DNA of 64,000 nucleotides from Sacculina carcini (Eukaryota > Arthropoda > Thecostraca > Sacculinidae): the NCBI GenBank assembly GCA_916048095.2, contig OU696591.1, positions 1,100,001 through 1,164,000 on the forward strand, written 5' to 3'. Positions 1 through 64,000 of this stretch are shown here, in pieces. Every line of letters starts with the position of its first letter. Position 1 is the first letter of the stretch. A program made the position numbers and the translations under genes. The notes under the pieces are model-generated. The model ran no database searches, was not told the DNA's origin, and saw nothing but the letters and a program-made list of their open reading frames with translations.

Positions 1-248
1 TCCTCAGGTTGTCTGGCTGAGCAACCTCGAGCTCCTGAGGAAAGACACGGCACCGACCGGGTTGTTCCACAGGTCCCTGACTGAATTGATTTTGTGTTGG
101 CGTCTGAGTTGTGTGTGTTTGTTGTTGTTATTGGCGTGATTGTCGTTTTAAGCGCGTACCAGCCAGTTTAGGCTATATGTCGTGCCCCACTGTGCTCCCA
201 TCTACAGTGGTGACTCCCGGTAGACTCAAGCAGAATTGTTAATGAACG

Positions 249-320
249 AACCTGGGCCAGGATTCGAACCGCGAACCTCTGACATACGAGAGTCCAGCGC
301 CTAACCACTGACTCGGGAGC
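249..320 (-). repeat. tRNA-derived SINE head or tRNA pseudogene
   Basis: Read on the minus strand this stretch has a D-arm/A-box-like AGTCAGTGGTTAGG and a perfect B-box GGTTCGAATCC (complement of 260-270), in tRNA order and spacing. The 5' GCTCCCG does not pair with the 3' side, so it is not a functional tRNA gene and is probably the head of a SINE. Bases 1-248 show no gene I can support. A short open stretch there does not match the HDAC sequence that should precede the first visible HDAC exon. Confidence 0.6.
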
Positions 321-1317
321 TTATTTTTCTGTATTGTATGTGTGTATGTTATGTGTGTGTGTTATGTATGTGTATATGTGTGTGTGTGTGTATGTGTGTG
401 TGTATATGTGTGTGTATATGTGTGTGTATATGTGTGTGTATATGTGTGTGTTATGGGTGTGTGTGTGTGTGTGTGTGTTATATGTGTGTGTTATGTGCGT
501 GTTATGTGTGTGAATTTGTGTGTGTTATGTGTGTGTAAATATGTGTGTATATGTCTTTGTTATGTGTTTGTATATGTGTGTGTTATGTGTGTGTTATGTG
601 TGTGAATATGGGTGTGTTATGTGTATATGTGTGTGGCATGTGTGTTATGTGTGTGTGTGTGTGTGTTATATGTGTGAATATGTGTGTATATATGTGTCTG
701 AATATGGGTGTGTATATGTGTTTTAGGTGTGTGTATATGTGTGTGTTACATATGTGTATATGTGTGTGTTATATATGTGTTATGTGTGTGTGAATATGTG
801 ATATGTGTGTGTTATATATGTGTATATGTGTGTGTATATGTGTTATGTGTGTGTTATATATGTGTATATGTGTGTGTTATATGTGTATGTGTGTGTGAAT
901 ATGTGTGTGTATATGTGTATATATATGTGTGTGTATATGTGTGTTTTAGGTGTGTGTATATGTGTGTGTGTTACATATGTGTATATGTGTGTGTTATATA
1001 TGTGTTATGTGTGTGTGAATATGTGTGTTATATGTGTGTTGTGTGTGTGTGTGTATATGGGTGTTTTATGTGTGTTATGTGTTGTGTAAATATGTTTGTG
1101 TATGTGTATGTATATGTGTGTGTATATGTGTTATATGTGTGATGTGTGTGTGTATATATGTGTCTGAATATGTGTGTATATATGTGTGTTATGTGTGTGT
1201 GTATGTGTCTGAATATGTGTGTATATATGTGTATATTTGTGTGTGTTACATATGTGTATATGTGTGTGTTATATGTGTGTATGTGTGTGTATATGTGTGT
1301 TATGTGTGTGTTATCAG
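321..1317. repeat. TG/TATGTGTG microsatellite in HDAC intron
   Basis: About 1 kb of (TG)n interrupted by TATG, TTATG and GAATATG variants runs up to the acceptor of the first visible HDAC exon. Cysteine/valine-rich reading frames through it are translations of the repeat and not genes. Confidence 0.95.
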
Positions 1318-3304
1318 GACATAGGCGCCGGTCGAGGCAAATATTACGCTGTCAATTTCCCGCTGCGTGACGGCATTGATGACGACGCCTACGAGCAGAT
1401 ATTCGTGCCAATCATGAGCAAGGTGATGGAGACGTACCAGCCGTCGGCCATTGTACTGCAGTGCGGCGCCGACTCGCTGTCCGGCGACAGACTCGGCTGC
1501 TTCAACCTCACACTGAAAGGTGCGCGTGCCAACCGGCTAGTGTTTGTGTGCGTTCTTGTGTCTGTTTGTGTGTGTTTGTTTGTTTGTGTCTGTTTGTTTG
1601 TGTTTGTTTGTTTGTGTCTGTTTGTTTGTGTTTGTTTGTGTTTGTTTAAACCTCACACTGAAAGGTGTGTGTATCAATGCCAGCGAACTAGTTTGTCAGT
1701 GTGTGTGTGTTAATTTGCGTGTGTGTTCATGTGTGTGTGTCATGTGAGTGTGTGTGTGTGTGTGTTTTTGTGTTTGTGTGTGTTGGTGTGTGTTCATGTG
1801 TTAATGTGAGTGAGTGTGTGTGTTCATGTGTGTGTCAGGTCACGCTCGTTGTGTTGAGTTTATAAAGCGCTACAACCTTCCTCTGTTGTTGCTTGGCGGC
1901 GGCGGCTACACAATTCGTAACGTGGCTCGTTGCTGGACATACGAGACAGCCGTGGCGCTAGACACAGACGTGGCCAACGAACTGCCCTACAACGACTACT
2001 TCGAGTATTTCGGGCCCGACTTCAAACTGCACGTCAACCCTTCCAACATGACCAACCAGAACACCACCGAGTATCTGGACAAGATCAAGACGCGGCTCTT
2101 TGAGAATCTGCGCATGTTACCGCATGCGCCCGGCGTACAGGTCGGCTCTCACTCCCGTCACTCTCTCCCCCTCCTCCCCCTCTGTCTGTCCATTATTATC
2201 ATTTGTTTTTAGTACGGTAATTGTTAATTTATGAATAAGATTGCTGTTGATATGTGCTGCACAATGCAAGTATATGTGGTGCAGTGTGGTTTGTATGATG
2301 TGTGTGTGTGTGTGTATGACTGTCTATTTAATTCAGTGGTTCTCAACTGTTTTCAGCGTTGGCTCCATTTTCAGATGAGCAGCCAGTTCTGGCACGTCCC
2401 TGGCTCTTAATAGCCGCATAAAAAGATAAAAATACGAGCGACGTAATAACAAAACTTCTATTCAATATTGTTTCATACAGCTTAAAGCTCCTTTAAGTTT
2501 GCTTCAAGTGTTTTTTTCCGGGGAAAGTAGAATGCTTGGGTAAAACATGTATTTTCTTGCATTTCTCATATGAACCGTCCTTGGGAACCAATCTCACGCG
2601 CCCGGTCCACTGTATGTATGTGTATGTATGTCGGTGTGTCGTGGTGACAGGTGCAAGCGATTCCCGAGGCTGCCGTGCCCGACGACAGCGAGGACGTAGA
2701 TGAGGACAAGACTCATCCTGCCGACGAACGTGTCAGTATCCGCGCCTCTGACAAGCGCGTGCAGGGAGACAACGAGTTCTCGGACAGCGAGGATGAACAT
2801 CACGAAACGTGAGTGCATTTCTGGAAGACGTGGTTGTAATAGTGGCAATATAATAATGAATATTTTCGAAATCCACGTGTAAAACTGCCAGAGAATAATC
2901 GAATTCATATTTAATTGAATATTAGAACTCGTGTAAAAGACCCTCCGCGCACACTTGACAAAAACGTAATTTTATATCTCCGGAAAAGGTTTTTGAAATA
3001 ATCGCATTTTATAACTTTCGAAATCTACGCAAAAAGTGCATCTACCGCAATTTCACACTAACATTAATTCAAAAACCTAATTCCCACTTTAGTGTATAGA
3101 AAAAGGTCGAAAGATTAACGGCCTCAAGTGACAGCTGCTACACGGGAAGAAGTCGAAGCTTATGAACACACACAGGTGTGTCCCGTGCAGCTCGCTGCCA
3201 CCACAGAACCATCCCTATTTTTCCAACCTTCCCTCGAAGTGTCGTTCAAAAAAGAACCAGTTAGCGTATGAATACTTATCTCACAAATACAGTATTCACT
3301 CTGC

Positions 3305-3336
<32 letters not shown>

Positions 3337-3722
3337 TAATGTGTGTCAAATGTCTTAATGTAATGTAATGTGAGTGCACCATCGCTTTGTAGACGTACGT
3401 GTAGGGCACTATATAAATATATCAATGTTGTGTGTCTGTGTGTTTGTGCGTGTATGTGTGTAGGTCTGGCAAGAAGAAGTTGCGCATAGAGGTGGACAAC
3501 AGTAAAACATCCCCTGCCGATAAATCAGCCACGACCGCCTCCACAGCAGCTGCCAGAACGGCGGGAGAGACCCCCGCCAGCGCCCCTGCCTCGGTGGACA
3601 AGGTGGCAGACTGTGATCTGGAGAACACACCGTCGGTGGACGGGACTCCTGCTGCTGTTGTTGAAGATGCGACCACTGCCCCGACGTCTGGGACCACCAC
3701 CGGTCCTGTCCCGTCTTCTTAA
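1318..3722 (+). CDS. HDAC1: Class I histone deacetylase (HDAC1/2), 3' portion, four exons
   Basis: The encoded protein is the C-terminal two thirds of a class I histone deacetylase, a zinc-dependent enzyme that removes acetyl groups from histone lysines in nuclear Sin3, NuRD and CoREST complexes. Exons are 1318-1519, 1839-2140, 2651-2808 and 3464-3722; all junctions are GT-AG and the joined frame is 307 codons including the TAA stop. Visible family hallmarks are [35 protein letters not shown] and [19 protein letters not shown], with the active-site glycine loop and catalytic-rim residues. The tail after PHAPGVQ is acidic, with FSDSEDE resembling the CK2-phosphorylated tail of HDAC1/2, then a Lys- and Thr/Ala-rich end. 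The 5' exons lie outside the window. HDAC1 and HDAC2 split in vertebrates, so this is the single invertebrate-type ancestor-like gene. Introns are dominated by TG repeats. Confidence 0.95.
1540..1836. repeat. TTTG/TG simple repeats in HDAC intron
   Basis: TTTG-rich then TG-rich repeats fill the intron between two HDAC exons. A short copy of the preceding exon end (CCTCACACTGAAAGGTG) recurs at about 1650-1667, so a small piece of exon-donor sequence has been duplicated into the intron. Confidence 0.85.
2334..2611 (+). mobile_element. Possible degraded hAT fragment
   Basis: CAGTGGTTCTCAACTG at 2334 looks like the terminal inverted repeat of Charlie-type hAT transposons. The downstream end is unclear: CCACTG near 2606 shares only the outer bases and no target-site duplication is visible. 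It lies in an HDAC intron. Confidence 0.35.
3121..3210 (-). repeat. SINE family V, 3' fragment
   Basis: This is a minus-strand copy of the 3' part of the SINE present at 4503-4806, 11298-11490 and 63351-63670. Shared blocks include the complements of CAGCTGTCACTTGAGGC and GTGTGTTCATAAGCTTCG. It is inserted in the last HDAC intron and truncated at its 5' end. Confidence 0.8.
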
Positions 3723-3887
3723 TATCACATCAGTCGTGTGTTCGCCTGCTTTCACTTCATCTCAACGCGGGCGTGTGCGTATGTTTGTATGTTCGTGTGG
3801 AGGTGTGTGTGTGTGAGTATGAAGGTGTGTTTGTATGTTCGTGTGTGTGTGTGTGTGTGAGTATGAAGGTGTGTGTGTTTGTATTTC

Positions 3888-3918
<31 letters not shown>

Positions 3919-3993
3919 TTGTATGTTCGTGTGGAGGTGTGTTTGTATGTCCGTGTGTGTGTGTGAGTATGAAGGTGTGTGCGTTTGTATTTC

Positions 3994-4026
<33 letters not shown>

Positions 4027-4502
4027 TTGTATCTGTGTATGTGTGTGCGCATTTCTGCATGTGTGTTTGTGTGTGTGCGGTTTAGCGGTAGTTTTAATTG
4101 TGAGTTAGTGTGCGTCAGTTGCTTGAGTTTGGCGCAGTCGCGAGGTCATGTGACTGTGGCCACATTTGAGAGTACGGTGTTTGAGTATGTGAGTGGGTGA
4201 TTCCTGGTCGAGATTTTCACTGTTCATCCTAGCAACATTTCTTCTGACCTTCAATTGGCTGGTGATCTGGTGATTCATCGTGTGAGGCGCTTGCGTCTAT
4301 GCAAACATATTTCCGTAATAAACCTCATCTTTTTTCTCAATGTCAGTTTCGCGCAGTATGGTTGGGTTTAAGAGAAGTAATATGTGCGTGTGTATTAATA
4401 TGTATTAGAGGCATTGAAAGAGTGGCAAAGTAACCTGCTGAAAAGCTACCATTTTCCCGTCTGATAATTGTAATCGAGACACTTACGCGTTGTGGACGAT
4501 TT
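3723..4502 (+). other. HDAC 3' UTR and downstream TG-rich DNA
   Basis: After the HDAC stop, about 350 bp of TG repeats with imperfect GAGTATGAAGGTGTGTG units occupy 3772-4080. An AATAAA at 4317-4322 is a plausible HDAC poly(A) signal. No further coding sequence is visible. Confidence 0.55.
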
Positions 4503-4806
4503 TGGACTGTGTGGTGTAGTGGTAGCACAAGAGGTGGTTCTAAACCCGGTGGAGGAGAATTTTATTGGGCGAATTCTATAGTCCAACAGCCCCTGTCCAC
4601 CCAGCAGTAAATGATGGTACCAGATATCAGTCATGTGTTGTGTCATGCATTCTGGGGAGATGGCCCTCTCTAATACGTCTTCCGTCCTTGTGGCGTCATA
4701 GCGTGGAGAGGGTCGGTTTTGAGGTGGCAGCGAGCTGCACGGGACACACCTATGTGTGTTCATAAGCTTCGGCTTCTTCTCGTGTAGCAGCTGTCACTTG
4801 AGGCCC
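4503..4806 (+). repeat. SINE family V, near full-length copy
   Basis: This copy has a degenerate tRNA-like head (GTGGTGTAGTGGTAGCAC) and the family body containing CCTGTCCACCCAGCAGTAAA, GTCATGCATTCTGGGGAG and GGCGTCATAGCGTGGAGAGG. Its 3' end carries CAGCTGTCACTTGAGGC. It lies between HDAC and the hnRNP U-like gene. Bases 4807-5087 hold nothing I recognise. Confidence 0.85.
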
Positions 4807-5087
4807 TTAACCTTTAACGTTATAACCACCAGGTTTTGGTACAGAGCACTTTTCGACCTTATGATCATGTGTCGTTTATGAGGCCAACCGCTACAAACGA
4901 ACCTTGTATTCTAACGATGCCAAATGTACAATGAATGTGGACGCATTGTTTAATGCGGACAAATATGATGCTTAACGCAGCACTACGCGGTCACAATGAT
5001 AACAAAAACTGCAGACAAAGGGAAGCATGACAAATTGTTCCGTAAAATACTACGGTGTCAAGTCTTCAATGAGGGCGGGCGAACCAA

Positions 5088-5150
5088 ACACGTACACAAA
5101 CACGTACACAAACACGTACACAAACACGTACACAAACACACATAAACCAG
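5088..5150. repeat. CACGTACACAAA minisatellite
   Basis: About five tandem copies of a 12-bp unit (CACGTACACAAA) are followed by CA-rich DNA, just downstream of the hnRNP U-like gene's 3' end. Confidence 0.9.
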
Positions 5151-5278
5151 CCAACTTACACACTAAAAAAGTAAGACAAACAGCACAACATGCCGTATGC
5201 TGTTAGGTTTGGCCCAAAAAGTGTCCTCATGAAAACATACACACATACGGACACACACACGCACGAGCATATGCGCAC

Positions 5279-8065
5279 TCAACGTCTGTTATATGCGCCC
5301 GACGACGGTCCATAGCTGCTGCGACCATACGCGCCACTGCCGCGGCCGTAATTACCGCCGTAGCCTGATGGTTGTCTTTGATGCTGATGTGGTTGTGTGT
5401 GGCTATATGACTGGCCGTAACCGCCGCCGTACGATTGCTGATAACCGTAGCCGGGCGCCTGTTGACCTGCGTAACCGCTGGCCCACACGGAGCCCGGCCC
5501 CAGCCCCGCACTCCACACAGACCTGGCCTGTGGATGGTAGGACGACGCCCATGGCTGGGGACGAGCCTGTTGCGCGCCGCCAGAATAGTTTCTACTGCCA
5601 TTGTACTGCGCCTGTCCGCCGGCCGAACTCCACCATCCTCCCCCTGCACCGCTGCGTCGATCAGCTCCGCCCTGCTGCCAACCACCGCGGGAGTATCCCC
5701 CGCCACGAGAATCGCGGTGGAACTGGCGCTGATTGAACGGTCCGCCGCCGCGTCCGGCACCTCGTTGGCTCGCGTTGTTGTTGGTCTTTTTGCGTCGCTC
5801 CCAGGGCGGCATCACACCCGCCTGCTTGGCCTCCAGAGCGTACTTGTCGATCACTTGCTGCGCCTCCAGGCCGGCCAGCTCAGCAAACTCCACGTCGTCC
5901 AGGTACTCGCCCACCTTGGGCAGTTGGAAGGCGGCCTTCATCTCTAACAACGCCGACGTCGGCACGGCCTTGTTCTCGTCGCGAATGCTCTGTGCAACGC
6001 GTCGCTCGTACTCCTCGTGCGACGGCACCAGCACCATACAGCGCCGTTTGAAGGCGGTAAAATGGCGCATCTTGCGCCGTTGTGCCGACTGGTAGACGTT
6101 GGTCTGATCGATGATGTAATTGCGTCGCCGCTTGTGTGCCATTTCGAGCAGGATGTTGAGACAGCGCGTACAACTGGAGATCAACTGCTCCCAGCGACCG
6201 TGGTAGTTTTTCTTGCGCGGCAGCCCCATCACCTTCATGCGGTCGATCAACGAGTTGGTGCCGAGCACGTTGTAGCGCTGGCTGGCGTGCTGTTTGGTGA
6301 ACTGGTCGACCCAGGTGGTCTTGCCGGAGCCTGGCAGACCGACCATCATGATTATCGTGCACTCGGCCTTGGTGGACGGTCCGCGCGCGCCCCGACTTCT
6401 CTCGGCAAGCGCAACTGACTCACAAAAAACGTAGCCGTCGGACAGCTCGGTGGGATTGTCGAACCACGCGTTCTCCGCCTGGCCCATGTTGACGCTGAAC
6501 TCGCAGTTCTTGGACAGCACGTGTGGGAACAGCGCCGCCGGCCGGCCTTCTTCACTGTCCAGCTCACTGCGCGCTATCGTGCACGCCTCGCCCTGGAAGC
6601 GGCCGTTGACGGTGAAGTAGAGCCGCACCGGGTCGGCCGACAGATCGGCATACGCGCCCACCACGTCGTCGGCGCCGAACTGACAGCCGTAGTCGCTGAA
6701 CTTGAGGTTGCGCGAGAACTTGGCCGTGCCGCCGTAGCCGAACGAGCGCGGCTCCTCTCCCAGCTGCAGCGAACTGTCGTCCGTCGACCAGCCGACGCGT
6801 ACCACGTGCGGATTCGGCTCCTGCTGCAGGTGCTTGACGTCGTTGTGCGCCGTCACTTTGACCTCGAAGCGCACCTTGAGTCCTGCAGTGGCCGCGAAGC
6901 CGTAGGTGGCTCGCGCGCCCGACCACATATAGCCGAACCCCTCCTGCGAGAGCGGACGGGCAGTCAGTCGCGTGTCGGCGTCGATCACCAGACTCAGGTC
7001 CGAGTTGTACCAGTCGAGCACCACACGAGACTCGTCGAATTCCGGCTCGTAAGTCTCGTCGACGACAATGTTCGGTTTCTTGGCGTCCCTGGCGTCAGGC
7101 GACAGACTTCTCTTCAAGCCGTGGTCGCTTGGGCTTTTGGTCGCATCAACGACAGACGTCTCCTCCTTAATGTCCATCGGCGTCTCCTTGGCGACGGTGT
7201 CTTTCTCGTCCTGAACATCGTTGGTCTGATCTTCCTGTTGTTGAGACACGTCGTTGGCAGGATGAGGATCATCACCAGATTCTGTCTTCACAGATACCGA
7301 AGACGACGGCACAGCGGCGGCAGCACAATCTGAATTGTCGACGTTTTCTGACTTGACAGCAGCTGCTGCACCAGAAACATCTTGCTGCTCATGCGGAGTA
7401 GTCGGCTGAGCGGTGACACTCGCATCACAATCAGGAGCGGGTGCCTTGCAGTCTGTTGAACTCTGGATGTCGGCTTTATCTTCTTCCGTGTTACTCTCCA
7501 CGCACTCTGTCTTGGGGGAATTTTGTTCGGCTGGCAAATCACTGTCTCCCACATCCGAGTTAACAGCTTCTGTGGGCTGCGACGCGGTAACATCCGAATC
7601 GGATGCCCACGGTATCGACTCAATAGCTTCATTCTCAATAGATTTCGTTTCATAGCCTGGAGAAGCGTTGGTATCAGACGCTGATGTATTTAGATCGAGC
7701 ACAGTATATGTGCCGGCTTCCTGTGGCACACCAGTATGGCTGCCTTCGGCGATATTATCCCCAGCGTGAAGTACATCGTTTCCACCTGAGTCACCCTCAA
7801 CGGCAACATTATCAGTCTCATTGATACTCTGATCAATTTCATTTCCACTCTGTTCGACCGACTCGTTCAAGCTATCGCTGGCGAAATCGCCGGAACAGTC
7901 CAGCGCAGCCCCGCTGTCTTCAGCGTCGAAATCATCCCGCTCAGCAGCCAGGGCGGATCTCAGCCGTTTGACTAACACCGCTTTCAGGCCCCTTGAGTCT
8001 AGATTACGAGCAATCAATTCCTCTTTGAGTTCCGCAACCTTCAATTTTGTTGGATCCATTGACAT
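5279..8065 (-). CDS. HNRNPU: hnRNP U-like RNA-binding protein, single exon
   Basis: The 928-residue protein has the full hnRNP U architecture. An N-terminal SAP motif (about residues 8-40, LKVAELKEELIARNLDSRG) binds scaffold-attachment DNA. A long acidic Ser/Asp/Glu-rich segment runs to about residue 330. A SPRY domain (about 347-545) is followed by a P-loop nucleotide-kinase-like domain with GLPGSGKT near residue 575 and the family block DQTNVYQSAQRRKM. From about residue 758 the tail is RGG- and GY-rich, typical of RNA-binding low-complexity tails. Members of the family bind pre-mRNA and nuclear scaffold and regulate splicing and chromatin structure. The start ATG at 8063-8065 directly precedes the SAP motif. 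It is uninterrupted by introns, unlike its multi-exon neighbours. HNRNPUL1/2 orthology is equally possible. Confidence 0.92.
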   Translation of the reverse strand: MSMDPTKLKVAELKEELIARNLDSRGLKAVLVKRLRSALAAERDDFDAEDSGAALDCSGDFASDSLNESVEQSGNEIDQSINETDNVAVEGDSGGNDVLHAGDNIAEGSHTGVPQEAGTYTVLDLNTSASDTNASPGYETKSIENEAIESIPWASDSDVTASQPTEAVNSDVGDSDLPAEQNSPKTECVESNTEEDKADIQSSTDCKAPAPDCDASVTAQPTTPHEQQDVSGAAAAVKSENVDNSDCAAAAVPSSSVSVKTESGDDPHPANDVSQQQEDQTNDVQDEKDTVAKETPMDIKEETSVVDATKSPSDHGLKRSLSPDARDAKKPNIVVDETYEPEFDESRVVLDWYNSDLSLVIDADTRLTARPLSQEGFGYMWSGARATYGFAATAGLKVRFEVKVTAHNDVKHLQQEPNPHVVRVGWSTDDSSLQLGEEPRSFGYGGTAKFSRNLKFSDYGCQFGADDVVGAYADLSADPVRLYFTVNGRFQGEACTIARSELDSEEGRPAALFPHVLSKNCEFSVNMGQAENAWFDNPTELSDGYVFCESVALAERSRGARGPSTKAECTIIMMVGLPGSGKTTWVDQFTKQHASQRYNVLGTNSLIDRMKVMGLPRKKNYHGRWEQLISSCTRCLNILLEMAHKRRRNYIIDQTNVYQSAQRRKMRHFTAFKRRCMVLVPSHEEYERRVAQSIRDENKAVPTSALLEMKAAFQLPKVGEYLDDVEFAELAGLEAQQVIDKYALEAKQAGVMPPWERRKKTNNNASQRGAGRGGGPFNQRQFHRDSRGGGYSRGGWQQGGADRRSGAGGGWWSSAGGQAQYNGSRNYSGGAQQARPQPWASSYHPQARSVWSAGLGPGSVWASGYAGQQAPGYGYQQSYGGGYGQSYSHTQPHQHQRQPSGYGGNYGRGSGAYGRSSYGPSSGAYNRR

Positions 8066-9919
8066 TTCAAACCTTTAAATAAACAATGAATACTACTAAC
8101 AAAAAGGATGACGTACCGACGCTACAAATGGCGCATCAATAGACTCATTTTGCCGCACTCGCAGAACTCCAAAATTAATAGATTTCTTCGAGCATCTCAT
8201 TTTTTGTTCTCATCATCAGATCATTACCCTTTTATGGTGATTTATCGAACTAGTTGATAGTCAATAGGGACCAGTTTTAGTCTTTGAAACCACGAATATA
8301 TCCTAGCATGATTACAGTAAATTAACCTTCATATGTACCAATATGAATATAACTGGGTGGTAAATAGAACCATTTGCATTATTTTATTTATCCATGATTT
8401 CCACACTAGTGACACAGGATGAGAGTAACTTTTCCGCCTCCCTAGAATTCTGTAGAGTACCGCTAACTATCTCCAATACATGAATGTGCTTGTCCACCTC
8501 TAATGTAATACCACAATGTTCATTGTTTGTGATGTTTGTTAGGTAGTTTCCGTTGCTCATTGTTCTATATTCTCAAGGTGGTCAAATTAATTTTTGAGCA
8601 TCGTTTTCTGTATGATGCTTCTGTCTTGCGTTTATGGTGTTGCTGTGACAGCTCGGATGCGTACATGTTGCTTTTTTGGCAACGATAAACTAAAAATTTA
8701 TTGCTGAACTGTTTTTTTGAGTGCCTCAGGTATTCAGGTGGTTCTTTTAGCCTAATAGTGTAGGTATCTTCACTTTATATATCCTGCGTTGGCTCTGTGC
8801 TGCTGTTGTGGACAAGACCACGTTTGCAGACTGATATAGCGACTGCGGTGGTTGTCATATGTGTGTGTGTCTGTGTGTCTGAGTGTTGACCGCCGATACA
8901 GCTCGCGCGCGGCTGTTCCTCCGCCCGAGCGGGTGTTGAGGCGTGCCCTCGCCTGTGTCCAAACCTAACCTAACATCAATTCGCACCAGCCGACATCTAC
9001 TGTTCTGTCCTCTCTCCTTTCTATCTCTGCTGCTCTTTATTTCTCTGCTGTATCTATTCTTATGTATCATCATCATCATGTATCATCTATTCTTCTGTAT
9101 CATCTCTCTGTTGTGTGTTTCTCTGTCTTTCTCTCCCATTATCCCCACATCACATCAAATCGCATCACACAATCAATCGTCATCACATGTGTTGTGCTGA
9201 TGTGTTTCTACGACAACACTCACGGCAACACTCGTGACGCTCTGACGCGCACATGCACACCGTGCCTGTCTGTCTGTCTGTCTGTATGTGGCGCGCAGGA
9301 GAAATCAGCACGATCCGCGCGAGATAGTTGGTTGTTCTCGGCTGCTTTGGCGCTCATTGCGAGCTCATTGTACGCCATGCTTGAGGACAGTTTCAATCAC
9401 TTGCGTTGCGGATACATTATAAATATGGGTATAGATTTCGTCAGTGTACATTTGATAGTGTACGCCATTACGCGTGTTGGCTTGCATGCTAAAAGCATGT
9501 GTAATTCCATCAAAATGTATGTCTGCCTTTCTGTATGTGTCTGTATCTGCTTGTGTGTATGTGTGTGTGTTAGTGATATCAGTGTATATATATACCAGTT
9601 GTGTGTGTGTGTGTGTCAGTGTGAAACATGAACAACCAAAACTTAGACAAGATATATTAAAAGACGTGTGAGACATCGCTGTCCCACACGCGCCTACAAG
9701 AGCACACCACATCGCATATTACATCTCAACACTACACCCGATCACAGCCACGTGATGCCCAGAACGCACCCTGCAAACGTTGCACTTTGTAAACACACAC
9801 ACACACACTCTCGCACACAAACATACACAATGCACAAATAATTAAACCAGCAAATACAGGAAGCAGAAGCCCACACATACACACAACGAACACTTCTACT
9901 ACACCACAACTACACAGCG
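8066..9919. other. Intergenic region between the divergent hnRNP U-like and TMEM164 genes
   Basis: The two flanking genes are transcribed away from each other, so both promoters should lie here. The sequence is mostly unique and AT-rich to about 8850, then mixed simple repeats (TCTCTC and CATCAT near 9000-9130, TCTG near 9265, TG near 9540). I see no convincing coding exon; 5' UTR exons of either gene could be present but cannot be called. Confidence 0.5.
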
Positions 9920-9931
9920 TTATCAGTGTGC

Positions 9932-9963
<32 letters not shown>

Positions 9964-10599
9964 CTGCTTTTATGCCTGCTGTGTTGTATTTTGTGTTGTA
10001 TCCTGTGCTCTATGTCTGCTGTGCTATCTTATTCAATATGTCTGTGCGTGTGTATTCTTGCCTTTTTGAGTATGTAAACGTGAGTGTGTCTGTGTTTGTG
10101 CGTATATGTACTTGTTTGTTTTGTGTGTGTGTGTGTATGTAGGTGATTGTGTATGTTAGTGATTGTGTATGTTAGTGATTGTGTATGTGTATGACTCTTG
10201 TGCTTGAGTGTGTGTGTGTGTGTGTGTGTGAGCGCTTTTGAGACCCTCGGGTGAAAAGCGCGATATAAATGTCTTAATGTAATGTAATGTAATGTGTGTG
10301 TGTGTGTCAGTGTTATCAGTGTATTTGTGTGTCAGTGTTATCAGTGTTTGTGTTAGTGTTATCAGTGTTTGTGTCAGTGTTATCAGTGTGTTTGTGTGTG
10401 TGTTGGCAGTGTTTGTGTGTGTGTGTGTGTGTGTTGGCAGTGTTTGTGTGTGTGTTTGTGTGTGTCAATCTTATCAGTGTTTGTGTGTGTGTGTGTTATC
10501 AGTGTTTGTGTGTGTGTTTGTGTGTGTCAATCTTATCAGTGTGTGTGTGTGTGTTTCATCAGTGTGTGTGTGTGTGTTTCATCAGTGTTTGTGTGAGGG
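9920..10599. repeat. TG repeats with GTTATCAGTGTTTGTGTG minisatellite
   Basis: TG-rich simple sequence contains a loosely tandem unit including TTATCAGTGTTTGTGTG between about 10305 and 10590. Each unit carries TATCAG or CATCAG, an acceptor-like TG-TATCAG context, immediately upstream of the first TMEM164 coding exon. Confidence 0.85.
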
Positions 10600-11700
10600 A
10601 TGAACTATTCTCGCGCCGGCCTGGCCGACGTGTTGCTCGGCGGCGTCGATCACAATATGCCGGGCAATGGCGGGCCGTTTTGTCGCGACTTTTTGTCGCC
10701 CACACAGAAGCTGGTTGAGTCGCTTGTCGGCTGCTGTTTGAGTGTGTTGTACACGGTGTGGGGTCTGGCCCGCATCAAATGGCCGTCTCCGACACACGGC
10801 GCCACACAGCCCGCCTCGTCAGTACGCCGTATTAATGTCTAACAAACTGTGCTTCTTAACCTCAGTGGGAATCACTGCGATTTAGCGTTATTTTCACACC
10901 AAACCAATCATGATATATGACTTCGATGTTTACGATCAATGCCAATCAATTTATTTATCATTTATTTAGATTAACTGAATAATGACATGAGATTGGTTTA
11001 TTTTTTATTTTGGTTTATCTTCCTGTTTCATTTTCATTGTTTCATTCTGTTTCACTGTTTCATATGGTCTGACAGGCCGGTGCGCCTCTTAAACACCAAT
11101 TATCATCATCATGAACTCAACAAGCTCCGTTCATGCATTCATCGAACCCCTCGTGGCTGGACAAATATAATGCGATTTTCCCTTCGAAGATTAAAGCGTT
11201 TATTCAACAAGATACTGTATTAGTGTGCTAATTGTATCCTGCACCGTTGGCGCACAATATCGCTGTGCTCAAACAGCAAAAACAACTAAACATGAGGGAG
11301 CAGATATCAGTCATGTGTTGTGTCATGCATTCTGGGTCCTCTCTAATACGTCTTTCGTCCTTGTGGCGTCATAGCGTGGAGAGGGTCGGTTCTGCGGTGA
11401 CAGCGAGCTGCACGGGGCACACCTGTGTGTGTTCATAAGCTTCGGCTTGTCCCCGTGTAGTAGCTGTCACTTGAGGCCTTTAAGCTTTGATTTCACATGC
11501 GTAGGGGACCAAACCGCCGAACCCTTGAAATCCTGGGGTTTGATCGACTCGCTGCTTTCAATTGCCTTCAATTTTTCTGGAAGACGTTTATAACTGATCC
11601 ACTGATCAACTGTCTCACTTCTGGTCGAGTTTTGTTCAATCTATCTCGCCTCTCTGAGTCACTGTCAAATTGTACCATAAACCCCAACTAATTAGCCTAG

Positions 11701-11735
<35 letters not shown>

Positions 11736-12952
11736 TTCTTATATTTATATATGTGTGTGTATATGTTCCTGTATTTGTGTGTATGTGCATTTGTGCGTGC
11801 GTGTGTGTATTTTGTGTGTAATTGGAAGGATCATATATATAACAGAAGGATAGTAAAAGTGTGTTTGTGTTTGTTTGTATAGAGTGACGCATGATTGTGG
11901 TTGTCGTGTAATGTTGGCCGTAGTCACGCTGGTGTTTGGGGCTGAGATATCCTACAAGATGGCCACGAGACAACTAATCTTCCTGCTTAATCCCTGTCAT
12001 CTTCTCACCGCCGTTCAGGTGCCATCCATATCTCTCTCTCTCTCTCTCTCTGTGTTTGATTCACTCTCTCTTCGTAAGTCTTGCTCTGCCTCCGTCATGG
12101 GGAAGAATCGGAGTCGACCGAACAAATGCGATATAATTGATGACGATAAATAAACCAAATGGTTAAATTGATTACACTATCTTGTATGTGTGTTTATGTG
12201 TTTGTGTATGGGTGTTTATGTGTGTGTATGTTTGTGTGTGTGTGTTTGTGTGTGTGTGTGTTTGTGTGTGCCCGTGTGTATTTGTGTTTGTGTGTGTGTG
12301 TTTGTGTAGATATTATTGCTGGTATTGCCGGGCAGTGTCCTGGTTACTGCCATGTTTCGTGTTCATGTCAACTTTATCAACGGAGCCGTACTGGCCCTGC
12401 TCTTTCCCGTCACCAACACGCGTCTGGTGCCTTCCTCTCTCCCTCTGCCTCTCTTTCTCTGCTTTTCCTGCCTCATACCTTGCTCGCTATGATTCGTTTC
12501 TCCTATGCGAAATTACATTTTATACCCGTTTCCTTATTTTTAATTTCTGCGTTTGTTCTTTCTATCGCTTCTTCTTGTTCGTGATTAATTTATTCTTTCC
12601 CGCCAATGCAATATGTTGATGGAATGTCAGTTAGATTACTTGTGTTTGTGTAGTTGATTTTTCATCTTAAATTGCTCCAGCTTATTCAACATTCAAGTCA
12701 AGTCAATTTTATGACAATTATTGTGTTGAACAATACGTTGTGATTCAGTTGCCGTTCGAGGCGGAGATCTACTGGCTTCAACACATTCTCATACTGATCG
12801 TACCCGTATTTCTTCTACGACACGGAGGTGACACAAACAAACACACACTGACACAAACACACACACACACACACACACTGACACACACACACACTGACAT
12901 ATACTGACACAAACACACACACACACTTATACACACTGACACAAACACACTG

Positions 12953-12998
<46 letters not shown>

Positions 12999-15673
12999 AC
13001 ACACAAACACACACTGACACAAACACACGCATATACACGTGTACAGTTTTGGGCTACGTAAATGTATAGCTTCATATATTTATACGCCATATTACAGGCC
13101 ACCTGATGGCTTATTGATAACTGCGCCTGAACGTAGTCTCACTATGCGACCACCAGTGCCTCATGAAGTGGTCTCGATATTGTGTGTGTGTTTGTGTTGC
13201 GTTGTTTTTGTGCAGTAAAGTCAGATGACAGCAGCACAACGTGTATTTTTAAGCACCAGTGCTCAGCAATCAAACATCATTCTTCCACAGACAACGCACA
13301 CATCGAACTATCTCCCCTGTATCGGCACACAAACACACATCAACATACATGTAAATGCACACACACACACACACACACCTGCCACAACGCTCAAATGCAA
13401 GGCGGGCCGAGTCAGCAAGCTGACGCTGCAAACATACACACACTCGCACACACAGACATACATATGCACGCGAATACGACACTCACTCACACCGCTCTGG
13501 CTAGATATACATCGGTCTAATATACTAACGCACTACAGTATGTTTTGACATTATTTATCTGTGTGTGTGTGTGTTTTTTTTATGTCAGGTGTGTATAATC
13601 TGGAGAAATTCGGCGACTTGAGCTGGAGTGTTTTCTCCACAGGAATTCAGTGTCTCTACAGCTATATTGTTCTACAAGGAGTGGCTCTGGTCGGTGCTGC
13701 CTTCCTCTCTCTCTCTCTCTCTCTCACTTTCTCTCATCCTCTCGCTGTGTGTTTAGAGCAAACAGGTGGAAATTACTACAAAAATTCTTTTTTTTTGTCA
13801 ATTCTTGTTTGCTTCTCTATGTTTGTGTTTGTGTGTGAGCGCTTTTGAGACGTTTACATTACACATGTCTCTTTTGTGCTGTCCTGTGTGTATGCGTGTG
13901 TGTGTGTGTAAGTGTAGGTATCGTGGGCCAATTTGAACGGAATGCTGTGTCCGAACATATCGGATCCGTTCTACGGCCAGTGGTACCGCGTGGCCATGTT
14001 TGTGCACCAATCACTCTTCATTCCCGTCTGCTCCAAACTGTTCTGCGCTCTCGCCGTCTGGCTAGTTGCTCAGGTAATATCACGTCACTTCACTTCACCA
14101 TATCACGTCACCATATCACGTCACCTTACGTCGACATATCACGTCACTTTACGTCACCATATCACGTCACTTCACGTCGTCATATCACTTGACTCCACGT
14201 CGCCATATCACGTCACTTCACGTCGCCATATCACTTCACTTTACGTCACCATATCACGTCACTTTACGTCGCCATATCACGTCACTTTACGTCACCATAT
14301 CACGTCACTTCACGTCACCATATCACGTCACTTCACGTCGCCATATCACGTCACTTCACGTCGCCATATCACTTCACTTTACGTCACCATATCACGTCAC
14401 TTTACGTCGCCATATCACGTCACTTTACGTCACCATATCACGTCACTTCACGTCACCATATCACGTCACTTCACGTCACCATATCACGTCACTTTACGTC
14501 GCCATATCACGTCACTTTACGTCACCATATCACGTCACCATATCACGTCACTTCACGTCACCATATCACGTCACTTCACGTCACCATATCACGTCACCAT
14601 ATCACGTCACTTCACGTCGACATATCACGTCACTTTACGTCGCCATATCACGTCACTTCACGTCACCATATCACGTCACTTCACGTCGCCATATCACGTC
14701 ACTTCACGTCGCCATATCACGTCACTTCACGTTACCATATCACGTCGCCATATCACGTCACTTCACGTCACCATATCACGTCACTTCACGTCGCCATATC
14801 ACGTCACTTCACGTCGCCATATCACGTCACTTCACGTCACCATATCACGTAACTTCACGTCACCATATCACGTCACTTCACGTCGCCATATCACGTCACT
14901 TTACGTCGCCATATCACGTCACTTCACGTCACCATATCACGTCACTTCACGTCGCCATATCACGTCACTTCACGTCACCATATCACGTCACTTCACGTCA
15001 CCATATCACGTCACTTCACGTTACCATATCACGTCACTTCACGTCACTATATCACGTCACTTCACGTCGTCATATCACGTCACTTCACGTCACCATATCA
15101 CGTAACTTCACGTCACCATATCACGTCACTTCACGTCGCCATATCACGTCACTTTACGTCGCCATATCACGTCACTTTACGTCGCCATATCACGTCACTT
15201 CACGTCACCATATCACGTCACTTCACGTCACCATATCACGTCACTTCACGTCACTATATCACGTCACTTCACGTCACTATATCATATGTTTGTATCCTCA
15301 TATCACGTCTTAACATAGTCATACATTTACGTATATATATCATGCGTTTACATCGTCATACCACGTCTTTACATTATTATATTACGTCAATTTACATCGT
15401 CATATCACAACCACGCCACGTCACCATATCGTGTGTGTTACACCCTCATATCACTCATTTACATCGTCATAATATGTCAATGTATTTACGTGGCTGTATT
15501 ACTTGAGCCAGCACCCGGCATGTTTGCTTTTGTCAATTCATTTCAAGTGTGTCTCGTCGAATACCTTTCATTTCAATGCATATATATGTGTGTGTGTATG
15601 TGTGTGTGGTCAGATGAGCTTGTACGACAAAAGTTGTAAATCGGCGCTGAATCACTTCTCAACCGCCACCAGT

Positions 15674-15704
<31 letters not shown>

Positions 15705-15859
15705 CTGCCACGCTCAACCAATACTCCACGCCGAATATGTGCGCTGATGCGCCACTGTGTGTCTCCTGCGGACGAGTGACGTCATCAGTGACGTCACCAA
15801 TGACATCATCAGCGCAACATGACCAACGCGATGTCGTGTACGTGAGAAACCGTCGCTAA
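10600..15859 (+). CDS. TMEM164: TMEM164 multipass membrane protein, seven coding exons
   Basis: Joining 10600-10817, 11883-12018, 12310-12426, 12749-12827, 13589-13689, 13918-14073 and 15614-15859 gives 1,053 nt (350 residues plus stop), with GT-AG junctions and compatible phases throughout. The product matches TMEM164, a multipass ER-membrane protein of the TMEM164/AIG1-like acyltransferase group, linked to ether-phospholipid synthesis. Diagnostic blocks are GGVDHNMPGNGGP, IFLLNPCHLLT, NGAVLALLFPVTNTRL, LPFEAEIYWLQHI and NGMLCPNISDPFYGQWYR. Conserved Asn-Pro-Cys-His and His (QHI) residues resemble the acyltransferase core. The last exon carries a run of ten Asn residues and a Ser/Thr-rich tail that I do not recognise from vertebrate TMEM164. 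Introns contain TG/CT repeats, a SINE and the 14.1-15.3 kb minisatellite. Confidence 0.9.
11298..11490 (+). repeat. SINE family V, 5'-truncated copy
   Basis: This copy runs from AGATATCAGTCATGTGTTG to CAGTGACAGCGAGCTGCACG-type sequence and ends in the family's GTCACTTGAGGCC 3' block. The tRNA head is missing. It is inserted in the first TMEM164 intron. Confidence 0.85.
12180..12308. repeat. TG repeat before TMEM164 exon 3
   Basis: Continuous (TG)n with TTTG variants ends in GTGTTTGTGTAG at the acceptor of exon 3, with no separate C/T polypyrimidine tract. Confidence 0.9.
12829..13035. repeat. CA repeat after TMEM164 exon 4
   Basis: (CA)n interspersed with CACTGACACA units starts immediately at the exon 4 donor (GTGACACAAAC). 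It is the reverse-complement type of the TG repeats at acceptors, so the intron RNA could fold CA against TG tracts. Confidence 0.9.
14074..15430. repeat. 23-bp minisatellite in the last TMEM164 intron
   Basis: About 50 tandem copies of a 23-bp unit, CACGTCACTTCACGTC plus GCCATAT (with GCC/ACC/GAC and TTTACG variants), run from the exon 6 donor to about 15290. Degenerate copies continue to about 15430. Because 23 is not a multiple of three and the unit lacks stops, two frames stay open for over 370 codons; these are not genes. Confidence 0.97.
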
Positions 15860-15869
15860 ACCGCCCCGA

Positions 15870-16090
15870 TACTATATCAGTGTGTATGTGTGTGCCAGTG
15901 TGTGTTATTGTGTGTATGTGTGTGTCAGTATGTGTTATTGTGTATGTCAGTGTGTGTGTTATTGTGTGTTATTGTGTGTGTGTCAGTGTGTGTTATTGTG
16001 TGTGCGTCAGTGTGTGTTGATGTGTGTGTGTCAGTGTGTGTTATTGTGTGTGTGTCAGTTTGTGTTATTGTGTGTGTCAGTGTGTAAGTA
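15870..16090. repeat. TGTGTTATTGTGTGTGTCAG minisatellite, block 1
   Basis: Tandem 20-bp-like units of TG sequence with TTATTG and TCAG interruptions lie just downstream of the TMEM164 stop, probably within its 3' UTR. Confidence 0.9.
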
Positions 16091-16192
16091 AGTAAAGCAA
16101 ATGGCATGTACAAAATAGAACAGTATACTTTTCACGATAGAACAGTATACTTTCTTACTATAGAATACTTTTCAGTACAAAATAGAACAAAC

Positions 16193-16760
16193 AGTGTGTG
16201 TTATTGTGTGTGTCAATGTGTGTTATTGTGTGTGTCAGTGTGTGTTATTGTGTGTGTCAATGTGTGTTATTGTTTGTTATTGTGTGTGTCAGTGTGTGTT
16301 GATATGTGTTATTGTGTGTGTCAGTGTGTGTTATTGTGTGTGTCAGTGTGTGTTATTGTGTTTGTCAGTGTGTGTTATTGTGTTTGTCAGTGTGTGTTAT
16401 TGTGTTTGTCAGTGTGTGTTATTGTGTTTGTCAGTGTGTGTTATTGTGTGTGTCAGTGTGTGTTATTGTGTTTGTCAGTGTGTGTTATTGTGTGTGTCAG
16501 TGTGTGTTATTGTGTGTGTCAGTGTGTGTGTCAGTGTGTGTTATTGTGTGTGTCAGTGTGTGTTATTGTGTGTCAGTGTGTGTTATTGTGTGTCAGTGTG
16601 CGTTATTGTGTGTGTCAGTGTGTGTCAGTGTGTGTTATTGTGTGTGTCAGTGTGTGTTATTGTGTGTCAGTGTGTGTTATTGTGTTTGTCAGTGTGTGTT
16701 ATTGTGTGTGTCAGTGTGTGTTATTGTGTGTCAGTGTGTGTTATTGTGTGTGTGGGTGAA
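16193..16760. repeat. TGTGTTATTGTGTGTGTCAG minisatellite, block 2
   Basis: The same unit as in 15870-16090 resumes after a 100-bp AT-rich insert that itself contains a short duplicated TAGAACAGTATACTT motif. About 28 copies are present. Confidence 0.92.
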
Positions 16761-18301
16761 TTTGTTCCTTGTTCGCAATGGTAAATTTTGTTCAAAATTC
16801 TGTTCAAACTTTGTCTTTTTCGTCCGTTTTTTCGTATTTATATTTTTTTAGTTTGGTTTTGCTTCGATTTTGTTTGGTTTTGGACAAAACTTTATTTAAT
16901 TTGCTATTTTTATGCTACTCTATATATGTTGCTTGTTTTTATATATTTTTTAAATGTCCGATTTCATTTTTGAATCGAGCTTTTTCAGTATTATTTTCTA
17001 GCTTTTTATGGCCTGTCAATTTTATGGACAATGATTCACCATTCTATCTTTATGTTTTATTGTGAATGCTGCCAGTTACCGACAGTGTTTGTAAAGTTGC
17101 CAGTTTCCATCGTTGAAATATCACCAAATTTTGTTTTAAACGAAATGTTGAACTTTTTTGTCGAATTCTTGTCAAACTGTGTATTCAATTGTGATCTCCT
17201 CTATCATCTCAGTGATTTTTTTCTAATATTTTTGTTTTGTTTTTATTTCGTCCAGTAGTGTTGTGAAGTGTATGTTTGCCCCGGCGAAGAAGGCAGGTGT
17301 TAATGTGGATTTTTAGCGCCGTGGATTTTTGATCTCGTAACTGTCTTTTCGGTACAAATGTCAACCGCGGTTTGTGTGTGTGTGTGTCAATGTGTGTGTG
17401 TTTTATGCTCGATTTAACGAGATGATTCGGTTCGGTTCACATCTGATGTGATACCACATCATTCGTGGTCAATTTTACTGCCGCTCTCATTCTCTGGCTC
17501 ATTCCTCCCTTGCTCTTCCTCTGCGTGTATTATTGTGTGTATTGACAGTACCTATTACTTGAATCACATATAGTGCCGTAGATATTGTATAGAGAGGTGC
17601 GTGAAGTGAGTATGCACGTGTTTTAATCATTGTTGCCAATTTCGAGCGGAATTTTGTTGTTGCGAGATTTCTCCAGCGATCCATCGATACTCTACGAGCT
17701 TTTTGTGTGTGGTTTTGGCTGTAGTTTCCCCTCTGTGCCGGCCATTTTATCATCTCAATCTCATCACATTCTTCCTGTAATTGATCCACTATTTTGCGTA
17801 GAGTCATTGCGTTGTGGTGATGTATCGTTTTATATTGTTTTTTTACGTTTGTTTTTCTATTCGCTTGCGTGGTTTTCTCAGGTTTCGCCGTTTCTCTTGT
17901 CGTACAATGGGCGCGTGTTGTTTTATCTGCTTGCGTATTATCGGTAGCTTGGTGGGTGGAATTCTTGGAATTCTAGGGGCGGTTAGTTACTGCTCACGAC
18001 CTCGAACAGGTTAATTTTCAGTATTGTTATATGTGCTAAGGAAAGGATTGTTACAATGTCTTCGCCGTTCTTGCCAGACACATTTCTCACCTCTTCGGGT
18101 TGTTATGCGCTGTTTTATTCTACTGCGTCAAATGTTTGTTACCAATTGGGTGTTTGCATTGTCTGCTATTATACTGTTGTATCTGTTAACTTTCTGCTAT
18201 GTCAATACACTGTATGTTTTCATTGTCTGTTTTTGAATTATGATCTTCTGCATTTTAGCCTTGCAAAGAAAATATATTCAACTCAGGTTTTGAGCGGAAT
18301 T
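16761..18301. other. AT-rich intergenic DNA
   Basis: T-rich, low-complexity sequence with no coding region I can support. One 35-codon Cys/Gly-rich frame near 17907-18014 has no detectable relative and is left uncalled. Confidence 0.5.
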
Positions 18302-18309
18302 ATCTAACA
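18302..18309. repeat. hAT target-site duplication, left copy
   Basis: ATCTAACA abuts the left terminal repeat and recurs exactly at 22860-22867 beyond the right terminal repeat. Eight base pairs is the hallmark duplication length of hAT transposition. Confidence 0.95.
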
Positions 18310-18436
18310 CAGGGGTCGGGTAACTTTTTTGGGTGTTACCCCAATGGAGTTTGTAGTAATATCAATTTACCCCCACGCTTGGAAGTACTCTGGTGGACAA
18401 ACCAGTTTACTTATATAATTCATGAATAGTAATAAA

Positions 18437-19652
18437 TAGGGCTGTCAAAAAAGTAACCTAAAAATCAGAAAAAAGTAACTTTATTTTCGAGAAAAAGTAA
18501 CCTAAAAAAGTAACCTAAAAATAACCTGAGTTTTAATGTTATTATCACTTTTGTATCGCTTTATCACATGTTTATCACGCCTTTGCTGATTAGTGCGCTA
18601 TATGAAATACACGGTTTGTTTGTTGTTTGTTTGTGAACATATAAAGTAACCTAATAACCAATAAAAAAAGTAACCTAAAAATAACCTTCAAAAAAGGTCA
18701 ATTTCTGTTTGCAGTTCTGAAGGAAGAAAATACACCAGTCCTTCTATCCTATTTCCGAGTTGGTACTATTTTTCCGTCCTCTCTCCGATCTGGCACCATT
18801 TTACATCAAACCACCATAAGTGACTTACCATAATTTTGCTAACTTCGAAAAAAGGAGCATAACCATCCAAATATAATTTCATGTGTAAGGCTAATACAAA
18901 TGCGAAATACACTAATTGCAAATGTAAATATTTGTAAATATCAAATAGCACGTACTACAGCTTGTATATTTGTGTGAGCGTAAACACTGCATGTGTGAAT
19001 GCCCCCGTCCTCCCATATGTAGCACCCTGTGCTCACAGTCTTATCAATGTAAAACGTGAGAAAATGGCGCTATCTCACGCCCTGAAAATCACGTTCTAAT
19101 TCCTGTTCAAGTAAATACGTACTGTCAAGTGCTACAGTGCAGTATCTGGTATAGAGAGCTCACACATCGTACTATACCACGCTCCAAACATCTCACGACA
19201 CCCTCCAGTTCGTGGACATTTTCTAAAATGGAATTACACTATCCTGCGTAACCAAAAACGTATATTTATCGAGTAGCACAGATATTAAGATGAATACCAA
19301 TTGCTAAATCCTAACAGCAGAAACTTTGACATTTCTTGATCTTCAGACCTAATAGTCCATCTCTTTTCCTATTTTATCCTCATATATACCGTTTTGTGCC
19401 TCTTATCTGCAAAAAGTCACCGAACTTCGTGGTTAACTTACCTAATAACAAGAAAAATACCAAAAGCTAACCTGACGGTAAAAAGTAACCTTAAAAGCAA
19501 AAAAAGTAACTTAACGATGGAAAAGTAACTTTTGGTAACTTAATAACTTTTTTAATAATTATCGTACACAACTTTTATATGCAGTTTTAGGTAGCTTATG
19601 AAAAAGTGACCTTTAGGTGAAAAAGTAACTTTATTAACTTTTGACAGCCCTA
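18437..19652. mobile_element. Nested non-autonomous hAT (MITE)
   Basis: The inverted termini are TAGGGCTGTCAAAA on the left and its complement TTTTGACAGCCCTA on the right, flanked by an exact 8-bp GTAATAAA duplication (18429-18436 and 19653-19660). The interior is non-coding and unusually rich in AAAAGTAACCT/AAAAGTAACTT repeats near both ends, i.e. subterminal repeats that could bind transposase. It inserted into the larger hAT element, so it is the younger of the two insertions. Confidence 0.93.
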
Positions 19653-19829
19653 GTAATAAATAAACAAAAAATGTATATTGGAAATAGTTTAATGGTGAAT
19701 TTCATCTATCATAGGGAAATTAAAGTCTGTTTTTGGCATGGAAACAAAACACAAGACAAATGTAGGAATCACATTTATAAACAGAAATAAAACACTCTTA
19801 GCGTTACATGGCACACAAGCAAAACCATG

Positions 19830-19910
19830 TACAGTCGGCCCTCCAAATAGCGGAATCGAAGGGACTGAGAAAAAGTTCCGCTATTTAGAGGTTTCCGCTA
19901 TTTGGAGGTG
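19830..19910. mobile_element. pogo/Tigger-like terminal hairpin fragment
   Basis: TACAGTCGGCCCTCC followed by AAATAGCGGAA is mirrored within 70 bp by TTCCGCTATTTGGAGG. TA-CAGT plus a GGCCCTCC block resembles pogo/Tigger termini. No transposase is associated, and it lies inside the hAT element. Confidence 0.45.
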
Positions 19911-20388
19911 TGCGCACAGCGGAAATACGCACAGCGGAAAAACAAAAATACGCGCAGCGGAAAACACGAATGCAGGTGTATAAATAAATGATACGGTACC
20001 CGCAACAGTCAAGCATGACTAATAGGCAGGTAACAATGAAGATGACATGCGTACACGACTGATAAACGGAAAACTGTACATGACACGACAAAAACACGAG
20101 ATAAAATAACACGCACATATACACACGCACATGCAAGCACAAATACGTCCGGTCGTGTACATTGTGACATTGAAAACAATCGCAAGTCGTGTAAAGCTAT
20201 ACAATATGTGAAATTCGCTGCATTAAATTTAAACAATTAGAAAACATTATACAGTGAAATTAATAGAAATAGCATGTGTGTCAGTGAAATATGTGTGTAC
20301 GCCACAGCACAAAAGAATTAAGAGAATATTGAAAACATTAATATTTTGACACCAGATTGAGGTTTTAAATATACTCATATAAGCTACC

Positions 20389-22065
20389 TCAGGCTTTGGA
20401 AAAATGATACTGTTTCATCTTGGATACAACAAAGTCGATATCAGGGGTTTTTGATGTTACTGCTACTAGGATGCTGTCTTCAGGATTCAACCGGCTTCTG
20501 TATTTGTTTTTTAAATTGACCAGGGTAGAAAAACCTTGTTCGCAAAGGTAGGTTGTTGCGAAAGGTAGTAGCATTTTAGTTGCTTCCATATGCGCAATTT
20601 TATAAGCCTTTGCAGTTTTTGACATCCAAAAACTTGAGAGATCATCCTTGTTCTCAAATTCCATTTTTGTTTCATTGCTGGAACGAAGTTCAATAATCTC
20701 TTCTGCCAATCCTTCAGGCTGTTTAGGCAAATCAGACAGCTCACTTTTGAAGGGATTTACAACCCAGCTGACAGCATGTGAATCAAGTTCTGGAAAATAA
20801 TCACAGAACCTATTTCTAAGTTTTGTCAGGTGCCTTGTGACTGTCTCCTTTATGTCACTAAAACTGCAGTCTTGACAGTCTTCCAAAAACTCTCCCAGTC
20901 TTGGAAAGGCAGCAGTCTTATTGACATTTACTTTTTGGTTCCAATACTGAAGCTTTGATACAAATGCTGAAATTTTTTCCTTTGCTAACAGGAGATTTAC
21001 TTTCTTTCCTTGCAGTTCCTTGTTCAATTCATTTACATGCCCAAAAATGTCAGCTAAATATGCAAAAAGAGCTAGCCAGGTTTTTTTTCTGAACTTTTCA
21101 TCACGAAACATCACGAACAAATCACGAAACATCCTCGTGTTTAGTGCATGCCCTTTTACAACATTGACTATCTTAACCACATCATTTAGCACAGCTGCCA
21201 CTTCTGGTTCCAAATTCTTCACAACCAATGCTTGGCGATGTATCATGCAATGGATGGCTAGAATATCTGGATTCTGTTGTTTGGCCAAAGCCACAAAACC
21301 ATTGACGTGACCAAGCATGGCCGGAGCTCCATCAACTGATACTGCAATACAATCTTCCCACTTCAAACCAATACTTGGTTTTTTGAAACATGCATCAACC
21401 ATATTGAACACATCAATACCACGAGTTCTCAACTCAAGAGGAGAACACAACAACATTTCTTCTTCGAATTCATCAAAGCCCCTGTATCGAATATATACCA
21501 TCAATTGGGAGTTGCTACTTACATCTGTAGTCTCATCAAGTTGAATGGCAAACTCTTTACTTTTTTTTACTGAAGAAATCACTTGTTCTCTCACATTTTC
21601 TGCCAAGATGGAAATTCTTTCTTTAATAACTCTAGCAGAAAAAGGTACTGTATTCATTTGATTAGCGACTTTCTGCCCACACATTATTTCTGCCATTTTT
21701 ACAGCCGCAGTCTTGATTAAGTCTTCACCAATAGTATGTGGTTTCTTGTTTCGAGCAACCAACCATGCCACTTCAAAACTAGCCATTGCAGCTGAACGTT
21801 GGTCAAACGTTGCACTCTTGTTACTTTCCAGTCTCTGTCTTTTGACTATTTTTTCCAGATTCTCAAAGTATTCCCGTGGTTTGGAAGACAGATGTGAATG
21901 AACCTGGTCCAAGTGTTTCTTCAGTTGATTCTTTTTGAAAGACTCGGTAGTCAGTACTTTCATACAAACGACACATTGAGGCTTCATTTGTCCTTTGTCC
22001 TCTATTTCTGTGAAGCCATAATTAAGGAACTCTGCCTGATATGTCTTTTTCCTTGCTGATGCCAT
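20389..22065 (-). CDS. hAT transposase with BED zinc finger
   Basis: The 558-residue protein starts MASARKKTYQAEF and has an N-terminal BED-type zinc finger (PQCVVCMKVL ... LKKHLDQVH). A transposase core follows with QLDETTDVS, SVDGAPAMLG and IHCMIHRQAL blocks, and a C-terminal hAT dimerisation region (LLPFATTYLCEQGFSTLVNLKNKYRSRL, in two parts). The closest family I know is ZBED5/SCAND3/FAM200-like hAT transposases, which cut and paste DNA between 8-bp duplicated targets. An in-frame extension to 22131 exists, but AATTTTCAG just before the ATG at 22063-22065 looks like a splice acceptor, so I prefer the shorter start. No stop or frameshift interrupts the domains, so the enzyme may be active. 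Confidence 0.93.
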   Translation of the reverse strand: MASARKKTYQAEFLNYGFTEIEDKGQMKPQCVVCMKVLTTESFKKNQLKKHLDQVHSHLSSKPREYFENLEKIVKRQRLESNKSATFDQRSAAMASFEVAWLVARNKKPHTIGEDLIKTAAVKMAEIMCGQKVANQMNTVPFSARVIKERISILAENVREQVISSVKKSKEFAIQLDETTDVSSNSQLMVYIRYRGFDEFEEEMLLCSPLELRTRGIDVFNMVDACFKKPSIGLKWEDCIAVSVDGAPAMLGHVNGFVALAKQQNPDILAIHCMIHRQALVVKNLEPEVAAVLNDVVKIVNVVKGHALNTRMFRDLFVMFRDEKFRKKTWLALFAYLADIFGHVNELNKELQGKKVNLLLAKEKISAFVSKLQYWNQKVNVNKTAAFPRLGEFLEDCQDCSFSDIKETVTRHLTKLRNRFCDYFPELDSHAVSWVVNPFKSELSDLPKQPEGLAEEIIELRSSNETKMEFENKDDLSSFWMSKTAKAYKIAHMEATKMLLPFATTYLCEQGFSTLVNLKNKYRSRLNPEDSILVAVTSKTPDIDFVVSKMKQYHFSKA

Positions 22066-22867
22066 CTGAAAATTGGAAAAAATCAATAACTTATTTATGT
22101 ATGAATCTATCACATCATCACATAACAGCAACTATTCTATAAACACAGATAATCAGGAATTAACCAAAATATTAACGCCACATAAAATGATAAACCACAC
22201 AATCCAAGCTGCCACCACCTTTCACTCCTTTTCTTCTTCCCCTTATCCAGGCCTTCCTTACCTATGAGCGTGGTCGTTCCTCCAGTAACACGTCAGGAAA
22301 AGTCAACACACGCCAGGACAACAACGCAAAAGCGGTCTCACTGAGGGTTAACAACAGTTTCAATACTGATCGACAGTAATGAACACGTTGACCGAGCTCC
22401 AATGCACCCCAAGACGCAACACGAGGCTAACTGCCAGAAATTGTACAAACGATCATATCGCCAATCAAGCACACAAACATACACACATTCATACAACGAT
22501 CATGTTGCACGAGCTTCACTGCCCGCAGCCATGTACGTTCACTCGCACACACCAACATACAGACACACTCACACGATGCTAACGCCACGCAGGGCTTGCG
22601 TACACTCATGAATCGCGCACGTGCAAACGTCATAGGCGTGCTCACACTACATACACACTGGCGGATGAAGCAGTTTCAATACTGGTATTTCTCTGTTTCC
22701 ATAGTTTTAAAGATCGTGGGATCCACGATGTATTCTTTTCTCCAACTTTCATATCAGTGTCCCTCATTTAGCACGTCCACATCCGTAGCACGTTCATTAC
22801 CCCCAAAAATGTGTAATTTACCCCAATTGGGGTAATTTACCCCTGTTCCCCGACCACTGATCTAACA

Positions 22868-23383
22868 AGTGATCGATTGGTATGATATGTCTATTCCGCT
22901 TATATATCTGTTAAACATTAATTGGCTGTTATGCAAGTTAAATTGTGTAAATGATGTTATTTATGTAATTTGTGTAATATTCAAATGTTTTAATGTCCTT
23001 GAGTTGTCATGGCAACGCATTGGTATAAGCAATTTGCACGGGAATTGGGGTTAGTTAGAAAAAGAACATGTGTGTCATGAGTGTGCTGATTTATTCGTGC
23101 TTGAATATATACACCTTTTTACTGCAACTTTAGCGACATAAATGCCCATTTACTAGGTGTATAAAATGGAAATACGGTGTACAAAAATTTGTTTGTGCAA
23201 TAATATTATCGTGCGATCACGATAAAAAATATTTAGTCATGCAAGCTGAGTTCTGCGACGAATATGTAGCACGTGCGGGATATCGCTGACCGACTGACGT
23301 TGGCTTGCATCAGATTTTGTCTGGAAGTTTGGTGGTTGGATTTATTTTTTGCAATAGATACCGGTGTAATTATTTAGAGCACC
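22868..23383. other. Upstream region of EIF2S2
   Basis: AT-rich DNA between the hAT element and the EIF2S2 start codon. It should contain the EIF2S2 promoter and 5' UTR, but no TATA box or initiator stands out. Confidence 0.45.
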
Positions 23384-25488
23384 ATGTCGGAGGACACTTT
23401 GGTGAGTTTGGTAATACCAGGTTTTTCAACTTCACCGCTCACGAGTTTCAAAATGTTTTCAACTACGTCAAACAGGTCTTTTTTCAGAAACCAACTACTG
23501 CAGTATATTGTTTTTTAATTTAAATTTAGTCTCTAGACGACGCTGGATGTCACAACACATTTTTACGGAATCGCGGCTCATTTTTGTGTTGCCTTTGAGC
23601 TAAATTAACGTATGTTGAAATATTTTAGTGTGATTAGTATGTGTGGCGTTCTAAATTTATTGTTTTGTGTTAATGTTGAGTATATTTTATGCATTGGTTT
23701 TGTGGACACATGTGTAGCAGTTTCATTTCTACACTATTCGGCTTGACTTTATCCGGTGGTAGCCGTGTTCACACAGCGGAACGTGCCATATGTAATCTTA
23801 ACAGGCTGATGTGCACGCTTAACAATAACATTGCCTCACATAATTATATTTAGTACACAAATTTGGTATTTTCGTGCTTGTATGTCAATTTATTTCAATC
23901 AACTTTGAAAATATTTCGCTGATAGTATTGAAATCTCCCTAATAAACATCCTGATGATTGAATATGCTTAAATATAGGCCGAAAATTACGAAATATTGTT
24001 ATTTTAAGTAATTTAATATGCGATCACCGGGAGGTAATGGGTTAACAATGTCATTACTGTGTTGTACGATCAGTTGGATTCGTTCGACGCCTCCAAGAAG
24101 AAGCGCAAGAAGAAGAAGTTGCCGTTCGATCTGGACGCGGCTCTCAGCGAGACCGCATCTCCGGCAGCGTCAGACCCGGCAACCGGCGCAGTTTCTTCGT
24201 CATCTGCAGCCGCCGCAGTCGCTGCGTCCTCATCAGCTGTTGCTGCTTCTGCAGGATCAGATGAGTCGCAGTCAGGCCCATCAAGCGCCAGCGAGTCTGT
24301 TGTCAAGGGTGAATGTGAGTCTCTCTCTCTCTCTCTCACTCTCTCTGTCCGCTTGATTTTCCTCTATCACAATATCTCTCAATATTTCTCTCCGATTCCC
24401 CGCTGAGCCATTTCTTCATTTTCCACACAACAGCGCTGATAAATTCAATAAATTCAGTTGCTACATCAAAATATATGTCAAGATGCCATTGGAAACAAAA
24501 ATAAACGAATTTCAATTGATTAAAACACACATAGTTGTCCTGTTCTGTCCGACCTTTAGCTTCTCACTTGACAACTCTTCCATTTCCCACCAGACAGGGG
24601 AGTTTCCCACAGGTTAAGAACCACTGGTGTATCCAGTGACATTGCCAGGAGTTCTCTGATGGCGGGCTGAGGAAAAATGCGGAGGCTTGGCGAAACATGA
24701 GAAACTACACTTGGAATGTTCATGGCCGGGATTTGGGGGGAGGAGGTTCAGGGGGGCCTGATAGATTTTTGGGGGCTTCAGCTCCTCTAACCCCCCCCCC
24801 CCGTTGACGTCGTCACTGTGTCTTCTTTCTACTTTGATCGTGGGTGTTCTTATCTCTCCCCCTCCCTCTCTCCTTGTCTTTCTCTATTGCGTCTATGTTG
24901 TGTTGTGTTGTGTATTTGCTTGCTGACCGCACAGGCATTGATCTCAGTCTGGAGACGCTCGGCAAAAAGAAGAAAAAGAAGAAAGCGCTGAATCTGGACG
25001 AATTGAACGAGAATTTGCCGACAATTAGCGAGAACAGGGCTGTGTCCGCCTCTGCCACCTCCGATTACCCCACCACCACAGCCACTAGCTCCGCCACTGC
25101 CACTAACAACACTGATGTTCCTGCCGACAACGACCAGGTCCTACCTCTCTCTCTCTCTCTCTCCGCTACTCTCTCTCTCTCGGTGTATATACATCCCTGT
25201 CATATCTGTGTGTATGTGTTTGAGTGCATGTCGGTTCATGTGTGTCTGTGTGTCTGTCTGTGTGTGTGTGTGCTTGTATGTCTATGTGCCGACTATGTTT
25301 GAACGTAGGTGTGTGTGTGTGTGTATGTTTATTGGTGGCAGGCGGCCGAGATGGACATGGATTTGTCGATGGATTTCGCTCTGGGCAAGAAGAAGAAGCG
25401 AAAGAAGAAGGACATTGAAGAATTGATGGCCGACGGAGCCGACAAGGAGAATGAAGCTGGTCGTTACGCCTCGCCTGCTCTCTCTCTC

Positions 25489-25533
<45 letters not shown>

Positions 25534-26395
25534 CTTATCTTTCTATTTTTGTCTGTTTTATCTTTCTTCCCATTTGCTCGCCTCGTTTTTTTTGTTTCAC
25601 GTTTTTGTTTTTCCAACTATGTTTTTATATCTTTCAATCTTCACTTTCTTTTGTTCGCCATTCGTCTTGCTTCTCCCTCGCTCTTCTCTTCTACTCATCT
25701 CTTTTTCTCTCTCTCTCTCTCTCTTTGTCTCTGTTTCAATTACGGTGTATGGTTCGTGTTGTTCCAGTGTGTGCATTTGTGTGTGTATTTACGCGTGTGT
25801 GTGTTTTGTGTATATTCATGTGTGTGTGTGTGTTTTGTGTATATTCATGTGTGTGTATGTATATACTTGTATGCGTATATATCTATGTGTGTATTTGTGT
25901 GTGTGTGTGTGCGTGTAATTGTATGTATATTGTTTTGTGTATATTCATGTGTGTGTATGCATGTTTAAAGTTGTATATTTATATGTACTTGTATATGCAC
26001 TTGTGTGTGTGTGTGTGTGTGTGTGTGTTTTGCTGGTGGTACAGACGACATGGCCGGCGTGCCGGTGTGGTTGAGTAGCGAGCGAGACTACACCTACGAC
26101 GAACTGTTAACTCGTGTGTTTGATATTATGCGCGAACGCAACCCTGACATGGTGGCCGGCGAGAAACGCAAATTCGTCATGCGACCGCCGCAAGTGGTGC
26201 GACTCGGCGCCAAAAAAACCAGCTTCGTCAACTTTCCCGACATCTGTAAAATGTACGTGTCTCTGTGTGTCTGTCTGTCTGTGTGTGTGTATGTGTAGTG
26301 TGTGTGCGTGTGCTTTTAGCGTGAGTTTTTAAAAGACCTACGTGTATGAAGCGCTTTATAAATGTCTTAGTGTACTGTATGATGGTAGGCATGCG

Positions 26396-26451
<56 letters not shown>

Positions 26452-29400
26452 TGTGTGTGATAGGCTGCATCGACAGCCGCAGCATTTGTTGGCGTTTTTG
26501 TTTGCCGAGTTGGGCACGTCAGGCTCGGTGGACGGCACCAATCAGCTGATTATCAAGGGCCGCTTCCAGCAGAAACAAATTGAAACCGTGCTGCGTCGCT
26601 ACATCAAGGCATTGACTCATAATCACACACTGACACATTGACTCATAATAACACACTGACACATTGACTCATAATAACACATTGACTCATAATGACACAC
26701 TGACACATTGACTCATAATCACACACTGACACATTGACACATTGACTCATAATCACATAATGACACATTGACTCATAATGACACATTGACTCACAATGAC
26801 ACATTGACTCATAATGACACACTGACACATTGACTCATAATGACACACTGACACATTGACTCATAATGACACACTGACACATTGACTCATAATAACACAC
26901 TGACACGTTGACTCATAATCACACACTGACATATTGACTCATAATCACACACTGATACATTGACTCATAATGACACACTGACACATTGACTCATAATGAC
27001 ACATTGACTCATAATGACACATTGACTCATAATGACACACTGACACATTGACTCATAATGACACACTGACACATTGACTCATAATGACACATTGACTCAT
27101 AATCACACACTGATACATTGACTCATAATGACAAACTGACACATTGACTCATAATGACACATTGACTCATAATGACACACTGACACATTGACTCATAATG
27201 ACACACTGACACATTGACTCATAATCACACACTGACACGTTGACTCATAATCACACACTGATACATTGACTCATAATGACACACTGACACATTGACTCAT
27301 AATGACACATTGACTCATAATCACACACTGACACATTGACTTATAATGACACACTGACACATTGACTCATAATAACACACTGACACACTGACTCGTAATG
27401 ACACATTGACTCATAATGACACACTGACACATTGACTCATAATAACACACTGACACACTTACTCATAATCACACACTGACACATTGACTCATAATCACAC
27501 ACTGACATATTGACTCATAATCACACACTGATACATTGACTCATAATGACACACTGACACATTGACTCATAATGACACATTGACTCATAATGACACATTG
27601 ACTCATAATGACACACTGACACATTGACTCATAATGACACACTGACACATTGACTCATAATGACACATTGACTCATAATCACACACTGATACATTGACTC
27701 ATAATGCCAAACTGACACATTGACTCATAATGACACATTGACTCATAATGACACACTGACACATTGACTCATAATGACACACTGACACATTGACTCATAA
27801 TCACACACTGACACGTTGACTCATAATCACACACTGATACATTGACTCATAATGACACACTGACACATTGACTCATAATGACACATTGACTCATAATCAC
27901 ACACTGACACATTGACTTATAATGACACACTGACACATTGACTCATAATAACACACTGACACACTGACTCGTAATGACACATTGACTCATAATGACACAC
28001 TGACACATTGACTCATAATAACACACTGACACACTTACTCATAATCACACACTGACACATTGACTCATAATGACACACTGACACGTTGACTCATAATGAC
28101 ACACTGACACACTGACTCATAATCACACACTGACACATTGACTTATAATGACACACTGACACATTGACTCATAATAACACACTGACACACTGACTCGTAA
28201 TGACACATTGACTCATAATAACACACTGATACGTTGACTCATAATGACACACTGACACATTGACTCATAATGACACATTGACTCATAATGACACACTGAC
28301 ACATTGACTCATAATGGCACACTGACACATTGACTCATAATAACACACTGACACACTGACTCATAATCACACACTGACACGTTGACTCATAATCACACAC
28401 TGACACATTGACTCATAATAACACATTTACTCATAATGACACACTGACACATTGACTCATAATGACACACTGACACGTTGACTCATAATGACACACTGAC
28501 ACACTGACTCATAATCACACACTGACACATTGACTTATAATGACACATTGACTCATAATAACACACTGACACACTGACTCGTAATGACACATTGACTCAT
28601 AATGACACACTGACACATTGACTCATAATAACACACTGACACATTGACTCATAATAACACATTGACACACTGACTCGTAATGACACATTGACTCATAATG
28701 ACACACTGACACATTGACTCATAATGACACACTGACACGTTGACTCATAATGACACACTGACACATTGACTCATAATGACACACTGACACATTGACTCAT
28801 AATGACACACTGACACATTGACTCATAATGACACACTGACACATTGACTCATAATGACACACTGACACGTTGACTCATAATCACACACTGACACATTGAC
28901 TCATAATGACACACTGACACATTGACTCATAATGACACACTGACACATTGACTCGTAATGACACATTGACTCATAATGGCACACTGACACATTGACTCAT
29001 AATGACACACTGACACGTTGACTCATAATGACACATTGAAACAATAACATTCTGGCACACTGACACATTGACACCAACCAATACACACATATATTGACAC
29101 ACTGACTCATAATGACACATTGACTCATAATGACACACTGACACATTGACTCATAATGACACACTGACACGTTGACTAATAAAGACACACTGACACATTG
29201 ACACCAACCAACACACACATATATTGACACACTGACTCATAATGACACATTGACTCATAATGACACACTGACACATTGACTCATAATGACACACTGACAC
29301 GTTGACTCATAAAGACACACTGACACATTGACACCAACCAACACACACATATATTGACACATTGACACACTGACTCATATTGACACATTGACTCATAATG

Positions 29401-32042
29401 ACACATTGACTCATAAAGACACACTGACACATTGACACCAACCAACACACACATATATTGACACACTGACTCATAATGACACATTGACTCATAATGACAC
29501 ACTGACACATTGACTCATAATAACACACTGACACGTTGACTCATAATGACACACTGATACATTGACTCATAATGACACACTGACACATTGACTCATAATG
29601 ACACATTGACTTATAATGACACATTGACTCATAATGACACACTGACACATTGACTCATAATGACACACTGACACGTTGACTCATAAAGACACACTGACAC
29701 ATTGACACCAACCAACACACACATATATTGACACATTGACACACTGACTCATAATGACACACTGACACATTGACTCATAATAACACACTGACACGTTGAC
29801 TCATAATGACACACTGATACATTGACTCATAATGACACACTTACACATTGACTCATAATGACACATTGACTCATAATAACACACTGACACGTTGACTCAT
29901 AATGACACACTGATACATTGACTCATAATGATACACTGACACATTGACTCATAATGACACACTATACATTGACTCATAATAACACACTGACACATAATCA
30001 CACACTGACACATTGACACCAACCAACACACACATATATTGACACATTGACACACTGACTCATATTGACACATTGACTCATAATGACACATTGACTCATA
30101 ATGACACACTGACACGTTGACTCATAAAGACACACTGACACATTGACACCAACCAACACACACATATATTGACACACTGACTCATAATGACACATTGACT
30201 CATAATGACACACTGACACATTGACTCATAATAACACACTGACACGTTGACTCATAATGATACACTGACACATTGACACCAACCAACACACACATATATT
30301 GACACATTGACACACTGACTCATAATGACACATTGACTCATAATGACACACTGACACATTGACTCATAATGACACACTGACACATTGACTCGTAATGACA
30401 CATTGACTCATAATGACACACTGACACGTTGACTCATAATGACACATTGAAACAATAACATTCTGGCACACTGACACATTGACACCAACCAATACACACA
30501 TATATTGACACATTGACACATATACTGACATGTGTTATATTAGTTGTTGTCTGTTATCAAATTGAAATGACTGAGTATGTGAACCTGCCGCGCGTGTGTG
30601 TGTGTTAGTGGGTGTGTGTGTACATGTGGTACATGTACATACATATCTCTGTGTGTGTGTGTGTGTGTGTGTATGTGTGGGTATATATGTGTTCATACGA
30701 ATTTTTCTTGTCTTATGCATTAATATCATCATTCTGGCCATGGAATTGGTATTTTATTTGTGATATTTATACGCGATATTTATATTTATGTACGCGAGCA
30801 TTTGTAAGTGCATTGGACCTCCAAGTATCGGAATACTTTCTCTGTTCCAATCAAAAGCCCATGAAATACGTATTAATTACTCGTCCAAATATTGGAAAAC
30901 AAGGATTTCTGTGTGATTCTTAAATAGAAGATGTATGTAATATATTGACTCCAGCTTGTTGACTGACAACAGTTGACTATGACAAACTGATTGGTAGAGA
31001 TGAGTGACTTATTAGCGCCAGCTGTGAACACATACACAGACATATTATTAGGTATAAGCAAACTAGTCACTTAGGCGGTCACTTAGAACCATAGATTGGT
31101 GAAGGTCTCGCACAAGAATCATGCAGAAATTTGGACCTTCATGTAACATTGATAATTACTATTAATATTACATTGGAGAATAATGATGTATTAAACATTG
31201 AACAAGAGGGTCTCTCCTGCAAACTGCAGCATATCAAAACCATGACGTCCAGAGGAGAACTCCGCACAGCTGAATAATTGTTTGAGTTAGTGAAAAATAT
31301 GGGTTGAATTATTTGAGAAAGATGCAAACTGATAAATAATAAGGGAATATTATGTTAAAAATGCATGATTTAGAGTATAAAAAGTGTTGATTAGCATTGG
31401 TATAGCATATGGTTGGAGGGTCAACTGTATGTGTGTGTATGTGTGTGTGTGTTAGGAGTATGTCACATGTCACATCATAATGTAATGTGTATGTGTGTGT
31501 GTCAGGAGTATGTCACATGTCACATCATAATGTAATGTGTATGTGTGTGTGTGTGTGTGTGTTAGGAGTATGTCACATAATAATGTAATGTGTGTGTGTG
31601 TGTTAGGAGTATGTCACATCATAATGTAATGTGTATGTGTGTGTGTTAGGAGTATGTCACATGTCACATCATAATGTAATGTGTGTGTGTGTGTGTGTCA
31701 GGAGTATGTCACATGTCACATCATAATGTAATGTGTATGTGTGTGTGTGTGTCAGGAGTATGTCACATAATAATGTAATGTAATGTGTGTGTGTGTGTGT
31801 GTTAGGAGTATGTGACATGTCACACTTGTCGTTCAGCTGATACAATTCTACAGAAGGATACTCGGCTGTTTTTCTTGCAGTGTGAGTCTTGTGGCAGTCG
31901 CTGTACCGTCGCATCCATCAAGTCTGGCTTCCAGGTATCCTCCTCCTCTGTCTCTCCGTCTCCCCCCTCTCTCTCTCTCTCACACACACGCGCTATACAT
32001 GTGTGTTTGTTTATTATACGCGTGTGGTATTTGCAGCAAGTG

Positions 32043-32087
<45 letters not shown>

Positions 32088-32465
32088 ACACACACACACA
32101 CTGAGTGCAATGTTTACATGTCAATGTGCATGTGTGTTTGTGTTCGAAATATACAGCTAGCTTTGTGTGTTATTGTATTGTGAATACGTTGGTGTCTGTG
32201 TTAGTCTATGTGTGTGTGTCAGAGTGAGTGTGTTATTGTGTGTATGTGTTTTTTAACGTTTATTTTGCAAGATATAAGATGTATGTTTTGCAGCATATTC
32301 AATGCACACTAAAAACACACACACAAACACACGCACACACACAATAACACGATTATACACACACACACACAGAGACAATATTAATTACACAATGTTAATA
32401 TTAGTTTGTGTGTCTGACAGGCTGTTACTGGCAAGCGATCTGCACTCAGGGCCAAGGCAAGCTGA
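23384..32465 (+). CDS. EIF2S2: Translation initiation factor eIF2 subunit beta, eight coding exons
   Basis: Exons 23384-23401, 24074-24308, 24935-25137, 25342-25459, 26045-26252, 26464-26608, 31806-31934 and 32421-32465 sum to 1,101 nt (366 residues plus TGA) with consistent phases. The protein is eIF2-beta, part of the GTP-binding heterotrimer that brings initiator tRNA to the 40S ribosome. Three N-terminal lysine blocks ([23 protein letters not shown]) are the K-boxes that bind eIF5 and eIF2B-epsilon. The conserved core includes [31 protein letters not shown] and [22 protein letters not shown]2-C2 zinc ribbon (CHTCRSADT ... CESCGSRC) follows, and the protein ends [13 protein letters not shown]. 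Intron 6 uses an apparent GC donor and contains a 3.9 kb satellite and an acceptor-site array. Other introns carry (CT)n after the donor and (TG)n before the acceptor. Confidence 0.96.
24617..24632 (+). mobile_element. Solo hAT-like terminus
   Basis: AGGTTAAGAACCACTG is close to the complement of the CAGTGGTTCTTAACCT termini of Charlie-type hAT elements. No matching left end or duplication is visible, so it is a remnant at best. It lies in an EIF2S2 intron. Confidence 0.35.
24637..24830 (+). mobile_element. Degenerate copy of CAGTGGCGG-type element
   Basis: The stretch reads as a diverged CAGTGGCGGCGCCAGGATTTT terminus followed by GGGCTGAGGAAAAATGCGGAG and GCTTGGCGAAACATGA. These match the complements of 34930-34992 and 40790-40871. 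It ends in a C-run near 24790-24803. It is non-coding and lies in an EIF2S2 intron. Confidence 0.55.
25478..25530. repeat. CT repeat after EIF2S2 exon 4 donor
   Basis: A (CT)n tract begins about 20 bp inside intron 4. Similar tracts start introns 2 (24320-24345) and 3 (25145-25180). Confidence 0.92.
26611..30535. repeat. 3.9 kb TTGACTCATAATGACACA satellite in EIF2S2 intron 6
   Basis: Tandem 20- and 30-bp units combine ACACATTGACTCATAATG with ACACACTG. The array begins at the very first bases of intron 6. Variants (CGTTG, CTGACTCG, AATCAC, AATAAC) allow a longer ~575-bp repeat period to be recognised at 26.9-28.05 kb. From about 29030 a second module containing CACCAACCAACACACACATA is interspersed. 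The sense frames encode nothing real. Confidence 0.97.
30804..31429. mobile_element. Possible pogo-like MITE in EIF2S2 intron 6
   Basis: GCATTGGACCTCCAAGTATC on the left and the complement of CAGTTGACCCTCCAACC on the right are imperfect inverted ends, the right end abutting TA. The 600-bp interior is AT-rich and non-coding. The end match is partial, so the call is tentative. Confidence 0.4.
31440..31805 (+). repeat. Tandem array of duplicated 3' splice sites
   Basis: Units of about 40-60 bp each contain a (TG)n tract, TTAG or TCAG, and then GAGTATGTCACAT, the start of EIF2S2 exon 7. Acceptor AG dinucleotides are at 31454, 31504, 31564, 31605, 31648, 31700 and 31754, and the true one is at 31804. 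The decoys differ from the exon at position 9 (GTC for GTG) and run into CATAATGTAATG. In the EIF2S2 frame they therefore read a few correct residues and then meet TAA. Confidence 0.95.
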
Positions 32466-32469
32466 AATG

Positions 32470-32890
32470 GATGTCTGTCTGTGTGTCACTGTGTGTGTGT
32501 GTGTTTGTGTTTGTGAGTGTGTGTGTGTGTGTGTTTGTGTCGGTGTGTGAGTGTGTGTGTGTGTGTTTCAGTGTGTGTGTGTCTGTCTGTGTGAGTGTGT
32601 GAGAGAGTATGTGTGTGTTCGATTGTGTTTCCACGTGTAAATATGTACTTTGGAATTACTCATGGACATATGGACAAGAGAGTGTGTGTGTTTGTATCGG
32701 TGTTTGTGTTAGTGTGTGTGTGTTTGTGTCGGTGTGTGTGTGTTTGTATCCGTGTTTGTGTGTTTGTGTTAGTGTGTGTGTGTGTGTGTGTGTTTGTGTG
32801 TGTGTCAGTGTGTTTGTGTGTGTCAGTGTGTGTGTCGGTGTGTTAGTGTGTGTGTGTGTTTGTGTGTCAGTGTGTGTGTGTATTGTCAAC
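32470..32890. repeat. TG repeats in EIF2S2 3' region
   Basis: TG, TTTG and GTCGGTG-type repeats follow the EIF2S2 stop codon and are presumably part of the 3' UTR. An AATAAA at 33017-33022 is a candidate poly(A) signal. Confidence 0.85.
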
Positions 32891-33022
32891 TTTTCAACCC
32901 CCGTTTTTCTGTATTTGATAAGTATAAATTTCAATGTATTAACTGTTAAACACGCACGCATGTGTGTGTGTTTTAGTTTTACATGTCGTTTTTGTTGGTC
33001 GGGTTCGGGACTTGAAAATAAA

Positions 33023-34294
33023 CACACTCACAAATGACAAACAATTGTTGGATGCGATTATTCTTGTAAATGGCTTATTAAAAAATACTCTCGAAAATCT
33101 CAGTTTTTTGGAGTTTTTTCACAGTTCACTGCGTGTTAGCAGAATTGCGCTATTGTTATTTATTTGGCCGAATGTATTTTCTACTCATTCAGCTCAAGAT
33201 TGAAATAATTCTAGAAATTAAGTAGATGTGCAGCTTTGTCTGGCCACAAACCAGATCCAAAGCTGCATACCCCAATTCGACCTTGATATCCTAAACCAAC
33301 TACACATTATGGACAGATTACATAAGAGGGTAAAGAAGAAGCAAAATGATGAAATAATTTGTGACCAGAAGATACACATAGCAATAAGTTATAATGCTTT
33401 TATTGTCTAGTACCTCACACACAAACTCAAACCTTAGTTAGTAATCATTTCTTGACGTAGAAGAGGAGGTACGCATATTCGATGATTTCCCCTTCTTGGG
33501 CATGATAAAGGATCAGTTGTAGGACCTTCTCTTCGTCGTCGTCTGCAAGATGAGGTCAGGTCGCGGAGGTCAGGCGAGATTCCTGGAAAAAGATTGAGAA
33601 TTTTATTTCCTCTGTTGAATGAATGAACGAAAGTTATTCGATATTCACTTGGTCGTTGACGGCTCCCACGGGATTGAGGGTTGAGGCTGAATCCAAATCA
33701 CTGGCCTTCTAGCCCTTGTCGATCACGATCGGGATGAGGCTGAATCCGTGGGATGAGGCCGGCGGGGGAGATGACTGTCTCTTTTGAATTTCTTTTGGTT
33801 CTTCCTTCTTCGAAGATTTCTTTTGATGATTGTTGTGAATCCGAGATGCGAGCTGCCGCCGACAAAACAAAAATCGACGGCGGCAGCGTTTGGCGGAAAA
33901 CGGGAGCGACGAAAAATCCATCGACAAACAAACAATAAAAGTCCTCAAACAGACACAAATGACCTCAATGACCTTGAAAATGACCTCGTAGGTCAACAAA
34001 ACCTAGCATATGACCAAGTTTAATCAAAATCGGTCTAGTGGTTTAGGAGGAGATAGGATACAAACAGACATTTAGACAGTTCGCAATCAGTTTCTACGAT
34101 GATTTTTACCATCAATTCGGCCGAATTGGATTATATGCGAAGGAAGTCGCTAGAAACGAGATTGCACGTGCTCGGATTGATAAAAACAACTATGCTGAGA
34201 AGAGAAAATCAACTAAAATTCACGTAACATGAACACAAAATTCATGACACATTACATAGACGCGCTACCAAATAATGCCCGCCTAAATATTGTC
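33023..34294. other. Repeat-derived intergenic DNA with a possible minus-strand exon
   Basis: On the minus strand, 33438-33545 reads as a TTGCAG acceptor followed by about 33 codons (ending LLFYVKK and a stop). I do not recognise the product, and it could be a transposon exon. At 33990-34080 the sequence ATCAAAATCGGTCTAGTGG followed by TTTAGGAGGAGATA resembles a motif common in the 3' regions of invertebrate transposable elements. Nothing else can be supported. Confidence 0.35.
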
Positions 34295-34560
34295 CGCCTC
34301 GTAGCCGAGTGGCTAAGACGCACGCTCTGTGTACGAGAAGTCCAGGGTTCGGTTCCCTGGCGAGGTGAAACGTTTGGGCTCGTTTCTGAAAGGGTAGCCC
34401 AATTGTCGCAATGCGGGTTTTGTGTGCGCGCAGCCGTGCAGTTTCTGTGCTGGCGGTGACTGCAAAACCCGTGCGGCCGGACCTGCGGTGTGCCAGCCGG
34501 GGCCGTGAGGCTTTGCCCATGCATAAATTCACGCGAACATTAGCCTTTCAATTGTTGTGT
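34295..34560 (+). repeat. tRNA-derived SINE (second family)
   Basis: The head (34295-34368) folds like a tRNA. A 7-bp acceptor stem CGCCTCG pairs with CGAGGTG with one G-U pair, the A-box GTAGCCGAGTGGCTAAG is Ser/Leu-like, and a T-arm CAGGGTTCGGTTCCCTG is intact. The anticodon stem is too irregular for a functional tRNA. A GC-rich unrelated body follows (CGCAATGCGGG, CAAAACCCGTGCGGCCG) and then an AT-rich tail, the standard SINE layout. Confidence 0.75.
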
Positions 34561-34599
34561 TCAAATGCGTAATTTATCATCATCACCAAATAATACATT

Positions 34600-34992
34600 T
34601 ACATAGACGGTGATATATTTGCCAAGCCCCCCCAAAATGATAATCATGTACACTAAAACTTGTTACCACTGTAAATGAAGCCTTATTGACCTAAATGCAC
34701 GTCATTTCATTTTAGACTACTAGGTGGTTCTGTATTGATTACAGTGTACCGCGCAGATATAAGAGAACCCCGGTTATAAGAGAGTATTTCTTCCAGCCCA
34801 TCTATACTTTTCGTGTAATTTCCCCGGATATATGAGATATTTGTTCTTTTACTTCGCTCTTCGAGGATTCAGCGCTCCAGTCCCTTATTATAATATTATG
34901 TAGTCAGCGTTCGAGTGTAGTTCTTCCTGCTTCGCCAAGCCCCTACAACTTTTTCCTTAGCCCCCCCAGTGGGAAAATCCTGGGGCCGCCGC
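34600..34992 (-). mobile_element. CAGTGGCGG-type element copy with internal pogo-like piece
   Basis: The right edge GGGGCCGCCGCTG and the preceding AGCCCCCCCAGTGGGAAAAT match, in complement, the family at 24637-24830 and 40700-40871. The region around 34745-34850 has ACCCCGGTTATAAGAGAG, a motif seen at Tc1/pogo-type ends, suggesting a second element nested inside. There is no coding capacity. Confidence 0.45.
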
Positions 34993-36365
34993 TGATTGCA
35001 AGCGCTGTTAAACACGCCTCACTGATAGTTGCCAGGTTCCTATTAATGATGCCAGATCTACGACGATGGAAAATCACCGGCTTGTCAGTAATTGAATTGA
35101 GCAGCGCAGGAAAACCGGTTAATACACTGAGTTATAAATTAATATATAACAATAATTAATTATGGTTCATTAATAAATCATTTATAAATAATCCCGATTT
35201 TAATAATGTATTTATGCTGACGTGTTCGCTATGCCAATTCAGTGTTCGTACTTGTGCAGTTAAGTTCGAGTGTAATATCTGCTCCTCCGTTATTTCAGAT
35301 CTGTGTACGCCACTGATCCGTGATCGTCGTCGTGCAGACAAATCCATCCATTTTTCCATGTTGCACATTTGTCAACGTGGATTTAAGGAGGTGTCTGCGT
35401 GTTAATCCTCGTGTATTTTTTTGGAGAAACTCGTGTTTTTCAGCGGGATTATGCTGTTGTGTTGTCTCGCTGCTTTTGTAGACAAACAAGAAGTCCACTA
35501 GAAAATATAGCGCGTGATTTGTTTGACAAAGCAGTGGCATAGCTAGGCTATTTGCCGTTCGGGGCGGTACATTTTTTATTGTCAGCTCCCATCAAGCATG
35601 CTTGTGGATCACATAACTGCAAGAGACTGTGCGTTTTACACGACTGTAATAGGGAATTAGCAAGTCCATATGTCGATATAGCTGAATCACTAACCTCTTA
35701 AAATAGTACATGCTCCCAGTCTCCTAATCGGGGATATATATTTTCAATCGATCTTGCGTTCATTCAGTTATTCGAGATAAAAACATCAAATATGAAATAC
35801 TATATTAATTAAATGCGAGTCAGATATAACTGATAATTCAACGTAATCAGCAGTTCTTGTTCCGTCCCCTAAAACGTGCCTCCCCCATGATACGCCACTG
35901 CCCGATCAACCAAATACGGTTGCTGGACTTTTATGCACAAACAGCGGTTCTTTCACCGCACCAGCACGAGAATTTTCCATAGCCAGTCGAATATAATTTG
36001 ACACCACCGGATGATGCCAGCATTGTAGTGCTGAAAATGGCGGATCTCAGCGTATCGAGGTCACGACTTTCAGCTGCGCGAGCTCCTGTACTCTTTCCTC
36101 GGTGCTGGGTGCGCGTGTGGTTGTTACGCTAGTCGTCCGTGCGTGCTCGTGCCGTGTGCGGCATGTGTGCTATCATCGACGGTGCATTCACAATGCAGTG
36201 TGTTGGTTGCTTTTGCCGGCATGACTCCGTTTTTCGATAGCTCGCTCATTGAGAGTGCTTTATATGGTCGGATCTTGATTGCTGTGGTGCCTTGTTAGCC
36301 TGTTCAGCAGTGTTGTTTTTCAGTGCAACAAACGGCTGGCTCGCAAGAGTATTAGGTCGTGTATT
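34993..36365. other. Unannotated DNA upstream of the Star-like gene
   Basis: Mostly unique AT-rich sequence with no coding region I trust. AAAATGGCGG near 36034-36043 matches the YY1-type element often found at TATA-less promoters and could be part of the promoter of the gene starting at 36366. Confidence 0.4.
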
Positions 36366-37304
36366 ATGTTGTCTTTCGACGCTTTGCTCTCGTGTCTTGG
36401 TCGTCAAAGTCGCAGGCGCCTCATTTATGTTTTTCTCGTGGTACTCTTCACGCTGATTCTTCTGCTGTACCGAAGAGTGTTGCAGCGGCGAGGTCTATCG
36501 ATCAATCAACTGGACACTGCCGAGAATCTCACCGAGCAAGAACTTGTAGCACTGATCCGTCGCAGGTATTTGGTGCCTCCGTCCAACCTGCCCTATAGTC
36601 TCCAGGAGCCCGACACTGAGGACCCGTCGCGAGGTCAGACAAAGCCCATTCTGGATGCGTTGTCGTCGCAGAAGAATGGTTTCTTTGTCGAGTGTGGCGC
36701 GCTGGACGGCGAGACCAGGTCGAACACGTTGTATATGGAGCGCTTTCTAGGCTGGCAAGGCTTGCTTATCGAGGCAGACCCCAGCAACTTTGAGCTGCTG
36801 CGCAATAAACACCGTCGCGCGTGGAGTGTCAATGCGTGTCTCAACGGCAAGAACTCGCGGACCAAGGCGCGCTTCAAGCCTCACTTCAACATCGGACGTC
36901 TGGCCGAAATAGTGTGGGACGACGAGGATGCCAGCAAGCAGACTCTGGTTGAAGTTGACTGTTTCCCGCTGGTGACCATCCTGCTGGCGTTGAACCGCAC
37001 CCAGGTCGACTATTTCAGCTTGGACGTGGAAGGCGCAGAACTGGACGTAGTGCGTCACATTCCGTTTGATCGACTCGATATTCGCACGCTGTCCGTCGAG
37101 TTTTTTCACACGACCGGCGGTGGCAAGATGGAATTACGCCGCTTTCTCGAAGGCAAGGGATACTCGGTGATCGACGAGGTGAATCAACCTGATAACACGG
37201 CTCACGATTTTATCATGGTGAAAAACTCGGCATTCCCTGAACTTGTGGAAAAGGTTCAACAATATGGCAGCATCTCTTCGGCTACATCCGAAGATAGGAC
37301 TTAA
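36366..37304 (+). CDS. FkbM/Methyltransf_21 domain membrane protein (Star-like)
   Basis: The 312-residue protein has a short basic N-terminus, one hydrophobic anchor (about residues 20-35, LIYVFLVVLFTLILLLY) and then an FkbM-type methyltransferase-like domain. Recognisable blocks are NGFFVECGALDGETRSNTL (a glycine-rich SAM-pocket motif), GWQGLLIEADPSNF, YFSLDVEGAELDVV and LSVEFFH. The arrangement is that of animal Star-like proteins: type II membrane proteins with a lumenal FkbM fold. Drosophila Star escorts EGF ligands from the ER. The ATG at 36366 is preferred because it directly precedes the basic-plus-anchor segment; an in-frame ATG at 36279 would add 29 residues. It is single-exon, whereas neighbouring genes are multi-exon. 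Whether it is an enzyme or a trafficking factor cannot be told. Confidence 0.85.
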   Translation: MLSFDALLSCLGRQSRRRLIYVFLVVLFTLILLLYRRVLQRRGLSINQLDTAENLTEQELVALIRRRYLVPPSNLPYSLQEPDTEDPSRGQTKPILDALSSQKNGFFVECGALDGETRSNTLYMERFLGWQGLLIEADPSNFELLRNKHRRAWSVNACLNGKNSRTKARFKPHFNIGRLAEIVWDDEDASKQTLVEVDCFPLVTILLALNRTQVDYFSLDVEGAELDVVRHIPFDRLDIRTLSVEFFHTTGGGKMELRRFLEGKGYSVIDEVNQPDNTAHDFIMVKNSAFPELVEKVQQYGSISSATSEDRT

Positions 37305-39581
37305 TAGTGAAGCGTACTTCCAAACTGGCCGTACATTCCGTCACGCATCGTTGGTGAATTCTGAACTGGAAAAGGAATTGCCTGGTATTGGCATGCGTAG
37401 ATGATTACGAGGTTCGTCAATGTCTGTTGCACGGTATTTGTTATTTAACACTTGGAAGCCGCTAAGTGTCGTTGATTTGTGTAGCAACACAAATCCGCTC
37501 CCGAGTATTTTGCAATACATGTATGTTGTTGATTGTTTTTTGCACTTGGATAGTCTTGACAGCCCTGCGTATGGATAAGCTTGAGAGGATTAAGCATGTG
37601 ACGGATCTGAAGAGGATAATTGGTGGAACGGCCTGTTATTGATGACAAAACAGCTCCTACGAAGAAAACACTAAGTATGGTCACGTGGGTTTACCGGCAG
37701 TATCTAAGACGATTAAAGCGGTCCTTTTGTGGGAGATTATGAATTCTGGACCACTGTTGCACTGATTCAACTCATGTAATTGCGTTTCACTTGACTCTGC
37801 TTCGCTGAGTCCGGAGACCGGTTTTCCTCTCGATAATCATTGTGCTGTTTGTTTATAGTACTTGCACGCCCAACCAGCTTAATCCGATGATTTGTTCATT
37901 GTCGTTATAATCACCATCTTGGCATGAACGACTCAGAGGTTCCTCCCAAACAACAAATATAGCGAAGTTATACAGGATTTTATCACATAGAATTACACTT
38001 TTTCGGATAATTTAATTTGTTGTACATGCTGGTTTGTCTAGTTGAGATGATTTTTGCATCATTAAATTTTGTCCCATGAAGATCTAATGACTTTCAAGAC
38101 CTTGTTGGTCAGCAAGACAAATATATCCACCTGTGTCTATATGAAAGAACGCCCGTATGTGTGTGTGTGTGTGTGTATGCGCCGAGGTTTCATGAAAATG
38201 TTTGTTTTCACATTGATTCTATACACCATGGCATTCAGTTGAGCGATTGTTCGAAACTTCCCTGCATGAATATCATCGAATCATTTCCACGAACCGTATA
38301 CTTGCACAAACTTGCAACATCGGAGCAACCACACACAAACACACACACACAAACACACACACACACACACACTCGTACACTATGGCACACCTTCGTGCAT
38401 AGAGGATGAGATTGTTCTGATAATAGAATAAACATACACAGACACACACACGCGCACACACATACAGTGCACAGTGGCGGACAGAGTGCGAAGCAAAACG
38501 AAGTGTTTCTATATATTTATGTTTGTTTTTTCACATTGATTCTATACACGGTGTTATTCAGTTGAGCGATTGCTCGGAACTTCCCTGCGAGAATGTCACC
38601 GTATCATTTCAGCAAGAGGTGTGACCATGGGAGTAAATCCTTGAGGGTTTGGGGGTATATATACCCCCGACAACTTGGCTGGGGGTATGAATATGCAATT
38701 ATACCCCCCGAGAATTCTGCTGAGTTCAGTTCAGTTGGGTATATTGTCATCAAAATCAACATAGCAGCCAAATGACAATAGGCCAAAAATGCAAGAAATT
38801 ATAAATATGTGAATAATTATATTACAATACAATTTTCATTGAGGTATGTGTGTTGTAATTGAATAGGCTGAAAATAGTTGAGGGTCTCATGCAATTGGCC
38901 AACTGAGTCAACTTTGAACACTAATGCATGATGGCTGTCATCCCCCCCCCGAGCCTCGACACAAATCTACGCCGATGGTTGTGACCACACACACATACAT
39001 ACCAGCCGTTAACAACTGGTTTGTATTACTCGTATTCAATGTAATTTATATTCTTCGTTCACGAACGCTAACTGCAGTTGCCACACAAAAAACTTCACGC
39101 TAGTAAGAACCTTAACCGTTGAGGTTATCGAAGAGGGTACTGAAGGTAAATGAGAATGATGCCATACACCACGGGGAAATGGAAAATGATGCCATACACC
39201 ACGGGGTAATTGAACACAAACCATTGAATTTGGTGAACCAAAAAGGCCAAACACGTTGACATTTTTAATGGTGATAGAAAAGAAATCGACAACATCGAAT
39301 GTAAGACAAAGCAATCGCGACGAGATTGAACAAAACCTCAATAGTCAAGCTAATGAAGTCAAGAACAACACGAACACTGCGTGTATTGCTGTCGATGTTG
39401 AAAAAGCAATTTGTTTTCAAACAATCGCTTGTCGATACAATAACAAACTCACAACTAGCGAACAATGCGCAGTGTTATGTTCAAACCGCGTCGTTTTTGT
39501 CACCAGATGCGCGCCAACTTGGTCTCGTGCATGCATTGAACGCTTTTTGCCGCCGAAAGTGTCATGTTGCACTTTGACGAG
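37305..39581. other. Intergenic DNA with local duplications
   Basis: Between the two converging genes the sequence is AT-rich and non-coding. It holds a CA/TG microsatellite (38330-38375 and 38435-38465) and two diverged copies of about 90 bp (38205-38295 and 38520-38612) sharing CACATTGATTCTATACAC and TTCAGTTGAGCGATTG. A perfect 18-bp palindrome lies at 38651-38668, and a tandem pair of GATGCCATACACCACGGGG is at 39159-39207. Confidence 0.6.
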
Positions 39582-42500
39582 CTAATGCGCCTCGCCCTTC
39601 TTACCGGCCACGCGCTGGAAGTCGCTCATGTTCACACTGGCCACAGGACTGCCGAGGAACTCCAGCCGGTCGATCCGGGTCGTGTCGGCACCATTCTGGT
39701 TGTCGGCCACGAACAGCTGCACGCCACTGACGCGCTGGAACTTGACGTAGCGCAGCGGAACCGGCCGTCCGTCCAGCTGTTCCGGCTGCAGTATCAGCCG
39801 CTGCGTCGGCTCCACACTGCCCGCCGAGTCGAAATCCAACGTGTGCGGCCGATTGATGAACAGGCTGAGCGTGCGAGGGCCGTTTTTGGCGCGACACAGC
39901 ACGCGCACCGAATGCAACTTGACCGGCTGGTTGAACGTCAGAGCGATAATCAACTGTTCATCACAGTCCGACTCTAGGAAGTCTCCTGTGCCGGTGCTGT
40001 CCTCTGGCGGACACGAGGAGAACGACTTGAGAGCGGCACTCAGCTGATGCTCGTCAGATTCGTTGAGACACTCGCACTGTGCCGTCTGCACGTAGCTGCC
40101 CAGGTGCACGTGACCGGGCACGAGACTGTCTGTCTCTGCCTCGCCTGGCGTCTCCTCGTCGCCGGCTGCCTCCCGCGAGGAAGAAGAGGCGAGCACTCGC
40201 AACTTCTCCTCCAGGGCGGCCGTGTTGGCCCCCTATATCACGCGCCATCAGCACACACACACACACACACTTAAATTCACTAGCTGCCAAAATTTAGGAC
40301 GCTAAAATGTTGCTATCATTAAATTGGTGATAAATAGGAAGACCTTCACTTTCAACATCACGTGAAAAAGTGAGTTGTCTGAATGTCAATAGAGATAGTC
40401 GGTTTGTGTTGTGTGAAGTTTTTGTTTTTCTTGTGTTTCAGGCGTTAAAACTTGTGGCGGATTCTTGAGTACACTGACATTGGGTGTGAATTCATATAGC
40501 CTGTTTAAAAGGTACATTCATATAAGATCAACGTTTTTAGCCGAACAATAACACACACCTGAAGAGAGTCAATTTTCTGACTGTTTCTGAAGAACAGAAA
40601 CGTGGGCATGGCACGCACAGAGTACATCATGGCTGTGTCGGCACACTGGTCTACGTCCACCTTGAGAAATATCACCTGACACACACACACACATACATCA
40701 AGTACGGACTGGGAGGGGTTTAAGCTCCCGAAAATGTACCACGCCTGCTGAGCCCTTCACTAAAACATTTTGACCATGAACATCTGGAGTGTCATGTTCG
40801 TCATGTTTCGCTAAGCCCCCGCATCTTTTACCTCAGCCCACCCACCGGAAAAATCCTGGCGCCGCCACTGGTTCTTCCCATTTCAAGTTGCTGATTGATT
40901 TCAATAATAAAATTAATTGTAATAATTCAGTTACTGCACCCTTTTTCAATTGGAATTGGATCAGTGTAGATTCAAGTAATTTGAGGCGTAGAATTTTGCA
41001 TAGTAGAGTTTAGCAGTGTGTGTGTTCAGTTTCGCGCAACCAATTGCATTGCTGGTAGCAAATTATCTCACAAAACTATTAAATAATTGAATATTGAACT
41101 ATTGAATAATTACGCTGGAGTAATTTAGACGTTTCAGTGGCATTTGAAGGGTTGATAATTTACTGCCGGCGCATTAAAGTTCGCAGTTTTAATTCGCTCA
41201 AATTATGTTTGGAACTAGTCGCAACAATAAATAATTGTCCAGATCAAAGTGCTATTTAGTGGGCCAAAATAGAAACAGTTGATGTAGTTTGATGGTATAT
41301 TGACATCTCGGCAATAACGATATGACCAATTTGACCAATATTCGGATCAAATCAGGCCATCGAAATATATTACGAGCTTCAGATGGTCGAGCTCAGTAAT
41401 GGGTAACGTCGAGATGTAGTTACGTTTCGGCATCAAGGCGCTGCATTTTCTGCTGGATCTGCCGCCGTCACTGCTTCACGCACGTGGTCGAGATGAAGCC
41501 GATCTTGTGTCTTGAATCCCCGTGTTTCACCTCCGATAAAAAAACCTCCACCTTCCGGGGCAACCGTCCTCATATTTGATGGAGTCGTTGGTTTCTAGAG
41601 CCGTGGATTTGCCCCGAAAACAAGATCTCTGACAGTAGTGATGGTAAGTAAAGCCGCTGCCACAATTCATCTCCTCGTCCTGTCTTCACAACTTGAGATT
41701 ACGGCGAATAATAAGATGTGAGTCCGGATATGTCACCTTCGAAGTAGACAGTGGTCATAACTCGTTGAAAAATTGAAGAAAACTGAAGAGTTGAGGAAGA
41801 TTGCAGAAGGCCAACTATCTTATTCCTATATGTCTCCAGATTATTTTCTATGATGGTGTCGAAAGATAGCGGAAGTTTAGTTTCAGTTTTGGTCAAGCTA
41901 TTGTAGTATTTCGTTGCCAAGGAGTTTTTGTATTTCGGTCACGTCTTCCGGTCGTGTAGTAGCAGCCTGTTTTGATACAGCAGCACCTTATTTACATATA
42001 CGCGGAGGGAGCACCGGCGCCGATGTACTCTCTCCTCTGGCGTTTCCCGGACAATCACGAGACATGTGGCCTACCTTGGAGCACGATCTTCTTGGGCATT
42101 GTCTGCTGAAATGACCCACTTCATTGCACGTATAACATTTGTTCCCAGTCCTAGATGCGGTCGACATTCGTGCAGTAAAACAGCTCTCATCCCTTGACTG
42201 ATTCATTGCTCCTTCTTTGCGTTGCAGGGCCATCCGCGCTCTAACCACGACGTCGTTTAGAGTGAGCTTATCGGCGGCTGCACCCGTTTGAATCATTGCC
42301 GCTATATCGCTCGGTAATCCCGTTACAAAGGCACACTCAAGCAATTCATCACTAACCCCGCCGAAAGAGTCTGCCAACACTTTCAAACTGGACAGAAATA
42401 CATCTACCGATTCACCTGTGTTCAATGGATGATTTCTGAAGCGCTCGAACGCCAAGTATTTATCTATGCCAAAAGCACCATACAGCGCGGCTCGAGTCCG

Positions 42501-45500
42501 TTCAACACTTCGCCTATCTTCAGCCGATAAATGCGACCACACGTGGAATGCACCCTTGGTCAGTCGTAGCGGCATCACGCTCATGACTGGTACACACTTC
42601 AACTCACACAGCATCACCGCCCGATTCAACCATTCTACGACATCGCCGGTGCCGTCAAACTCTGGCACGAGTCGGACATCGAAACTGCCTGCTGGCGACA
42701 CTGCGGTCTGCGCGATATCCGCTCATTATTCCACGTTTTGCAAACTACGTCAGAAACAATGCATCAGCTACATCCCGTATCAATGAGCACTGAATATTCG
42801 CGAGAAAGTCACGAGGGGTCTCTTCTGTATAGCAGAATAGCAGATGTCTACAGGAAATACGGGAGTTTCAGCCTGTACAATGAAGTGGTAAAGTTCCTGA
42901 GAGCGGGTCGTAATGACCTTGTTGAACACGGCAATGACTTCGCAAATGTTTGCAAACTGGTGCCCTCTCTTGCGATTGCCGTCGTCCTTGAGAGCCACGA
43001 ACGTGTCATGAAGCACACGTTTAGCCAACATATGCGCAAGGCTGAGCGATGGATTACCCGTACCAATATCTTCCGCTATATGATGTCGCCAGTGGGCACA
43101 GACACAGAGGCGAAGATGCGACTTGAGGTAAGTGGCTTATGGAAGTCATTCGGGTTCCGAGTGGTGGATTCGCTAAAGACGGCATGCGATCTGCGGGAAC
43201 GGATGACTGAAGTACCAATCGTGGATGAGCAAGTCACTCTAGAGACAAGGAACATGTTCCGCAAAGTATTTTGCAAAGCTTTCTTCTCGAGACATAGCCG
43301 TTGGCCTCGTTGCTTGATGTTGCCTGGGATACGTGCCGACATTGAACGCTCCGTCCGAGAGAACAAGTGGCTGGAGACGAGCGCAGGTGCCTGGTCCTCG
43401 TCCGATTACGAGATGATCATCCTGGAAAAGAACCTTGTATATGACTATACAACTGATATGTCAGAACTCCTAACTGACAAAGCGATCTGCACGGGTGGCG
43501 ATGACACCATCACCAACTTAGACTGACAAGCACACTTCACGATTCATGGTATCCGAGCACCGCTGAGGAAAGGCAGGGAGAGCCGAGTACTGAGCAAGTA
43601 CTTTTGTGAGGCGAACCTTTCAGTCAAGGAGGTTTTGGCGCACATCGAAGACGGAGACATTCCATACGAGTGGCGCGTGATGGTTGGAATCATGAAGGAG
43701 CAGGAGGCGAAGATAGAGAACGCTCGGTGCTTCTGCAAGCTCACGCAGGAGCTCCGAGTCTATCAGACGTCGACCGAGCGAAACATCGCGAAGAGCGTGT
43801 TTCCCTACATCCGCGCCCAATCAATGACCATGAGCGAGAAAGAGCTGTTGGACACACTGTGCTCGATGACTGCCCCGTTGATGACACCGGTAGGGACAGA
43901 TGTTGAACCCAAGATGCGGTTGGAAGTGAGTGGGCTGTGGAAGTCCTTTGGATTCCCAGTGGTAAACTCGATCAACACGGCGGGCGACCTTCGTGACAGA
44001 ATGACAGAATCCCCCACTGTTGACGAGAGAGTGGCACTTGAAACTCGCAACATGTCCCGGAAGATCTTATGCAGGGCCTTCTTTTCTCGACACAACAAAT
44101 GGCCGAGGTGTCTCCTCTTACCCGGGAAAAGGGCTGACATCGAGAGATCCGTCAAAGAGAACAAGTGGCTAGAGACCAGTCAAGGAGTTTGGTCGTCTTC
44201 GGACTTCGATCTTTTGATCCTGGAATAGAACCTGACATATGATTTCACTGCGGATATGTCGGAGTTGTTAACTGATAAGGCCATCTGCACTGGCCGCGAC
44301 GACTGTATCACTAACTTTGACAGACACGCGCACTATGCAATCCATGGAACACGCGCACCTCTGCGGAAGGGTCGTGAGAGCCGTGTTCTCAGTAAATATC
44401 TTTGCGAGACCAATCTATCCGTCAAAGACGTGTTGCAACATATTGAGAACGGGACAATTCCATATGAGTGGCGCATCATGATAGGCATAATGAAGGAAAA
44501 AGAAGCCAAGATAGACAATGCCAGGTGTTTTTGTAAACTTACACAGGAGCTGAGGGTGTATCAAACTTCCACGGAGCGTAACATCGCCAAAAACATATTT
44601 CCATATCTAAGAGAACAATCAATGTCCATGAGCGAGAAGGTCCTGCTCGATATTTTGTGTACGATGACTGCACCGTTCGGGGCTGACGAGCCTAAGTATG
44701 GCTTCGTCAGCCTTGATTACTCGAGGTGGTGTCTGTCAATGTCACATGACTCCTGCGCTGCACTATTCGTCGAGCTTGATGCACTTTTCGGGCTGAAGCG
44801 TGTATTCTCTTTCTCGCAGTTGTTTCCTTACCTGTGTATGGTTGTGTTTCAAGATCGTTTTCGTCCACCCTTGTTTCGGTCTGATGAGCCAGATGATGGT
44901 CCACTGGTGTGGAGAGCCCCGACAAGATGGATGGAGGGGATGAGGCAGAAGGGCTGGACTCTCCACACCTAGTGTACCATCCTGGCAGTGGCAGAGGAAC
45001 GCGGGACAACGGCGACGCTGTTGGGCCAGGGCGATAATCAGGTGATCGTGATCGAGATCCCTGCACCTCACGTCCTTGATCGCCTTGGTCAATCAGCGTC
45101 GGACTTTGTTTCGGCATTCGTGATGAGTTTGGCAAGTAGATCGGCTCTCCTGGGTATGACGCTGAAGCCCGATGAAACGTGGCTGTCGACGGTGCTATTT
45201 GAATATAGCAAGGCCTATCATTTCAGAGGCGCCGCCGTCAGCTCCGCGTTGTAACGGGCTTCACGCGTCAACTCGGAAAGTAACGACGGCATCCGGACAT
45301 TTTCCAACAGAGTTTCATCTTTGTTTTCTTCGGGCGCGACTGTTGCTGGTGTTGATTACTTTCCGAACAGCGCGTATTTGTTGACATTGATAGAGTGATC
45401 AGACGTGCTTTACGATGAATTCTGCGACTCATGGGCCGAGGAGGACGTATGCGCTCTGCTGTCAGTCCCTGCATGCGTCGGAGGCCTACCAGTTATGCTC

Positions 45501-48500
45501 TTTAGCGACTTTCGTTTTCGGGGCAAGACGGATTCGCTCTCCGACTGTGTCTCATGGTTGTCTTTTGTGGCACAAGCCGATCGTGACTTGTTTTCATCGA
45601 TTTCTCGCCTGATCGATTTGACGCCATCACCACGGCGTGACTTGGAATTGCTACTGCTCAATCCATTTGCACTGAATCTCGGGGTCCCTCACACGGCGGA
45701 GAACGTCATCCGACGTCGTGTGAAGGAGGACCTTCCGTTGATAGTGAGGAATCCTGACATCGAAAATCTTTTTTCAATCCACTCTGCACAGCAGCGGAAG
45801 GAGTTGATCTCAGACCTGCCAACCATCACTCCGTTCAATCCGAGAGTGGCTGCTAACCTTTTCAAACTATCTAATGTCGCCCTCAGCGATAAGGTGGTAG
45901 GACAGTACAGCACATCTCGTACTGTCCGGCAGACTCTCGAGCGGAGTGAGGGTACTGATATTTCTGAGACGGACTTCCGCCAGATGGTGGCTGCCATGGA
46001 TGAAGGACTTATCACATATATGCGTACCAGGCTGAATCACACAGACTCTCTGCTGAGAGAAGAGTCGTGGGGCAGAAGTATGGAGGGTGTCACCATGCCC
46101 TGCACCACGGAGCAGTGTCTTCTTGCCAGGTGGGACTCAGAGATCATCGATCCCAGCCGGTCGATACTCATCACGGTCGGCGGATCATCGAGCAAGTTGT
46201 CTACTCGCGGTCCACACAAGCCATGCGTCGGCTCACTCACGACAATGCGAACACGCCGATCGAATCTAGCTATTATTGATAGCACTTCGATGGTTTCCTC
46301 TCTCAAACAAATTACTGACATGCTGTCTTGGGTCGTTGGAGACGATTCTCATCTTGCAACTTTACTCCTCAGAATGTGCTCTGAGAAGACAACAGTCAGT
46401 ATCAACGATCTCGTGAAAGTCACACGGAAAGTGGTCGGTGGCTCTGTCCAGCACCGGTTGCTTGACGACTCCTCGTCCCACGGTGCAATGATCAACTCGT
46501 TGTACAACTTCTGTACCCATTGCACCGTGGTGGCTGACACAGCCATCAAGTTCGCCAAGCAATCGACCGACTACACGTTGTGCTTTCAGGCGTCGATCTT
46601 GTATGGCCTATCTCGACTATGTCTGCTTGAGGCAGAGAACATCGACACGTCTGGCAAATGGGCACTCAGTTTTAATTGCCCCGAGTGTACCGTGGAGGTG
46701 GGGAGGTCGAGCTCTGATCTCCCTGAGCCTCCGAGCTATACCGGCCTCTCTCTCGGTATGCCAGTGACTGAGATTGCAGTAAGCGGCACAGATAACACTG
46801 AAGATCGGGAGATTGTCGACGCTAGCACTGGTCTGGCGTACTACATAGCAGACAAATGGACTACACATATGACACAGTGGGAGAGTAGGCACCTCCAGAG
46901 TGTGGATGTTGGTTCGCAGCCTTCGGGACTGCCGGGCTTCGTCAACCTGAGAGAGACGTCGCTCATGGACCTTGATACGTGTATCCATGGAATGACGCTT
47001 TACCTGATAGAGCAGGTAGGTGAGATACCCAGAGCGGTATCGCTGATCAGTCGACTCTCACCTTTTGCAGTCGAAGACTCGCCAACGAGCCAGTTTGCAA
47101 GAGCTGCTGTAATGAGTGGACTCAAACACCCACTGCTTCAAGTTACCAACAGACCGGGCGGAACGGCGGTGTCTCGCAACGCAGCATCACTGACTCGACG
47201 TCTTCTTCGCTTGTTCTCGGAACCTAGCAGGCTCCTGAATTACTTATTCTTGCCCGCTCATTACACGTCTGACCGCTTTTTGTCGTTTTCACAAACAATG
47301 GAAGGCGTTATGAAACTACCAGCGAGAGCTGTAAGGCCTGGTTGCTTGGAAGATCAGTCTACGTACATCCAGGCTGCTCGTTCGCGTGGAAGACCGACAC
47401 TCAACAAAGTGACAGGGGTGGTTCCTCGTATCCGCGCCTTTGATAATCGATGGTTGAAACTGGGTGAGGGAAACAGGAACAAGCTCAAGCCGCGACATCA
47501 GGAGCCATTCGCTGACGCGAATATTGCATGGTGCCTTGGATCAGAGGAAAGGTGCTCGCACGACCTGCTGGCAATTCCCATTCCATGCGCTCCTAGGAAA
47601 ATTGTGAGTTGGCTTGACAGGTCTGGCGAGTGCTACGCTGCCCTATCGCACAGATTTGCAGATCTTGCCCCAGGAATCGTGGTGTTGCCACCCGGCCGGA
47701 TCGAGAGCGCAATAGATGTAAACATTGAGCCGTGTGCTGTGAGAGCGGACTCATGTGGGCTGTTATTGGATGTTGCAGAGACGATGAGGTGTAGTCTCAC
47801 TCAGCAGTTACCGGTTTTGAACTCTACAGACTTATGCGTCTCTTGTCAAGTACAAGGGTGTTTGGGCTGTAAATAGACTGGGGGTGCCGTATGGTCCCAG
47901 ATGCCGGTACACCCCATAAACACAAATAACGAACGAACGAACGAATATTCGCGAGAATCATACCCCTAGACTAGACCAGCAGACTAATACTACACTTGAT
48001 CTTGTCACCGGCCACCAATTTGAGTCGTTGTGCGTGAGGAAGGATTGTTTCAAGTGGAAGAGGCTCAATTGTCGATCAAATTATCCATTGTCGACATCAT
48101 ATTGGATAGAATGGTGTTAAAACATCTCATTCGGTTTTGAAGTCCTGAAAAGAAGTTGTTCAAAACTCCCATGCCTTTCTCCATTGAAGCATTAGGTTCT
48201 TGTCTCTCAGGTTGACGTGAAGGCATTGCCGCACAGTTTTGAGAAAAAGATGCATTTCTTCGCAGTTTTTGTTGGTCCGCGTTGATCTTTCGTAGTTGGG
48301 CTGGCGTCAGACCGTATTTGTTGCGGTTGTTTCGCACTGGGCCCATACTAGTGTTAATTTGTATAGTGTTCTGGATACACATTGTGCGGAGAGCATAACG
48401 CAGCGTGTTCAGCGTCTCCTCGTAATGCTTGTCCTCCTGACTTATGGTAGCTACCATGGCTGTCAGGCTGTTTCCGCCCAGCGAATCTTGCAACAGCCGG

Positions 48501-51417
48501 GTCAACTTGGAGTCACGATACGGCACGTGCTTTCGACCCTGCACCAGCACCGAAATAACATTTCCGAGCGCGGTCAAACTAGTGTTTATCGCGATAGCGT
48601 CGCGCTCGTTGTGTTTTGTTTCTTGAGTCTTGCTGAGCCGCTCCGAGCCAGCAAGATCGACCAGATGAAGTTTTCCTACTCTGGTCTGCGTGGTGCCGTC
48701 GACTTCGCTCATTATTCTCTGTCGCACAGTGATTATGAGAATGGTGTGCGACCTCGAGCTGCGTCGGTTCATGTTAGTGGCGGATATCTTTCGGCGTTTA
48801 TTGCCCTTCCTCAAGTGAATGTTGACCTCGTCCAAAGTTTGCACCGTATGCTTGGACAAGTGTTTCACTTGGACACCCTGACCTTTCACGCTCATAATGT
48901 CCAAATTTGTATTTTGCTGGAGCAGGTCGCTGATTCTTTCATTATAAATCTCCAGGTAGGAAACGTCAACGTCATATTCCACGTTCGCTGGAGAATGGGC
49001 TATTTGTTGAAAAATATCAGCCAGCGAGTGTTGCACAATCCCCTTGCTGGCTCTCTTGCGGCTGTCCCCGGTCATGGTGTAGGTCTTACCGGATCCTGTT
49101 TGACCGTAAGTGAATACGGTGCCGTTGAATCCGTCCATGACACTTTGCACGACGGGGCGAGCCATCCGGATGTAGATTTCATGTTGTCCGGTCTGTGATG
49201 GGAACACGGTGTCGAAGTTGAATGTTCTCGACACATTGTCACTGTCTGCAGCTTGACGTCTGGATGGTACTTGTAGTGTTATGGTATTGAGGTGTGGATC
49301 TGCAGAAACCACTCCCTCAGTTTGACCCTGTTGCGCTTGCATAACGCAAACAGGTTTCACACGCACTGCAACGTTGACTTTACTCTGCATGTTGACACTT
49401 TTGCCTCTTGAAGTTGCTTGATTGCGTTGCTAATACTCAGAGAGTAAGCACTGGACCATCTTGTCAGGACAAGCGATGCAATGGAAATGAAGTCAACATA
49501 GAGATTCAGCTGTACATTTCTATTCGCATTTTGCCGAGAAAAATATACAGTCAAATTCACGTGACAAGCAGCCGACATTTCCCGCACTTGATCGCTTATT
49601 AGACGAATTTCTGCTTATTGCTGTATTATTGCGATTTTAACTGATTTTTTTCGTGACTGCGCCATCATTCGTGCTCAAGACGTCCTCCGAGCGACTTTAC
49701 TGTATGCATGCTCTGGATTTATTTTATTTTTACAATTCATCTAGCTTCTGGACGGGTGTTTTTCTCCACATAACAAATTGTTTTTGATCAATTTATGCTG
49801 TTATATTTGTGGCAGGTTATTGAGAAATTATTTCGTCTTGTTCTTATCGGCCTGGCAAAACTGTACAGTCCTGCTTGTTCATTGCTGCATTCCAGAGTAT
49901 TGGTACAGTCTGTGACTATTTGTTACACCTGACATCTTTTATTGCCTGTAGTCAAATGGAAATATCATTTTGATAGATATTTTTACAAATATTATTATTA
50001 TTATTAATTACGGGCAAATACAGTAGCACGGGAAAGAGTGCAAGCACTATTATCACCCTGCGGTGGTCCCATGTGTACTGGAAGCGCACAGTAGATGTAG
50101 AGAGAAAGAGAGTTCGAAAAGTAAAGCTTTAGCCAGGAAGATGAAAACTAATAAATAATCAGAAGAAATAAATGATGAATTAAATGAAATTATCAGATAA
50201 AAAGGCCAGATAAAAGTGTATATACACCATCGTGCAGCACACTGATTAAGATAATATATTAACACAAAAATTAACTAGAGCCGTATACTAATAATTAACA
50301 ATACAATAAAATAAATAAATAAAACTAAAAGCCAGACAATCAGTAGAAGTCATTATGTTCAACTCAAGTGAGATCATGAGTTTGTGATGAACCCAGCTAG
50401 CATGTGTCTGTCAGCGGTTAACATTTTCACCAGCCCACTGTACATTAACTAATACAAATACTATGAGCGACGACATTATACACCAACTGCACTGTGTGAG
50501 TGTTGGTGCATGTGTGTGTTAATGTGTGTGTGTGTGTTAGTGTGTGTGTTAGTGTGTGTTAATGTGTGTGTTATTGCATGTGTGTGTTAGTGTGTGTGTG
50601 TGTGTGTGTGTTATTGCATGTGTGTGTTAGTGTGTGTGTGTGTTAGTGTGTGTGTGTTATTGCATGTGTGTGTTAGTGTGTCAGTGTGTGTGTGTGTGTG
50701 CGTTTGCATTGCGTCTGTCTGTATTGTATTGTGTACATGTATTTGTATATGCATGTATGTGATTGTACGTGAATGCTTGTATGTTGTGTGTGCATATGTG
50801 TGTGTGTTATGTGTGTGTGTAAGTGTGTGTGTGTGTTAGCGTGTGTGTGTGTTAGTGTGTGTGTGTGTGTTAGTGTGTGTGTGTGTGTTAGTGTGTGTGT
50901 GTGTGTTAGTGTGTGTGTTTGTGTTAGTGTGTGTGTGAGTTATTGCATGTGTGTGTTAGTGTATGTGTGTTAGTGTGTGTGTGTATGTGCTAGTGCTAGT
51001 GTGTGTGTGTGTGTTAGTGTGTGTGAGTGTGTGTGCGTGTGCATTGCGTCTGTCTGTATTGTATTGTGTGCATGTATTTGTATATGCATGTATGTGATTG
51101 TACGTGAATGCTTGTATGTTGTGTGTGCAATGCTTTCATTATCGCAATGGAGACATTATGTGTGAAGTGCGCTTTATAAATGCTCTGATAGATGGAACAA
51201 CTGAAAACTGTGTGTGTTAGCGTGTTAGTGTGTGTGTTAGTGTGCGTGTGCTGACGTCAGGATATTGCGCAGCCAGACGGGCAAACACAGGTGCCACGTG
51301 TTGACAAGGCCCACACCAGGTAGCCGTGAAGTCGACGACAACCAGTCGCGAGCCGGCGGCCGTCAACTCCGTCGCCAACTCGCCGTCCTGCGCCAACTGC
51401 CGCACCGACATCGTCAC
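39582..51417 (-). CDS. TXNL1: Thioredoxin-like protein 1 with PITH domain, three exons
   Basis: Minus-strand exons 51256-51417, 40559-40675 and 39582-40232 join in phase to 930 nt, 309 residues plus stop. Residues 1 to about 105 are a thioredoxin fold with the redox-active WCGPC motif ([11 protein letters not shown]) and the cis-Pro loop AMPTFLFF. The C-terminal PITH (proteasome-interacting thioredoxin) domain has [32 protein letters not shown] and [11 protein letters not shown]. The protein ends [16 protein letters not shown], as expected for TXNL1. The protein docks on the 26S proteasome regulatory particle and acts as a reductase. Intron 1 spans 10.6 kb and contains a gag fragment, a viral polymerase insertion and a kinesin gene. 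Both acceptors are preceded by sense-strand (TG)n. The start codon could be 51415-51417 or the next Met at 51409-51411. Confidence 0.95.
40700..40871 (-). mobile_element. CAGTGGCGG-type element copy in TXNL1 intron 1
   Basis: In complement the right edge reads CAGTGGCGGCGCCAGGATTT, followed by GGTGGGTGGGCTGAGG and GGCTTAGCGAAACATGACG. This is the cleanest copy of the family also seen at 24637 and 34992. It sits just upstream of TXNL1 exon 2 and has no coding capacity. Confidence 0.6.
40872..41987. other. TXNL1 intron 1 sequence, unassigned
   Basis: AT-rich up to about 41400, then mixed. Because the gag fragment at 41988-42701 runs leftward, this could include remnants of the rest of that retrotransposon, but no protease, reverse transcriptase or LTR is recognisable. 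Confidence 0.35.
41988..42701 (-). pseudogene. LTR-retrotransposon Gag fragment with zinc knuckles
   Basis: A 237-codon open frame has a Retrotrans_gag-like helical domain ([20 protein letters not shown] and [19 protein letters not shown]) and a C-terminal zinc knuckle [15 protein letters not shown] second knuckle follows immediately, but its first cysteine position is Arg ([14 protein letters not shown]). The family is Gypsy/BEL-like Gag, the nucleic-acid-binding structural protein of virus-like particles. No pol gene follows, and no ATG is found at the 5' end of the frame (it opens at GTG), so I read it as a partial, probably dead copy. It is in the same orientation as TXNL1 and begins about 90 bp from the left edge of the viral insertion. 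Confidence 0.85.
42792..42806. repeat. Target-site duplication of the viral insertion, left
   Basis: GAATATTCGCGAGAA here is repeated exactly at 47943-47957. The two copies bound the viral polymerase sequence and its tail. Confidence 0.88.
43083..43880 (+). repeat. 798-bp polymerase repeat, first copy
   Basis: It corresponds residue for residue to 43881-44678, with an offset of exactly 798 bp (266 codons). It covers the pre-RdRp block through premotif A and includes the TGA at 43524. It is preceded by about 90 codons of L sequence not found elsewhere in the window. Confidence 0.92.
43881..44678 (+). repeat. 798-bp polymerase repeat, second copy
   Basis: This copy leads directly into motif A, so it is the one collinear with the rest of the polymerase. 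Over the first 60 aligned codons I counted 16 identical, 30 synonymously different and 14 amino-acid-changing codons relative to copy one. It contains the TAG at 44226. Confidence 0.92.
47943..47957. repeat. Target-site duplication of the viral insertion, right
   Basis: Exact second copy of GAATATTCGCGAGAA, reached directly from the (AACG)n tail. Confidence 0.88.
47951..47982 (-). pseudogene. 5' half of a tRNA-Pro-like sequence
   Basis: On the minus strand the sequence contains TCTAGGGGTATGATTCTCGC, which matches the D-loop through the 5' side of the anticodon stem of eukaryotic tRNA-Pro. The preceding CTGGTCTAG is a partly duplicated start. No 3' half is present on either side of the viral insertion, so this is a tRNA-half remnant and not a gene. 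Confidence 0.55.
48065..49390 (-). CDS. Kinesin motor protein, intronless
   Basis: The 441-residue protein is almost entirely a kinesin motor domain, which walks along microtubules using ATP. Visible elements are the P-loop GQTGSGKT (residues 96-103), switch [11 protein letters not shown] (206-215), switch II DLAGSE (245-250) and the microtubule-binding loop [19 protein letters not shown]-4-type motif VRVKP is at residues 9-13. After about residue 345 comes a short neck and tail with no long coiled coil, so the protein is much shorter than most kinesins (often 700-1,400 residues). The motor is divergent; KIF3- or KIF4-like placement is possible but unproven. It lacks introns and is nested on the same strand in TXNL1 intron 1, suggesting origin as a retrocopy. 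No poly(A) tract or target duplication remains. All key ATPase motifs are intact, so it is probably functional. Confidence 0.88.
   Translation of the reverse strand: MQSKVNVAVRVKPVCVMQAQQGQTEGVVSADPHLNTITLQVPSRRQAADSDNVSRTFNFDTVFPSQTGQHEIYIRMARPVVQSVMDGFNGTVFTYGQTGSGKTYTMTGDSRKRASKGIVQHSLADIFQQIAHSPANVEYDVDVSYLEIYNERISDLLQQNTNLDIMSVKGQGVQVKHLSKHTVQTLDEVNIHLRKGNKRRKISATNMNRRSSRSHTILIITVRQRIMSEVDGTTQTRVGKLHLVDLAGSERLSKTQETKHNERDAIAINTSLTALGNVISVLVQGRKHVPYRDSKLTRLLQDSLGGNSLTAMVATISQEDKHYEETLNTLRYALRTMCIQNTIQINTSMGPVRNNRNKYGLTPAQLRKINADQQKLRRNASFSQNCAAMPSRQPERQEPNASMEKGMGVLNNFFSGLQNRMRCFNTILSNMMSTMDNLIDN
49391..50500. other. TXNL1 intron 1, upstream of the kinesin gene
   Basis: AT-rich non-coding DNA that should include the kinesin promoter. 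Nothing specific is recognisable except an (ATT)n tract near 49990-50008. Confidence 0.4.
50500..51250. repeat. TG repeats in TXNL1 intron 1
   Basis: Two long TG-rich blocks with GTTAGTGTG and TTATTGCATG units share an internal stretch containing GCATTGCGTCTGTCTGTATT (50706-50785 and 51041-51130), a segmental duplication of about 80 bp inside the repeat. Confidence 0.88.
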
Positions 51418-52236
51418 AATTGTATCTGTTGTCGCACAAGATTATGTAAAATAAATATTAGCTCACCAATGTTATACGAACAAGTTGTGGAGTTTTGTTT
51501 CAATTCACGTCCAGTTGCCCAGTGGCAGAATGGATTGGATGCATGTTTTGCGCAATGCTGAGCCGAGTTCGGTTCCCAGGGGCGAATTTGAAGCATATAC
51601 ATTGATAACGTCATTTGATCTCACCGGGATTCTTGTTGCGAAAAAGCCAAAACAGAATACAGAATACCGGCTGAAAAAACAAGCGATAAAATTCGAGCTA
51701 CTTCACATCACAGAACAGCGCTCCTACGTCGCTTATACAAATGGGTACCAACACCACAATGAGGAATAGACAAACTGACAATGTGCATAAACAATAGACA
51801 ATCATAAAACCAATGAATAAATTAAACACTAGTAAACACTTAGAACTGCCACCTCAAACCCCAAATGTGTTCGGAGCAGATCATTAATAATGCATAATTG
51901 TATCAGGCCCGCAGATTTAAATTTTCACTGAAAACAAAGTTGACAATTACAGGTGATTGTAGACATTTAAATTTGCTTGCGTGCTATCTAGTTTAGATTT
52001 TCATGAAATTTGATCATTTGTGTTAACGTGGTCGGGTTTTGGAGTTGTTAGTGTGTAGATTGAATCTATTCTGCATCTCGCGATTAACAGCCGCTTTTTG
52101 TACATTTTTGCATCTTCGCGCTCTTTGTGCTCAATGAGTTTTATGGTGTTCCCCATCCTTATCGCTCATTTCTGCATGGTGGATTACTGAATTTTATCTA
52201 AATTTTACGAATATTTTGTAACCGAAATTTTCTGCC
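51418..52236. promoter_or_regulatory. Shared upstream region of TXNL1 and CHID1
   Basis: TXNL1 (-) and CHID1 (+) start codons face away from each other across 819 bp. Both 5' UTRs and promoters must lie here, unless 5' UTR introns extend further. No TATA box is obvious. The region contains the tRNA-like fragment at 51510-51590. Confidence 0.5.
51510..51590 (+). repeat. tRNA-derived SINE fragment
   Basis: GCCCAGTGGCAGAATGG has A-box/D-arm form and GAGTTCGGTTCCCAGG has T-arm form at tRNA spacing. The acceptor stem is incomplete, so it is a pseudogene or SINE head. Confidence 0.5.
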
Positions 52237-53376
52237 ATGGATATTTTTAGATCGCTTTGGGTTGTGCTCTTCTTTCTTTGCTTATTTTCCTTGTGCAACG
52301 GGAATGCTTTGAGCGGCAAATCTGTCGATAAGAGTGTCGTATCTTTGGGCCTGGTCAGCGCGAATATAACACTGCGTGATATAATAAAAAACCATGCCCA
52401 TTATTATTCCGAGACTGAGTTGTCGAATTTTCAAGGTACAGTTCTAGGGTACGTAACTCCTTGGAACAACATCGGCTATGATGTTGCGAAGACGTTTGGA
52501 AAATTCACTATGGTTTCACCAGTGTGGCTCCAGATCAAGCCAGTTTTAGGCGATGACTATACGGTCACTGGCACTCATGATATCGACAAACACTGGATGA
52601 ACGACGTGAGAAAGGCCAATTCCAAACGTGAAACCAAAGTGCTACCTCGTGTCCTGTTTGAGGGATTTTCCATGAAGGATTTCAAACGTTTGTTCTCTAA
52701 GTCGGAGCCACGCAGGATCTTGGCCCAGCGACTGATTGAGACGCTCGATCAGTATCGTTTTGACGGCGCCGTTCTCGAAGTGTGGAGTCAATTGAGCGGC
52801 ATGGTCAATAGACCACTGTCAAAGTTCTTGATCGACCTGGCGACCGCCATGAAGAAGCGTCGTCTCATTCCGGTGCTGGTCATTCCTCCGGCCGTCTACC
52901 AAGGAGGCGGCGGCGGGTTCTTTTCGTCCGAGGACTTCAACAACCTCAAAGATCATTTCGACTATTTCTCGCTGATGACGTACGACTATTCATCGCCGCA
53001 GAGACCCGGCCCCAACAGTCCCGTGCGCTGGATTGAGCAATGTGTCCAGTTCCTGACAAACGACACGGATCAGCGCTCGAAAATTCTGTTGGGCTTGAAT
53101 TTCTACGGTTACGAGTACACCGCGCAGGGCGGCAATGCTTTGCTCGGGCGCAACTTTGTCAAAATGCTGCGAACGGCTTCGTTGTCGCAGTTTCACTGGG
53201 ATAGCACGTCCGAGGAGCATTTCTTCGACATCAAGATGGACGGGCACAATGTCGTCGTGTTCTTCCCCACACTGCAGTCGATCCAGCGTCGGCTACAACT
53301 AGCTGAACGTCTTGGAACGGGCATCTCGATATGGGAGCTAGGACAGGGACTCAGCTATTTCTACGATCTCCTCTGA
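52237..53376 (+). CDS. CHID1: Chitinase domain-containing protein 1, single exon
   Basis: The 379-residue protein begins with a cleavable signal peptide (about residues 1-23, [16 protein letters not shown]) and has a glycosyl hydrolase 18-type barrel. It matches CHID1 (stabilin-1-interacting chitinase-like protein), a secreted/lysosomal lectin-like protein. Diagnostic blocks are [57 protein letters not shown] and the C-terminus [16 protein letters not shown]. The position of the GH18 catalytic DxxDxDxE motif is occupied by FDGAVLEVW. It lacks the aspartates and so is unlikely to hydrolyse chitin, as is known for the family. The size is close to human CHID1 (393). It is single-exon here and head-to-head with TXNL1. 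Confidence 0.95.
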
Positions 53377-53851
53377 GTTGTCGATTTTCCAGCGAATATT
53401 TTTGTTACTGTATCAGAGGCATTTTCTCATTGAAATTACAAGTTTTCATTTGATGATTCAAAACTGATAATCTTGTTATACTAGTAACGATGGTGTTGAG
53501 TGTTTTAAGTTTATATTTATTGGTGATTGTCATACTGTGCTGTGCAGTGTTCGTTTTCTGCAAATTACTGCATTACGCTTTTTCGAGTCATATGTGGTGT
53601 ATGGGATCGCTTTCAATAATGGGCGTTGTATGTTGATGTGTATTCTGTTATTTGTGTTTCATTGAACATTTGTGTTTGTACCGCATGTCGATGTATATTT
53701 TTTTTGACTTACTAAATTCATGGCATGTGTTTACATGTGGCTTACATATATTTTTTCCTTACCCTGTTATCAGTTTTGGCAAATATATTTTTACATTGTA
53801 CTTGAATAGATTACATTTACATATATACATTGTAGTTCAATAATTTTTTTA
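53377..53851 (+). other. CHID1 3' UTR and downstream DNA
   Basis: AT-rich non-coding sequence runs up to the LINE target-site duplication. It has no coding content. Confidence 0.5.
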
Positions 53852-53868
53852 TTGAGATATAATATGTT
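53852..53868. repeat. LINE target-site duplication, left copy
   Basis: TTGAGATATAATATGTT recurs exactly at 56968-56984. Its identity across 17 bp indicates a young insertion. Confidence 0.93.
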
Positions 53869-56800
53869 GTTGTTGTTGTTGTTGTTAAGCACTTCGGCCG
53901 AATTCGACCATTTCGCGCATAAACTGTCTTATGTCAGCACTGTCATATGTCTAGTCAACGTCGTATTCAGGCAACGAGGCTTGGGCAAGGAGCTGCCCAA
54001 TGTAAAAAGGATGCGACATTAAAGAATGAAAATAAAATGTGGGAACGTTCCAAAACGATATGATTTTAGAACAATAGTTACACGTCTCTCGGATGCAGAG
54101 AAAAAAAAAATTATATTGCACTGTCCAGGCCGGATTCACGGAGAAACTCGAACATCAATCTGTATATCTCAGGGTTTTCTGAACCCAGAATTGTGCTGAG
54201 GTTCGGGACCAGTTGTTGGCTCGCTAAATACCGTAGAAGTGAGCGGCGCTGCCGCCTATAACTCACGCAATGTATGAGGACATGCTCGACCGTGAGAGGG
54301 GAGCTGCATTCTATGCAAATTGGCGGAGGTAATCTATCAATCAGAAAACTATGCGTTAGTCTAGTGTGCCCAATTCTCAGCCGACCCAACAGTCTCTCTT
54401 GTCTCGGGGAGATCGCTGCTGGCGCCGCGTGGGGACCCATCTGACCAATTACTCGTCCGAGGGCATATTGTGGTCTGAATTGGTTCCATCGTTCTCGGCA
54501 ATGCATAAGCACTTTTTGGTCCACCAGCGAGTACACTAAGCTCTTACTGAACGGATACTGCTGTATTTGTACCTCGTTCAGGGCCATCTTTGCCTCTCGA
54601 TCAGCGCGCTCGTTTCCCGGAATGCCTTTGTGAGCTGGAATCCAGACAAATTGACATGATTTACCCACACTTTTCAAATGATGGAAGCTGATTAAAATAT
54701 GACGATGAATAAAATCCTGCGATGATATCTGTGAAATATGTTGTAGAGCGGACTGCGAATCCGAAAAAATGATAGTGCTACTGAAATTGCACGATACTAC
54801 CAACAACAGGGCGCGATAAATGGCGTACAATTCCGCGTGAAAACATGAAACATATGATGGCAGGCGGTACTTGAACACTTGTTGAGGTAGCTGAGGCGCA
54901 TTTGAGACTACTACAGCGCATCCTGCCCTGTCACCCATCTTTGAGCCATCAGTATAAATGTGGGTACAGTGACTTTGCGTGCCTGTAAATTCGGTGCACC
55001 GCGACCGCACCTCCGCATCGGTGACGGACGCTACACTCGTTGTTATGTAAGAGATATGCGGGAGATCCGTCATCCAGGGCGGTGTCGGTGTAAATGCGCG
55101 AATACACGATGGAATGGATACACCCAGATTGTTGATATAATTATTGACCCGTCTACTAAATGAGCACGCTAAAATACGACTACGAATGGAGTGTGAATGT
55201 TGGATGTCGATGTCATTAAAATTCATCATCGGTTTTAGAATATGATTATGATCGATAAAAACTTTCATGGCGTATCTGAGAGAAATTTGTATCCTCCTCA
55301 GGCTTAGAGCCGGAATGCCGGTATAGGCCCGAAGCGCCTCCACCGGCGAGGTTCTGTGAGCACCCGTGATAATACGCAGACAATCGTTTTGAACCGTCTC
55401 AAGTCGGTGGAGCACTGACTGACTAGCCGCAGAGTAAACCTGAACGCCGTAGTCCATGACGGGCAGGACCAGTGTCCGGTATAGTCGCCTAAGCACCGCT
55501 TGGCTACCCCCGGCAAAACGATTGCCCGCAACTACGCTTAGTATGTTTAGGCGCTTCAGACATCTAGCTCTTAGATATTCGATATGGCTGTGCATATTTA
55601 ACGTTCTGTCCAAAACAACACCGAGAAAAGTGTGAGATGATTTTTGTGGCACCTGTTCACCGGCAAGGGTTAATGCCTGATGGGACTTATGACCGTCGAC
55701 CGAATAAACCACTACAGACGACTTACTAGCCGAAAATTTCAGCCTGTTCCTGCCAGCCCACTCAGAGAGTAAATCGAGACTTTCCTGTAGAACATGCATA
55801 ATATGGAAAATGTCGTCGCCCTGAAACCAGATCGCACAGTCATCGGCGTATAATGAAAATGAGACACATGCTGGCAATTCATCAAAAATATCATTAATCA
55901 TGAGGTTAAAAAGCAGAGGCGAGATGCAGCTACCCTGTGGCAACCCTACAGATGAAATGTGCCAATCCGATAAAACGTTGTTGAGTCGCACACGGAAGCT
56001 TCTCTGTCCCAGTAAAAAATTTCTCAGATAAAACGCCATATGCCCACGAAAACCCATATGAAATAGTTTATAAATGAGTATTTGAGGAATGACCGAGTCA
56101 TACGCGTTCGAGATATCCAGGTAGACCACCACCGTACATTTTTTCTCAGCAAAACCCATACGTATATGCTTTTCGAGCCGCACCACTTCATCCATCGCAG
56201 CGCAATTGGGGCGAAATGCGCTTTGGTGGCCGTCCAAAAGGCTATGGCGTTCGATCAGATGAGACAACCTGTGGGTGACCATGCGCTCGAGGAGTTTGCC
56301 GAGGCAACTGGTGAGAGTGATAGGTCGGTACGAGGACGCGCGCTGTTTAGTCTTACCTCTTTTCAGAATGGGCACTACCGTGCTTTGTTTCCATAGCTCG
56401 GGGAACGAGTGTTTTGTCCAGACTTGATTGAAAAACGATAAAATATGGTGTTTAAAAGATGTGGAAATGTGTTTAAAAAATAGATAATGAATGCCGTCCG
56501 GCCCCACAGAAGTGTTTCCGGTTTCAGCAATAGATCTCTTAAGCTCGTGAATTGTGAAATTGTTGTTATACGGCATGTGATGACTAGAAACAAATGCACA
56601 TGGCGGGATGAAGGATCGAGATTGTGTAGTGCCACATGTCCCCGCACTATCGTTCACTCCTGAAGTGACCGATTGGAAGTGCCCGGCCAGTGCGTTGGAC
56701 ACATCCCTCGTGTCGGCAATTATCCGCTCGTCCACGATCAATACAGGAGACCTTTGTTCTGAGGTGGTCCCGTTTAGTTTTCTAATTTTCTCCCAGATTT

Positions 56801-56967
56801 GTGAGATCGGTGTGGATGATGTGAATGAATTTAAAAAAAATTGCCACGAACTAATTTTGGCATTTCTAATTATATTGCGTGCCCTGGCTCTTTCTCTACA
56901 GAAAACAACACGAGTTTCGGTGGTGTTCAGACGTTGGTGTCGCCGCAGCGCTCGTTTTATATAATCG
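53869..56967 (-). mobile_element. 5'-truncated I-group non-LTR retrotransposon
   Basis: The element spans 3,099 bp between perfect 17-bp duplications. On its coding strand the 3' end is a (CAA)n run (plus-strand TTG repeats at 53869-53886), a tail type like that of I-group LINEs. The 5' end is cut inside the open reading frame, so ORF1 and the endonuclease are missing. It inserted between CHID1 and ATMIN. Confidence 0.93.
54111..56966 (-). CDS. LINE reverse transcriptase-RNase H polyprotein, 5'-truncated
   Basis: The frame is open from the truncation point near 56966; the first ATG is at 56739-56741, giving 876 residues. A reverse transcriptase domain has SSYRPITLTSCLGKLLERM, LPQGSCISPLLFNL and the catalytic FSLYADDCAIWF (Tyr-Ala-Asp-Asp). 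An RNase H domain follows with IYTDGSKMGDRAGCAVVV and a later SDSQSAL. The C-terminus has a CCHC-like motif (CIECSSPLTVEHVLIHC). RNase H downstream of RT places it in the I/Nimb/Ingi-like group. The apurinic endonuclease that should precede RT has been lost by truncation, so it cannot retrotranspose by itself. There are no internal stops, consistent with recent insertion. Confidence 0.93.
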   Translation of the reverse strand, partial: DYIKRALRRHQRLNTTETRVVFCRERARARNIIRNAKISSWQFFLNSFTSSTPISQIWEKIRKLNGTTSEQRSPVLIVDERIIADTRDVSNALAGHFQSVTSGVNDSAGTCGTTQSRSFIPPCAFVSSHHMPYNNNFTIHELKRSIAETGNTSVGPDGIHYLFFKHISTSFKHHILSFFNQVWTKHSFPELWKQSTVVPILKRGKTKQRASSYRPITLTSCLGKLLERMVTHRLSHLIERHSLLDGHQSAFRPNCAAMDEVVRLEKHIRMGFAEKKCTVVVYLDISNAYDSVIPQILIYKLFHMGFRGHMAFYLRNFLLGQRSFRVRLNNVLSDWHISSVGLPQGSCISPLLFNLMINDIFDELPACVSFSLYADDCAIWFQGDDIFHIMHVLQESLDLLSEWAGRNRLKFSASKSSVVVYSVDGHKSHQALTLAGEQVPQKSSHTFLGVVLDRTLNMHSHIEYLRARCLKRLNILSVVAGNRFAGGSQAVLRRLYRTLVLPVMDYGVQVYSAASQSVLHRLETVQNDCLRIITGAHRTSPVEALRAYTGIPALSLRRIQISLRYAMKVFIDHNHILKPMMNFNDIDIQHSHSIRSRILACSFSRRVNNYINNLGVSIPSCIRAFTPTPPWMTDLPHISYITTSVASVTDAEVRSRCTEFTGTQSHCTHIYTDGSKMGDRAGCAVVVSNAPQLPQQVFKYRLPSYVSCFHAELYAIYRALLLVVSCNFSSTIIFSDSQSALQHISQISSQDFIHRHILISFHHLKSVGKSCQFVWIPAHKGIPGNERADREAKMALNEVQIQQYPFSKSLVYSLVDQKVLMHCRERWNQFRPQYALGRVIGQMGPHAAPAAISPRQERLLGRLRIGHTRLTHSFLIDRLPPPICIECSSPLTVEHVLIHCVSYRRQRRSLLRYLASQQLVPNLSTILGSENPEIYRLMFEFLRESGLDSAI

Positions 56968-56984
56968 TTGAGATATAATATGTT
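56968..56984. repeat. LINE target-site duplication, right copy
   Basis: Exact second copy of TTGAGATATAATATGTT at the truncated 5' end of the element. Confidence 0.93.
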
Positions 56985-57404
56985 TATTTTGTCTTTGATT
57001 GATCGTAAATGTCAAAAAACGGGTCTCATATTTTCATTGATTGTTACGTAGGCAGTAGTGATGTTTTGGTTCGGTTTTTCGTGTTTGTGGTTGTTTTTTG
57101 TCTTGAGGTTGAAGGTCGTTTTCCATCTTTGCTCAGTTTTAATTTTTTCCAATGAATATTCCCCTGGATAATGGAGTGTGGAAATGTGGTGACTGTGAAG
57201 TGTGGCTATACCAAATAAATGTTTTTGGTTGTATTTTTCCTGTTGAACTTTGTGCCTGGTGCCTGCACTCATCCCATGTGACTGGATTTACCTGTAATTT
57301 GTTTGTTTATATAATTTGCTTGCAATAAATGTGTAATTTCCTTGCCTTTAATATTGTTTATTACTACAATTTTTTCCATAATAAACCGGCAGATTTGCTA
57401 TCAC
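56985..57404. other. ATMIN upstream region
   Basis: AT-rich DNA with AATAAA at 57325-57330, which could be the displaced poly(A) region of CHID1 or unrelated. An upstream ATMIN exon may end here, since CGGCAG at 57386-57391 could be an acceptor. Confidence 0.35.
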
Positions 57405-58950
57405 ATGGCGGTGTGGGCCGAGGGCTGTCACGTGATTCGCCCGTCTGTCGAGCAACTGAGCGTGGTGGAGCGTGATGTCTTATGTCCCGAGCCCAACTGC
57501 GGTCGCCGCCTGCCTCACTGGAGCGCGTTGCGGCTGCACATCACGCGACACCACCACCGCCGCTCTCTGCTGCCCTTCTGGCCGCGCTCTTCAGCACGTG
57601 GTGAGGTGGCGTTTGCTTGTCCAGTGGAGCCGTGTCCTGCCGGCCACAGATACTTCAAAACGTTCAAGCTGCTCAAGCAGGTTCGGCCGGCAATCAATCA
57701 ATGAATGCTTTCGTTGCAATTGCCTACAATACGATTTTCATTGCAAGTAACTACGTACAAAAAAGTAGACGGGAATGAATAAGATGTTATGTATGTTTGT
57801 TCATCAGTTAACGTTATCACATCAGATATAAACATGAACAGGTCGATGAAAGCACAAGTATTGATACAAACACTACTTGCTCCGCTATGCAAACACACAC
57901 ACACACACCTACCGTATTTATTCGGCTATAACGCATCCCTAATTTCCTATTAAAACTAGGTATACAATTGTTTTGCCCATTCTCAGTTAATACCAAAGAT
58001 GAAAATTCCAATTCGCTGAATGTCATTTCAGCGACTCAGTCAAAACGGTGATGAATCGATATATTTCTATTGGATATGACCAGAACTCGTTTATGACGCG
58101 CATACCCAAACTTTTAGCTCCTGTTTAGGTACAAAGTTGTTCGTGTTATACTCGAATAAATACGTTTGTGTGTGTGTGTGTGTGTCGGAAGCACTACATG
58201 AAGACGCACGCGCCACGACCGCTGTGTTGTCAGCGGTGTCGGGTGGCCACATTCGCCACGGCGGCGCTGCTCAGGGCGCACGAGACTGCCTGTCTGGCGC
58301 GCTTCGGCTGCGAATGTGGCGCCGTCTACGCGCACAAATCGTCGCTGGCGCAGCACGTGAAAAAATACGGCCACAAGCTGGCTGTGATTGTACAGTGAGC
58401 TCGCCTCAACACTCACCACACACACACACACACAAACACACATTTCATTTCATTTATTGAGCATTTGTACCGCGCTTTTCAGTGAGGCAAAAGCGCACAT
58501 ATGAACAAACAATACAGTAAGCAATGCTACATGGCATTTGAGATCAACTAAACATGACAACAACATACACACACAGACACACATATATATGTATATATAT
58601 ACATATATACACACACATAAACACACACACACATATGATATTTTAACATGATCATTCGGACAATACAATAACACTAAAATAACATATTACTAGACTGCAT
58701 ACTCCGGCTTGATCAAATTAAGTGAGGAGTCATAACACATTGACAGGAAATACTTACACACACACACACACACACACCAGACACATATACAGATATGCAC
58801 AGACAGACTTACACAGACAGAGATACATGCATGCACAAACACACAGGCACACATATAAACATACACACGCAGAAATACACTAAAAAACACACACAATCAC
58901 ATTCCAGCACACATTCAATGTGTGTGTGTGTGTTTGTGTGTGTGTGTATG

Positions 58951-59029
<79 letters not shown>

Positions 59030-59949
59030 ACATTATCAGGAAGACAGTATTACAAGCCGACAGCAGCAGTAATGCTTCATCATCGAGCTTCGCTTCTGTA
59101 GAAGCAGCCGACATCAAACAACAGCGACATGAGCAGCATGAGGCTGGCCGAACTTCACCAACACATGCCGAGCCAACAAGACAAACTTGCTCGGCCAGTG
59201 TTGAAGCGGCCTCTGTACAAGACGACCATGATGGCTCATCATCATCATCATCATCTCCTCACCGATCAGCCACACAGCCGCCAATATCTCATCCCAAATC
59301 TGACACGTTCTGTGGGAGTCCCTTGGCTACGGATGAGGGGCGAGGCGGCGTGTGTGTGACTCGTGACGCCGGCTCTCAAACGGTCTGCGTGCGTCAACAA
59401 GCACCGCAGCAGCATCAGAAGCCGGCACGCGGGCCGCGGCGGCGCAGCCAGCAAGCGTTACTTGTCGCTCGCACTTGTCAGACCACACTGACACTGCGAC
59501 AAACTGCGGCCACGTCTCAGCCGATCATCAGCCCTGCGGCTGTCGCTAATATGAGCGCGGTGCGTTCTGTGGCGGCTCAGTGCTCGCAGATCGATCGAGA
59601 AGAGATAATACGCTGTCACGACGTGATGTTCTCATCGCAGCACATATGTCGACGATCTGGCGGCTTGCTGGACAGAGCGTGTCAAACTCCACCGCCGTCC
59701 TCTTCGTCCTCTGCTACTCTTTCTTGCGAGGACAGCGGCCAGGTATTATCGGCGCACACGCAGACCCAGTGGTCGTTCGACGATATTGAGCATCTGTTGA
59801 CCGATGAGACGGGCGGCCCTCTTGTGGTGACGTCACAAACTTGCGGCCACCATGATGATGGTGTTGGTGCAGTTATGGCCGCAGGGCAGGTCTTGTTTCC
59901 CGAACTGTCTGAGGTTACGGCCGTCGATGGTTTCACACAAACTTACTGA
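57405..59949 (+). CDS. ATMIN: ATMIN/ASCIZ zinc-finger transcription factor, three exons
   Basis: Exons 57405-57680, 58192-58394 and 59040-59949 join in phase to 1,389 nt, 462 residues plus TGA. The N-terminal half has the four atypical C2H2 fingers of ATMIN/ASCIZ: VLCPEPNCGRRLPHWSALRL, FACPVEPCPAG, LCCQRCRVATFAT and FGCECGAVYAHKSSLAQH. The C-terminal exon is Ser/Gln/Thr-rich with many SQ/TQ sites and LC8-binding type motifs (SQTVC, CQTTL, AHTQTQW, SQTCG and the final FTQTY). ATMIN activates the dynein light chain gene DYNLL1, and LC8 binding to its TQT motifs feeds back on that activity; it also links to ATM signalling. The ATG at 57405 is chosen; an in-frame ATG at 57342 exists. Intron 1 and 2 acceptors follow (TG)n, and intron 2 ends in a 70-bp (TA)n. 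Confidence 0.92.
58951..59020. repeat. TA dinucleotide repeat in ATMIN intron 2
   Basis: About 35 TA units lie between a TG repeat and the exon 3 acceptor at 59038-59039. Flanking CA (58750-58910) and TG (58919-58950) blocks are mutually complementary. Confidence 0.95.
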
Positions 59950-59999
59950 CTTACTGTGTCACAGAGTCAACTCTTGAAATGCATCAACAATATTTCACC

Positions 60000-60865
60000 A
60001 ACTTGCTTACTAATTAACTGACTTAATGACTAATTAACTGACTTAATGACTAATTAACTGACTTACTTACTAATTAACTGACCTATTGACTAACTAACTG
60101 ACTTATTGACTAATTAACTGACTTACTGACTAATTTACTGACTTAATGACTAATTAACTGACTCACTTACTAATTAACTGATTTAATAACTAATTAACTG
60201 ACTTAATGACTAATTAACTGACTTAATGACTAATTAACTGACTTAATGACTAATTAACTGACTTACTGACTAATTAACTGACTTACTGACTAATTAACTG
60301 ACTTACTGACTAATTAACTGATTTAATAACTAATTAACTGACTTAATGACTAATTAACTGACTCACTGACTAATTAACTGATTTAATAACTAATTAACTT
60401 ACTTACTGACTAATTAACTTACTTACTGACTAATTAACTGACTTAATAACTAATTAACTGACTTAATAACTAATTAACTGACTTACTGACTAATTAACTG
60501 ACATACTGACTAATTAACTGACTTAATGACTAATTAACTGACTTACTGACTAATTAACTGACTTACTGACTAATTAACTGATTTAATAACTAATTAACTG
60601 ACTTAATGACTAATTAACTGACTCACTGACTAATTAACTGATTTAATAACTAATTAACTTACTTACTGACTAATTAACTTACTTACTGACTAATTAACTG
60701 ACTTAATAACTAATTAATTGACATACTGACTAATTAACTGACTTAATGACTAATTAACTGACTTACTGACTACTAAAACTGACTTACTGACTAATTAACT
60801 GACTTACTGACTAATTAACTGACTTAATAACTAATTAACTGGCTTACTGACTGACTCACTTTCTG
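60000..60865. repeat. 20-bp ACTTAATGACTAATTAACTG tandem repeat
   Basis: About 43 units of a 20-bp repeat (ACTTACTGAC/ACTTAATGAC plus TAATTAACTG) start 50 bp after the ATMIN stop codon and probably lie in its 3' UTR. A block of about 240-260 bp (60310-60480 against 60550-60720) is duplicated within the array. Confidence 0.96.
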
Positions 60866-62451
60866 ACTTACTGAGTTTCTGACTAAATCACAGAATTTCT
60901 AGTCCAGTTGCAGGTTGACTGAGCAATTTGTTGACTTGCCATTTGCTCAATCACTTTGTGTGATCAGCTGAATGTTTGATCGAGTCATCAACTTACTACC
61001 TCACTCACACTGACACACACACACACACACACACACGGACACACACACATACACACACGGGGACAATCACAATATCATTGCACAATGCTGCTTGTGTGCA
61101 CGTGTGTGTGTGTGTGTGTTTATGTATGTTAGTTGGGGTGATCTGACACCGTGTTCGAGCTAGTCTGGGTGAATTCATTTGGTGAATGAGTATTTTGTTA
61201 GCGATGATTAAAACGCTATATACATGTGTGTGTGTGTGTGTTTGTATCAAACGTAGCATTGTGATTCCGTAGCAAAATCGATGTATATTGAACAAAATAA
61301 CAAATAATAACAAAAACACACACACACACACACCCACAAACACACTAATGCAGTTAGCGATGAGACACACACATATCTCTCACTCAAAAATCACGCATAC
61401 ACACAAGGTGTCTTCAATGATCTCTTACCTGCCACTTGATCTGTGTGTATCATATTAGCCTAATCATATTGGCGTTATTTTGTTGTCACTTGCACAGGGA
61501 AACAGTCAAATCTTGCCTCAACCTTCGTCTGGTCGTTTTACTCGACCTAACTGAAAATGCATTGATTGTTCGCAGATTTTGTTTAATTATTTGTTGATTT
61601 GTTGCCGTTGTATTGTTGAGAATCACGCGTCGCTAGTGGAATAGATTACAATACACATTACTGTTGTTGGATTACGTTGTGTATCCATGAATTGCGTTCG
61701 ATTCAGTAGCGGATAAAGTGTTTTGGGAGAGGGTGAATTATGTATGAGTGACTAGGTAGCGTGTGAAGGTCGTGAGTTGGGGCATTTTTCAATTATATAT
61801 CCATACACATTTACACATACAATGGTGTGCGAATATGCTTTGCGATAATGCTACAAATTCTACAGAAAGATATTTTTCTCGACCTCTATCAGTGAACCTT
61901 ATGAGGAGTCGATGGAAACGTTTTGGAGGCGGTTTCAGTGTCTCGAGCCCCCCTGTGGATCCGCCAGTGATATGATATTTCTCCAAGTGTTGGTCTTGTA
62001 CTGCACATGGTGGCCAGTTTTTATCATGTTGGTCCCAGCTTTTTGGCTCCTCAATGGAATATTGTCAGTTGTGTCGATGTATACGTTCACCAAATCCTCG
62101 CATTATTCAATGTATTTTCACGTCAGCACTGGAGACATGTTAATCACAGCCAAACGAACCCAACACGATGCCAAACTACATGTGCAAGTGTACAATCATT
62201 CGCATCTGCGCATGAACATCTCTTATACTCGGCATGAAACACACATTTCACATATCCAACCATTCAACAATTCACCGAAAACTGACAAATCACGTGCACT
62301 CTCAAGGCCGGCGAATTAAAACTGGATATATCTGGAACCAGATACAACTGGTTCACACTGGATATATCTGGATCCAGATATAAGTGGCTCAAACTGGATA
62401 GATTTGAATGGGGAATAACTATGGTTGACTGATCTCGTGTTTGTCTGGCTA
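60866..62451. other. Intergenic DNA between ATMIN and cyclin H
   Basis: The stretch contains CA/TG repeats (61005-61060, 61100-61120, 61222-61245, 61315-61345) and a short local repeat of AACTGGATATATCTGG (62330-62400). No coding sequence can be supported. The genes on either side converge here. Confidence 0.5.
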
Positions 62452-64000
62452 TTAATCCTCCTCTAGCAAGTCTCGCATTCTCTTCTTGTAGCTCTGCAAG
62501 AGAAACACACACACACACACCTGGTCAATGATGGCACAATGAATTCCACAAGGTCAGATGCGAGAATCTAGCTAGCATACACTGAAAAATACAATTATTA
62601 AACCGATGTAATAATTGAAATAAAATATAATTGCATTAATCTGCAGTTATGCAATTTATAGAGTAATAATAATAATATATAAATATAAACAATATAAGTA
62701 ATAATATTTAGTAAGTGATAATTCACACACCTGACTCTCGGGATTATTGTCTTCGTTGCGGCATTTTTGCAATCGCTTCTCCAGCTGCTTCACATCTGCG
62801 CGTGCCGGCTGCTCGACCATTTTGGCCATGAGACGAATTTTGCGCACGGCCTCGACCAGCGCCTGAGCAGAGTTGCCAAACAAACTCGACAATATTCGAC
62901 AGCAAAATATACTCTATGTACGTGTGTGTGATCTAGACGCGTTATTCTAGACTAGTCATGCAATAAACTTGCTACAAAGTTGAAACAAATCTGCAATGAG
63001 TCTGAAATAAGCCTGAATTATGACTGAAAAACCATGAAATAAGCCTGAAATAAGCCTCAAATACACCGGATTACAACTGAAACGTTGCCAAACTCCAGGC
63101 GGTAAAACATAAAAGAATATATTATATAGAAGAAACGGACAACAACGCGTTCGCACAATCAATTTTTTTTAGTTCGGGGAGAAGGATAGGACAGAAGACA
63201 GCTGCCGTTACAGGGGGGCACCAAATCTCCTGAATTATCGCCCCCGTTCCTGACAGTAGTTGCTCGAAGGGAAGAAGAGGGTCCGCTTTTAGTCGCCTCT
63301 TACGACACGCAGCGAGTACGGCGGCAGTATTCTTATCCCCTGACCGTGGACTCCGTGGTGCAGTTGTTAGCACACCCGCCTCACAAGCGGGAGGAACGTG
63401 GTTCAAAACCCGGAGGAACAGAATTTCATTGGGCGAATTCTACAATCCCACAGTCCCTGTCCACCCAGCAGTAAATGATGGTACCAGATATCAGTCATGA
63501 GTTGTGCCATGCATTCTGGGGAGGAGGCCCTGTCTAATACGTCTTCCGTCCTTGTGGCGTCATAGCGTGGAGAGGGTCGGTTCTGCGGTGGTAGCGAGCT
63601 GCACGGAACACACCTGTGTGTTCATAAGCCTCGGCTTCTTCCCTTCTAGCAGCTATCACTTGGGCATTTAACTTTTATTTAACCACAGGGACCACACAAT
63701 CTACAACAATCGCTCACGTTCCTATCTCTCTCTCTCTCAACTCCTCTTTGCGACTTTACATCGATCAATCCCTAACAGTCAACCACTGCTCAATCCACAC
63801 CACGCATAAATACACAACACACGTGCCAACTATCATAACGGTCATCGGCATATCATAATTGTACAGCCGACTCGCCTGCAGTTGCTGGCGACTGAACGAG
63901 CAGAGCAGCTGCGTGGTCACGTAGGCGTCCAGATTCTCTTGCAGACGACTGGCGGCGTAAAGCACGGCCGCCAGCGCAATCTGGGCCGGCGCATAAACCA
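62452..64000 (-). CDS. CCNH: Cyclin H, last three exons (partial)
   Basis: Minus-strand exons are 63876-64000 (continuing off the window), 62731-62913 and 62452-62493. Residues APAQIALAAVLYAASRLQENL correspond to the second cyclin fold of cyclin H, and VRKIRLMAKMVEQPARADVK plus LEKRLQKCRNEDNNPES match its C-terminal helix. The end is SYKKRMRDLLEED and stop. Cyclin H partners CDK7 and MAT1 in the CDK-activating kinase of TFIIH, which phosphorylates RNA polymerase II and cell-cycle CDKs. The tail is much shorter than the human one. The first intron here appears to use a GC donor (CTGCAG then GCGAGT), and the second is GT-AG. The upstream boundary of the middle exon is the least certain. A SINE sits in the first intron. 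Confidence 0.85.
63165..63350. repeat. Repeat fragment with GTCGTAAGAGGCGACTAAA
   Basis: In complement, 63285-63305 contains GTCGTAAGAGGCGACTAAA, a motif I associate with widespread invertebrate interspersed repeats, followed by GCGGACCCTCTTCTTCC. It directly abuts the SINE copy at 63351. The element type is unknown. Confidence 0.4.
63351..63670 (+). repeat. SINE family V, full-length copy with tRNA-Val head
   Basis: The head at 63351-63418 matches tRNA-Val(CAC): TCCGTGGTGCAGTTGTTAGC, anticodon arm CCCGCCTCACAAGCGGG and a B-box GTGGTTCAAAACC with decay. The body is the same as at 4503-4806, ending with the GCTATCACTTGGGC version of the 3' block. This best copy defines the family. It is in the first visible cyclin H intron, antisense to the gene. 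Confidence 0.88.

Follow-up and report, generated by a model that had tools for sequence, protein, structure and literature searches.

Two diverged copies of one polymerase segment within a single repeat-flanked bornavirus-like L insertion of Sacculina carcini

We have analysed a stretch of 64 kb from the Sacculina carcini genome (contig OU696591.1), which is called the window below and whose own positions are used throughout. The window is host DNA, as it has frames with Pfam Kinesin, PITH, SAP/SPRY/AAA_33 and Glyco_hydro_18 domains. Between the two copies of an exact direct repeat, it holds an element homologous to the L polymerase of Mononegavirales (Table 1). Pfam Mononeg_RNA_pol or Mononeg_mRNAcap has been found in all six viral pieces scanned, and the best PDB chains are L chains of 1711–1756 residues, which we take to be bornavirus L, the chain names themselves giving no virus; in one search, the same chains were reached only at E 0.06–0.1. 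In addition, the protein P0006, to which most of the element is closer than to any other relative found, bears Pfam BDV_P40. We presume that the residues GDNQ at 45030–45041 and HR at 46452–46457 are those of the polymerase and of the capping region, respectively. The element starts well inside L, with the first Pfam match at profile position 257 of 1068. Overall, we read it as an endogenous bornavirus-like L element.

Table 1 Features of the insertion and of one related stretch in the window. A and B denote the two proposed parent viruses
Feature	Position	Strand	Remarks
Left copy of exact 15-bp direct repeat (putative target site duplication)	42792..42806	+	15/15 identical to 47943-47957
Putative virus A part: L upstream of the repeated segment, present once	42807..43082	+	match to P0007 with 51% identity in 92 residues
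Copy one of the 266-codon L segment (putative virus A)	43083..43880	+	stop TGA at 43524
A/B joint, in frame, placed within about 1 codon	43878..43883	+	inter-copy identity ends here on both sides; sequence compared with the other two edges
Copy two of the 266-codon L segment (putative virus B)	43881..44678	+	stop TAG at 44226
Putative virus B part: remaining L polymerase and capping region	44679..47834	+	Pfam Mononeg_RNA_pol, Mononeg_mRNAcap; P0006, P0005; stops 44970, 45252, 45396
Zone of the L/tail joint	47835..47876	+	P0005 homology ends 47834; L may reach stop at 47874
LINE- or SINE-like 3' end: predicted stem-loop, then (AACG)n	47877..47942	+	fold; partial match to 11063-11100
Right copy of 15-bp direct repeat	47943..47957	+	15/15 identical to left copy
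Second stretch resembling the tail, then short ATC run	11063..11100	+	76% identity over 38 bases, E 0.016; weak alone

Two neighbours of the element deserve mention. A Gag-like open frame with two zinc knuckles lies beside the insertion site on the minus strand (41988–42722), and the insertion target may be within an LTR retrotransposon remnant. On the other side, also on the minus strand, a single unbroken frame of 454 residues (48065–49429) encodes a Kinesin motor; this gene may be a retrocopy.

Within the element, one segment of 266 codons is present twice, side by side. The preliminary description of this DNA, made from the letters alone, had reported an exact 798-bp offset between the two copies, and they do align without any gap, with 69.7% base identity over 798 bases and 207 of the 266 residues identical. 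Thirty-five other offsets in the range 780–815 give an identity of 22.6–28.7%. Beyond each side of the segment, the identity between the copies drops to background, which places the edges correctly to about one codon. The earlier count by eye over the first 60 codons is reproduced by our recount (16 identical, 30 synonymous, 14 changed). Over the whole segment there are 79 identical, 128 synonymous and 59 changed codons, the last number including both stop positions, and the codon positions 1, 2 and 3 hold 53, 25 and 164 of the 242 base differences, respectively. Presumably, the repeat adds these 266 residues to the polymerase just before its motif A.

We have then compared the codons at which both copies share a residue (n = 192, Met and Trp excluded). 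Of them, 64 are identical while 67.1 are expected from an independent draw of synonymous codons (permutation P = 0.32 for as few or fewer identical codons). That is, the synonymous sites are saturated and keep no memory of the common origin. The value of pS (0.876) had seemed too high even for this, and the idea of a synonymous divergence beyond saturation has been dropped in view of the same comparison. As the synonymous sites are saturated, the best fit of the GY94 model lies at its edge, where the divergence grows without limit and omega tends towards 0, and hence we give no finite dS. Actually, dN between the copies is 0.146, and dN/dS is far from 1 (2 delta lnL = 387 against omega = 1). 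The 57 amino-acid differences (stops excluded) are also conservative, with a mean BLOSUM62 score of 0.51, while random single-base changes give a mean of −0.45 and a maximum of 0.39 in 5000 draws. Since saturated synonymous sites go together with a low dN, the copies diverged under purifying selection, and they did so before the insertion, as the preliminary description had argued. Nearly all of the divergence should have arisen under selection, and we read it as the divergence of working polymerases in viruses.

For comparison, 2000 random-decay copies have been simulated, with all 242 changes placed on one copy. The simulated number of synonymous changed codons has a mean of 26.8 and a maximum of 48, as against the 128 seen, and the mean number of stops is 8.1, as against 2 seen. 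Decay without selection is thus ruled out by the codon statistics, i.e., the saturated synonymous sites, the low dN and the conservative changes. The same holds for a tandem duplication on the host side after the insertion. It would explain why the two copies adjoin, but it is contradicted both by the excess of synonymous changes over all 2000 simulations and by the small amount of decay since the insertion, and we give it practically no credence.

This later decay can be estimated from the stops. Five of them against 1671 sense codons correspond to ~126 substitutions, or 2.5% per site, on the assumption that every single-base change has the same probability, and this is far below the 30% between the copies. 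One stop lies in each copy and three lie downstream. Over the 5 kb of 42807–47834, the five in-frame stops are of all three kinds and there are zero frameshifts; all five fall within 43524–45398, and the final 812 codons are stop-free. Five stops without a frameshift in 5 kb make an odd decay pattern, and we count it against the explanation that we favour below.

The relatives of the element come from protein database searches in which the length of a hit had to lie between 0.55 and 1.75 times that of the query, a range that leaves full-length L outside for the pieces queried, and one of these searches scored the best 7994 candidates by shared words. Seven proteins have been found, and "closest relative" here means closest among those seven. 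P0006 (1240 residues) is a relative with a full, single version of the segment. It is collinear across both edges, as its residues 1–309 align to 42969–43895 and its residues 38–983 to 43878–46661. P0007 (247 residues) extends from the upstream part across the left edge and matches only the first half of the segment, and hence P0007 alone cannot exclude a duplication.

These two proteins bear on the alternative named in the preliminary description, namely a virus in which this polymerase region had long been duplicated internally; one RNA of it would then have been retroposed. Copies that are in frame, gapless and both constrained would be expected from such a virus, and the evidence of a whole undoubled segment comes from a single relative. 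Against this, P0006 has one version through both edges and P0007 shows no break at the left one, the repeat puts 266 extra residues just before the presumed motif A, and full synonymous saturation requires a very long retention of both copies. The weight of P0006 is reduced by its being one sequence, itself fused to a nucleoprotein domain. Its match to the window stops at residue 983 in the capping region, and the remaining residues 984–1240 include Pfam BDV_P40 at 1055–1200 (E 4e-11). This L/nucleoprotein fusion may be a second chimera or an assembly error. Overall, we consider an internal duplication distinctly improbable.

How far the two copies stand from each other and from the other sequences has been assessed in two stop-free blocks, with the 31 codons lying between the two stops excluded there and in the trees. 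The residue identity between the copies is 75.7% and 80.5% in these blocks, and their identity to P0006 is 49.6–61.0%. The unrooted trees, built from sequences with no named virus among them, separate both copies from all others, with a support of 100 for 4 sequences and 96 for 6 sequences. The copies are thus closest to each other among the few sequences found, but the divergence between them is long, not short. P0006 and P0007 have the same residue at 87.1% of 124 sites in the first block, which indicates that distinct lineages are present in this clade. Another of the proteins, P0003, is an L fragment of 148 residues on a contig of 77,710 bases, 47% identical to 44688–44969, and is possibly an endogenous copy in another genome. 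Protein scans of viral_contigs with two window pieces, the alignments A2 and A3, and P0006 have given no confirmed relative and no named exogenous one, and a close relative of A alone or of B alone has been found neither there nor among the seven proteins.

The long divergence, the dN/dS and the single-version P0006 together support a mosaic of two related viruses, which was the main proposal of the preliminary description. What is new relative to it is that both copies lie within one repeat-flanked insertion, and that the viral homology yields to a LINE-like tail at the 3' end. The 15-bp repeat encloses both L copies from end to end, has no further exact match in the window, and is the longest word common to the 200-bp boxes at the two ends. 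Among random box pairs from 32.9–50 kb, a shared word of at least 15 occurs in 2 of 1392 (maximum 20), and the longest word shared by base-shuffled pairs is 12 in 1500. We interpret this repeat as a target site duplication.

At the left end, the blastp homology to P0007 begins at the codon that closes the repeat, while tblastn extends the match to 42783, left of the repeat, by seven residues with 0 identical, so that the exact base at which the viral sequence begins on the left is not proven. At the right end, the detectable homology to P0005 stops 108 bases before the repeat, and P0005 continues for another 248 residues. It is likely that L is cut short here at its 3' end, or else L may run undetected to the next stop (Table 1). 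The tail that follows is predicted to fold with −20.0 kcal/mol (z −1.79), a stability also reached by 11 of 200 dinucleotide shuffles, and its (AACG)n run directly abuts the right repeat. With modest confidence, we take these 66 bases for the terminal piece of a LINE family. Eighteen bases of the tail also match the viral contig L001, but this match stops short of the tail repeat and has been set aside as chance. The window also contains a LINE on the minus strand (54111–57011), i.e., a long frame with Pfam RVT_1 and RNase_H followed by an (AAC)n run; as this run takes the place of an (AACG)n tail, the LINE has been rejected as the tail source.

As our evidence is assembled sequence, two endogenous copies might have been fused by an assembly error. 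The matching 15-bp repeats at the outer ends, however, fit one insertion and not two unrelated loci, and at the joint the copies share no identical run long enough to confuse an assembler. We hold such an error to be very unlikely.

Against the explanation favoured below, the joint between A and B itself has no clear microhomology, and it is in frame, which is expected one time in three from a random jump. We have also asked whether base composition marks the two parents. The upstream part has a GC3 of 0.565, copy one of 0.654, copy two of 0.571 and the part after copy two of 0.568. That is, the upstream part is no nearer to copy one than to copy two, and the mosaic receives no support from GC3. 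As GC3 is uninformative and no close relative of either parent alone has been found, it is the overlap that carries the case for two parents.

The preliminary description had further suggested that a reverse transcriptase jumped from the L RNA of one virus to that of a co-infecting relative. The 15-bp repeat and the LINE-like tail point to one retroposition event, and they make such a jump the more likely course. On the other hand, the A/B join could predate reverse transcription and come from a recombinant viral RNA. In that case, a viral polymerase or RNA ligation would have joined the RNAs of two related non-segmented negative-strand viruses by non-homologous recombination, which doubled the segment before the presumed motif A, and a LINE would have captured and copied this one RNA in the germ line. 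All sequence features except the joint with the LINE tail fit this course equally well, and RNA ligation has been proposed as an alternative source of LINE-1 chimeras in the available part of a recent survey (PMC13174262). Against it, the joint between tail and L already needs one switch or ligation, so that a second of the same kind is cheaper, which is an argument of economy and not a test; in addition, three-part LINE chimeras are known, as far as the accessible text describes them (PMC2104539). We regard a pre-made recombinant as rather unlikely.

A double infection would no longer be needed if a related virus had been endogenised earlier and a transcript of that copy served as one of the two templates, and such copies can be transcribed, as the accessible part of the report on eEBLL-1 states (PMC4865735). 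An older copy, however, should show more decay. No such difference is visible, since each copy has one stop. In addition, of the 51 sites in the two blocks at which the copies differ, P0006 matches copy two at 14 and copy one at another 14, while the remaining 23 match neither. An endogenous template is therefore quite unlikely.

Taken together, the explanation that we consider probable is one germline insertion of a chimeric cDNA, made through two template switches from a LINE tail, the L RNA of a virus B and the L RNA of a virus A. A LINE would have started target-primed reverse transcription on a LINE (or SINE) 3' end. The enzyme would then have jumped to the plus-sense L RNA of the bornavirus-like virus B, copying ~3.9 kb towards its 5' end, and from there to the L RNA of the related virus A, landing 798 bases nearer to the 3' end of the L map and copying ~1.1 kb. 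A single integration would have left the 15-bp target site duplication, and the insert would have decayed by point mutation since. The order of repeat, L of A, L of B, tail and repeat is the one expected from target-primed reverse transcription with two template switches, and the apparent tandem repeat would be the stretch that both L pieces cover. This explanation implies that the LINE enzyme, and not a viral polymerase, joined A to B, and that both viruses should have been in the same cell.

In the LCMV/IAP recombinants of Geuking in 2009, a retrotransposon enzyme reportedly switches to the RNA of a non-retroviral virus; that case differs in involving an LTR element, one virus and an experimental infection. 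Closer to the present element is eEBLL-1 of Eptesicus bats, a single-gene bornavirus L fossil which, in the part of the report at hand, is explained by LINE reverse transcription of viral mRNA (PMC4865735). Both are plus-sense L in a host genome with a short flanking direct repeat (15 bp here, 9 bp there). Unlike eEBLL-1, which is one gene with the viral termination signal and poly-A at its end according to the same text (PMC4865735), the present element has two divergent L sequences, no L start, a LINE-like tail and no poly-A. For insect elements, the accessible portion of another study states that there are no features like the mammalian target site duplication and poly-A (PMC2987831).

The tripartite LINE chimeras of Magnaporthe grisea and mouse consist of three RNAs in the same orientation with the LINE part 3', flanked by direct repeats of 14–16 bp and attributed to two template switches, as the available text has it (PMC2104539). 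Of the features given there, the present element shares the flanking direct repeats (15/15) and the common orientation of its parts, with both L parts on the plus strand in one frame and the tail repeat 3' of them. In contrast to those chimeras, two of its three parts are viral, mutually homologous and overlapping, and the LINE part is short and putative: the part that is mostly a 5'-truncated LINE copy there would be represented here by a 66-base tail-like end with one weak second match within the window. The 5' part is not of full length as it is there (PMC2104539), and we describe the element as chimera-like in its working without classing it as one of these chimeras. Among the matches listed in the literature, judged by titles and the starts of abstracts, none describes a viral element built from two viruses, and the main text of the LINE-1 chimera survey, in the part available, has no word starting with virus or viral (PMC13174262).

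Two well separated viral lineages, with saturated synonymous sites and 78% residue identity, are thus met in one insertion. Provided that viral RNA served as template in both cases, the insertion would be the fossil of a germ-line cell co-infected by the two. The element may also be an animal counterpart, lacking poly-A, of the double jump of LINEs that has been described for cellular RNAs, as far as the accessible text shows (PMC2104539). Endogenous viral elements are usually taken as fossils of a single virus, and trees of such fossils can mix two viruses per gene.
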